Assembly: GCA_023473795.1 (NCBI GenBank)
Contig: JAMCYS010000132.1
Span: 1-41,182 of the forward strand
Source of the DNA: Chloroflexota bacterium
Lineage (GTDB): Bacteria; Chloroflexota; UBA6077; FW602-bin22; JAMCYS01
Direction: 5' to 3'
Length of the DNA: 41,182 nt
The position numbers and the translations under genes were made by a program. The notes beneath the pieces are model-generated. The model saw only the letters and a program-made list of their open reading frames with translations, made no database searches and had not been told where the DNA came from. Shown here in pieces: positions 1 to 41,182 of the stretch (position 1 is its first letter; the number at the start of each line of letters is the position of its first letter).

Positions 1-84
1 CCATGTCCCCGAAGCGTAGCGAAGGTGGCGGCCGCGGCCGCCGTAGCGGCGTAGTTGCCAGCTCGGCGTGGGGATTAGACGGGC

Positions 85-112
85 GGGCGGGTACGGAGCC
101 CCGCCCCTACCG
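85..112 (-). repeat. GGTAG-flanked hairpin element, copy C
   Basis: On the minus strand the sequence GGTAG is followed by a G/C-rich stem (GGGCGGG / CCCGCCC) with a short loop containing CTCCGT. It has the same design as the two elements near 32.95-33.02 kb, so it looks like a dispersed intergenic hairpin family of the REP type. It lies upstream of the first gene with no visible coding role. The left 218 bases otherwise hold only GC-rich palindromic sequence such as GCGGCCGCGGCCGC near base 30. Confidence 0.45.
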
Positions 113-218
113 CCATACCTGCCAGTTATGCACGGATGTCAACTGGGCCGATTGACCGGGTTCGACGCAAAGAGTAGCATCTTGACGGCCGAAAGTAAGG
201 GATGGAGGGAGGCCAGCG

Positions 219-803
219 ATGGCAGATTCGACCCAGAAAGCTTTGACGGCGTCGATTTGGCCGCTGACCGCGGAGCGATGGCCGGACCTGGAGCGCCTCT
301 TCGGCCCGCACGGGGCCTCCAGCGGCTGCTGGTGTATGTGGTGGCGCCTGCCCCGCAAGCAGTGGGAGGCGCAGCGGGGAGAGGCCAACCGCCGGGCCTT
401 CCAGGCAATCGTGGCGGTGGGCGAGGAGCCAGGTTTGCTCGCCTACGTTGGGGAAGAACCAGTCGGCTGGTGCGCGGTGGCGCCGCGCGGGTCGTACCCC
501 TCGATGGAACGGGCGCCCACGTTGAAGTCGGTCGACAACCTGCCTGTGTGGGCGGTATCCTGCTTTTTCATCGCCCAGCCCTGGCGCCGGCACGGTTTGT
601 CGCTGGCTCTGCTGCGACAGGCGGTGGCTTTCGCCCGCGGCAAGGGCGCCCAGGTCGTGGAGGGCTACCCGCGCGAGGCGAGCACGGGCAGGATGGCGGA
701 CGATTGGTTGTGGACAGGGCTGCCATCCGCCTTTCGCCAGGCAGGCTTCGTAGAGGTCGTGCGGCGCTCCCCCACCCGGCCGATAATGCGCTGTCTTCCC
801 TGA
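219..803 (+). CDS. GNAT-family N-acetyltransferase
   Basis: A 194-residue protein predicted to transfer an acetyl group from acetyl-CoA to an unknown amine. The acetyl-CoA loop is visible as RRHGLS (about residues 123-128), after a beta strand with FFIAQPW. The N-terminal part has a Cys/Trp-rich stretch, CWCMWWRLP (37-45), which I recall from a subgroup of GNAT proteins annotated only as acetyltransferases. The start is an ATG placed after the purine-rich ribosome site GGAGGGAGG. It stands alone, convergent with the PAP2 gene. The substrate cannot be told from sequence. Confidence 0.8.
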   Translation: MADSTQKALTASIWPLTAERWPDLERLFGPHGASSGCWCMWWRLPRKQWEAQRGEANRRAFQAIVAVGEEPGLLAYVGEEPVGWCAVAPRGSYPSMERAPTLKSVDNLPVWAVSCFFIAQPWRRHGLSLALLRQAVAFARGKGAQVVEGYPREASTGRMADDWLWTGLPSAFRQAGFVEVVRRSPTRPIMRCLP

Positions 804-866
804 CCAAGTGTGCCCCGGGGAGTTGCGTTGGTCTCGCTGGTACGCGCCCTGCAACCTCCTCCGGCC

Positions 867-885
867 GGCCTCGAGCGCCGAGGCC
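867..885. terminator. Hairpin between convergent genes, possible terminator
   Basis: A perfect 7-bp stem GGCCTCG / CGAGGCC with a 5-nt loop lies downstream of the GNAT gene and downstream of the PAP2 stop on the other strand. There is no T-tract on either side, so intrinsic termination is uncertain. Confidence 0.3.
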
Positions 886-1005
886 AGACACCATCTGCCC
901 GTTAGGAGGAGAGGGTGACGCCCAACAAAGAGCAAGCAACAGCCCGGTTGAAGTGGAGTTTACCTTACACCTGGAGACTGGCCAGAAGCACGGCAAGAAA
1001 GCCGC

Positions 1006-1683
1006 CTAGCAGCCGGCGCGAGCTGCCAATCGGGGGGCGAGCGTCGCGGCCAAGGGTAGAGCAGTCGATGCGCCCAATGCCAAACCGGCGACGACGTCAC
1101 TGAGCCAGTGATCGCCAACGTAAACCCGCGTGTAGGCGATGAAGAGGGCCAGCAAGAGCGCACCGGCCGCGGCCGCTCGCCAGCCGAAGCCTCCTCTCTG
1201 CCAGAGAACCACCGCCAGGAAGGTGAGGAAGAAGCCCGTGCGCAAGGCGTGCCCGCTAGGGTAGGCCCCACCGAGTTCGACCACCGTCAGCGGGTAAGGG
1301 ACGCTACTGTGTAGATCGGCTGGCACGTAGGGTTGATTGACGAAGCGCTTCAGCACCATTTCAACCGGCGTGGCCACGACGAAAGCGAACGGCGCCAGGG
1401 CCCACAGCCCTAGACCGCGCCGCCAGAGGTAGAGTGCCCCCAGAGCACTGTAGCCCAGGGACAACTCGGCCGAGAACATTATGCCCGTGACGGCGCCGAT
1501 CACCTCCAGCACCGGATTCTCTATGGTCAGCTTGCCAAAGGTAACGGCGTGATCGAGCGGCGCCAGGACCCGCAGCTGCACGAGTACGCTGAGGGCCACA
1601 AAGAAGAATAGCCCCGCGAGAGCCAACGCGTACTCAATCCGCCAGCCGGTGGTGGTGGCGCTGGGTCCGGTACGCGACGCCAT
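1006..1683 (-). CDS. PAP2-family membrane phosphatase
   Basis: A 225-residue integral membrane protein of the phosphatidic acid phosphatase type 2 family, which removes phosphate from lipid phosphates such as undecaprenyl pyrophosphate. Family motif 2 is PSGH (142-145) and motif 3 is TRVYVGDHWLSD (185-196) with catalytic His192 and Asp196. Motif 1 is divergent: Lys112 is present but the usual RP pair after six residues reads YV. About five or six hydrophobic segments are visible. It starts directly after the cytidine deaminase stop with no gap, as last gene of the glmU operon. A role in recycling the lipid carrier would fit the GlmU neighbour, but that is inference. Confidence 0.85.
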   Translation of the reverse strand: MASRTGPSATTTGWRIEYALALAGLFFFVALSVLVQLRVLAPLDHAVTFGKLTIENPVLEVIGAVTGIMFSAELSLGYSALGALYLWRRGLGLWALAPFAFVVATPVEMVLKRFVNQPYVPADLHSSVPYPLTVVELGGAYPSGHALRTGFFLTFLAVVLWQRGGFGWRAAAAGALLLALFIAYTRVYVGDHWLSDVVAGLALGASTALPLAATLAPRLAARAGC

Positions 1684-2148
1684 CTACTGCCGCGACCCGG
1701 AGCCCGAACCTCGGCCTTGGGCGGTGCTGTCTCCGGCGGTCGGTGCCAAATTCGGCCCCGCAAAGGAAGCGGGCAATAAGTCCGCGAGGACTGCCTGGAA
1801 CACTGCTTCTCCGCGGCAGAAGGAGAAGACTTCCGCGCCGGGACCGAACTCGGACAGGAACTGCCGGCAGGCACCGCAGGGAGGCGTAGGCGCATCCGTG
1901 GGAGTGTAGATGACCGCGGCCACTAGACGGCGATGCCCGGCGGCGACTGCCGCTGCCATCGCCACGCGCTCGGCGCAGAGAGTGAGGCCGAAGGAAACAT
2001 TCTCCACGTTGGCCCCGGCGAAGGTCGTGCCGTCGTCGAGAAGCACGGCCGCTCCCACCGGAAAGCCGCTGTAGGGGCAGTAGGCCCGCTCGGCGGCGGC
2101 TCTGGCCAGGCCCAGCAACTTCTGGATCGCGCGGTCGGTCGACTCCAC
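1684..2148 (-). CDS. cdd: Cytidine deaminase
   Basis: Deaminates cytidine and deoxycytidine to uridine and deoxyuridine in pyrimidine salvage. It has the three-cysteine zinc site of the small homotetrameric type: CAE (58-60, Glu60 as proton shuttle) and PCGAC (90-94). YCPYSGFPVGAA near residue 23 and NVEN near 47 form the substrate pocket. The core ends near residue 130; the last 20 or so residues are a Gly/Ser-rich tail not typical of the family. The GTG start lies immediately after the stop of the upstream CBS protein, so translation is probably coupled. Confidence 0.93.
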   Translation of the reverse strand: MESTDRAIQKLLGLARAAAERAYCPYSGFPVGAAVLLDDGTTFAGANVENVSFGLTLCAERVAMAAAVAAGHRRLVAAVIYTPTDAPTPPCGACRQFLSEFGPGAEVFSFCRGEAVFQAVLADLLPASFAGPNLAPTAGDSTAQGRGSGSGSRQ

Positions 2149-3459
2149 TCAGCGACCCCGCGCTTTCGCTTCGACGGGCTCGTCCGCTTCTGTGTCCTCG
2201 GCCTCGTGCCGCTCCACCTTCACCTCGCCGATGCGCCGCCCGGCTACCGAGAGCACCACTACCTTCAACCCCTGGACCACGAAGGAATCGCCGGGGTGCG
2301 CCATCGTGCCTAGATGATGATAGACGAAGCCGCCGATGGTATCGAAGCCATCGGTCGCCAGGTCGACCCCCAGAGTGCGGTTGACGTCGTCGACGCTAAC
2401 CCCGCCGTCGAACACGGCGGATGCCTCACTCAGGACCTGGATGCGCTCCTGCTCCGCGAAGTCGAACTCGTCGCGAATCTCACCCACGATCTCTTCCAGG
2501 AGGTCCTCGATGGTGACCAACCCGGCCGTGCCGCCGTACTCGTCAACCACGATCGCCATATGCACCCGCGCTTGCCGCAACTCGCGCAGCAACTCATCCA
2601 CGTGCTTGGACTCCGGCACGAAATAGGCCGGCCGGGCCAGCTGCCGGGCCGTGGCCTGTAACCGACCCTGCCGAAGCACCGGCAGGAAGTCCTTCACGTA
2701 GAGAATGCCAACCACGTCGTCGATGCTACCTTCGTATACTGGGATGCGCGAGTGGCCCAGCTCGGTGACGAGGTCGATAATCTCGGCCAACGTTGCCTCA
2801 GCCGGCACGGCGGTGACGTCGATGCGGGGCACCATGATTTCGTGGGCGGTCTTGTCTTCCAGCTCGATGATCCGGGTGATCATCGCGCGCTCGCTCTCCT
2901 CGGCCGGAACCCCTTCTTCACCCCCGCCAACCATGAGAAAGAGTGCTTCCTCGTTCAGCAGGGCCGCTCGTCTTTCGCCGTGACCGCCGGCCAGGCGCAA
3001 GAGCCAGCCAACCACAGCTTGGGCGGGCACGCTGACCGGTCGCAGCAAGCGGCTGGCAAAATCGAGGGGACCTTCCAGCAAACGGGCCGTCAGTCGGGGG
3101 TCGCGCAGCGCGAGCGACTTGGCAACCATCTGCAGCAGCAACAGACCAAACAGCAGTAGAAGCGCCAGCAAGACGTCGGCCAGCGGTGCCGCCCCGTAGC
3201 CGAAAAAGGCCACGACGGTCATTGCCATCGCGGCACCTGCTAGCCCGATAACGTTGAGAAGCAGGAGCGAGGACGCGTAGACTTCGGACTGGTCTAGCAA
3301 CCTCTCGATCGCTTTGGCCCGCTGCATGCCTTCGTCCTCCAGGCGCTGCAGCCGGACCTGGTTGATAGGGGTGATCGCCTCCTGGGCGCCCGCAGCGAAG
3401 GCGCTGACGGCCGCGAACAGGAACCCGGCGAACCACCCCAAGGTACTATAGGCTTCCAA
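2149..3459 (-). CDS. CNNM/CorC (HlyC)-type membrane protein with CBS pair
   Basis: A 436-residue protein with the usual order of the hemolysin C/CorC/CNNM family. An N-terminal DUF21 membrane domain (residues 1-180, about four hydrophobic segments) is followed by a CBS pair (about 205-330, including [11 protein letters not shown] and [22 protein letters not shown]) and a C-terminal CorC/HlyC transporter-associated domain (340-425). Family members are linked to Mg2+/Co2+ export or resistance; haemolysin activity is not implied. It begins 19 bases after glmU and is followed without gap by cdd. Confidence 0.9.
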
Positions 3460-3478
3460 AATCTACCAACTCCCCCCT

Positions 3479-4864
3479 TTAGGTCTTCTTCTCGACTAGT
3501 GGCCGACGCGCCCGCTTAACGACGGCCGGCACGCCATAGGCCACACTATCTGGCGGCAAGTCACGAGTGACCACGGACCCAGCGCCAGTGGTGGAACGAG
3601 CCCCGATACGAACCGGCGCAACCAGCATGGTGTCGCTGCCCAAACCGACTTCGTCTTCCACCACCGTGCGACTCTTGGTTCTAGTTTCGCTGTCGTAATT
3701 GCAGGTGATGGTCCCGGCGCCCACGTTGACGCCGGCGCCGACGGTGGCGTCGCCAAGATAGCTGAAGTGATGCATCTTCGTGCCCGGGCCGAGGTACGAT
3801 TGCTTGACTTCGGCGAAGTTGCCCAATTCCACTCCCCCGGCCAAATGCGCCCCGGGGCGCAAATGGCAGAAAGGCCCCAGAGTCACGTCGTCCTCCACTC
3901 GGGCCGACTCCAGGAACGAAGCGACCACGCGGCTGCGATCGCCGACGCTGCTATCTTCTATCACGGCGCCCGGGCCAATCTGGCAGTCGGCGCCGATGCG
4001 GGTGCTGCCTCGCAGGAGGCAGTTGGGCCAGATCACAGTATCCTGGCCAATCGCCACCGTGGCGTCGACCAGGCAAGAGCCAGGATCGACGAAGGTTACG
4101 CCCGCGCGCATCAGGCGCTCGCGGACCCGCGAGCGGGCCACGCGCTCGGCCTCGGCCAGCGCCACGCGGTCGTTGATGCCCATCGCTTCGCTGGCCTCCG
4201 CCAGCGTGACGGTCTCCACCTCTTCGCCTTCCCCGACGGCCATGGCGATCAGGTCGGTCAAGTAGTACTCGCCCTTCGGGCTCAGCTGGACGCGCTCGAG
4301 GTGCGGCCAGAGCCAGGAGGCGCGGAAACAATATACACCGCTGTTGATCTCGCGAACCTGCCGCTGCTCGGGCGAGGCGACGGCTTCTTCCATGATACCA
4401 GCCACCCGCCCGCGCTCGTCTCGCAAAATCCTACCGTAGCCCGCGGGATCGGCGGCGGTGGCGGTCAGCATCGTGACGGCCGGGGCGCGCCCGGCTTGCA
4501 GGTCCAGCAAGGACCGCAACGTGGCACCCCGCAGCAAGGGCGTGTCGCCGTACAACACCAGCACGGTGTCGACCTGCCCTGCTAGCACAGGGCGTGCCTG
4601 CGCCACGGCGTGGCCGGTGCCGAGTTGCCTGGCCTGCTCGACGTACTCGACCCGCGCGCCCAGGGCCCGGCGCACCTGCTCGGCCTCGCGGCCCACCACC
4701 AAGAGCGCGCGGGGCACGCCGCTTTCGCCTACGGCCGCCAGAACGTGCTCGACCATGGGCACCCCGGCGACCGGATGCAACACCTTCTGCAGCTTGGATT
4801 TCATGCGCGTGCCCTGGCCGGCAGCCAGGACGACAGCCGCCGTGCGCGAATCACCAGCGATCAA
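3479..4864 (-). CDS. glmU: Bifunctional GlmU: GlcN-1-P acetyltransferase / GlcNAc-1-P uridyltransferase
   Basis: Makes UDP-N-acetylglucosamine for peptidoglycan. The N-terminal half is the uridyltransferase with LAAGQGTRMKSK near residue 10 and GTGHAV plus YGDTPLL further on. The C-terminal half is a left-handed beta helix built of hexapeptide repeats with the acetyltransferase residues (NFAEVK, NYDSETRTKS). I place the start at TTG 4864. It lies 9 nt after GGAGG (4878-4874) and directly precedes the conserved domain; an ATG at 4900 is in frame but falls in the terminator T-tract and has no ribosome site. That gives 461 residues, the normal length. It is first gene of the operon glmU-CNNM-cdd-PAP2. 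Confidence 0.95.
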   Translation of the reverse strand: MIAGDSRTAAVVLAAGQGTRMKSKLQKVLHPVAGVPMVEHVLAAVGESGVPRALLVVGREAEQVRRALGARVEYVEQARQLGTGHAVAQARPVLAGQVDTVLVLYGDTPLLRGATLRSLLDLQAGRAPAVTMLTATAADPAGYGRILRDERGRVAGIMEEAVASPEQRQVREINSGVYCFRASWLWPHLERVQLSPKGEYYLTDLIAMAVGEGEEVETVTLAEASEAMGINDRVALAEAERVARSRVRERLMRAGVTFVDPGSCLVDATVAIGQDTVIWPNCLLRGSTRIGADCQIGPGAVIEDSSVGDRSRVVASFLESARVEDDVTLGPFCHLRPGAHLAGGVELGNFAEVKQSYLGPGTKMHHFSYLGDATVGAGVNVGAGTITCNYDSETRTKSRTVVEDEVGLGSDTMLVAPVRIGARSTTGAGSVVTRDLPPDSVAYGVPAVVKRARRPLVEKKT

Positions 4865-4892
4865 GACCAGATTCCTCCCAGGCGATGGCAGA

Positions 4893-4962
4893 CACAACAA
4901 AAGGCAACGCTCATCCTCGTCGGACTCGCCTCGGGCGGGCCGACGCTGACTCGTGCGTTGCC
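4893..4962 (-). terminator. Intrinsic terminator/attenuator in the glmU leader
   Basis: On the minus strand GGCAACGC (4962-4955) pairs with GCGTTGCC (4910-4903), followed by TTTTGTTGTG. A second stem CGTCGG (4945-4940) / CCGACG (4923-4918) nests inside. It ends about 30 nt before the glmU start and lies downstream of the only clear promoter, so it could attenuate glmU or end a small RNA. Confidence 0.65.
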
Positions 4963-5074
4963 TGATTGTCCTGCAAGGTGGGAAGAGGGCGCGCGACCCT
5001 CACCCAGTTAGGTTGGTCCTCTTCTTCTAACATTTAGCTCAGGCGAGACCGCGAACAGCGCGAACTTCGCCCGC
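4963..5074 (-). ncRNA. Structured 5' leader of glmU (class unknown)
   Basis: Between the promoter and the terminator lies about 110 nt of untranslated sequence with further pairing potential, for example GAAGAGG pairing with CCTCTTC around 5022-4981. I checked by eye for T-box, TPP, FMN, SAM-I, cobalamin, glycine, SRP and 6S signatures and saw none. It may be an unnamed riboswitch-like leader or a short terminated RNA. Confidence 0.35.
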
Positions 5075-5080
5075 CCGATC

Positions 5081-5109
5081 ATTATAGCACGCCAGCCGGC
5101 TCCGGTAAA
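5081..5109 (-). promoter_or_regulatory. Sigma70-type promoter of the glmU operon
   Basis: TTTACC (5109-5104), a 17-nt spacer and a perfect TATAAT (5086-5081) on the minus strand. Transcription would start near 5074, giving a leader of about 210 nt before glmU. Confidence 0.65.
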
Positions 5110-5151
5110 GGCGACAGGCAAGCGGCCGGCAACAGCTACGCACCGCAGGCG

Positions 5152-6135
5152 CTAAGCGTCCCTGGCCTTCCGCGCCTTCACTTCGGCTGTGAGCTGGGGC
5201 ACCACCTCGAAGAGGTCGCCCACGATGCCCAGGTCGGCGAACCTGAAGATCGGCGCCTCGGGGTCCTTGTTGATGGCGATGATCGTCCCCGAGCCCTGCA
5301 TGCCCACCTTGTGCTGAATAGCGCCAGAGATGCCGCAGGCGATGTACAGCTTCGGCTTGACCGTCTTGCCTGTTTGCCCAACCTGCCGCGTGCCCGGGTA
5401 CCAGCCCGAGTCGACGGCTGCGCGCGAGGCGCCCACCACCCCACCCAACGCGTCGGCCAGGTCCTGCAGGAGGGCGAACTTCTCGGGTCCACCGAGGCCC
5501 CGCCCGCCCGAAACGATAATGTCGGCCTCTTCCAGGCTCTGCACCTGCGCCGCCTCGGCCACTAGGCCCAGCACCTTGGCCAGCCGGGTTGCCGGCGAAG
5601 GCGCATCCGCCAGCGTTACGACCTCCGGCGCGGGCGGGTTCGTGGCCGGGACGGCCGCGAACGACTTCGGGCGTACGCTGACGAAGTAGGGTGGCTCGCC
5701 CAGGCTGCGGGCGGTAACGTGGGTCGTCCCGCCTAGGGCCAGGCTCATCATCTGCACCCCGTCCTCTAGAAGGTCTACCTCCACGGCATCGGCGAGCAGG
5801 CCGGCGCCCAGGCCGGTCGCCAGGCGCCCCAGCAGGTCCTTGCCCCAAACGGTGGCGGTGGCCAGCACGAGAGCCGGACGCTCGCGCTCGATGAGGCGCG
5901 CGACCGTCTCCACTGCCGGCAGTAAGTGGAAGGCATCGTAGACATCGTCCTCGGCCACGAAGACCCGAGCCGGGCCATAAGCGGCCAGCGCGGCGACGAC
6001 GTCGCCGGACGACCTCCCCAACGTCACAGCCCAGACTTCGCCCAGCTCGCGCGCCCGACTGATGATCTCCAGCGAGCCGCGCTTGGGGACGCCTCGCCAG
6101 GACTCTATCAGCACCAGAATGGGTCTGGCTGCCAT
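5152..6135 (-). CDS. etfA: Electron transfer flavoprotein, alpha subunit
   Basis: Large subunit of the heterodimeric ETF, which carries electrons from acyl-CoA and other flavin dehydrogenases to a membrane quinone reductase or, in bifurcating types, to ferredoxin. The C-terminal FAD domain is clear: GRGLGGPEKF, then GASRAAVDSGWYPGTRQVGQ, then KLYIACGISGAIQH, and SGTIIAINKDPEAPIFRFADLG in pieces. At 327 residues it has normal length without an N-terminal ferredoxin. It follows etfB by 13 bases in one operon. No fixAB partners (fixC/fixX) are nearby, so bifurcation cannot be judged. Confidence 0.95.
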   Translation of the reverse strand: MAARPILVLIESWRGVPKRGSLEIISRARELGEVWAVTLGRSSGDVVAALAAYGPARVFVAEDDVYDAFHLLPAVETVARLIERERPALVLATATVWGKDLLGRLATGLGAGLLADAVEVDLLEDGVQMMSLALGGTTHVTARSLGEPPYFVSVRPKSFAAVPATNPPAPEVVTLADAPSPATRLAKVLGLVAEAAQVQSLEEADIIVSGGRGLGGPEKFALLQDLADALGGVVGASRAAVDSGWYPGTRQVGQTGKTVKPKLYIACGISGAIQHKVGMQGSGTIIAINKDPEAPIFRFADLGIVGDLFEVVPQLTAEVKARKARDA

Positions 6136-6148
6136 TTCTCGTGCCTCC

Positions 6149-6925
6149 CTAAATGAGTCTGGCCTTTTCCAGGAAATCAGCGATCAGCACTCCGCCTTTG
6201 CCCTCGGCCTTGCGCACAGTGCCGGCCTGCCTGGCCGGAGCAGACGCCAGCGCCACCACTCGCGTGCGCGCCCCGGCGACCCCGACCTCGCTGCCGGCCA
6301 GCCCCAGGGCGGCCAGGTCAAGCTGCTTGATCTCCTTCTTCTTGGCCGCCATGATGCCCCTGAGCGAGGGATAGCGCGGTTCGTTGATGCCCTTGACGAC
6401 GCTGACCAGCGCCGGCAGCGGCACCTCCACGAGCAGGGAACCCTCGTCGCTCTGTCTTTCGACGGCAAGTCTCTGCCCTTCGAGGGCTACCTTGCGCGCG
6501 TGGGTGACCTGAGGGAGACCCAGCAGCGCCGCCAGCCGTGCCGGCACGACGCCGGTCGTGGCGTCGGTGCTTTGCTGGCCGCAGATAACCAGGTCAAAAG
6601 GCTCCCCGTGCAGGGCGGCGGCCAGGGCTCGCGCCGTACCCAGCGTGTCCGAACCCGCCAGCGCCGGGTCGCTGACCAGAATGCCGCGCTCGACGCCCAT
6701 GGCAAAGACCCGCCGCAGGGCGTCCTGGGCCTGGGGCGCTCCTACGCAGATGGCTACGACGCTGCCGCCGTGCTTCTCGACCAGACGCAGGGCTTCCTCG
6801 ACCGCGTACTCGTCAAAGGGGTTGGGCACGGCCTGCACCTCGCGCTCCAGGCGCAGGCGGGAGGGGTCGATGGTCTTCGTGACCGTCGTGTCGGGCACCT
6901 GCTTGACGCAAACCACGATGTTCAT
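6149..6925 (-). CDS. etfB: Electron transfer flavoprotein, beta subunit
   Basis: Small ETF subunit, 258 residues. It starts MNIVVCVKQVPDT, the family N-terminus, and has NPFDEYAVEEALRL near residue 36 and the AMP/FAD-region signature CGQQSTDATTGVVPARLA near 115. The ATG is preceded by AAGGAGGC. It is the first gene of an etfB-etfA pair; no promoter of good quality was seen in the 127 bases upstream. Confidence 0.95.
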   Translation of the reverse strand: MNIVVCVKQVPDTTVTKTIDPSRLRLEREVQAVPNPFDEYAVEEALRLVEKHGGSVVAICVGAPQAQDALRRVFAMGVERGILVSDPALAGSDTLGTARALAAALHGEPFDLVICGQQSTDATTGVVPARLAALLGLPQVTHARKVALEGQRLAVERQSDEGSLLVEVPLPALVSVVKGINEPRYPSLRGIMAAKKKEIKQLDLAALGLAGSEVGVAGARTRVVALASAPARQAGTVRKAEGKGGVLIADFLEKARLI

Positions 6926-7052
6926 CCGGTGCCTCCTTGGGAGTGTCCTTCTCCAATGCTATACCAGGCCGGCGGTCGAGTCAAAGGACCAGTGTCCGCC
7001 TAGCCGCCCCGGAGTTCTCTAGCCCAACCGAGCATCTGGCGCGCTCCCTGGC

Positions 7053-9020
7053 TCACCGGTCCGCCTCCTTGGGCAATACCCCCGCGTCCTCCGAGTCTAA
7101 CCGGCGCGGGATCAGTGCCACCCGGGCGAACTGTCGCCGGCGCGAGCGAACCACCATCCCCGCCGCCACCGCGACACTGGCGCGGGGGTCGGCGATCTTC
7201 TCCTCCGCCACCTGGACGCTGCCCTGATCAACCAGCCGCTTAGCCTCGCCCTTGGAGGAGGCCAAGCCGAGGGCAAGGAGCAGGTCCACGACCGGCCAGT
7301 CACCGCCACGCGGCAGGACGACCTCCGGCACGTTCTCCGGCACTTCGCGCTGCTGGATCTCGCGGGCGAAGCGCGCCTCGGCCGCCAGGGCGTCGTCGGC
7401 GCTGTGGTAGAAGGTCACGATCTCCCTGGCCAGGCGTTTCTTGAGTTCCATCGGGTTGACGACGCCGTCGGCCAGCTGCAGCGCCATGTGGGCGATCTCT
7501 CCTTCCGCCACGTCCGTGCACAACTCGAAGTAGCGGACGATCAGTTCGTCCCTGAGCGACATCACCCGGCCGTACATCTCGTAGGGTGGGTCGCCGACGC
7601 CGATGACATTGCCATAGCTCTTGCTCATCTTGCGGCCGTCGGTGCCCTCCAGCAAAGGCACGGCGACGACGTACTTGTCGATATCCTTTAGCGCCTTCAG
7701 GAGAGTGCGCCCGGCCAGCATATTGAAGATCTGATCGGTACCGCCGATTTCGGCGTTGACCTCCATGGCCACGCTGTCGTAGCCCTGCAGCAAGGGATAG
7801 AGGAACTCGTGCAGGCCGATGGGCTTGTTCTCCTCCAGCCGCCGCTGGAACATGTCGCGCTGGATCATCTGTTGCACGGTGAAGTTGGCCGCCAGCTCGA
7901 TCATATCGCGGCTACTCAGGTTATCCCACCAGTCGCCGTTGTAGCGCACCTCGATGGGATTGCTGGGCGAGTTCATGTCCAGGATCTTGGCCGCCTGCTC
8001 GATGTAGCTGCGAGCGTTCTCCTGCACCTGCTCACGGGTCAGCTGCACACGCATCGCCGACTTGTCGGTGGGGTCGCCGATGCGTCCCGTGAAGTCGCCG
8101 ATGAGCAAGACCACCTGATGGCCGAGTCGCTGGAACTCGCGCAACTTGCGCAGGGCGACGGCGTGGCCGATGTGGATCACCGGGCTGGTGGGGTCGATGC
8201 CGATGTAGATGCGGATCTTGCCGCCCGCCCGCAGGTAGCCCTCCATCTCGTCGCGGGGGATGATTTCGGCGACGCCGCGACTGAGCAAGCGCTCTATGGC
8301 ATCCGGCTCGCGCTTCACGGGCGCGGGCAGATCGACCGCGCGCCGTTCCCTGCTGAGGAAGAACGTGGCGGCCAGGCCGCCTAGGCGCTCTTCGATCAGC
8401 GACGTCAGCGACGAGACAGCCGCACGCACCTCGGCCTCGTCCACGCCGACGAAGCCGTCGATGGGGAAGATCACGTTCTGGCTGGCAGGCGTAACCTTGG
8501 CTTTCTCCCCCAGCCGCCAGACCCAGCGGCGAGTGCGCACTTCGGCGTCGTCGGCGTAGACGATCTCGCCCGCCGGCACCGCCTCACCCTCGCTCTGGCC
8601 CATCGGAATAAACTGGTCGGCGGGGCGACTGAGCCGGACGGAGAAGTCGCCCCGCAGTCGATCCATATCGTGCGCGCCGACCGGCAAGCGGTAGCGCAAA
8701 CTGGCGGCGTTGCCCAGGTCGACGGCGGGGTTAATCGACGGTATCTGCTCGCCGGCGGCCACCCGACGCAGCAGCGCTTCGGCGGCGTTAGGGAAGCGTT
8801 CGGGGTCGATCCCCAGACGGCCGAAGGCCTGCCGCCAGACGGCGAAGGAGCTGTCCTGATCGAGGGGTCGAGCGGCGAGCCCTCCGCCTGCCTCGGCGGA
8901 CGCCTCTGCCACCAACTGCGCGCCGGCCTCGCCGTGATTGTTGATGCCCGTGGCCACGACCAGCCCGACGCAGAAGTCGGGGAAGAGATCGAAGATGACG
9001 TCGGCGATGCGAAACTGCAA
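7053..9020 (-). CDS. tyrS: Tyrosyl-tRNA synthetase with N-terminal B3/B4 editing-type domain
   Basis: Charges tRNA-Tyr with tyrosine. Residues 1-230 are a B3/B4 domain like that of PheRS beta (LPSINP-type segment IPSINPAVDLGN, PVGAHDMD, GEIVYADDAEVRTRR). Residues 240-560 are a class I TyrRS with HIGH (283-286) and KMSKS (464-468), the TyrZ-like form. Residues 590-640 are an S4 RNA-binding domain (ASSKGEAKRLVDQGSVQV). The start is TTG 9020, 7 nt after GGGAGG. The longer frame to GTG 9110 runs through the T-box antiterminator and terminator and cannot be the real start. Length is 655 residues, about 230 more than a plain TyrRS. The B3/B4 domain in PheRS hydrolyses Tyr-tRNA(Phe); its job here is unknown. 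Confidence 0.93.
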   Translation of the reverse strand: MQFRIADVIFDLFPDFCVGLVVATGINNHGEAGAQLVAEASAEAGGGLAARPLDQDSSFAVWRQAFGRLGIDPERFPNAAEALLRRVAAGEQIPSINPAVDLGNAASLRYRLPVGAHDMDRLRGDFSVRLSRPADQFIPMGQSEGEAVPAGEIVYADDAEVRTRRWVWRLGEKAKVTPASQNVIFPIDGFVGVDEAEVRAAVSSLTSLIEERLGGLAATFFLSRERRAVDLPAPVKREPDAIERLLSRGVAEIIPRDEMEGYLRAGGKIRIYIGIDPTSPVIHIGHAVALRKLREFQRLGHQVVLLIGDFTGRIGDPTDKSAMRVQLTREQVQENARSYIEQAAKILDMNSPSNPIEVRYNGDWWDNLSSRDMIELAANFTVQQMIQRDMFQRRLEENKPIGLHEFLYPLLQGYDSVAMEVNAEIGGTDQIFNMLAGRTLLKALKDIDKYVVAVPLLEGTDGRKMSKSYGNVIGVGDPPYEMYGRVMSLRDELIVRYFELCTDVAEGEIAHMALQLADGVVNPMELKKRLAREIVTFYHSADDALAAEARFAREIQQREVPENVPEVVLPRGGDWPVVDLLLALGLASSKGEAKRLVDQGSVQVAEEKIADPRASVAVAAGMVVRSRRRQFARVALIPRRLDSEDAGVLPKEADR

Positions 9021-9051
9021 CTGCACACCTCCCAGCGGCTGTCGAAGCCAT

Positions 9052-9330
9052 GAAGAAAGCCTCCCGTCCGTGAGGGCGAGAGGCCTGAACCTTCGCTGTA
9101 CCACCATCACTTCGCCACGCCGTCGCCGGCACGGCCTTGCCCGGTGCCGTTCATAAGAAAGGCACCACGCGCTGTAACGGGCGCCCCCGGCTCAACCTAC
9201 TCACGATCCACTTTCGGTCTGCGACTCCAGAGGGTAATTCGGGGCCACGGCATGGCAGGACTCACACCAACCGCCTGCTCTCTGAGCGCTGCTCCGCCGC
9301 CCCTACTGGTTCTCCTTCGACGTCTCTCGC
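9052..9330 (-). promoter_or_regulatory. Tyrosine T-box leader of tyrS
   Basis: The minus strand shows the T-box parts in order. The stem I distal elements are AGAGAG followed by GGTTGGTGTGAG (about 9284-9261). The specifier loop reads GAATTACC with TAC (9236-9234, tyrosine), then CTCTGGAGT. A GTAGG element follows (9200-9196), then the T-box proper, ATGGTGGTACAGCG (9107-9094), with the UGGU bulge that pairs with the uncharged tRNA CCA end. A terminator GCCTCTCG / CGGGAGGC (9084-9059) then TTTCTTC follows. By analogy with known T-boxes, uncharged tRNA-Tyr would stabilise the antiterminator and let tyrS be transcribed. Confidence 0.93.
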
Positions 9331-9335
9331 CCCGC

Positions 9336-9365
9336 ATTGTAGCCCAGCCGCGCGACTGGGCGCAA
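9336..9365 (-). promoter_or_regulatory. Promoter of tyrS leader
   Basis: TTGCGC (9365-9360), an 18-nt spacer and TACAAT (9341-9336) on the minus strand. This places the RNA start near 9329, just before T-box stem I. Confidence 0.6.
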
Positions 9366-9394
9366 GCCGGCAACGGGCGGCCTAAGTGTGGCCC

Positions 9395-9889
9395 CTAGCC
9401 CTTTTCCCGGAGGAAGAGCGTGAAGTCGAGGTCGCCGGGAGACTGGCCGTACTGGCTCAGCAGAACGCCTGCCTCACCGCGCGTCTGGGTGCCGTGGTTG
9501 ACGACGTGATAGAGCAAGTGCCAGAGCACGTTGCTGGCCCGCTCGCCCTGCAATCGGCGAAAGTCGAACATCCTCAAGATATCGTCGTCGGTCAGCCCCG
9601 CGAGGTAAGTGCGCATCGCCCTTTCCTCGCTCGCCCAGCGCTCTCGCAACGCCTCGAAGGTGGGCAGATCGCCCTCGCTCAAACCTTTGGCCGGCGAGGC
9701 CCCCTCGAAGCGCCGGCGCCAGAGGTACTCCACGCTCACCTCGTGCACGAGCGTCCCGCGCAGGCTGCCGAAGCTCACCGGCGCGGGGGCGACGTATTGC
9801 TCGGGGCTCACCTTGGCGGTGGCGTCCAGAATTCTGGCGTTGGCCCAGTAGTTGTAGGAGAACATCGTCTGGATGTCGGCCGTCAGCAT
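9395..9889 (-). CDS. DinB-like four-helix metalloprotein
   Basis: A 164-residue DinB/YfiT-superfamily protein: a four-helix bundle that binds a divalent metal through three histidines. Visible features are YNYWANARIL near residue 12, HEVSVEYLWRRRF near 49 and HLLYHVVNHGTQTRGE near 123; His49, His127 and His131 or neighbours would be the ligands. Members act as thiol-dependent transferases or are DNA-damage induced, but no activity can be assigned here. It ends just before the tyrS promoter. Confidence 0.85.
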   Translation of the reverse strand: MLTADIQTMFSYNYWANARILDATAKVSPEQYVAPAPVSFGSLRGTLVHEVSVEYLWRRRFEGASPAKGLSEGDLPTFEALRERWASEERAMRTYLAGLTDDDILRMFDFRRLQGERASNVLWHLLYHVVNHGTQTRGEAGVLLSQYGQSPGDLDFTLFLREKG

Positions 9890-9923
9890 ACTCTACCTCT
9901 CACGACGAGCAAAGTGTCGTCGC

Positions 9924-10865
9924 CTATCCCTGGCGCACCGTGGTGATGATATCGTCCACCATCTGCTCGGCCGAGTATGCGGGGCGCCAGCCCAGATCCT
10001 CGGCCGCGGCGGTGCAGTCGATCTCCCAGTCGCGGTAGCCGCGCACCACGGACATGATTACCGGATCCGGCTTGTAGGTGAACTGGGCTTCGGGAAGACG
10101 CGCCTTTACCGCCGCGACCATCTCGGAGGTGACGATCCGTCCGGAGCCGATGTTGTAGATGCGCCGCGGCGCCTGCTCCACAGTCGCCAGCCGGAAGAGG
10201 GCGTTGACTGCGTCCTTGATGTACACCACCGGGTAGATGACGTCCGGCTCGACCTCGATCTCGTAGGGAAGACCCTTGGCTGCCATCTCGGGGATGAAAG
10301 ACGTAAAGAGGCTGGCCGAGCCGGAGCCGGCGGTGCGACCCGGGCCGGTCACCGCCGCAAAGCGGACCGCCCGGAAGTCGAGCCCGTGGCGCCGGACGTA
10401 GAGCAGGCCCATCTGCTCGGACATCAACTTGGTGACGCCGTACCAGCCGTCAGGCTCCGTGGGCCACGACTCCTTGATCGGCTGCGGCAGGTTCTGTCCG
10501 TAGACGCCGATGGTGCTCGCCATCACCACCCGCCGCATGCCGAATTCGCGCGCGCCTTCCAGAACCGTGCGCATACCCATGACGTTCACGGCCAGCGCCA
10601 GGTCGGGGTCGCGGTCGCACCCCGCCGTGAGGATGCCCGCTAGGTGCACGACAGGGTCGGTGCCGGATTCCTTGATCAGCGAGCGAACCAGGTCGCGATC
10701 GCGGATGTCGCCCTGGACGAAGTGAACCCGGTCGCCCCAGGCGCGAAGGATCTTGTCGTTGGGCGGGTAGCGGTCGAAAGCCAAGACATCGTAACCTGCC
10801 GCCAGAAACTCGTTGGCCAGGGCCGGACCGATGAAGCCCGCTCCGCCGGTGATGAACACTGCCAT
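9924..10865 (-). CDS. NAD-dependent epimerase/dehydratase (extended SDR)
   Basis: A 313-residue protein of the extended short-chain dehydrogenase family. It has the N-terminal Rossmann motif TGGAGFIG (6-13), the NAD-binding acidic residue near 31 (FDRYP), and the catalytic pair Tyr142 and Lys146 in YGVTK with Ser/Thr at 117-118. Such enzymes epimerise or dehydrate nucleotide sugars, but the distant form here (no clear GalE or RfbB signature) leaves the substrate open. It sits alone between the DinB gene and the GH18 gene; no sugar operon surrounds it. Confidence 0.85.
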   Translation of the reverse strand: MAVFITGGAGFIGPALANEFLAAGYDVLAFDRYPPNDKILRAWGDRVHFVQGDIRDRDLVRSLIKESGTDPVVHLAGILTAGCDRDPDLALAVNVMGMRTVLEGAREFGMRRVVMASTIGVYGQNLPQPIKESWPTEPDGWYGVTKLMSEQMGLLYVRRHGLDFRAVRFAAVTGPGRTAGSGSASLFTSFIPEMAAKGLPYEIEVEPDVIYPVVYIKDAVNALFRLATVEQAPRRIYNIGSGRIVTSEMVAAVKARLPEAQFTYKPDPVIMSVVRGYRDWEIDCTAAAEDLGWRPAYSAEQMVDDIITTVRQG

Positions 10866-11003
10866 ATCGCCTCTGTCCTTCCTGTTGACTTAGCTGCTCG
10901 TAGTCGCTCGCGGAACCTTACGATCTCTAGTGTACTCCATGAACGGCCAGCCGTGGGAGGGGTACGTCCGTAGTCGAGACGGAGAATCGCCGCCAGGGGA
11001 CGC

Positions 11004-12485
11004 CTACCGCGCCCAGGCAGCCACAGCCGGCCAGACGGCGGGGTCCTCCTGGCCCAGGCGCCAGGCGGCCGCGCCGCCAGCACCGTAGCGCGACACGATC
11101 TCCAACTTGGCCGCGACGGCGGCGGCGTCCTCCAGCCAGACGACGTGGTTCTGGCTCGCCGGAGCCGGCGTGGGCGAGGGCGTGGGCACGGGGGTCCGCG
11201 GCACGGCCGTGGGCGAGGGCGGAGGGCCCTTGGGACAAGCGGCCGGCTGGCGCACCACCACATCGTGCCCCGTCACCGACGGACTGGCCTGGTAGGGCAG
11301 CGGGTCGTTGCCGCCGGCCGCATAGCTGAACTTGGCCGAGCGGGTGACGGGGTCGAGCACGATCGCCTGGCCGTAGGTCCGTGCCACCGCTACCGCCTGG
11401 GTATACAACAGGGCCTTGGCGCGTCCACCAACCGTAGTGTTCCAGTCGTAGCCGTAGAAGGCCATGCCCAGCAGTACTTTCTGCGGCGGGAACTGGCTGG
11501 TGGCGTAAGCCGCGACCTGGTCGACCCAGCTGTAGGGCGCGGTCGAGCCGGGCGCCGAACTGGACGTGGTGTACGAGTAACTCATGATGATGACGAGGTC
11601 GAGGCTGGGCGCCAACGCGGCGTAGTCGTAGGCCCCGGCCCAGCCCGTAGTCACCTCGCGGGTCTTAGCCGGCACCGCCATCGTCACCAGCTTGCCGCGA
11701 GCGCGCAAAGCGGTCGAAACCTCGGCGACAAACGAGGTGAGCGCCGCGCGGTCGGTGGCAGCCACCGCCTCCAGGTCAAGATCGATGCCGGCGTAGCCCT
11801 CCTCCACGACGTAGGCCGCTACCTGTTGCACGGCGTTGGCCCGCGAGGCCGGGTCGGTGAGCAAGGCGTGGTTGAGCGGCTCCGAGCTGGTGAAAAGCGA
11901 GGCCAGCACCGGCAAACCGCTCGACTGGGCAAACGCCTTCAGGGTGCGGTCCTCGCGACTGCTGATACCTCCGCAATAGTCGAAGGTAGCCACCTGCAGG
12001 ACCACGTAGTCCAGCGAGGCCGCCTGGGACTGCAGCGAGTTCCAGGAGCTGACGTCATAGGGAACGTAATAGCCGAGGAATAGGCGACTACCCTGCGAGC
12101 GCGGTGCGGCGGTGGGCGTAGGCGGGGGCAGGGTCGCCGTCGGCACGGCAGTAGGGCTGCGGGTGGGCGTGGCGCTGGGCGGCGGCGTAGCCGTGGCCCG
12201 GGCGGTCGGCGTGCCTGTAGGTGCAGCCGTCTCGGTGGGCACCGCGGTCGAGGTTTCAGTCGCCGTCGCGGTGGACGTAACCGTCTCGGTCGGCGTACCG
12301 GTGGGTTCCAGGGTGGGAGTAGCCGACAGCTCTGGCGTGGCCACGGCGACCACCAGTGGCGTGGGGGCAGGGGTCTCTGTCGCGGTGGCCTCGGGAGGCG
12401 GCGCGGCGCAGGCGGGCAGAGCCGCGAGCAAGACGAAGATGACAATGAATACGGGCAACCGTCTTGCCAAGCGACACGGAACCAC
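11004..12485 (-). CDS. GH18-family glycosidase-like lipoprotein
   Basis: A secreted lipoprotein with a signal peptide ending in a lipobox (LPAC), then about 130 residues of Thr/Pro-rich linker, then a glycoside hydrolase 18 barrel. The catalytic DxxDxDxE-type motif reads GIDLDLE, with MSYSYT and FYGYDW further along and WLED near the end, as in the SleL/YdhD-like peptidoglycan or chitin enzymes. A second Pro/Thr linker (about 30 residues, near 11145-11230) interrupts the barrel before the last strands. The start is GTG 12485, 8 nt after GGAGG; the longer frame to 12584 begins upstream of the promoter. Substrate unknown; cell-wall glycan is likely. Confidence 0.8.
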   Translation of the reverse strand: MVPCRLARRLPVFIVIFVLLAALPACAAPPPEATATETPAPTPLVVAVATPELSATPTLEPTGTPTETVTSTATATETSTAVPTETAAPTGTPTARATATPPPSATPTRSPTAVPTATLPPPTPTAAPRSQGSRLFLGYYVPYDVSSWNSLQSQAASLDYVVLQVATFDYCGGISSREDRTLKAFAQSSGLPVLASLFTSSEPLNHALLTDPASRANAVQQVAAYVVEEGYAGIDLDLEAVAATDRAALTSFVAEVSTALRARGKLVTMAVPAKTREVTTGWAGAYDYAALAPSLDLVIIMSYSYTTSSSAPGSTAPYSWVDQVAAYATSQFPPQKVLLGMAFYGYDWNTTVGGRAKALLYTQAVAVARTYGQAIVLDPVTRSAKFSYAAGGNDPLPYQASPSVTGHDVVVRQPAACPKGPPPSPTAVPRTPVPTPSPTPAPASQNHVVWLEDAAAVAAKLEIVSRYGAGGAAAWRLGQEDPAVWPAVAAWAR

Positions 12486-12538
12486 CGCTGACCCCTCCCC
12501 AGGCCGAGTAAGAGATCGACTCGCCGTACCTGCCGACG

Positions 12539-12568
12539 AGTATAGCACCGGGCGCTCAGCGCCTTCAA
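12539..12568 (-). promoter_or_regulatory. Promoter of the GH18 lipoprotein gene
   Basis: TTGAAG (12568-12563), an 18-nt spacer and TATACT (12544-12539) on the minus strand. The predicted RNA start near 12532 supports the shorter GTG start at 12485. Confidence 0.55.
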
Positions 12569-12600
12569 CCGTCGGGTGTGCCAATTGCGACCGCTCGACG

Positions 12601-12629
12601 GCGACAGCCCCGCCTGGACCTGGTATAAT
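12601..12629 (+). promoter_or_regulatory. Promoter of the DUF401 remnant
   Basis: GCGACA (12601-12606), a 17-nt spacer and perfect TATAAT (12624-12629). The expected RNA start near 12636 is only about 5 nt before the ATG at 12641, and no ribosome site precedes that ATG, so the transcript would be nearly leaderless. Confidence 0.6.
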
Positions 12630-12640
12630 GGCCGCCGCTG

Positions 12641-13080
12641 ATGGTAATGCTGATCAAGGTCGCGCTGGCTTTCGCCGGCGTTTTGTTTCTCTTGCGTTGG
12701 CGCGTCCACATGGTTTGGGCCATGCTGGCCGCAGCGGCGGCTTTGGTCGCACTGTTCGGCATCGCTCCCGAGAGCGCGGCCGAAATCGCCGCGGGTTCGC
12801 TGACGGCGCGGGCGACGCTCGAACTGGCTGCTTCTATCGCCCTGATTATGCTGCTGGAAGGCATCCTCCGCGAGAGTGGGCTGATGCGCACCCTGGTGGA
12901 CTCGCTCCTGGGGCTGGCGCGCGATACTAGGCTCGTCTTGGCGCTGCTGCCGGCATTGATCGGCTTCTTGCCGTCGCCGGCCTGGGCGCGCTGCCTGGCG
13001 CCGACTGGTGTAGCTACTGCAATCCGTTCTGGTGGGCGTCACCACCACCATGTACCTGGCTTGGCCCAAGGTATAGGCTA
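12641..13080 (+). pseudogene. DUF401-family membrane protein, internally deleted
   Basis: Residues 1-120 look like the N-terminus of the DUF401 membrane protein family (about 400 residues when intact): several hydrophobic helices and LLPALIGFLPSPAWAR, matching the family signature PALIGFLPSPGGARFSAP with changes. After GCGCCG the frame loses similarity. Another frame just downstream reads LQSVLVGVTTTMYLAWPKV then stop (13017-13076), which looks like the tail of the same protein. The middle of the gene is therefore missing and the frame is broken. The family function is unknown. Confidence 0.7.
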
Positions 13081-13093
13081 GATAGGAGAGAAG

Positions 13094-13777
13094 ATGGGAG
13101 GAGTGTTTACGGTCCTCAAGTGGGGGGCGCGCGACTGGTACGACGAAATGGTGATGTTCACGGGCGTCGGCGTCATCGCCACGATCGCCTCCTTGCCCTT
13201 CCTGGCCGTCCTCTTCGCTTTGTTCGCCGCGCTCCAGTTGCCACTCTTATTCATTCTGGCTTTCGCGCCGTTTATCCCCAGCCCGGCGCTGGTGGGCATG
13301 TACGGGCTGGCACGTGAATTGGCGAAGGGCGAGGGCATCAGCTGGGCGCTGTTCAAGCAAGTCACCAGCCAGTACTGGAAGAAGAGCCTGTTGCTGTACG
13401 TGATATCGCTCGCCGGCACGGCCTTGATCATTACGAGCATGCTCTTCTACTTGAGCATCGACAACCAGATCCTGCAGTTCCTCGGCTACGCCTGGCTTTA
13501 CGGTGTCTTGATTTGGCTGATGATGCAGATGTACTTGCTGCCATTGCTGCTGGAGCAGGAGCGCGGTTCCATCTTTCGCATCTACCGCAACGCCCTTATC
13601 ATAGCCGTGGCCAAGCCACTGGTCACCCTCGGGGTGTTCATCGTCAGCATACTGCTGCTTATCGCGGGCGCGTTCACCGTAATCGGCCTGCCGCTGGTAG
13701 TGCTGCCGCTCATGGCCAGCCTGGGCGCTCACGCGCTGCGCTACTCGGTCTACGGCCCGCCGGTGATACTGCGGTAG
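13094..13777 (+). CDS. Polytopic membrane protein, DUF624-like
   Basis: A 227-residue membrane protein with about five or six hydrophobic segments (roughly residues 25-60, 105-125, 130-155, 170-205). The N-terminal WGARDWYDEMVMFTGVGVI, the cytoplasmic loop with LFKQVTSQYWKKSLL and the WLYGVLIWLMMQMYLLPLL segment recall YesL/DUF624-type proteins, but the match is by eye. The ATG follows AGGAGAGAAG. It starts 13 bases after the deleted DUF401 gene and probably shares its transcript. No function can be assigned. Confidence 0.6.
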   Translation: MGGVFTVLKWGARDWYDEMVMFTGVGVIATIASLPFLAVLFALFAALQLPLLFILAFAPFIPSPALVGMYGLARELAKGEGISWALFKQVTSQYWKKSLLLYVISLAGTALIITSMLFYLSIDNQILQFLGYAWLYGVLIWLMMQMYLLPLLLEQERGSIFRIYRNALIIAVAKPLVTLGVFIVSILLLIAGAFTVIGLPLVVLPLMASLGAHALRYSVYGPPVILR

Positions 13778-13879
13778 ATCGCGTCAGCCAGGCCCAGCCG
13801 GAGCGTGTGGAGTGCACCCTGTCGGCCCCGCCAATCGTCGTACCCAGGTAAGATGATCGAACCGTGGAGGATGTAGACA

Positions 13880-15193
13880 GTGCAGCCAACCATCTCGCTT
13901 GACTACGCCAAATCGCCGGTCACGCCGGAGATCGCCACCCTCGCCCTGCCCAGGGTGATGAAAGTGCGCCACAACTTCCAGACGCCCGAGATAGCCGACG
14001 TGCGCGCGGCCACGAAAGCCGAGCTGCACAGAGTAGGCCTGGCCGGGCGCTTCCGACCCGGCGCCAAAGTGGCTATAACCTGCGGCAGCCGCGGCATCGC
14101 CTCCCTGCCCGATGTGACGGCGGCCATCGTCGCCGAGGTGAAGCGCCTGGGCGGCGAGCCCTTCATCGTGCCCTCAATGGGCAGCCACGGCGGCGCCACC
14201 GCCGAGGGCCAGCGGACCATCCTCAAAGAGATCGGCATCACAGAGGAAGCCGTCGGCGCCCCCATCAAGGCCACGATGGACGTGGTGGAACTGGGCAGGC
14301 TGGCGCGGGGTATGCCGGTCTACATGGACAAGTACGCCGCCGAGGCGGACGCTATAATCCTCCTTAACCGCATCAAGACCCACTCGCCCTGGGGGCACAT
14401 CGGCAGCGGCCTGATGAAGGTCAGCACCATAGGCCTGGGCAAGCAGGTGGGCTGCAACTCGATCCACGCCTGGACGGTGGGCACGGCACAGCTCTACCAC
14501 ACGATCGTAGAGGCCTTCCAGCTGGTGCGGCAGACGAAACCGGTGATCCTGGGCGTGGGCATCCTCGACAACGCCTACGCCAGGCCGGCCAAGATCGTGG
14601 CCGTGGAGCCGGAGGCCCTGCCCGAGGTGGAGCCGGGACTGCGCCAGGAGGCGGCGCAACTGGTGGCACGGCTGCCCTTCCAGGAGCTCGACGTGCTGGT
14701 GCTGGACGAGATGGGCAAGAACACCAGCCCCGGCGGGGTCGATCCCCTGGTGATCGGCCGGCCAAAGACGGACCCGGATGGCAAACAGATCCCCGGCCTG
14801 CCCAACTACAAGCGGGTCGTCGTGCTGAGCGTGACGCCGCAGTCGCACGGCAACGCCATCGGCGTGGGCAACGTGGACGTAATCACGCGGCGCCTCGCCA
14901 GCAACATCGACTGGTACGCCATGTACATGAACTCCATCTCGGCCTGCGCGGTGGACGGCGTGCGCCTGCCGATGGTCCTGCCCAGCGACAAAGAGGCGAT
15001 CCAGATTGCCGCTCTGGCTTGTGGCATGCAGGCCAGGCAGAACCTGAAGCTGGTACGCGCCCGGAGCACGCTGAAGATAGCGGAGTTCTACATCTCCGAG
15101 GCTCTCGCGCCAGCGGTGAAGGAGCTGCCGCAGCTCGAGCAACTCAGCGAACTGGCGCCACTGGCCTTCAACGAGCAAGGGAACCTGTTCTAG
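13880..15193 (+). CDS. LarA-like / DUF2088 lactate racemase domain protein
   Basis: A 437-residue soluble protein. Residues 55-125 (AITCGSRGIASLPDVTAAIVAEVKRLG, then PSMGSHGGAT in pieces) match the N-terminal fold of LarA-type nickel-pincer racemases, where such GSHG and DRPTR-like loops bind the cofactor. Further on, ILLNRIKTHSPWGHIGSGLMKVSTIGLGKQ resembles DUF362-type segments. It is not a canonical LarA: the pincer-binding lysine and histidines cannot be placed confidently. No larB, larC or larE lies nearby. The GTG start is 9 nt after GGAGG. It may be a hydroxyacid racemase or epimerase of unknown substrate. Confidence 0.65.
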   Translation: MQPTISLDYAKSPVTPEIATLALPRVMKVRHNFQTPEIADVRAATKAELHRVGLAGRFRPGAKVAITCGSRGIASLPDVTAAIVAEVKRLGGEPFIVPSMGSHGGATAEGQRTILKEIGITEEAVGAPIKATMDVVELGRLARGMPVYMDKYAAEADAIILLNRIKTHSPWGHIGSGLMKVSTIGLGKQVGCNSIHAWTVGTAQLYHTIVEAFQLVRQTKPVILGVGILDNAYARPAKIVAVEPEALPEVEPGLRQEAAQLVARLPFQELDVLVLDEMGKNTSPGGVDPLVIGRPKTDPDGKQIPGLPNYKRVVVLSVTPQSHGNAIGVGNVDVITRRLASNIDWYAMYMNSISACAVDGVRLPMVLPSDKEAIQIAALACGMQARQNLKLVRARSTLKIAEFYISEALAPAVKELPQLEQLSELAPLAFNEQGNLF

Positions 15194-15269
15194 CGCTGGC
15201 TGCCTCTCGCCTTCAGGGGGCCGTCTGATCGTGGTAGAATTCTGGCTACCAGCAAGCGGAGGCGGGACT

Positions 15270-15974
15270 ATGCGGCAACACGAACGGATCCTGGTCGTCG
15301 ACGACGAGGAACGGATCGTCAACATCCTGCGCGCATACCTTGAAAAAGATGGCTACCGGGTCCTCACCGCCCGGGACGGGCAGGAAGCCCTCAGCGTCTT
15401 CCAGAAAGAGAAGCCCAATCTCGTCGTCCTGGACCTGATGCTGCCCAAGCTGTCCGGCTGGGACGTCTGCCGAGAGTTGCGCCGCACCTCCGACGTGCCC
15501 GTGCTGATGCTGACGGCCCGCGACGACGATACCGACAAGATCGTCGGCCTGGAACTGGGCGCCGACGACTATCTCACCAAACCGTTCAACCCCAAGGAGC
15601 TGGTGGCCCGCGTGCGGGCCGTCCTACGGCGCGCCCGGCCGGCCGCGCCGACCGCCAACGTGCTCGAGCGCGGTGACTTGGTGATCGACGTCGACCGGCA
15701 CGAGGTCCGGCGGGGAGGCGAGCCGTTGGCGCTCACTCCGACGGAGTTCTCGCTGCTCGAAGCGTTGGCCAGCAGTCCCGGCCGTGTCTTCAGCCGACTG
15801 CAATTGTTGGAGCGGGTGCAAGGGGAGGCCTACGAGGGCTACGAGCGGGCCATCGATAGCCACGTCAAGAACCTGCGCCAGAAGGTCGAGCCCGACCCCC
15901 GCAAGCCGCGCTACGTGCTGACCGTCTTCGGCATCGGCTACAAGTTCGCGGAGGTAGCCAGTGCCGCCACGTAG
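15270..15974 (+). CDS. OmpR/PhoB-family response regulator
   Basis: A 234-residue two-component regulator. The receiver domain (1-120) has the acidic pair Asp11-Asp12, phospho-acceptor Asp55 in VVLDLMLP, and Lys104 in YLTKPF. The C-terminal winged helix (about 130-230) shows LTPTEFSLLEALASSPGRVFSR and the DNA-contact helix region IDSHVKNLRQKVE. The start is ATG 15270, 7 nt after GGAGG (15258-15262); an in-frame upstream start at 15231 lies in the -10 region (TAGAAT 15235-15240). It overlaps the kinase gene by 14 bases, so the two are co-translated. Confidence 0.95.
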   Translation: MRQHERILVVDDEERIVNILRAYLEKDGYRVLTARDGQEALSVFQKEKPNLVVLDLMLPKLSGWDVCRELRRTSDVPVLMLTARDDDTDKIVGLELGADDYLTKPFNPKELVARVRAVLRRARPAAPTANVLERGDLVIDVDRHEVRRGGEPLALTPTEFSLLEALASSPGRVFSRLQLLERVQGEAYEGYERAIDSHVKNLRQKVEPDPRKPRYVLTVFGIGYKFAEVASAAT

Positions 15975-17394
15975 CATCGCCCTGCGAATGCTTCTTGCGA
16001 GCCTGGCCGTAGCCGTTGTGGCCATCGGCACTGTGGCCTATGCCGCGGGCCAGTTCACCAACCAGGGCTTCCAGGCCTACGTGCAGACGGGCACCACGCA
16101 GTACGCCAATCGTGTGGCCCAGAGCCTGGCCGACTACTACGCCAGCAACGGCAGCTGGCAGGGAGTGGACAATTTGCTGCCGGCGCTGGCGCGGCCCTTC
16201 GACGAGCGGTTGGTAGTCGCCGACACCAAGGGGACGGTCGTTGCCGATTCGGCACAAACGGGTGTGGGGCGGCCCGCGTCTCAGCTGGGCCTGGGCGACG
16301 CGACTCCGGTGTTGGTCGACGGCAAAGAGGTAGGGCAGTACTATCTCCCCAGCGGCAGCGGCGGGCGAGGCCCAGGGATGATGGGCGGAGCGGGACGAAT
16401 GGGGCAAACTGGCCCACGCGCCACCACTACCTCCGTGAGCGGGCAAGCCGCCGGACCGACGCCCGAGGATCTATTCCAGACCACAGTGACCCGCGGACTC
16501 TGGCTCGGCGCAGGTGCGGCGGCGCTTCTGGCGGTGACGCTGAGTCTGCTGCTGACGCGGCAAATCGTGCGGCCCCTGAACGCGCTCGCGGCCGGGGCCC
16601 GCCGCCTGGCCTCGGGCGACCTCGGCCATCGGGTGCCCATTTCCTCGACCGAGGAGGTGGGGGCCGTGGCCACGGCCTTCAACGCCATGGCCGCGAGCCT
16701 GGAGCAAGACGAACAGGCCCGGCGGGCGCTACTGGCCGACATCGCCCACGAGCTGCGTACCCCTTTGACTATCATCGAGGGCACGGCCGACGGCATCCTC
16801 GACGGCGTGCTCGAGCCCAACCCTGAGCAGGTCGGGATCATCAAGGAGGAAGCCGACCTGCTGGCCAAACTAGTGGCCGACCTGCGCGACCTCTCGCTGG
16901 CGGAGGCAGGACAGATCAAGCTAGAGCGCAGCCCTCAGGATTTGGGGGAGTTGGTGGGCAAAGCGGTGCGAGGTTTCGAGCCCACGGCCCAGCAGAAAGG
17001 CGTGGCGCTCTCCTTCGCGTCCCAGCCCGGCCTGCGGCCGGCGAACGTCGACGCCACTCGCCTGGTACAGGCCCTCGGCAATTTGATCGGCAACGCTCTG
17101 CGCCACACACCAGCCGGCGGCAGTGTTTCCGTGCGCGTGGGTCCCGACCCCGTCGCCAGCGGCCGGTACCTGATCAGCGTGGCCGACACCGGCGAGGGCA
17201 TCGCACCGGCGGACCTAGAGCACATCTTCGAGCGGTTCTATCGCGCCGACAAGTCACGGTCCCGCCGCTCCGGCGGCACCGGGCTCGGCCTGGCCATCGC
17301 CAGGCAAATGGTGGAAGCCCACGGTGGGCGCGTTTGGGCCGAGAGCGTCCCCGGCAAGGGGAGCACCTTCTACATCGGGTTGCCCGTGGGCTAG
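15961..17394 (+). CDS. Membrane sensor histidine kinase
   Basis: A 477-residue partner kinase for the preceding regulator. Order: TM1 (about 8-30), extracytoplasmic sensor loop (31-177), TM2 (178-200), HAMP (200-252), HisKA with phospho-acceptor His263 in AHELRTPL, and an ATPase domain with an N box around GNLIGNALRHT, G1 DTGEGI and G2 GGTGLGLAIA. The outer loop ends in a Gly/Met-rich, probably disordered stretch (near 131-150) before TM2. The GTG start sits inside the regulator stop region after GGAGGT. The signal is unknown. Confidence 0.94.
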   Translation: MPPRSIALRMLLASLAVAVVAIGTVAYAAGQFTNQGFQAYVQTGTTQYANRVAQSLADYYASNGSWQGVDNLLPALARPFDERLVVADTKGTVVADSAQTGVGRPASQLGLGDATPVLVDGKEVGQYYLPSGSGGRGPGMMGGAGRMGQTGPRATTTSVSGQAAGPTPEDLFQTTVTRGLWLGAGAAALLAVTLSLLLTRQIVRPLNALAAGARRLASGDLGHRVPISSTEEVGAVATAFNAMAASLEQDEQARRALLADIAHELRTPLTIIEGTADGILDGVLEPNPEQVGIIKEEADLLAKLVADLRDLSLAEAGQIKLERSPQDLGELVGKAVRGFEPTAQQKGVALSFASQPGLRPANVDATRLVQALGNLIGNALRHTPAGGSVSVRVGPDPVASGRYLISVADTGEGIAPADLEHIFERFYRADKSRSRRSGGTGLGLAIARQMVEAHGGRVWAESVPGKGSTFYIGLPVG

Positions 17395-17469
17395 AACCCA
17401 GCCAGCCAGCAGTCGGCGGTCACCGGCAAGAAGAGACCGGCAGCCATTCCCTTGCCGCCAGCCAGGGAT

Positions 17470-17475
17470 TATACT
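17470..17475 (+). promoter_or_regulatory. Possible -10 box upstream of the aminotransferase
   Basis: TATACT 53 bases before the aminotransferase ATG; the -35 candidate TTCCCT (17447-17452, 17-nt spacer) is weak. Tentative. Confidence 0.35.
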
Positions 17476-17522
17476 GTCGCCAACGGCGCGAGCCCTGGCT
17501 CGCGAAAGAGGAGGACAGAGCA

Positions 17523-18884
17523 ATGACCGCTCCCAGTGAAGATACCTCTCTGCTGCGCCACGTAGTCCTCGACTTCATGCAGATGGATTCCTTCGCCAAG
17601 GACCCCTTCGTCGTCGTCAGGGGCGAAGGCGTGCGGGTGACCGACGCGACCGGCAAGACCTATATCGACGGGCTCTCCGGCGTTTTCGTGGTCGCCCTGG
17701 GCCACGGCAATCAGCGCGTGATCCGGGCGATCACCGAGCAGATGCAGCGTCTTTCGTTTGCCCCGCCCCTGCACGGCACGAACGACCGGGCCCTCGAACT
17801 GGCCCAGCTGTTGTTCCAGTTCGCACCCCCCAAGTACAACACGGTCAAGTTCCTCTCCGGCGGCTCGGAGGCCACGGAGGCGGCGATGAAGTTGACCAAG
17901 CAGTACCAGCAGCAGTCCGGCCATCCCCGGCGCTACAAGTTCATCGCCAAGTACGGCGCCTATCACGGCGCCACCGCGGGAGCCCTCTCGGCCACCGGGG
18001 GCTGGGAACGCAAGTCGGTCTTCGAGCCGCTGGTGCCCGGCTTCATTCACGTCCACCCGCCCTACTGCTATCGCTGCCCCTACGACAAGACCTACCCCAG
18101 CTGCGGCATCACCTGCGCCCGCATCGTGGAGAGGACAATCGAGTCCGAGGACCCCGAGACCGTGGCGGGCGTCATTATGGAGCCGATTTCCATCTCCAGC
18201 GCCGGCTTTGTCGTGCCACCGCGGGAGTTTTTCGCCATACTGCGTGCAGCCACGGCCAAGCACGGCATCAACCTGATCTTCGACGAGATAATCTGCGGCT
18301 TCGGACGGCTGGGGGAGACCTTCGGCGCCGTCTACTACGGTGTGAGCCCAGAAATCATCGCCTGCGGCAAGGGCATGTCTTCGGGCTACGCGCCCCTGGC
18401 GGCCATCCTGATCGCCGACCACGTGCAGGAAGCCTTCTACGGCGCAACCGAGGAACGCAAGGAGTTCCACCACGGCCATACCTACGGCGGCAATCCGCTG
18501 GCCTGCGCCGCGGGCGTAGCGGTTCTCAGTCAGATAATGGAGGAGAACCTGGTAGCCAACGCGCGCACTCTGGGTGCGTACCTGCGCGGGCACCTGGAGG
18601 AGATAGCCGAGCGCTATCCGATTATCGGCGACGTGCGCGGCGCCGGCCTGCTGCAAGGCGTGGAGTTCGTCAAGGATCGCGCTAACCGGGAGCCGTTCCC
18701 GGCGAGCGTCAAGCCGGGCAAGCTGGTGGAGAGGCTGGCCAAGGAGCGGGGCTTGCTCGCCCGCACGGGCAACGAGTTTCTGGCCTTCGCGCCGCCGCTG
18801 GTCTCGACCAAAGCGGACATCGACGACATCTGCGCCATTACCGACGAGTGCCTGGCCATCGCGCAGAAGCAGTTGCAGAGCTAG
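17523..18884 (+). CDS. Class III pyridoxal-phosphate aminotransferase
   Basis: A 453-residue fold-type I, class III aminotransferase that moves an omega- or alpha-amino group between an amine and a keto acid. PLP contacts are visible: GGSEATEAAMKL (phosphate loop), GAYHGAT, the Asp in FDEIICGFGRLG, and Schiff-base Lys283 in CGKGMSSGY. A Cys-rich segment CYRCPYDKTYPSCGITCA (about 180-197) marks a subgroup; I recall it in several enzymes annotated only as aspartate aminotransferase family. Start ATG 17523, 8 nt after AGGAGG; the frame open to 17334 is antecedent non-coding. No pathway genes adjoin, so the substrate is unknown. Confidence 0.9.
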   Translation: MTAPSEDTSLLRHVVLDFMQMDSFAKDPFVVVRGEGVRVTDATGKTYIDGLSGVFVVALGHGNQRVIRAITEQMQRLSFAPPLHGTNDRALELAQLLFQFAPPKYNTVKFLSGGSEATEAAMKLTKQYQQQSGHPRRYKFIAKYGAYHGATAGALSATGGWERKSVFEPLVPGFIHVHPPYCYRCPYDKTYPSCGITCARIVERTIESEDPETVAGVIMEPISISSAGFVVPPREFFAILRAATAKHGINLIFDEIICGFGRLGETFGAVYYGVSPEIIACGKGMSSGYAPLAAILIADHVQEAFYGATEERKEFHHGHTYGGNPLACAAGVAVLSQIMEENLVANARTLGAYLRGHLEEIAERYPIIGDVRGAGLLQGVEFVKDRANREPFPASVKPGKLVERLAKERGLLARTGNEFLAFAPPLVSTKADIDDICAITDECLAIAQKQLQS

Positions 18885-18920
18885 GCGGGCCGCAGGCGCT
18901 TGGCGGAAGTTGGAGGCGAG

Positions 18921-19018
18921 GGTCCGGTGCTCCTTCTCCCCCTGGGGGATGAGGGTCGGGTGCTTGCACCCGCCGTGGATAGGGACCCTCACCCCTGCCC
19001 TCCCAAAGGCACCGGACC
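18921..19018. repeat. Nested palindrome between convergent genes
   Basis: Three pairs nest in one another: GGTCCGGTGC (18921-18930) with GCACCGGACC (19009-19018), TGAGGGTC (18950-18957) with GACCCTCA (18984-18991), and GGGTGC (18958-18963) with GCACCC (18966-18971). It fills the gap between the aminotransferase and HIT genes. It could be a bidirectional terminator, though without T-tracts, or a palindromic MITE/REP unit. Confidence 0.6.
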
Positions 19019-19360
19019 TTATCCCGGCGGCCAGGCCAGGGGGCGGCCGCCGAGCACGTGCAGGTGCAGGTGATCGACAGATTGCCCGGCGTCGCGACCG
19101 ACGTTGAAAACCAGCCGGTAGCCGCTGTCGGCGATGCCCTCGCGCTCGGCCAACTGCCGGGCGACGACGAACAGCCGCGCCAACACTTCCGCGTGCCGCG
19201 GGCCAAGATCGGCGGCCGAGGGGATGTGCTCGTTCGGGACAACAAGGAAGTGCACCGGTGCGCGAGGCCGGATGTCGCGAAAAGCGGTGACTAAGTCGTC
19301 CTGGTAGAGGATATCCGCAGGTTTCTCTCCCTGAACGACTCCGCAGAACAGGCAGCCCAT
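19019..19360 (-). CDS. HIT-family (HINT-like) nucleotide hydrolase
   Basis: A 113-residue histidine triad protein, usually a phosphoramidase or dinucleoside polyphosphate hydrolase. The triad DHLHLHVLGG puts the histidines at 97, 99 and 101. CLFC (3-6) with His45 and His97 can form the structural zinc site found in many bacterial HINTs. Length is normal for HINT. It is followed 30 bases upstream (on the chromosome right side) by mtaB's 3' end, in the same direction. Confidence 0.92.
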   Translation of the reverse strand: MGCLFCGVVQGEKPADILYQDDLVTAFRDIRPRAPVHFLVVPNEHIPSAADLGPRHAEVLARLFVVARQLAEREGIADSGYRLVFNVGRDAGQSVDHLHLHVLGGRPLAWPPG

Positions 19361-19390
19361 GCAGACTCCTTACGCGATTGCCGAGCGGCA

Positions 19391-20716
19391 CTAAGCCGGC
19401 GAGGCGAGCAGACCCTCGCCGTAGGGCGCCACCAGACGCACCACCAGCAGACGATTATGCAGGTCTTCCCGGCTTGGCAGATAGACCCTGACGTAGTTGT
19501 CGGTCAGGCCGGTCCAGTACCCGCCCGAGCTCTCTTCGAAGAGAACCGGCAGGCTCTCGCCGGCGAGAGCCCCCTGGAACCGCGCCGCCGATTCGGCGCC
19601 CGCCGCCTGCAGGTCTTCGCTGCGCCTCTTGGCGAGTGACGGCGCGACCTGTCCCGGGTAACGCGCGGCAGGCGTGCCCGGGCGGGGCGAGTACTTGAAG
19701 ACGTGCAGGCCGGCGAAACCGATGGCCTGGATGAAAGCCAGGGACTCCTCGTGCTGGTCCGCCGTCTCGCCCGGGAAGCCGGCCATCACGTCCCCGGTGA
19801 TTGCCGCCCCGGGGGCAGCGGCACGGACGGACGAGACCCGCGAAGCGAAGTCGGCGGCGCGGTAGCGGCGACCCATGCGCCGCAGCACCGCATCGCTGCC
19901 ACTCTGCAGCGGCAAATGGAAGTGGCGGCAGAGGCGGCCGCCGCTGCGCGGCCACAGGGCCAGTAGATCATCGGTCAGGTCTTCAGGCTCGATGGAGGAC
20001 AGCCTGATTCGCTCCAGGCCGGTCTCGTCCAGCAAGCGTCGCAGAAGGAGCGCCAGGTCTGGCCGTTCCTGGCCAACCGCCGGGCAGTCTCTGCCATAGG
20101 CGCCGACGTGAACCCCGGTCAGCACCAGCTCGCGGCAGCCCTCGGCCTCGTGCTGGCGAGCCCGCGTCAACACGCTCGCCAAGGGCTCGCTGCGCTGGGC
20201 GCCGCGCGCCCGGGGCACGATGCAGTAAGTACAGTGGTTGTCACAGCCATCCTGCACCTTAAGGAAGGCGCGGGTGCGCGGCCGCTCCACAAGCAAGCTC
20301 TCACCACAAGCGAACGAACGGCCGGCCAGCGTCAACTCGACCAGACGGTGCTTGTCGGTATTGCCGACGACCAAGTCGACGCCGAGGGCGGCTACCGCCT
20401 CAGGCGCGACCTGAGCGTAGCAGCCGGTGGCCACGACCAGGGCCTCGGGGCTCAGGCGCCGTGCCTGGCGCAGCAGCGCCCGCGACTTGCGGTCGGCCAC
20501 GTGGGTGACGGTGCAAGTATTGAGGACGTAGATGTCGGCGGGCGCGGGGAAGTCGACACGCCGGCAGCCGGCGCGGGCGAACGCCACCGCCAGGTCCTCG
20601 GTCTCGGCCTGGTTGACTTTGCAGCCCAAGGTGAAAAGGGCGACGGTAGGGATTGCCAGCCTCCGGCCGCCACGAACTAGGGGCGCAGTCGCCTGCGCCC
20701 CCCAGAGGTCGGTCAC
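19391..20716 (-). CDS. mtaB: tRNA t6A37 methylthiotransferase MtaB
   Basis: Radical-SAM enzyme that adds a methylthio group to t6A37 of ANN-decoding tRNAs. Order: UPF0004 domain (TLGCKVNQAETE, NTCTVTHVADRKSR and ATGCYAQ carry the three cysteines of the auxiliary cluster), radical-SAM domain with CDNHCTYC, and a C-terminal TRAM domain. KVNQ and the MtaB-type N-terminus favour MtaB over MiaB or RimO. The start is uncertain. GTG 20716 would be leaderless (TATAAT 20729-20724). The family N-terminus instead fits a start at ATC 20653, 6 nt after GGAGG. Open frame to 21607 is an antisense extension across porB. Confidence 0.92.
   Translation of the reverse strand: MTDLWGAQATAPLVRGGRRLAIPTVALFTLGCKVNQAETEDLAVAFARAGCRRVDFPAPADIYVLNTCTVTHVADRKSRALLRQARRLSPEALVVATGCYAQVAPEAVAALGVDLVVGNTDKHRLVELTLAGRSFACGESLLVERPRTRAFLKVQDGCDNHCTYCIVPRARGAQRSEPLASVLTRARQHEAEGCRELVLTGVHVGAYGRDCPAVGQERPDLALLLRRLLDETGLERIRLSSIEPEDLTDDLLALWPRSGGRLCRHFHLPLQSGSDAVLRRMGRRYRAADFASRVSSVRAAAPGAAITGDVMAGFPGETADQHEESLAFIQAIGFAGLHVFKYSPRPGTPAARYPGQVAPSLAKRRSEDLQAAGAESAARFQGALAGESLPVLFEESSGGYWTGLTDNYVRVYLPSREDLHNRLLVVRLVAPYGEGLLASPA
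20680..20701 (-). promoter_or_regulatory. GNRA-capped hairpin at the 5' end of mtaB
   Basis: GGGGCGCAG and CTGCGCCCC form a perfect 9-bp stem closed by a GCGA tetraloop, starting about 16 nt after the predicted RNA start and 15 nt before the GGAGG. It could protect or regulate the mRNA; no T-tract follows. Confidence 0.5.
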
Positions 20717-20723
20717 TGAACAG

Positions 20724-20729
20724 ATTATA
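20724..20729 (-). promoter_or_regulatory. -10 box of mtaB
   Basis: Perfect TATAAT on the minus strand, 7 nt before GTG 20716 and downstream of the porB stop, so mtaB has its own promoter. No good -35 was seen. Confidence 0.55.
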
Positions 20730-20745
20730 GCACGAACGGCGCCGC

Positions 20746-21672
20746 CTACTCGCCGACCCGACGGAGCAATTCCTCCCACTGGGCGTCGACGTCCGCTTGC
20801 ATTGCCGCCAGCTCGTCCTCGCGGCCCGGCTTCAACAGGTGCTGGAAACGTCCCTGCGCCGCCAGAAACTCGGCTACCGGCTTGCGCTCGCGCGGTTTGT
20901 AGGTGAAGCGGTACTTGCCGTCCTCCACTTCGTAGAGCGGCCAGTAGCCGGTTTCCACCGCCAGCTTGGCCAGTTTGATGGTGTCCTGCGACTCGTAGCG
21001 CCAGCCAGGGACGCAGGGAGAAATGACGTTGAGGAAGGCGGGGCCATCCACCTGGAAGGCCTTCTGCGCCTTGGTGATCAGGTCGCGCCAGTGGCTGGGC
21101 GAAGCCTGGGCAACGTAGGGTATACGGTGCGCCGCCACGACCTCGGTCATGTTCTTGCGGGTCTGCCGCTTGCCCAGCTGGGCTCGGCCGACCGGGCTGG
21201 TCGTCGTCGAGGCGCCGCGCGGGGTCGCGCTCGAACGCTGGATGCCCGTGTTCATATACGCTTCGTTGTCGTAGCAGACGTAGACGAAGTTGTGGCCGCG
21301 CTCCAGCGCCCCCGAAAGCGATTGCAGCCCGATGTCGAACGTGCCGCCATCGCCGCCGAAGACGACGATCTTGACGTCCTCGGTGATCTCGCCCGCCTTC
21401 CACAAAGCCCGCAGGGCGGTCTCCACGCCGCCGGCCGTGGCCGAGGCATTCTCGAAGGCGTTGTGCAGCCAGGGCACGTTCCAGGCGGTGGTGGGGTAGA
21501 CGCTCGTCGTCACTTCCAGGCAGCTGGTGGCGTTGATGGCCACCACCGGCCCGCCCGCGGCGTGCATTATCTGGCGCACCACAATGGGCGCGGCGCACCC
21601 GGCGCACATGCGATGCCCGCTGCTCAGGCCTTCCTGTTCTTTCGCCAGTTCTTTGAGATTGATCGGTGCCAT
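20746..21672 (-). CDS. porB: 2-oxoacid (pyruvate):ferredoxin oxidoreductase, beta subunit
   Basis: Thiamine-diphosphate subunit of a four-subunit oxidoreductase that splits pyruvate (or a related 2-oxoacid) with CoA and reduces ferredoxin. The ThDP/Mg site is GGDGGTFDIG followed by YDNEAYMNTG. The CAGC and SCLEVTTSVYP motifs with a later cysteine bind the proximal 4Fe-4S cluster as in PorB. Length 308 is normal for PorB rather than the shorter KorB. It is last in the porG-D-A-B operon, 3 bases after porA. Confidence 0.92.
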   Translation of the reverse strand: MAPINLKELAKEQEGLSSGHRMCAGCAAPIVVRQIMHAAGGPVVAINATSCLEVTTSVYPTTAWNVPWLHNAFENASATAGGVETALRALWKAGEITEDVKIVVFGGDGGTFDIGLQSLSGALERGHNFVYVCYDNEAYMNTGIQRSSATPRGASTTTSPVGRAQLGKRQTRKNMTEVVAAHRIPYVAQASPSHWRDLITKAQKAFQVDGPAFLNVISPCVPGWRYESQDTIKLAKLAVETGYWPLYEVEDGKYRFTYKPRERKPVAEFLAAQGRFQHLLKPGREDELAAMQADVDAQWEELLRRVGE

Positions 21673-21675
21673 TGG

Positions 21676-22875
21676 TTAGTCTCCCCTCACGCCCAGGTAG
21701 AAGAGCGGCTCCGCCACCTTGCCGGTCGCCAGCGCCCCCTGCAGGCGCTCCACGACCTGGCGCAGCAGGTCTGGGCCGGTGTCGCGTCCGCCCAGACCGT
21801 AGATGCCGTTCATAAAGAGAGGCCGGCGTTCGGCCTCAAAGAGGGCCGAGCGCACGTCGCCGCCGACCGGGCCGTTGCCCGCGCCCGGCGCGTCCGCCCG
21901 ATCCAGCACCGCCACGGCCCGCGCTCCGCTCAGGCCCCGCAGAATTTCCGCTCGTGGGAAGGGACGATAGGCTCGCACGCGCAGCAGCCCCACCGGCACG
22001 CCCTGGGCCCGCGTCTCGTCCACCACGACCTCCATCGTGGACGCCGCGGAGCTCAGAACCACGACCACCATTTCGGCGCCTTCGAGGCGGTACTCCTCGA
22101 CTAGACCGTAGTAGCGGCCGGAGAGACGAGCGTATTCCTCGGCGACGTCCTGGATGACGCGTGGGGCCTGGAACATGCCTTCCGCCTGCTGGCGCTTCAG
22201 CTCGAAGTAGTAGTCGAAGAGGGCCAGCGGCCCGTAGGTGACCGGATGCTGCGTGTCCAGCAAGGGGTAATGGGCCTTGTGCTTGCCCACGAAGGCCTGC
22301 ACCTGCTCGTCGGCCAGCGGCTCGATGCTGGTGAGGGCGTGGGAGGTGATGAAGCCGTCGTAGCAGACCATCACCGGCAAGCGCACGTCGTCATGCTCGG
22401 CGACGCGCACGGCCATGACCGCCGTGTCGTAAGCCTCTTGGGCGTTCTTACAGTAGATCTGCACCCAACCGGCGTCGCGAGAGCCCATCGAGTCGGAGTG
22501 GTCACCGTGAATGTTGATCGGCGCCGACAGAGTCCGGTTGACGACGGGCATCACGATCGGTAGGCGCATGCCGGCGGCGATGTAGAGCACCTCGTGCATC
22601 AGAGCGAGGCCCTGAGAGGAGGTGGCCGTCATTACCCGAGCGCCGGCCGCCGCCGCGCCGATGCAGGTGCTTATGGCGCTGTGCTCGCTCTCCACCGGCA
22701 CGAACTCAGTGGTCACGAGGCCGTCGGCGACGAACTGAGAGAAGTCCTCCACGACGTCGGTCTGCGGCGTGATGGGGTAGGCGGCGACGACGTGCGGATT
22801 GATCTGTCGCATCGCCTGCGCCACGGCGCCGTTGCCGCTGATGGCGATACGGCGTTTGCTGGTAGTGGTTGCCAT
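21676..22875 (-). CDS. porA: 2-oxoacid (pyruvate):ferredoxin oxidoreductase, alpha subunit
   Basis: A 399-residue subunit with the pyrimidine-binding domain. The N-terminal GNGAVAQAMRQINP, AAYPITPQTDVVE (the Thr of YPITP contacts the substrate), VPVESEHSAIS and TSSQGLALMHE are classic PorA. PVVNRTLSAPINIHGDHSD follows, then a domain II/III with PYRPFPRAEI. Together with PorB, PorD and PorG it would form the pyruvate enzyme of anaerobic carbon flow; the 2-oxoacid specificity is inferred. Confidence 0.92.
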   Translation of the reverse strand: MATTTSKRRIAISGNGAVAQAMRQINPHVVAAYPITPQTDVVEDFSQFVADGLVTTEFVPVESEHSAISTCIGAAAAGARVMTATSSQGLALMHEVLYIAAGMRLPIVMPVVNRTLSAPINIHGDHSDSMGSRDAGWVQIYCKNAQEAYDTAVMAVRVAEHDDVRLPVMVCYDGFITSHALTSIEPLADEQVQAFVGKHKAHYPLLDTQHPVTYGPLALFDYYFELKRQQAEGMFQAPRVIQDVAEEYARLSGRYYGLVEEYRLEGAEMVVVVLSSAASTMEVVVDETRAQGVPVGLLRVRAYRPFPRAEILRGLSGARAVAVLDRADAPGAGNGPVGGDVRSALFEAERRPLFMNGIYGLGGRDTGPDLLRQVVERLQGALATGKVAEPLFYLGVRGD

Positions 22876-22881
22876 TTCTCT

Positions 22882-23238
22882 CTAACCCTCCTCGCCCTCA
22901 GCTACCATCTTGATGGCCGCCTCGGGTCGGGCCGGGCACTCCGCGGCGCAGATGCCACAGCCCTTGCAGTGGTCATAGTCGATGCCCACTACCTTGCCAC
23001 CCTCGACCTTGATGGCCGCGTCGGGGCAGTAGACCCAGCAAATCATGCAGCTGGTGCAGCGGTTGGTGTCCAGAAGGGGACGCTGGCCACTGCGCCACTC
23101 GCCGGTGACGTAGGCGCGGGCGCTACCCGCCTCGGTGACAACCGCACCCAGCGGCAGGTCGCGCCAGCCGCGCTTGCCCTCTTTCTCGGGCATCGGCCGC
23201 GACGCACTTCCGGCCCTCTCTTCTTCGTCGGTCCTCAT
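22882..23238 (-). CDS. porD: 2-oxoacid:ferredoxin oxidoreductase delta (ferredoxin) subunit
   Basis: A 118-residue two-cluster ferredoxin that passes electrons from the catalytic subunits to free ferredoxin. It has two CxxCxxCxxxCP motifs: CTSCMICWVYCP and CKGCGICAAECP. The 50-residue N-terminal extension with VTGEWRSGQRPLLDTNRC is the usual PorD lead. It overlaps the end of porG by 4 bases (ATGA type). Confidence 0.93.
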   Translation of the reverse strand: MRTDEEERAGSASRPMPEKEGKRGWRDLPLGAVVTEAGSARAYVTGEWRSGQRPLLDTNRCTSCMICWVYCPDAAIKVEGGKVVGIDYDHCKGCGICAAECPARPEAAIKMVAEGEEG

Positions 23239-23786
23239 TCCCCCCGCACCTCCTCGTAGGCTCGCCGCACGGCGCTGACGTTGCTCGTGGCGACAGCGCC
23301 CTTGAACTTCTCGGCCAACTCGTCCACGACGTTATCCAGCTGGACTGCCGACACCGCTCGCAGCAGGGCACCGATCATCGGCGTGTTGGTGATGGGCTTA
23401 CCCAGCGTCTCCGAGGCGATGCGCGAGGCATCCACCGTGAAGACGTGGCCGTTCTTCAAGCCCAGCTTCTCGCGCAGTTGCGCCGGCGTGCCGCGGAAAT
23501 TGGCCACCACCGTGCCGGCCTCGCGCAGGCCGTCGGCAACCGGCACTTTGCCCAGCAACGTTTCGTCCAGCACCACCACCACGTCGGGGGCGGCAATGTG
23601 GGCGAAGACGCGCACCGGCTCGTCGTCGATGCGGGTGAAGGCCTGCACCGGCGCCCCGCGCCGCTCCGGGCCATACTCCGGGAAGGCCTGGAAGTACTTG
23701 CCCTCGCGCAGGGCCGAGGCTGCGAGGAGTTTGGCAGCCGTGACTACGCCCTGACCTCCCCGTCCGTGCCAGCGGATCTCGAGCAT
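23235..23786 (-). CDS. porG: 2-oxoacid:ferredoxin oxidoreductase gamma subunit
   Basis: A 183-residue subunit starting with MLEIRWHGRGGQGVVTAAKLLA, the family signature. AFPEYGPERRGAPVQAFTRI and VVLDETLLGKVPVADGL are typical. It opens the por operon. The ATG has the strong ribosome site CGGAGGAG. A terminator-like hairpin lies just upstream. Confidence 0.93.
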   Translation of the reverse strand: MLEIRWHGRGGQGVVTAAKLLAASALREGKYFQAFPEYGPERRGAPVQAFTRIDDEPVRVFAHIAAPDVVVVLDETLLGKVPVADGLREAGTVVANFRGTPAQLREKLGLKNGHVFTVDASRIASETLGKPITNTPMIGALLRAVSAVQLDNVVDELAEKFKGAVATSNVSAVRRAYEEVRGE

Positions 23787-23808
23787 ATGTTTCTCCTCCG
23801 AAACTTCG

Positions 23809-23845
23809 AACAGAAAGCCTGCAAGTCGCTCAGCACCTTGCAGGC
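23809..23845 (-). terminator. Intrinsic terminator between ccmD and porG
   Basis: On the minus strand GCCTGCAAG (23845-23837) and CTTGCAGGC (23825-23817) form a perfect 9-bp stem with an 11-nt loop, followed by TTTCTGTT. It ends the cytochrome maturation transcript. It also lies just before the porG ribosome site, so it could act as a por attenuator if a promoter lies between 23846 and 23909. Confidence 0.65.
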
Positions 23846-23909
23846 AGGGGCGCCTCGACCCGCCAGAGCCCAGGAAGTGCGACCGGCGGGCCTACGTTGA
23901 CTTCGGCGT

Positions 23910-24059
23910 TTAGCGGTGCTCCTCGCCGCCCTCCAAGGCACGCCGCAGCTCCTCGAGCTCGCGCTCGATCTTGCTCTGGCGCCGCGAAAACGAGAAGACG
24001 TAGGCGAAGATGGCAAACAGGATTACCGCGTAGGCGACGAATACGTACTCTAGATTCAC
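23910..24059 (-). CDS. ccmD: CcmD-like small haem-exporter protein
   Basis: A 49-residue protein with GTG start at 24059 after AGAGGA and a TAA stop. One membrane segment (about residues 4-23, YVFVAYAVILFAIFAYVFSF) is followed by a charged amphipathic tail (SRRQSKIERELEELRRALEG). This is the layout of CcmD, which helps release holo-CcmE from the CcmABC complex. It lies 62 bases after ccmC in the same direction. The family is poorly conserved, so the call rests on size, topology and position. Confidence 0.8.
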   Translation of the reverse strand: MNLEYVFVAYAVILFAIFAYVFSFSRRQSKIERELEELRRALEGGEEHR

Positions 24060-24121
24060 TGCGCTTCCTCTTCCCGGCTAGTCGCACCGGGAACCACCAG
24101 AATATTAGCCGAGATAAGCAT

Positions 24122-24823
24122 TTATGTCAAACCACGCTCGGCGAAATGCTCGGCTTTCAGTCGCTCCAGCTCGTCTTCGCTTGCCTGCAGGCGGGTGCGC
24201 TCGACGAGAAGGTAGAAGTAGAGGGTGATGAAGGCGACGATGGCAACGACGAGCGTCAAGACCATCGGCGGAGTGAGGTTGAGCTCGCCGCCCTCCACGA
24301 TCACCGGGTGAATGGTGCGCCACCAGCGAATGGACATGAAGACGATGGGCACGTCGACGAAGCCGACGGTGCCGAAGACGGCGGAGACGAGAGCTCGCCG
24401 GGAAGGGTCTTCCATCGCCGAGCGCAGCATCAGGTAGGCGACGTAGATCAGCCAGAGCACCAGCGTCGTCGTCAGCCGGGGGTCCCAGGTCCACCAGGTA
24501 CCCCAGGCCGGCTTGGCCCAAAGGGGACCGGTCACCAGGACCAAGCTGCAGAAGACGATGCCGATTTCGGCCGAAGCGGCGGCGATGGCGTCCCAGCGGC
24601 GTTCGCGCCGGGCAAGGTACAGCAGGCCGGCCACGAAGGTCACGCCGAAGGCCAGAAACGCGGTTATGGCCGAACCCAGGTGAAAGTAGAAGATGCGCTG
24701 CACGTCGCCCATCGTCGCCTCGGGCGGCGCGTAGACCAACGCCATGTAGAGCCCCGCCAAGAGGCCCACGAAGGCGCCGGCGCCCAGCAGGCGAGACCAA
24801 TAGCGATACTTCACAGATATCAT
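24122..24823 (-). CDS. ccmC: Haem exporter/handling protein CcmC
   Basis: A 233-residue membrane protein with six predicted helices. It has the Trp-rich haem-binding motif WGTWWTWDPRLT (107-118) and two flanking histidines, one near residue 48 (FYFHLGS) and one near 168 (TIHPV). It delivers haem to CcmE outside the membrane in System I cytochrome c maturation. It starts 4 bases after ccmA. The C-terminal tail is basic and helical (residues 210-233). Confidence 0.93.
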   Translation of the reverse strand: MISVKYRYWSRLLGAGAFVGLLAGLYMALVYAPPEATMGDVQRIFYFHLGSAITAFLAFGVTFVAGLLYLARRERRWDAIAAASAEIGIVFCSLVLVTGPLWAKPAWGTWWTWDPRLTTTLVLWLIYVAYLMLRSAMEDPSRRALVSAVFGTVGFVDVPIVFMSIRWWRTIHPVIVEGGELNLTPPMVLTLVVAIVAFITLYFYLLVERTRLQASEDELERLKAEHFAERGLT

Positions 24824-24827
24824 AGGC

Positions 24828-25577
24828 TCAAGCCTTTCCTCCAGCGAGCCGGGCGAATTCCTGCCGCAGCAGGTCCGGGGTAAGTTCCGCGCGCGGCCGG
24901 TCCAGCACCAGCCGTCCCTCCGCCAGCAGGCAAACCCGCGAGGCCATGGCCAGACCGCGCTCGAAGTGGTGGGTGGTGAGCAGCACGCTGCGTTTCTCGC
25001 CCTCCAGGCCGCGGATGACGGCGTGCAGCATCTCCGCCGCTCGCTCGTCCAGGCCCGTATCCGGCTCGTCCAACAGCAGAATCGGCGGGTTGTGGAGCAC
25101 GGCGCGGGCGATGGACAGGCGCTGTTGCATGCCCCGGGAAAAGGTGCGGGCGCGGTCGTGGGCCCGTCTGCTCAACCCTACTTGCGCCAGCACCTCCGCC
25201 ACCCGCTGGCCCAGCCGCGGCACGTCGAACATCTGCCCAAAGAACCGCAGGTTCTCCTCGGCCGTGAGATCGTCGTAGACAAACGTCTGGTGCGAAATGA
25301 CGCCGATCTTACGCCGCACCTCACCGGGGTCGGCCGCCAGGTCGCTGCCGTCCAGAATCACCCGCCCCGCCGTTGGCTTGCTAAGGCCCGCCAAAATGCG
25401 CAGAAAGGTCGTCTTGCCGGCACCGTTGGGGCCAAAGAGGACCACGAACTCGCCCCGTTCGACGCTGAGGTCGATGCCCCGCAGAGCCCGGAAATGGCCG
25501 AAGGTCTTGCTCACTCCCCGGGTCCAGATGGCCGGGGCGACCGTCTGCTGGGCCTGCCGCGTCGCCGTCGTGACCAC
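24828..25577 (-). CDS. ccmA: ABC transporter ATPase CcmA
   Basis: ATPase of the CcmABCD complex; ATP hydrolysis releases holo-CcmE. Walker A is GPNGAGKT (49-56), the signature is FSRGMQQRL, Walker B is ILLLDEPDTGLD and the switch His is in TTHH. At 249 residues it lacks any membrane domain. It is followed by ccmC. The usual membrane partner CcmB is not found beside it; the next upstream gene has a single membrane span. Confidence 0.92.
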   Translation of the reverse strand: MVTTATRQAQQTVAPAIWTRGVSKTFGHFRALRGIDLSVERGEFVVLFGPNGAGKTTFLRILAGLSKPTAGRVILDGSDLAADPGEVRRKIGVISHQTFVYDDLTAEENLRFFGQMFDVPRLGQRVAEVLAQVGLSRRAHDRARTFSRGMQQRLSIARAVLHNPPILLLDEPDTGLDERAAEMLHAVIRGLEGEKRSVLLTTHHFERGLAMASRVCLLAEGRLVLDRPRAELTPDLLRQEFARLAGGKA

Positions 25578-25580
25578 GAG

Positions 25581-26789
25581 CTAGGCCTTTCTTGATTGCC
25601 GAGAGGCGACCAGCAGCTGGGCCTTCTTCTCGACCCGCAGGCGCTGGTACTGCTCCTCGTCTAGCGTGCCGGCCTCGTAGTCATCGTCCAAGGCGGCTAT
25701 CTCACCCACCAGCCGCTCCCATTCGCCGTCGCTATTGGGCGACTCGACCGGAGGCAACGGCGCCCGGCGACGGCGACGCAGCACGGGATAGGCGATGCCC
25801 AGCGCCAGCACCAGCGCGCCCAGACCGCCGACGGCCAGCCCCAGCTTGTCGGTGCCGGCCGGCGCCGTTGTAGCGGACGTACTGGCCGCGGCGATCTTGT
25901 CCGGAATGTTGGTTAGTCGAATGCCGACGGAGAGATTGGCGGGCACGTTGTCGGCCGGCAGTTGCTGATAGTGGTTGCCACCGATATCCAGGGGCTGGGC
26001 GCGGCCCAGCCCCTCGCCCGTGATCTGGGCGCCGACGTCGCGCACGACGATGCTGACCTTGGCGACGGGATAGTCCAGAGCGCGCAGCAGCGCGCCCGTG
26101 CCATCTTGATAGGGCACGAAGTAGCTGATCACCAGCTGCCTGCCGCCGGGGGCTATGGGCGCCGTGTCCACCAGGACGCCGTCCACGACCTTGGCAAGCT
26201 GCTCCCCGACGCCGTCGACAAACTGCACGTGCGTGGCGCCGGTGGGCAAGCGCAGGCTGAGAGTGACGCTCTTGCCGGCCGCGTTCTTCTTGTCCCCACC
26301 CACGTACGTGCGGTCGCCGTCGTTGGCCACGGAGAAGACATCCATCACCACCAGCAGCTTGTTGTCGGAGTCGAAATCCACGATCAGGTGGTTACGGGCC
26401 AGGCTCACCTTGGCCGCATCGGTCGTGGTGTTGTAGATCGGCAGCTCCGCCGTCGCGGTCGGCTTAGCGGCGGTGAGGCTTATCTCGTCCGTGCCATAGA
26501 CTGTGCCCAGAAAGGTAGCGGTCACGACGTAGGACTTGCCATCGGCGGCTAAGTTGTTGAACGAGTAGGAGCCGTCGGCGCCGACGGGCGCCGTGCGGCC
26601 CGTCTCTGCCCCGTCGTAAAGGCCGACCAGCTCCACCGTCAGACCGGCAGGCAGCGGGTCGCCGCCGGCAGACTTGTTGACCACCTTGCCGGTGATGCTG
26701 CCCTGAGCCGTCTGCGCGAAGATGGACGCCGGCGCCAGCAGGGTCGCCGCCAGCAGGAGCAGGAGAACGGCGCAAGAGAGTCGCCTCAC
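25581..26789 (-). CDS. Membrane protein with N-terminal beta domain and cytoplasmic tail, ccm-linked
   Basis: A 402-residue protein. Signal peptide (residues 1-25), a carboxypeptidase-regulatory-like beta domain (30-125, ITGKVVNKSAGGDP and GSYSFNNLAADGKSYVVTATF in pieces), a second extracytoplasmic region (130-310), one TM helix (about 325-345), an Arg cluster RRRRR, and a short tail GEIAALDDDYEAGTLDEEQYQRLR resembling CcmI/CcmH-type tail helices. Start is GTG 26789, 5 nt after GGAGG, and it overlaps the upstream gene by 4 bases (GTGA). It is embedded between ccmA and ccmF, where CcmB or CcmH might be expected. Function unknown; an accessory to haem delivery is inference. Confidence 0.75.
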   Translation of the reverse strand: MRRLSCAVLLLLLAATLLAPASIFAQTAQGSITGKVVNKSAGGDPLPAGLTVELVGLYDGAETGRTAPVGADGSYSFNNLAADGKSYVVTATFLGTVYGTDEISLTAAKPTATAELPIYNTTTDAAKVSLARNHLIVDFDSDNKLLVVMDVFSVANDGDRTYVGGDKKNAAGKSVTLSLRLPTGATHVQFVDGVGEQLAKVVDGVLVDTAPIAPGGRQLVISYFVPYQDGTGALLRALDYPVAKVSIVVRDVGAQITGEGLGRAQPLDIGGNHYQQLPADNVPANLSVGIRLTNIPDKIAAASTSATTAPAGTDKLGLAVGGLGALVLALGIAYPVLRRRRRAPLPPVESPNSDGEWERLVGEIAALDDDYEAGTLDEEQYQRLRVEKKAQLLVASRQSRKA

Positions 26790-27121
26790 CTGGACCTCCC
26801 ATTCAGGGGCGCCCCGCACTTGGCGCAGAAGACGTCTCCTTCATCGTACGCCGTACCACAACGGGCGCACTGCGCCTGGGCGAGGGAACGCCCGCAGCGG
26901 GCGCAGAACTTATCGTCAGCTTGATTGCGGGCGCCGCAGGCCGGGCAGGTCACGCCCGCGCTAGCCCTCGGCTCCGCCACGGCCGCCCGGACCTTGCCTC
27001 GTCGCTGGGCAATAGCCAGCTCCAGGGCGTCCTCCACGGGCACGCTCTGGCGGGCAAAGAGTGGGTAGCCCACGTACACCACAACCGCCACCGTCAACAC
27101 TAGGCCAAGCGCCAATACCAA
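26786..27121 (-). CDS. Single-span protein with two zinc ribbons, ccm-linked
   Basis: A 111-residue protein. Residues 3-21 are a membrane segment; the N-terminal half (ALGLVLTVAVVVYVGYPLFAR, in part) recalls the first helix of CcmI. The C-terminal half holds two treble-clef/ribbon units with CxxC pairs at 59/62 and 73/76, and at 85/88 and 99/102. Orientation would put the ribbons in the cytoplasm. It sits between ccmF and the beta-domain protein and overlaps the latter by 4 bases. Function unknown; a zinc-ribbon membrane protein in a cytochrome c maturation operon is unusual. Confidence 0.75.
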   Translation of the reverse strand: MVLALGLVLTVAVVVYVGYPLFARQSVPVEDALELAIAQRRGKVRAAVAEPRASAGVTCPACGARNQADDKFCARCGRSLAQAQCARCGTAYDEGDVFCAKCGAPLNGRSR

Positions 27122-27138
27122 CTCTTCCCCTCCTCGCC

Positions 27139-29121
27139 CTAGGCCGCGCTGGGCGCCGGTTCGAGTTTGTCGTCGACCACCGGCAGCGTCAGGGCCCGTG
27201 TCTCGGGCCAGGCCGCGATCAAACCGCCCAGCAGGAGCAGCCCGCCGCCAATCCAGATCCAGACGATCAGCGGGTTGATCAGCACTTTGAACGAAGCGGT
27301 GCCATCGGCCGTCCAGCCGGCCAGGATTACGTAGAGGTCCTCGCGCAGGTTGGTGTTGATGGCCACTTCACTTACCGGTTGATCGGAGGACTGGTGGAAG
27401 ATCATCTCCGGCCGCACGGCGCCCAAGCTCCTGTCCCCCTGCCACACGGAGAGCGTGGCCGAGACCATCTCCCGGGTGGCGGTCGCGTCCTCCGCCATGC
27501 CCTCGTACTTGAGGGTGTAGCCGCCCACCGTCATCGTCTCGCCAACCTTGAGGTTGGCCTCCGCCTGGCTGACGAAGAAGGTGGAACCCACGACGCCGAT
27601 GGCGATCACGGCCATGGCCACGTGCACCACGTGGGCGCCGTAGCGCGGGCGATTGCCCCAGACCATGCCACCGAGGGCGGCGAGTGGATTGATGCCCCGG
27701 GCACGCTGGCGCGCCCGCGTGCCGCGATACCACTCGCCGGCGTGGCTGAAGATGACAAAGGCGCAGATGACGAAAGCCAGCAGCGGAATCAGCTGCCGCA
27801 CGCCCAGTACCGCCAGGACCACGCCCACGACAACCGCCAGGCCGGCGGAGACCGCCAGGCCGCGCACGAGGCGCTGATTATCGGAGCGGCGCCAGGCCAG
27901 TATCGGGCAGATGCCGAGGACGGCGATGACCGCCAGGAGGAACGGGCCATCGACCTGGTTGTAGAAGTCCTTACCCAGCTCGATCTTGCGCCCGCCAACC
28001 ATCTCTGAGAAGAGAGGGTAGAGCGTGCCGAACATCACCGCCAACACCGAGCCGACGAGGATGATGTTGGTGATCAATACCCAGTTCTCCCGCGACCAGA
28101 AGGACTCCAGCTCCTCGCCCTGCCCCAGCGTGGGCAGCCGCCAGATGATGAGCCCGGCGGAGAAGACGGTCACCAGCCCCAGGAAGGTCAGAAAGAAAGG
28201 CCCCAGCGAAGACTGACCGTAGGCGTGCACGGAAGAGATAATGCCGCTGCGGGTGATGAAGGTGCCGAAGATGGCCAGCAAGAAGGAGGCCGTCACCAGC
28301 GCCATGCTCCAGACGCGGAACATCGGCCGGCGCTTCTGCACCAGCGCGGCGTGCAGGTAGGCAGTGGCGATCAGCCAGGGCATAAGCGAGGCGTTCTCCA
28401 CGGGGTCCCAGGCCCAGTAGCCGCCCCAACCGAGCTCGGCGTACGCCCACTGGCCGCCGAGCACGTTGCCCACGCCCAACATCAGCCAGGCGAAGAGCGC
28501 CCAACCGCGCGCCCGCCGTAGCCAGTCGCCATCCAACTTGCCGGTGACCAGCGCTGCCACGGCGAAAGCGAAGGGAATCGTCAGTCCGACGTAGCCAAGG
28601 TACAGCGCTGGCGGATGGATGAGCATGCCGACGTTTTCCAGCATCGGGTTCATGCCCAGACCGTCTACGGCCGCCGGGATGCGGTCAAAGGGACTGGCCA
28701 CTAGCGCCACCAGCAAAGTGAAGAAGGCCAAGATAGTCATCGTCGTCGCCAGCACGTAAGGGGCGAAGGTGCGCTCGGCGCGGTTACGATAGACCACCAC
28801 CGCCGAAAGGAGGCTGAGAATCCAAGCCCAGAACAACAACGAGCCGTCGTTGCCGGCGTAGAGGGCCGACAGCTTGTAGGCCAGCGCCATGTCGAGGCTG
28901 GTGTGCTCGTAGACGTAGCGCAGTCCGAAATCGCTGGTCGCCAGGGCGTACGCCAAGACGAGCACCGCCAGGGTGACGAGGGCGCCGACGGCGTAGGCGC
29001 CGCGACGGGCGCTGGCGACGAGTTCGGGGAAGCCCTCGCGCGTGCCAAGCACGGCCGCCACGGCCGAGTAAACGGCGACGACGAAGGCCAACAGGACAGC
29101 GATATAGCCGATATCGGTCAA
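27139..29121 (-). CDS. ccmF: Cytochrome c haem lyase subunit CcmF
   Basis: A 660-residue membrane protein with about 14 helices that attaches haem from CcmE to CxxCH of apocytochrome c. The Trp-rich motif WGGYWAWDPVENASLMPW and the following AYLHAALVQKRRP are diagnostic; additional histidines and the large periplasmic loop near 540-620 (SQAEANLKVGETMTVGGYTLKYEG) are present. Start is TTG 29121. It follows ccmE by 19 bases. Confidence 0.95.
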   Translation of the reverse strand: MTDIGYIAVLLAFVVAVYSAVAAVLGTREGFPELVASARRGAYAVGALVTLAVLVLAYALATSDFGLRYVYEHTSLDMALAYKLSALYAGNDGSLLFWAWILSLLSAVVVYRNRAERTFAPYVLATTMTILAFFTLLVALVASPFDRIPAAVDGLGMNPMLENVGMLIHPPALYLGYVGLTIPFAFAVAALVTGKLDGDWLRRARGWALFAWLMLGVGNVLGGQWAYAELGWGGYWAWDPVENASLMPWLIATAYLHAALVQKRRPMFRVWSMALVTASFLLAIFGTFITRSGIISSVHAYGQSSLGPFFLTFLGLVTVFSAGLIIWRLPTLGQGEELESFWSRENWVLITNIILVGSVLAVMFGTLYPLFSEMVGGRKIELGKDFYNQVDGPFLLAVIAVLGICPILAWRRSDNQRLVRGLAVSAGLAVVVGVVLAVLGVRQLIPLLAFVICAFVIFSHAGEWYRGTRARQRARGINPLAALGGMVWGNRPRYGAHVVHVAMAVIAIGVVGSTFFVSQAEANLKVGETMTVGGYTLKYEGMAEDATATREMVSATLSVWQGDRSLGAVRPEMIFHQSSDQPVSEVAINTNLREDLYVILAGWTADGTASFKVLINPLIVWIWIGGGLLLLGGLIAAWPETRALTLPVVDDKLEPAPSAA

Positions 29122-29140
29122 GGGCGTCGGCTCCTCTAGC

Positions 29141-29599
29141 TTAGTTCTTGGTCATCTGGGTAACGTCGGCGTTCTCGTACTTGGAGGGACACTTGGTGAG
29201 GATGTCTTTCGCCTGGAAGGGCTGGCCCTGGCTGTAGCGGCCCTCCACGATCACGTCCGCGTCGTTGACGAAGGCATCCGGAAGGACTCCCTTATACTCG
29301 ACGGGCATGCTATTCGGGCCATCGGCGATGGCAAAGCGAGCCTGCATGGTCTTGGCGTCGTACTGGATGGACCCGGCCACCACCTTGCCGGTGACTCTCA
29401 CCTGACCGCTACCGGCGTGGCCCGACTGGGCCTCGGCGATGGTCAGGTAGTACACGCCCGCCGACTGGGCCGCGGAAAACACCAGGTAGCCCACCGCGGC
29501 CAGGATCACAGCGGCCCCGACGATCAACTTGACGTTCAGCCCCCGCCTGCGCTGACGCGCTACCACTGGGGGTTCCCAGGCCCGGCTGTCCTTGGCCAT
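29141..29599 (-). CDS. ccmE: Haem chaperone CcmE, CXXXY type
   Basis: A 152-residue chaperone anchored by one helix (22-45) with a beta-barrel domain outside. It binds haem covalently and hands it to CcmF. The haem-binding residue is Cys137 in CPSKY (137-141) rather than the His of HXXXY in enterobacteria. This is the CXXXY form known from archaea and some bacteria that lack CcmH. The ATG follows GGGAGG. It opens the ccm operon; a GATAAT box lies at about 29642-29647 upstream. Confidence 0.93.
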   Translation of the reverse strand: MAKDSRAWEPPVVARQRRRGLNVKLIVGAAVILAAVGYLVFSAAQSAGVYYLTIAEAQSGHAGSGQVRVTGKVVAGSIQYDAKTMQARFAIADGPNSMPVEYKGVLPDAFVNDADVIVEGRYSQGQPFQAKDILTKCPSKYENADVTQMTKN

Positions 29600-29738
29600 T
29601 TGCTAACCTCCCGGCGTGCCGTGCTACACACCGCGCGCCTGATTATCACACACGCTTTCCCACCGCCGCAAGGCGAAGCCAAGCGCCCGCGGGACCCCCC
29701 GCCGCGTCTGGCCTCCCTCGGGGCCAGCCCGACGGCGG

Positions 29739-30695
29739 CTAGTTCGCCTTCTTCAGCGGCTTGCCGCACACCGTGCAGAAAACGGCCTCGGGCCGCGCCT
29801 TGCTGCCGCAATGAGTGCAGAATCGCTCCTCGTTGCCGGCACCTTGCCGGGGAGCCAGCCGCACGCTAACCGTGCCCTCCCCCGCTCCCGCCAGGGCCGG
29901 CTTGCGTTTGCCACCCTGGCGGCGGGAGACCGCGCCGGCGGGCACCCGTCGCGGCTGGGGACGACCGCGCAGGTAGAAGTAGACCCCCAGGGCGACCGCG
30001 GCCAAGGCGGCGAACACGAGCGGCAAGGCATACTGGTTCCCAGCGCTGGCTGCCACGCCGCTCTGCCGCGGCTCCACCGAGGGCACCGCGTCAGGCTTCT
30101 CGTAACTGATCTTGAACGGCAACTCCGCGCCCGCGGCAACGTTGCTGTAGTCGTAGCGTTGGTACTGGAAGCCCTGGGCGTCCGCGAAGGAGACCGTCGC
30201 GGCCGGGGAGACGACGAAGTTGCTGGAGCGCAGAGGCTTCTGTATCTCTACCTGCAGGCTGTCCACTTGCCCGGGGGGGCGCACCGTGTAGGCAATACCG
30301 CGCGCGCCGGCGCCGGTCGCGGTCTGATAGTAGAAGTCGATCTGAGTGGAGCGCTGGTCGATGCTGACCGTGGCGCTGGGACTATCGCCGGCGGCGATCC
30401 GCGGCACAACCGAGAGGTACTGCCCCTGGGCATCGATCGCCGCCGCGGCATGAACCTCGGTGCCCTGGGGCAGGATGTAGCGCACCGTCGCCGGCAAAGT
30501 CACCTCATCGGCGAAGTCGCCTTGATAGATCACGAGGACGCGCGGGTCGTCGTACTCCGGCCAGATGGAGACCTTCAGCCGCTTAAAGTGCGGCGCGCTC
30601 TGCTGGGCCTGCACTGCGCCCGGGGAAACGACCAATACTGCCGCCAGCAAGGCGAGCCCCGTCAGGGCGAGCGATAGTAGCCTGGCTAACCGCAC
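29739..30695 (-). CDS. Membrane-anchored protein with C-terminal zinc ribbon
   Basis: A 318-residue protein: signal peptide (1-30, VQAQ-type end), extracytoplasmic beta-rich region (31-220), TM helix (about 225-245), a basic, Gly-rich cytoplasmic part and one zinc ribbon at the C-terminus (FCTHC and FCTVC). Its layout, a signal, beta region, one TM and a cytoplasmic tail, is like the 402-residue protein inside the ccm cluster. It is 139 bases upstream of ccmE and 4 bases after the DUF2085 gene. Function unknown. Confidence 0.75.
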   Translation of the reverse strand: MRLARLLSLALTGLALLAAVLVVSPGAVQAQQSAPHFKRLKVSIWPEYDDPRVLVIYQGDFADEVTLPATVRYILPQGTEVHAAAAIDAQGQYLSVVPRIAAGDSPSATVSIDQRSTQIDFYYQTATGAGARGIAYTVRPPGQVDSLQVEIQKPLRSSNFVVSPAATVSFADAQGFQYQRYDYSNVAAGAELPFKISYEKPDAVPSVEPRQSGVAASAGNQYALPLVFAALAAVALGVYFYLRGRPQPRRVPAGAVSRRQGGKRKPALAGAGEGTVSVRLAPRQGAGNEERFCTHCGSKARPEAVFCTVCGKPLKKAN

Positions 30696-30699
30696 CGTT

Positions 30700-31314
30700 C
30701 TACTCCTCTGCCACAGCCGGCGGCCGGCCAGGTAGCGCAGCCTCCCGCCCGGCCGGACCTGGGGACGCCAGTTCGTCGATGGTAAACTCCATATAGGGGA
30801 ACAGGAACCAGACGGAAGCGACGCCGAAGATCGCGCCGGTCACCACCCTCAGCTCCCACGTGCTCTCACGCCAGCCGAACAGCTGCGTGCCCCCGTCGAG
30901 CGCGATCGGCACCAGCGCCATCAGATATACCCACAGTGGTAACCGCCGGATGCGCCGCCGCCGCGTGGCATAGAAGAGGCCTGTCAAGAACATAGAGGAG
31001 TAGATGGCGACGTCCCGCTCACAGAACGCGACCTGATAGCCGGCGAGAAAGAAAGAGCGTCCCGGCAACTGGTGACAGGCGTAGGCATAGGCCGAGAAGA
31101 GGAAACGCCCGAGCGGAGCCAGGCCAGCCGCGCTCGCCAGAGGAGAAAGCACGGCCAAGCCGATGTAGAGGCCCAGCGTGGTGTTGACCAGGAATAGCCA
31201 GTGGGCGGCCAGAAACTCCTGGGTGGTCACGAAAACAGCCTGGGCGGCCCGGTCGAGGGCCCGCCGGCGGGGCGAGATATCCTGTGCGGCGAAAGGGTCG
31301 CGGTCGGCCAGCAA
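30700..31314 (-). CDS. DUF2085 membrane protein
   Basis: A 204-residue membrane protein with about four helices. The family signature is seen as YACHQLPGRSFFLAGYQVAFCERDVAIY (cut here as CHQLPGRS and CERDVAIY), with conserved cysteines and histidine that may bind metal or redox cofactor. Function is not known. It follows lgt by 18 bases and precedes the zinc-ribbon protein by 4 bases, so the three are one operon. Confidence 0.88.
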   Translation of the reverse strand: MLADRDPFAAQDISPRRRALDRAAQAVFVTTQEFLAAHWLFLVNTTLGLYIGLAVLSPLASAAGLAPLGRFLFSAYAYACHQLPGRSFFLAGYQVAFCERDVAIYSSMFLTGLFYATRRRRIRRLPLWVYLMALVPIALDGGTQLFGWRESTWELRVVTGAIFGVASVWFLFPYMEFTIDELASPGPAGREAALPGRPPAVAEE

Positions 31315-31332
31315 GTTTTTCCTCTTCCCGAT

Positions 31333-32145
31333 CTAGAGACCCCGCGGGTCGGGGTCCAGGCGATTCTGGCGGAGCCTGAGCAAGTAAGTCAAGCCCATGA
31401 TTGCGGCGAACAACGCCGCCAGCGCCAGGACCTGCGCCTGCTGCAAACCCCAGAAGGCGATCGTTTCCTGACGCACGAAACTGAGCAGAAAGCGCCCTAG
31501 CGAGTAGTAGACGGTGTAGGCGAGGAAGAGGGTCCCGCTAGTCCGCCAGCGCCCGCGCAGACGCCAGAGGATGGCAAACCCGACCACGTCCCAGATGATC
31601 TCATACAGTGGATAGGGATGGCCCGCCACGCCCAGCTCGGGGGCCAGCGAGTCGGGATGCACGTAGGTGAACGCCCACGGCAAATCGGTAGGCAGCCCCT
31701 GGGCGTCGCCGTTGATCAGGCAACCGACGCGGCCCACGGCCTGCGCCAGAATGAGGGCGGGAGCGGCTGAATCGAGTACGACGAACAGCGGCAAGCGCAC
31801 TCGCCAGGCGTAGACGGCGCCCGCCAGGAGGCCGCCGGCTATGCCGCCGTAGATGCTCAGGCCGCCTTCATACAGCGCCAGGATCGCCTGCGGGTTGGCG
31901 ACGTAGTAGGTCGCGTGGTCCAGAACGTGGAAGAGCCGCGCGCCGACGATCGCGCAGACCACCGCCCAAAGGCCAAGATTCGCCACCTCATCCACATCTA
32001 AGCGCCGCCGTTTTGCCTCGTGCAACCCCAGGGCGAAGCCGGCGAGAATGGCGACGACCACGGCCACGCCGTACCAGCGCACCGCGAACTGTCCCAGAGT
32101 GAAGGCGACCGGATCGATCGCGATGACTATGCCTTGCACGCGCAC
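31333..32145 (-). CDS. lgt: Prolipoprotein diacylglyceryl transferase
   Basis: Transfers a diacylglyceryl group from phosphatidylglycerol to the lipobox cysteine of preprolipoproteins. It has EGGLSIYGGIAGGLLAG near residue 91, GRVGCLINGD near 137 (the essential Arg/Asn region), seven hydrophobic segments, and RPxGxLF-like SGTLFLAYTVYYSLGRF towards the end. At 270 residues it has normal length. It begins the run into DUF2085 and the zinc-ribbon protein. Confidence 0.94.
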   Translation of the reverse strand: MRVQGIVIAIDPVAFTLGQFAVRWYGVAVVVAILAGFALGLHEAKRRRLDVDEVANLGLWAVVCAIVGARLFHVLDHATYYVANPQAILALYEGGLSIYGGIAGGLLAGAVYAWRVRLPLFVVLDSAAPALILAQAVGRVGCLINGDAQGLPTDLPWAFTYVHPDSLAPELGVAGHPYPLYEIIWDVVGFAILWRLRGRWRTSGTLFLAYTVYYSLGRFLLSFVRQETIAFWGLQQAQVLALAALFAAIMGLTYLLRLRQNRLDPDPRGL

Positions 32146-32232
32146 TACACCATCAGGCTAGTAGTTTCGGATTAGGCGGATTCGGCAGTAGGATAGCCCA
32201 ACGGGCCCCGAAAAGCAAGCCGCAGCAGGTTT

Positions 32233-32766
32233 CTACTGTGTCGGCTTTCGTCCCCTCAGTCTATGTCGGGTTCGCTTGACTTCGGCGCCCATCGGCACCA
32301 CGCTGACTGAACCGTCAACTTCCAGGACGGCGGATTGCGCCTGCGCAGGGTCGGAGATGCCGTGTTCACGCAGTGCCATGAGGACTTCGTCCCGAGTGAT
32401 GCCCTCGCGGCGCAAATGCTCGTCGACGAACTGCCCGTTGTTGATGAGCAAAGTGGGCGTGCCGACCACGTGCCGGCCCAACCAGGCCCACTTTAGAGCG
32501 GTCCGGTTGATGCCCCAGTTGATGAGCAGCAAGGCGAAAGCCGCCAGCAGCCCCGCGGTTAGGGACGTGTCGGGCCCAACCATGGCGTTCTGCACAGCGT
32601 TAGATATGACCAGAATGACGATCAGGTCGAAGGGCGTCATCTGGCCCAGCTCGCGTTTGCCGGCCAGTCGAATCCCCAGCAGCAGGGCGAAGTACACCAC
32701 TACCGTGCGCAGCAACACACTGGCCAGCGCCAACGGCTCAAACTCGAAGATCTGCGACCAGGGCAA
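32233..32766 (-). CDS. DUF421/YetF-family membrane protein
   Basis: A 177-residue protein with three N-terminal membrane helices (about 14-100) and a cytoplasmic DUF421 domain (GTPTLLINNGQFVDEHLRREGITRDEVLMALREHGI, cut into these parts by eye). VVYFALLLGIRLAGKRELGQMTPFDLIVILVISN is the family N-terminus. Homologues in Bacillus (YetF, YkjA) affect spore and stress phenotypes. It is transcribed alone. Confidence 0.9.
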   Translation of the reverse strand: MPWSQIFEFEPLALASVLLRTVVVYFALLLGIRLAGKRELGQMTPFDLIVILVISNAVQNAMVGPDTSLTAGLLAAFALLLINWGINRTALKWAWLGRHVVGTPTLLINNGQFVDEHLRREGITRDEVLMALREHGISDPAQAQSAVLEVDGSVSVVPMGAEVKRTRHRLRGRKPTQ

Positions 32767-32943
32767 AGCGGACCTCCACGCCAGCCGGCGAGCTACCTAC
32801 TCGAATTATAGCCGACTGCCGCTGGCTCGGCTCAAAGGCTCTTCGCCCTCTGGCGTGAAGGATTGGTGGGCGCCGACATCTCCCACCAGGGACCGGAGCT
32901 CCCAGTGAGACCTCGGGTTGGTGGGGGCTGTGTCTCCAGCACG

Positions 32944-32972
32944 CTGTCGGCAGAGACGCCGACGGCTACCAG
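32944..32972 (-). repeat. GGTAG-flanked hairpin element, copy A
   Basis: On the minus strand CTGGTAG is followed by a stem GTCGGC / GCCGAC with loop GTCTCT. It lies head to head with copy B; the flanks and loop match while the stem bases differ. Confidence 0.6.
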
Positions 32973-32992
32973 TCCTGGTGATAACCTAAACG

Positions 32993-33023
32993 CTGGTAGG
33001 GCCCGGCGTCTCTGCCGGGCCCG
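32993..33023 (+). repeat. GGTAG-flanked hairpin element, copy B
   Basis: CTGGTAG is followed by a perfect 9-bp stem GGGCCCGGC / GCCGGGCCC with loop GTCTCT. Stem differences from copy A are compensated on both sides, so the hairpin is the conserved feature. Confidence 0.6.
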
Positions 33024-33113
33024 TCCCTGTGGGCGGTTGTCCAGGTCACAGCACGGGGGAGACGTCGGCGGCTACTAGATGGGCGATTTCCCTGGTAAAG
33101 ACGAATCGCCGGC

Positions 33114-33644
33114 TCACGAACGAAGCGCGTAGGGGCTCTCGGCGCGATAGCGGCGCTCGAACTCCTCCCGCGTGCACATCGTCCTTGTATCGACGATACG
33201 GTCGACGGCCAGGATGCCTTCAAGGTGATCGATCTCGTGTTGGAGTAGCTCGGAGAGGTCTCCCTCCGCCCGGAACTGCCGCCAGGCGCCGGACAGATCC
33301 TGGTAGCGCACGTCTATCCAGCGATTCCGCTGCACCTGGAAGAAGATGCTGAGGAAGCTAAGGCAGGCGTCCCAGACAACCATTGTCTCGGCACTACTCT
33401 GCACAATCGAGGGGTTGACCAGCGGCCAGGGGTGGTCGACGTTGAGGAAGACGAGGCGCAGGTCGGCGCCGACCTGGGGCGCGGCGATGGCCCGCCCGTA
33501 GCCCGTCGCGGCCCGGCAGGTGGCGAGCGTGTCGCGCAGGTCGCCGACCAGATTCGCTACGGCGGGGTCGGTTGCATCTGCCACGGGCCGCGCAACCTGA
33601 CGGAGAACGTGGTTGCCCATTTGCAGAATCTCACGCACGGCCAT
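33114..33644 (-). CDS. def: Peptide deformylase (divergent motifs)
   Basis: Removes the formyl group from nascent N-terminal methionine. Metal ligands are Cys94 and His136/His140 of HEIDH (136-140). Motif 1 reads GYGRAIAAPQ (48-57) instead of GxGxAAPQ and motif 2 reads DACLS (92-96) instead of EGCLS, so both are unusual. The start is ATG 33644, 7 nt after GGGAGG, giving 176 residues; the frame open to 33761 is not needed. A TATACT box lies at 33694-33689. It could be a second, atypical deformylase rather than the housekeeping one. Confidence 0.85.
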   Translation of the reverse strand: MAVREILQMGNHVLRQVARPVADATDPAVANLVGDLRDTLATCRAATGYGRAIAAPQVGADLRLVFLNVDHPWPLVNPSIVQSSAETMVVWDACLSFLSIFFQVQRNRWIDVRYQDLSGAWRQFRAEGDLSELLQHEIDHLEGILAVDRIVDTRTMCTREEFERRYRAESPYALRS

Positions 33645-33762
33645 CGGTCTGCCTCCCGGGAAGCGAGTATCGAGATTGTGGCGTTCCCAGTATACACTGC
33701 GGACTGTCCGGCGAGGCACGGCGGTTGACAAGGCCCGGAGCGCACGCCGTCGGTTTGCCAAA

Positions 33763-33811
33763 TGGTGGCAGGGGTGTGAGTCGGACCCACGACCAAGGGC
33801 TTATGAGTCGC
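33763..33811 (-). pseudogene. 3' half of a CAU-anticodon tRNA (attachment-site relic)
   Basis: The minus strand reads from the anticodon loop CTCATAA (33807-33801, anticodon CAT) through variable region and T-arm to an encoded CCA (33765-33763). The 5' half is missing: no GGCAGGGG partner for the acceptor strand CCCCTGCC is found upstream. The T-loop is TCCGACT and the T-stem has a mismatch, so it is decayed. This is the footprint left when an integrative element duplicates a tRNA 3' end as its att site. Confidence 0.75.
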
Positions 33812-33835
33812 TTGTCCATGTTGACCTAGGGACTT

Positions 33836-33910
33836 GCCGATTTGCTCATCACTGTGAGGATAAGGACGCCTGGAAGACCCTCCAGTACCTAGGTCACAGT
33901 CCCTTGTCCT
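33836..33910 (+). pseudogene. Tyrosine recombinase C-terminal remnant
   Basis: One frame reads TCRFAHHCEDKDAWKTLQYLGHS followed soon by a stop, cut here as FAHHCED and WKTLQYLGHS. This matches the conserved LLGHSS box of tyrosine integrases with the preceding helix. Only this tail remains. It adjoins the tRNA fragment, where an integrase gene would normally lie beside its att site. Confidence 0.55.
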
Positions 33911-33930
33911 GATTGTCCCTTGTCCTGACT
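33899..33930 (+). repeat. Two-copy 16-bp tandem repeat
   Basis: GTCCCTTGTCCTGATT is followed directly by GTCCCTTGTCCTGACT, one difference in 16, then GTC. It sits at the end of the integrase remnant. Confidence 0.7.
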
Positions 33931-34135
33931 GTCTTTCATTCCTCTCACTGCGTAGCTGGCGTCGCTGATGTTCTAGAATGGTACCGTTGGCGAAATGTTG
34001 GTCGCTGGGCTGCTAACTGATTAGTTCAGCACCGCAAGGGCGGCAAAGCGGGAAATACGCGTGACTGCGCCGGGCACATCGTTGAGCCATCACCTATTGC
34101 AGCAATCGAGCCCATCCCCTTGCGCCCAATGCTAT

Positions 34136-34863
34136 CTACTCCGTCCATTGTCCGAGGACTCGATTCCAAAGTGCGCCATTGGGCACGATTCCGCCAAGGA
34201 GGGAATCCAAGAAAGCTGCGGCGAGGCGGTAACCTTCGTGGATGTCCGGGTCCAGCCCAACCTCGTGTGCAAGCCTTCGGTATGCTGGCCCCCAGTCTAC
34301 CGGTGGCGTCGGTAGTGCCGCGGGAAGAGCATGCGTGCCACGGCCCTCGAACGTCATTTGGAGCGCCTGTCGCAGACGCCCCGCCTCGAAGGTGGCCGAT
34401 GAACGGATCAGCACCAGGCCGACCAGATCCTTGACGCGGCTGCTCTGTCTTCCGCTCTGATAGGTGCGCGTGTGAGCGTGGACCTTCTCTGCGAAGTGCT
34501 GCTCAAGCGGCAACGCCGGCGCTTCGATCGGGGCGATGCCCGCAAAATCGAGGCGGGAGTCACGTCGCTTAGCCTGAGCATCTCGAGGGCGCTCTCATGT
34601 GAAACGACGGCCACTTCCTTGCCGACGGCAAGCCAGGCGACTACGATCTCTTCCCGCGGCCAGGACGGGTAATCGCGGAGGCGATAGCGGCCCCGCCGGA
34701 TGCGGAGGAAGCGACCGTTTTGTGTGTGGTGGGTGAGGAGATATCGTCCGAAGCCACAGGCGTGTGCCTGCTGAGCTGTGAAGTAGCCGTGCTGTCCTGA
34801 AGCCACGCTGAAGAAGCAGCTATGATCGGAATTCCTGCCAGCGCTGTCACCCATATGTTGCAT
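34136..34863 (-). pseudogene. Fused abiE (type IV toxin-antitoxin) remnant
   Basis: The 5' part (about 34863-34560) encodes the N-terminus of an AbiEi-type antitoxin: GQHGYFTAQQAHACGF, RFLRIRRGRYRLRDYP, WREEIVVAWL-like PREEIVVAWLAVGKE and VSHESALEMLRLSDVTPA. From about 34555 a different frame carries the C-terminus of an AbiEii-type toxin: ALPLEQHFAEKVHAHTRTY, SSRVKDLVGLVLI and THALPAALPTPPVDW. The antitoxin C-terminus and the toxin nucleotidyltransferase core are both missing, so a deletion joined two genes and shifted the frame. It cannot work as a toxin-antitoxin pair. Confidence 0.75.
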
Positions 34864-35489
34864 TCTACCCAACATCGGGGTGACACACAACACCTCATCA
34901 TCGCCCAATTCAACCCAGAATAACCATCGTCGACGGCCAGATCAGGGAACCTACCCCTCGTTGCCTGACAAGCAGACCAAGAGCAGGTTGTGTCCTGTCA
35001 GCCTGAACAGCGGTGCGGCGAGCTTGCCAAACCGATGGGCGTGGTAGCAGGCTAAGCATTGCTCGAAACCAGGAGAACCGCACAGAGCCCTCCACGTTGT
35101 CGACGGGACTGATGTCAAGCCAGCCGCTTGACGGCCAGGGTTTTCTCATGTAAGCGGGCTACCGCTGGGCTGAACGTTATAATAGGCTTCATCCGTGGCT
35201 TCCCCTGGTTGAAGGCGCTGTCTGTCGACGACAGTTTGACCACGAACGGCCGTTTTCGTACCTCCCATTGCCTGCCTATCCGCCCCATACACTCACTACT
35301 AGACACAGCGCACGCCTGATTGGCCGATAACATGAGAAAGCCCTGTCCCCATCCTTGCCTACTGCCACTCCCCATCAATCCGCCGACATAATGGGCCCTA
35401 TACGGGGAGCCTCTTCTACCACTCCGGTATTCACCTCAACGGAACAAGATGTCCTCTGGACGGTTGGCAGCACGCTCGCACGCAATATC
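34864..35489. other. Decayed island DNA without recognisable gene
   Basis: About 620 bases, visibly less GC-rich than the flanks. Short open frames exist on both strands but none shows family motifs. A TATAAT at 35178-35183 has no matching -35. I read it as degraded mobile-element sequence. Confidence 0.5.
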
Positions 35490-35499
35490 TGTCTTGTCA
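35490..35499. promoter_or_regulatory. NiaR operator half-site at the niaR promoter
   Basis: TGTCTTGTCA matches exactly one arm of the palindrome upstream of nadA. The second arm is degenerate (CACCTGTCAC follows). It overlaps TTGTCA, the candidate -35 of niaR, so autoregulation is plausible. Confidence 0.5.
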
Positions 35500-35523
35500 C
35501 CACCTGTCACTCAAGGTTATGAT
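35494..35523 (+). promoter_or_regulatory. Candidate niaR promoter
   Basis: TTGTCA (35494-35499), an 18-nt spacer and TATGAT (35518-35523). RNA would start near 35530, at or just before the in-frame GTG 35531, which suggests a leaderless start rather than the ATG at 35519. Confidence 0.45.
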
Positions 35524-36097
35524 GTTAGCCGTGAGCAGCGAATACGGGGAACCATCGGGATGCGACCGGACGGGTGACGAGCGGCGACAAGAGATCATGA
35601 CCCTGCTTCACGCGAGCGAGCGCCCTATTACGGGCGGCGAATTAGCCACGCGAATGGGAGTCAGTCGTCAGGCCGTCGTCCAAGACATCGCTCTGCTCCG
35701 GGCTCGCGGCGAAGGGGTGGTTGCCACCCCATTCGGGTACCTGCTAGCCGAGCGTCTGGCCCCAGTGGCTCTGCGTGCGATACTCGCCTGCCGTCATAGT
35801 CGCGAGGCTACCGAAGACGAGTTGCTGACGATGGTCGACCTCGGACTGAGGGTAATCGACGTCGTCGTCGAACACCCTCTCTACGGCGAGCTCCGTGGCT
35901 TGCTCAGGCTCGAGTCTCGCGAGGACGTGCGCCATTTCATGGACCGCCTGCGCGTATCCGAGGCCAGCCTGCTCTCCGCCCTCACGAAGGGTGTTCACCT
36001 TCACACAGTGGAGGCTTCCCGACCCGAAGTGTTTGCTCTGGCCCGAGCAGCACTACACGACAAGGGCTATCTCCTTGAAGACTCCGAGGAGGATTGA
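35519..36097 (+). CDS. niaR: NiaR-type niacin-responsive repressor
   Basis: A 192-residue DNA-binding protein. Residues 20-80 are a helix-turn-helix (RRQEIMTLLHASERPITGGELATRMGVSRQAVVQDIALLR, seen as these helices) and residues 85-190 a 3H domain, named for three conserved histidines (VVEHPLYGE, GVHLHTVEA). NiaR binds niacin and represses NAD synthesis and niacin uptake genes. Here it directly precedes nadA, nadB and nadC, with a perfect palindrome in the gap. The ATG 35519 overlaps the -10 box; GTG 35531 in the same frame is an alternative start. Confidence 0.9.
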   Translation: MMLAVSSEYGEPSGCDRTGDERRQEIMTLLHASERPITGGELATRMGVSRQAVVQDIALLRARGEGVVATPFGYLLAERLAPVALRAILACRHSREATEDELLTMVDLGLRVIDVVVEHPLYGELRGLLRLESREDVRHFMDRLRVSEASLLSALTKGVHLHTVEASRPEVFALARAALHDKGYLLEDSEED

Positions 36098-36101
36098 AGG
36101 C

Positions 36102-36123
36102 TGTCTTGTCACTTGACAAGACA
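36102..36123. promoter_or_regulatory. NiaR operator
   Basis: A perfect palindrome: arms TGTCTTGTCA and TGACAAGACA with a 2-nt spacer. It lies between niaR and nadA and covers the -35 TTGACA, so a bound repressor would block the nad promoter. Confidence 0.8.
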
Positions 36124-36141
36124 TGTCTGGCGGTCTACCAT
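36113..36141 (+). promoter_or_regulatory. Promoter of nadABC
   Basis: Perfect TTGACA (36113-36118), a 17-nt spacer and TACCAT (36136-36141). RNA would start near 36148, giving a leader of about 90 nt that includes a strong hairpin. Confidence 0.7.
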
Positions 36142-36169
36142 CTTCACCAGTGGACCATTGTGCTGTGGG

Positions 36170-36210
36170 CGCGCGGCGGGTCTGGCAATAGCTAGCCGGC
36201 CCGGCGCGCG
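36170..36210 (+). promoter_or_regulatory. GC-rich hairpin in the nadA leader
   Basis: CGCGCGGCGGG (36170-36180) pairs with CCCGGCGCGCG (36200-36210), 10 of 11 positions, with further partial pairing inside. It ends about 26 nt before the nadA start. No T-tract follows; it may affect translation or mRNA stability. Confidence 0.5.
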
Positions 36211-36236
36211 TACTTTCGTGGTCCTGGCGAGGCCCT

Positions 36237-37442
36237 ATGGAGACCGCGGCCTGTCTAAGCAAAGCTGCCCCTCTCGGCCCTAACGAGCAAGAGATTGCGC
36301 GGCGATTCAAACGACACACCGAGACTGCCCTAACCCTGGCAAGCCAGCCGGCGCGACCTTGCCAGCCCCCTTTGCCACCGAGCTACCAATTGTTGGATGA
36401 CGTCGAGTTGGACGTCCGCCTGACGCGAGCGCGGGCGCTGCTGGGACGACGCGTGGTCGTGCTCGGCCACCACTACCAGCGCGACGAGATCATCAAGTTC
36501 GCCGACTTCCGCGGCGATTCCTTCCAATTAGCGCGGCAGGCGGCGAGCCGGCGTGACGCCGAGTTCATCGTCTTCTGCGGCGTGCACTTCATGGCCGAAA
36601 GCGCCGACCTGCTCAGCGGCCCCGAGCAGCAAGTCATCCTGCCGAACCTGGAAGCTGGCTGCTCGATGGCCGATATGGCCCAGCTGGAGGCCGTCGACGA
36701 GTGCTGGCAGGCCGTCAGCAGTCTGGGCGGATCGAGCATCTTGCCGGTCACGTACATCAACTCCTCGGCCGACGTGAAGGCCTTCTGTGGCGCCCACGGC
36801 GGCGCCGTGTGCACCTCCGCCAACGCGTCAGCCGTACTCAGCTGGGCACTCGACCACGGTGAGCGAGTACTCTTCCTTCCCGACGAGCATCTTGGGCGCA
36901 ATACGGCCCGGCGACTGGGCCTCGATCCCGCCGCCGTCGTCCTCTGGGACCCGGCGGAGCCTCAGGGCGGCATTGACGCCGGTGAACCGCGGCGCGCCCG
37001 CCTGATCCTCTGGAAGGGCTACTGTTCGGTGCACATGCGCTTCACCACGGCCCAAATCGCCAAGGCACGAGAGTGCCAGCCAGGGGTCAGCGTGGTTGTG
37101 CATCCCGAGTGCCGCTCGGAGGTCGTTCTCGCCGCCGACGCGGTGGGCTCGACGGAGTTCATCGCCAAGACCATCAGAGAGGCGCCCGCGGGCTCCCAGT
37201 GGGCAGTAGGCACGGAAGTGCAATTCGTCAATCGCCTTGCCAAAGAACACCCTGACAAACAGGTCTCCTGTCTGGACCCGGTTGTCTGCCCCTGCAGCTC
37301 GATGTATCGCATCCATCCGTCCTACCTGCTCTGGGTCTTGGAGCGGCTGCTCGCCGATGAGGTGGTCAACCGCATTGTCGTGCCCACCGCGGTGGCCAAG
37401 TGGGCCCGGATCGCCCTCGATCGCATGTTGGCGATCACCTGA
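36237..37442 (+). CDS. nadA: Quinolinate synthase A
   Basis: Condenses iminoaspartate with dihydroxyacetone phosphate to quinolinate using an oxygen-sensitive 4Fe-4S cluster. Core signatures are VVVLGHHYQRDEIIKFADFRGDS near residue 73 (read as two parts), FCGVHFMAESADLL with cluster ligand Cys114, VTYINSSADVKAFCG, and LDPVVCPCSSMYRIHP near the end. At 401 residues it has an N-terminal extension of about 45 residues over the short type. First gene of nadABC and the probable main NiaR target. Confidence 0.95.
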   Translation: METAACLSKAAPLGPNEQEIARRFKRHTETALTLASQPARPCQPPLPPSYQLLDDVELDVRLTRARALLGRRVVVLGHHYQRDEIIKFADFRGDSFQLARQAASRRDAEFIVFCGVHFMAESADLLSGPEQQVILPNLEAGCSMADMAQLEAVDECWQAVSSLGGSSILPVTYINSSADVKAFCGAHGGAVCTSANASAVLSWALDHGERVLFLPDEHLGRNTARRLGLDPAAVVLWDPAEPQGGIDAGEPRRARLILWKGYCSVHMRFTTAQIAKARECQPGVSVVVHPECRSEVVLAADAVGSTEFIAKTIREAPAGSQWAVGTEVQFVNRLAKEHPDKQVSCLDPVVCPCSSMYRIHPSYLLWVLERLLADEVVNRIVVPTAVAKWARIALDRMLAIT

Positions 37443-37512
37443 CGGCAGCGCCTGGACGCGGCGTTGGGGAGTTGGCGCTCCACCACTTTGACGGCAGAGA
37501 GGATTAGCATTC

Positions 37513-39237
37513 GTGTACGACTGTATCGTCATCGGCAGCGGCATCGCCGGGCTGTACGTGGCCCTCCAGGCCCAGCGGCACGGGCGCGTGTTGCTGCTCA
37601 CCAAAGCTGGGCTGAACGACAGCAACACCAACCAGGCCCAGGGCGGGATCGCCGCGGCGATCGGCGCCCAAGACCGGCCGGAGCTGCACTGGCGGGATAC
37701 GCTGGTTGCCGGCGCTGGCCTCAGCGATCCCGCGGCAGCCTGGGTATTGACGAAGGAGGGGCCGGGCTGTATCGCCGATCTTGTGCGCTTAGGCGTGCCC
37801 TTTGACCGGGAGCACGGCCAGCCGGCCCTGGCTCAGGAGGGGGCCCACAGCCGGCCGCGCGTGCTCCACGCCGGCGGCGATGCCACGGGCAGGCACATCC
37901 AGATTACCCTCGGGCGTTTGGCTCAAGAGGCGCGGAACGTCACTATCCGCGAGCGCCATTTGGTGACCGAGCTGGTCACAGTGGGCGGCGCGATTCGTGG
38001 TGTCGTCGCCCTAGACCGTGGCGCTGGGCAGACCGTGCGCTATGGCGGCCGTTGCGTCGTGCTGGCCAGCGGTGGTGCGGGCCACCTTTACCAACAGACC
38101 ACCAATCCGTCGGTGGCCACCGGCAGTGGCCTGGCTCTCGCCTATCGCGCCGGGGCCAGCGTTGCCGACCTTGAGTTCTGCCAGTTCCACCCCACCGCGC
38201 TGCTGCTGCCCAAGGCGCCGCGCTTTCTCATCAGCGAGGCGGCCCGCGGCGAGGGCGGCGTCTTGCTCAATACCGAGGGCCACCGCTTCATGCCCGACTA
38301 CGACAGACGCGCTGAGCTGGCGCCGCGCCACGTCGTCACCGCGGCTATTCTGTCCGAAATGGCTCGCCACGGCGCCCCTTGCGTCTACCTTGACCTGTCC
38401 CACCTGCCCGCCGTACAGGTCCGGCAACGCTTTCCGACGATTGCCGCGTTCTGTCGTCAGTATGACCTGGATATCACTCAGAGTCCCATCCCGGTAGCGC
38501 CGGCGGCGCACTACATGATGGGTGGCGTACGCACAGATCTCTGGGGGGAGACTGACCTGCCCGGCCTATTCGCTTGCGGCGAGGTCGCCTGCACCGGCGT
38601 TCACGGCGCCAACCGACTGGCCAGCAACTCCTTGTTGGAGGCATTGGTGTTTGGATCACGCATCGTCCGGCGGATGCTGGTCGGTCAGGATCGGCGGGCC
38701 CCAGAGCGTGACAGCCTGCCGGCTGGGTTCCCGGATCCGGCAGCCTGCGGGTCGGCCAGCGGCGAAGAGCCCCTGACAACCGCCGTCCCCGAGGAATGTC
38801 GCTTTGGCCCACCCGCTGGAGAAGCTCGCCAAGGCCTGCCAGGTGGGCACGCGGGAGCGGGCGATGCGCCGGCGACCGCGGGAGGACCCAAAGTGGAGAG
38901 CGCGGACGTACAGGTCTTGATGTGGGACTGCGCGGGGATGCGGCGTTCGGAGGAGTCGTTGGCGACCGCCGGGCGGCAACTGGCGCGGTGGGCGGCCTCG
39001 TTGCCGGCCCCAACTGCCGCCCCGGAGTACGAGCTGCGCGATCTGCTCCTGGCCGGGCGTCTGGTGGTGGCGGCGGCGCTGGCGCGCCGGGAGACGCGGG
39101 GGGCGCATCGACGCGTGGACTTCCCGCGTGAGGATGCCGCCTGGCGGCGCCGCTTGGCATTCCGCATCCCAAGCCTCGCTTCGTCGGTAGAGGAAGCGGT
39201 TCCTACCCTTCAGAGAACGCGCCCACCGCTTAGGTGA
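37513..39237 (+). CDS. nadB: L-aspartate oxidase
   Basis: FAD enzyme that oxidises aspartate to iminoaspartate, which NadA uses at once. The dinucleotide fold is VIGSGIAGLYVALQAQ near residue 4, with NTNQAQGGIAAAIG, HAGGDATGRHI, EAARGEGGVLLN, APAAHYMMGGV and GEVACTGVHGANRLASNSLLEALVFG following. The C-terminal helical domain starts again around residue 455. Between about 390 and 455 sits a Pro/Gly/Ala-rich linker of some 65 residues that makes the protein 574 residues, longer than usual. GTG start at 37513. Confidence 0.95.
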   Translation: MYDCIVIGSGIAGLYVALQAQRHGRVLLLTKAGLNDSNTNQAQGGIAAAIGAQDRPELHWRDTLVAGAGLSDPAAAWVLTKEGPGCIADLVRLGVPFDREHGQPALAQEGAHSRPRVLHAGGDATGRHIQITLGRLAQEARNVTIRERHLVTELVTVGGAIRGVVALDRGAGQTVRYGGRCVVLASGGAGHLYQQTTNPSVATGSGLALAYRAGASVADLEFCQFHPTALLLPKAPRFLISEAARGEGGVLLNTEGHRFMPDYDRRAELAPRHVVTAAILSEMARHGAPCVYLDLSHLPAVQVRQRFPTIAAFCRQYDLDITQSPIPVAPAAHYMMGGVRTDLWGETDLPGLFACGEVACTGVHGANRLASNSLLEALVFGSRIVRRMLVGQDRRAPERDSLPAGFPDPAACGSASGEEPLTTAVPEECRFGPPAGEARQGLPGGHAGAGDAPATAGGPKVESADVQVLMWDCAGMRRSEESLATAGRQLARWAASLPAPTAAPEYELRDLLLAGRLVVAAALARRETRGAHRRVDFPREDAAWRRRLAFRIPSLASSVEEAVPTLQRTRPPLR

Positions 39238-39385
39238 GTCTAGCCGGTACCTTCAACCTTGCACGTTGCCCAGTTTCGCCTGTAGGAGCGAGTGGTGGGC
39301 GGGCGAGGTTGTGGCTAGGCGAGAGTCCCCACCGATGGTGCGGGCAGGGCTCTGCCAGGAAACGGGTAGATTGGGGGAGTTGAAC

Positions 39386-40237
39386 ATGTTGCTAGATCGC
39401 GCCGCAGTGCAACGAATCGTGGCGTCCGCCCTGGCCGAAGACCTCGGCTGGGGCGACGTGACGACCGAGGGCCTTATCGAGCCAGACCTAAAGGGTGTGG
39501 CGCAGTTGATGGCCAAGGAGGAGGGCATCCTCGCCGGCATCACGGTCGCCGCGTCGGTCTTTACCACAGCAGACCCTGCCCTGCAGGTGGAGGTCATTGT
39601 CCCCGACGGCAGCCGCGTGGAGCCGGGTGCGCTCTTGGCAGTTGTGCGGGGCCCCCTCGCCAGCATGCTCAAGGCAGAGCGGGTGGCGCTGAACTTCGTG
39701 CAGCGGCTGAGCGGCATCGCCACCGTCACGTCGCGCTACGTGGCGGCGGTGGCGGGCACGGGCGCGCGCATCGTCGACACCCGCAAGACGACCCCGAATC
39801 TGCGCTTCCTGGAGAAGTACGCGGTGCGGGTTGGCGGTGGCTTCAACCACCGTTTCTGCCTGAGCGATGGGGTCCTAATAAAAGACAATCACCTTGCCGC
39901 GGTGCGGGCTACCGGTCGGAGTCTGGCAGACGCGGTGCGGGGCGTCCGTCAGCGGGTGCCGCACACCGTAAGAATCGAAGTTGAGGTGGAATTGCTGGCC
40001 GAGGTCGAGGAAGCCCTGGCCGCCGGCGCCGATGCTATTCTCCTAGACAACATGGACATCGCCGGCATGCGGCGAGCTGTAGGTCTAATTGCCGGGCAAG
40101 CGATCATTGAGGCCTCAGGGGGTATTAACCTGGACACCGTGCGCGCGGTGGCCGAGTGCGGCGTCGATCTCATTTCGGTCGGCGCGCTGACCCATTCCGC
40201 CAAGGCCTTGGACATAAGCATGGAAATGGACTCCTAG
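39386..40237 (+). CDS. nadC: Quinolinate (nicotinate-nucleotide) phosphoribosyltransferase
   Basis: Converts quinolinate and PRPP to nicotinate mononucleotide with loss of CO2. It has EDLGWGDVTTEGL near residue 20, RKTTPNLRFLEKYAVRVGGGFNHRF (read in parts, active-site Arg/Lys), LIKDNH and the phosphate loops EASGGINLDTV and ISVGALTHSAKALDIS. Start ATG 39386 after GGGGGAG; frame open further upstream to 39266 is not needed. 283 residues, normal. Last gene of the NAD operon, about 150 bases after nadB. Confidence 0.95.
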   Translation: MLLDRAAVQRIVASALAEDLGWGDVTTEGLIEPDLKGVAQLMAKEEGILAGITVAASVFTTADPALQVEVIVPDGSRVEPGALLAVVRGPLASMLKAERVALNFVQRLSGIATVTSRYVAAVAGTGARIVDTRKTTPNLRFLEKYAVRVGGGFNHRFCLSDGVLIKDNHLAAVRATGRSLADAVRGVRQRVPHTVRIEVEVELLAEVEEALAAGADAILLDNMDIAGMRRAVGLIAGQAIIEASGGINLDTVRAVAECGVDLISVGALTHSAKALDISMEMDS

Positions 40238-40361
40238 TTTTCACTGACCTTCCGCACGCTAGTACCTCCTCAAGTGTGGTTGTCTCTGTTGGATGCGACA
40301 CACGGTTGTGGTGTTTGGTGGGCGTGCTGGCGGCTGCTTCTAGGTCAAAATGGGAAGGGGT

Positions 40362-40417
40362 GGTACCCTCCAAGCGGCCGGGGGCGGAGCAACGCCCTTG
40401 CGACCAAGGAGGGTACC
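40362..40417. repeat. 10-bp inverted repeat before the transposase
   Basis: GGTACCCTCC (40362-40371) and GGAGGGTACC (40408-40417) are perfect inverse copies 36 bases apart. They lie between nadC and the transposase fragment; they could be part of an IS end or a terminator of the nad operon. Confidence 0.5.
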
Positions 40418-40440
40418 TTGGACAGACCAAGACTGTCCGC

Positions 40441-41182
40441 CGCTATTATAAGCGGCTTGGCATCGGGGCCGGGGCCTTGTCGCCCGGCTTGCAGCGTGTC
40501 GCCTCTCGCTTGGGGATCGACGACTCCTTTGCCGATGCGGTGGACGCCTTGTCAGAGACGTTGCGCATCGAGTTGAGGGACGAGGCAGTGCGGCGCGTTA
40601 CCGAAGGCATCGGGCAGGTGGCTGAAGCACAAACCCAAACGGCCATAGCGCTGGCGCGGGCGGGTAAGGAGCCGATACTGAAGGAGGAGGTGAGGGCGGA
40701 ATCGCCGCTGCTGCTGGTGGAGGTAGACGGTGTGCTGGTGCACGAGGTGGATGACAACTGGCACGAGGTGAAGGTGGGGCTAGCCGCGCCGCTGGGGCCC
40801 AAGGCACAAGAAGACGTGGAGACGGGGCGCGGCACCTTGCTGATGGGCAAACCGAACTACTGCGCCGGGTTTGAGAGCGCCGAGATCTTCTGGTGGCGGG
40901 TCTACCTGGAGGCGTGCCGGCGGGGCCTGGGGGGAGCGCTGGTGACGATGGTCGTGGTGCTGGGGGACGGTGCCGACTGGATTTGGCGCTACGCGCCGAC
41001 GTTTCTGGGCGTAGCTGGGGTGAGAGTGGTGGAGATCTTGGATATCTACCACGCCTTCGAGCATCTGGGTACGGCGGCCAACGCGGTGTTCGGCCAAGGC
41101 AGCAAAGCGGCGGAGGAATGGTTGAGGCCGCTGAAACGGTCTCTGGAAGAGGAAGGACCTGTGCCGATCTTGGCGGCGCTAG
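40441..41182 (+). CDS. ISKra4-family transposase, partial (runs off the window)
   Basis: A 247-residue fragment open to the right edge. It reads RLGIGAGALSPGLQRVASRL, then VRRVTEGIGQVAEAQT, VEVDGVLVHEVDDNW (first catalytic Asp region), VVVLGDGADWIWRYAPTF and LDIYHAFEHLGTAANAVFG, all typical of ISKra4 transposases. The zinc-finger lead (CxxC... PLD) that normally precedes LGIGAG is absent: RRYYKRLG follows directly, so the N-terminal part is deleted or frame-shifted. No proper start codon was found. It marks a mobile element at the end of the NAD locus. Confidence 0.85.

What the first reader, a model, noticed from the sequence alone, without database searches (positions are those of the whole stretch)
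7053..9020. TyrRS fused to a PheRS-like B3/B4 editing domain
The first 230 residues carry B3/B4-type motifs and the rest is a complete TyrRS with HIGH, KMSKS and S4. In PheRS the B3/B4 module hydrolyses Tyr-tRNA(Phe). Here the editing fold rides on the enzyme that makes Tyr-tRNA, so it may clear a mischarged product such as Phe- or DOPA/meta-Tyr-tRNA(Tyr), or act on tRNA(Phe) in trans. The fusion is seen in the sequence; the role is inference.
Basis: partly seen in the sequence, partly recalled or inferred. Interest (0 to 1): 0.75.

Follow-up and report, generated by a model that had tools for sequence, protein, structure and literature searches.

The report
Tyrosyl-tRNA synthetase with appended proofreading domain
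The enzyme that loads tyrosine onto its tRNA in this Chloroflexi-group bacterium carries an extra domain, related to known tRNA-proofreading enzymes, that ordinary versions lack; the same combination arose separately in another bacterial group, so it probably strips wrong tyrosine look-alikes off tyrosine tRNA.

Summary
The fusion is real. One 655-codon frame (TTG 9020 to stop 7053, minus strand) joins a B3/4 domain (PF03483, 90 bits) to a complete tyrosyl-tRNA synthetase (TIGR00234, 349 bits), the only TyrRS found in a 96%-complete genome. Eleven Chloroflexota genomes, this one included, carry it; two Bacilli/Tenericutes genomes have an independent fusion to the other deep TyrRS type. The domain's nearest solved homologue is not the PheRS module but the standalone canavanyl-tRNA(Arg) deacylase CtdA (AlphaFold pLDDT 94; TM 0.84-0.87, against about 0.55 for PheRS). 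PheRS residues Glu334 (tyrosine-OH contact), His261 and Glu323 are replaced; another set (H117, D188, mostly D118) is conserved in a clade of fused and standalone proteins distinct from CtdA. The gene follows a T-box leader with a tyrosine (UAC) specifier. One standalone clade member sits alone behind its own Tyr T-box; six sit behind a MerR-type regulator. Best reading: a natural post-transfer editing TyrRS that deacylates tRNA(Tyr) charged with a tyrosine analogue (DOPA the leading guess) while sparing Tyr-tRNA(Tyr). Activity and substrate are inferred. PheRS editing residues and, in most fused genomes, DTD are intact, arguing against Tyr-tRNA(Phe) or D-Tyr as main target.

The parts
7053..9020 (-). 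fused gene: B3/4 domain + TyrRS, 655 codons, TTG start 9020-9018, stop 7055-7053
   Evidence: Pfam and NCBIfam
8319..9020 (-). N-terminal B3/4 editing-type domain (residues 1-234); Pfam B3_4 core at 8388-8837
   Evidence: AlphaFold pLDDT 93.8; Foldseek CtdA TM 0.84-0.87
7182..8222 (-). TyrRS: catalytic tRNA-synt_1b 7368-8222 (HIGH 8163-8174, KMSKS 7617-7631), S4 7182-7289
9069..9329 (-). T-box leader (RF00230, 56.9 bits, E 1e-11, below the gathering score of 93)
   Evidence: conserved in four relatives
9234..9236 (-). T-box specifier codon UAC (tyrosine)
   Evidence: same codon in all fused-gene T-boxes found
9094..9105 (-). antiterminator T-box motif GGTGGTACAGCG (UGGU for a tRNA ending ACCA)
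9052..9084 (-). intrinsic terminator hairpin GCCTCTCG...CGGGAGGC followed by TTTCTTC
   Evidence: sequence; conserved hairpin
9028..9033 (-). Shine-Dalgarno GGGAGG, 7 nt before the TTG start

Best explanation
This is a tyrosyl-tRNA synthetase with a built-in post-transfer editing site. The TyrRS part charges tRNA(Tyr). The N-terminal CtdA-type B3/4 domain receives the 3' end of the charged tRNA and hydrolyses the bond when the amino acid is not tyrosine but a tyrosine analogue that the synthetic site accepts (DOPA the leading guess; other ring-modified tyrosines possible), while leaving Tyr-tRNA(Tyr) intact. A T-box that reads tRNA(Tyr) raises expression when uncharged tRNA(Tyr) accumulates, which editing itself would cause, so editing demand could feed back on enzyme level. 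Shown: the fusion, the domain folds (B3/4 modelled), the T-box and its UAC specifier, the recurrence. Inferred: deacylase activity, substrate, sparing of Tyr, feedback.
For: B3_4 and complete TyrRS in one frame. It is the only TyrRS in this and 8 other fused genomes. The domain models at pLDDT 93.8 and matches CtdA, a proven aminoacyl-tRNA deacylase, at TM 0.84-0.87 (PMC10018355). Independent fusion of the same B3/4 clade to the other deep TyrRS type in two Bacilli/Tenericutes genomes (trees). Tyr-specifier (UAC) T-boxes on five fused Chloroflexi genes (one order), on both Bacilli fusions, and on a standalone relative (L114) whose genome carries a second Tyr T-box on a separate TyrRS. Six standalone relatives lie directly behind a MerR regulator; the three scanned carry a GyrI-like small-molecule domain, as expected of resistance to an external compound. 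The PheRS residue that binds the tyrosine hydroxyl (Glu334) is proline here, as expected if Tyr-tRNA(Tyr) must be spared. Engineering precedent: an archaeal PheRS B3/B4 module grafted on iodo-TyrRS edits Tyr-tRNA(Tyr) in cis (Oki 2008, as described in PMC3275996).
Against: No activity has been measured for any member of this clade. PheRS His261/Glu323/Glu334 are not conserved and CtdA's E-N pair is H-D here, so neither known specificity carries over. E. coli TyrRS is selective and manages without editing; why these lineages need it is unknown. Residue mapping to PheRS is by HHalign (probability 96), not by superposition. No substrate-linked operon was found.
Confidence: 0.68

Rival explanations
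1. The domain clears D-Tyr-tRNA(Tyr), the best-known TyrRS error, in cis.
For: Bacterial TyrRS charges D-Tyr (established knowledge); G008 and G051, both fused, show no DTD.
Against: DTD (PF02580) is present in most fused genomes, including this one and both Bacilli genomes. B3/4 editing characterised so far acts on L-amino acids.
Confidence: 0.08
2. The domain helps PheRS by hydrolysing Tyr-tRNA(Phe) in trans, or replaces a lost PheRS editing site.
For: B3/4 in PheRS does this (PMC3275996).
Against: PheRS beta of the fused Chloroflexota genomes keeps H261, G315, E323, E334 and the T/S-x-A motif. The tyrosine-OH contact Glu334 is proline here. The gene answers to tRNA(Tyr). Fusion to TyrRS would not place the domain near tRNA(Phe).
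Confidence: 0.07
3. The domain is a non-catalytic tRNA-binding or stabilising appendage.
For: PheRS-type catalytic residues are missing; appended aaRS domains are often tRNA-binding (general knowledge).
Against: An invariant polar set (R86, N97, N104, H117, E152, R164, R169, D188) across 47 fused and standalone proteins looks like an active pocket. Standalone relatives under MerR control have no synthetase to stabilise. The nearest characterised relative is an enzyme.
Confidence: 0.12
4. The domain is a CtdA-like canavanyl-tRNA(Arg) editor that happens to be joined to TyrRS.
For: CtdA is the closest solved structure.
Against: The fused/H-D clade is separate from CtdA at 100/100. The CtdA E-N pair is H-D here. 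Fused twice to TyrRS and under Tyr T-box control, with no arginine link seen.
Confidence: 0.04

Closest known systems
CtdA, canavanyl-tRNA(Arg) deacylase (PDB 9f7e, 9mkl; PMC10018355)
   Same: Same B3/4 fold over the full length (TM 0.84-0.87); shared N104, G115, E152 and RRW-W-R motif.
   Different: Standalone; E-N instead of H-D at positions 117-118 and E instead of D at 188; separate clade; acts on tRNA(Arg).
B3/B4 editing module of PheRS beta
   Same: Same superfamily (Pfam B3_4; HHalign probability 96); Asn250 equivalent conserved.
   Different: His261, Glu323, Glu334 replaced (G, K, P here); embedded in PheRS beta, edits Tyr/m-Tyr-tRNA(Phe); TM only about 0.55.
Bacterial TyrRS (TIGR00234; PDB 6bqy, 1h3e)
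   Same: Complete catalytic domain, HIGH/KMSKS and S4; sole TyrRS of the genome.
   Different: Known TyrRS have no editing domain; this one carries about 235 extra N-terminal residues.
[quoted passage not shown]
   Same: B3/B4 module joined to TyrRS, editing tRNA(Tyr) in cis.
   Different: Man-made, archaeal PheRS module, designed to destroy Tyr-tRNA(Tyr); a natural one must spare it.
T-box leaders (RF00230) of aaRS genes
   Same: Stem I with UAC specifier, AGTA and T-box motifs, antiterminator and terminator.
   Different: GC-rich, scores under Rfam's gathering cut-off; controls a fused synthetase, and in L114 a standalone B3/4 gene.

Membership tests
B3/4 domain (PF03483) | match over the curated cut-off | tested here: met
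   90.1 bits against 29.3
PheRS beta editing module | His261, Glu323, Glu334 (T. thermophilus numbering) and Asn250 | tested here: not met
   HHalign and alignment: G115, K175, P186; only N104 (Asn250) kept
PheRS beta editing module | part of a PheRS beta chain | tested here: not met
   fused to TyrRS; a separate full-length PheRS beta exists in the genome
CtdA | B3/4 fold as a standalone-type domain of about 230 residues | tested here: met
   TM 0.84-0.87, E 1.9e-19
CtdA | membership of the CtdA sequence clade (GGEN motif) | tested here: not met
   GAHD here; separate at 100/100
CtdA | deacylation of canavanyl-tRNA(Arg) | not testable with these tools
   needs an assay
Tyrosyl-tRNA synthetase (TIGR00234) | equivalog score, HIGH and KMSKS, S4 domain | tested here: met
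   348.6 bits against 113.8; motifs and S4 present
Tyrosyl-tRNA synthetase (TIGR00234) | housekeeping role (only TyrRS in the genome) | tested here: met
   no second TyrRS with either TyrRS type as query; genome 96% complete
T-box leader RF00230 | Rfam gathering score | tested here: not met
   56.9 bits against 93, E 1e-11
T-box leader RF00230 | specifier codon, AGTA and T-box motifs, terminator, conserved in relatives | tested here: met
   five aligned leaders, UAC invariant
aaRS editing domain | hydrolysis of misacylated tRNA | not testable with these tools
   needs an assay

The most novel reading that the evidence does not exclude
The 'GxHD' clade of B3/4 proteins, found here in Chloroflexota, Thermomicrobiota, Bacillota, Synergistota, Thermodesulfobacteriota, Spirochaetota and Actinomycetota records, is a dedicated tRNA(Tyr) proofreading family, acting in trans as a standalone protein and, at least twice, captured by TyrRS to give the first naturally editing tyrosyl-tRNA synthetases, induced through Tyr T-boxes or MerR/GyrI-like sensors when a toxic tyrosine analogue is met.
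Probability: 0.55. Interest if true: 0.85.

Novelty: new variant of a known kind. Interest (0 to 1): 0.74.

Why it matters
To my knowledge TyrRS has been treated as a synthetase that needs no editing domain, and standalone B3/4 proteins outside CtdA have no assigned substrate. Two independent fusions to TyrRS of different types, plus a standalone copy under its own tyrosine T-box, tie a large unassigned family to tRNA(Tyr) and make its substrate directly testable. It is also the natural counterpart of a laboratory-built TyrRS-B3/B4 chimera, with a pocket that must discriminate against tyrosine, which is of use for genetic-code engineering.

Tried and rejected
Assembly chimera or frame error: rejected, since ten other genomes carry the same fusion. 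PheRS-type pocket: rejected on residues. Replacement of a defective PheRS editing site: rejected, residues intact. Missing DTD as the driver: rejected for most genomes. AlphaFold on the full fusion without an alignment gave a useless model (pLDDT 35) and is not used. Neighbouring genes of 13 standalone relatives gave no tyrosine-pathway link, only the MerR/GyrI-like association. No T-box motif was found by pattern before the fused genes of G002, G008, G051, G287, G405 and G408, nor before most standalone genes. A 288-genome search of the order around G401 found no further Bacilli fusion among the matches listed. Plasmids hold no fused copy. No paper describing a natural TyrRS-B3/4 fusion was found in the held library; B3/4 cannot be searched there as a term, so a description may be missed.

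Full report
Observation. The minus-strand frame 9110-7053 is open throughout. A TTG at 9020 with GGGAGG 7 nt upstream gives a 655-residue protein that begins MQFRIAD, as its relatives do (MRFGIAP and the like); the alternative GTG at 9110 falls inside the leader's antiterminator. Pfam finds B3_4 (90.1 bits, cut-off 29.3), tRNA-synt_1b (229 bits), SYY_C-terminal and S4. NCBIfam calls the protein tyrS, TIGR00234, 348.6 bits. The TyrRS part is closest among solved structures to 6bqy and 1h3e, two bacterial TyrRS. In the held genome (4.4 Mb, 96% complete) it is the only TyrRS found with queries of either TyrRS type. A second, weak B3/4-like frame of 230 aa (28 bits, under the cut-off) lies on contig 26.

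It is not an artefact. Among 60 relatives and 400 genomes of the phylum the same fusion occurs in G006, G010, G011, G012 (61-64%), G002, G008 (52-53%), G287 (47%, 6.1 Mb in 5 contigs) and G051 (44-45%). A scan of genome contigs added Chloroflexi records 54-19 (L062) and isolate 14 (L063), and two non-Chloroflexi fusions, L120 (Tenericutes MAG) and L126 (Erysipelotrichaceae MAG), with 653- and 657-codon open frames. The phylum is named from the titles of the close relatives' records. Most Chloroflexota TyrRS are unfused.

Independent origins. In a 79-sequence TyrRS tree the Chloroflexota fusions lie in one deep TyrRS type and L120/L126 in the other, split by fully supported branches; the nearest unfused relatives of L120/L126 are L136/L137, from genomes with separate standalone B3/4 genes. 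In a 69-sequence B3/4 tree L120/L126 nest with Bacillota standalone proteins, apart from the Chloroflexota fusions. At least two fusions are therefore needed. Whether the Chloroflexota fusions are one event with a loss in G076 (L039) or more is unresolved (support 92/79 and below).

What the domain is. AlphaFold with 47 homologues gives pLDDT 93.8; Foldseek against the PDB gives CtdA first (TM 0.84-0.87, E 1.9e-19) and PheRS beta far behind (TM about 0.55). By sequence CtdA scores E 9e-20 and PheRS about 0.009. Across 47 fused and standalone members R86, N97, V100, N104, G115, H117, F137, E152, T163, R164, W166, W168, R169 and D188 are invariant, and D118 is present in at least 90%. PheRS mapping (HHalign probability 96): Asn250 = N104; His261 = G115; Glu323 = K175; Glu334 = P186. 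In PheRS Glu334 and Gly315 hold the tyrosine para-hydroxyl and His261/Glu323 coordinate a water (PMC3275996). Archaeal and eukaryotic PheRS also have Gly at 261 (same source), so its absence does not exclude activity. CtdA has E-N where this clade has H-D, and E where it has D188. The H-D clade is separate from CtdA and from the GGED-type Chloroflexota proteins at 100/100. By family it should work like an editing deacylase; by the residues tested it is neither a CtdA nor a PheRS module.

Regulation. A T-box leader precedes the gene (RF00230, 56.9 bits, E 1e-11, below the gathering score) with specifier UAC, AGTA, CCGTTA, the GGTGGTAC antiterminator motif and a terminator. The same elements and the invariant UAC recur in L054-L057 (covariation support there is slight, 7 of 60 pairs). 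L120 and L126 have above-threshold T-boxes, also UAC. L114, a standalone B3/4 gene 79% identical to the L126 domain, has its own T-box with UAC (103.6 bits); the next genes downstream are on the other strand, and its genome has a second UAC T-box before a TyrRS. The L114 leader may share ancestry with the L120/L126 leaders, so it is not fully independent. Six other standalone genes (Clostridium, Paenibacillus, Lachnospiraceae, Fretibacterium records) lie 2-220 nt behind a MerR regulator; the three scanned carry a GyrI-like domain. CtdA itself is found under guanidine riboswitches (PMC10018355), a parallel logic.

Mechanism. The simplest account is post-transfer editing in cis of an amino acid that TyrRS mischarges. 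E. coli TyrRS gives no detectable reaction with Phe; m- and o-Tyr enter only Phe positions, whereas DOPA enters Tyr positions, with PheRS proofreading likely keeping it out of Phe positions (PMC9050441). DOPA is thus the leading candidate (my estimate about one in three), with other ring-modified tyrosines behind it. A natural editing TyrRS must spare Tyr-tRNA(Tyr), and the loss of the tyrosine-OH contact fits that; this is inference. [quoted passage not shown] Tyr-tRNA(Phe) is disfavoured because the PheRS beta chains retain their editing residues (no PheRS was recovered for G400, and L218/L219 lack Glu323). D-Tyr is disfavoured because DTD is present in the fused genomes except G008 and G051.

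Novelty. Editing domains on synthetases, B3/4 deacylases and tyrosine T-boxes are each known. A natural TyrRS with an editing-type domain, gained twice, is to my knowledge not described; the held library showed none, but that library is partial and the term B3/4 cannot be searched in it.

Noticed in passing
L068:5050-5904, L095:5098-5916, L109:4966-5781; also upstream in L067, L070, L103: MerR regulator (GyrI-like ligand domain in the three scanned) directly upstream of standalone H-D B3/4 genes, suggesting induction by a small molecule.
   Followed up: partly
L058:4018-5865 and L064:62-1201: Standalone B3/4 genes follow an aldehyde:ferredoxin oxidoreductase gene (Pfam in L058; similar by eye in L064); a LarA-type lactate racemase homologue is nearby in L058.
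   Followed up: partly
L212 (G402:C14:65000-69200): Two different TyrRS genes in tandem, the second behind a UAC T-box, in a genome whose B3/4 gene has its own UAC T-box.
   Followed up: partly
L228, L229 (G403, G404): Short frames (130-138 aa) matching only about half of the B3_4 profile; possible half-size B3/4 proteins.
   Followed up: no
L062, L063 (G405, G408): These fused genomes also carry a second, unfused TyrRS and further B3/4 proteins, unlike the other fused genomes.
   Followed up: partly
L218, L219: PheRS beta of the Bacilli genomes G402 and G401 keeps His261 and Glu334 but lacks Glu323 (S in its place).
   Followed up: no
window 9069-9329: GC-rich Chloroflexota T-boxes score well under Rfam's gathering cut-off and would be missed by default annotation.
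   Followed up: yes
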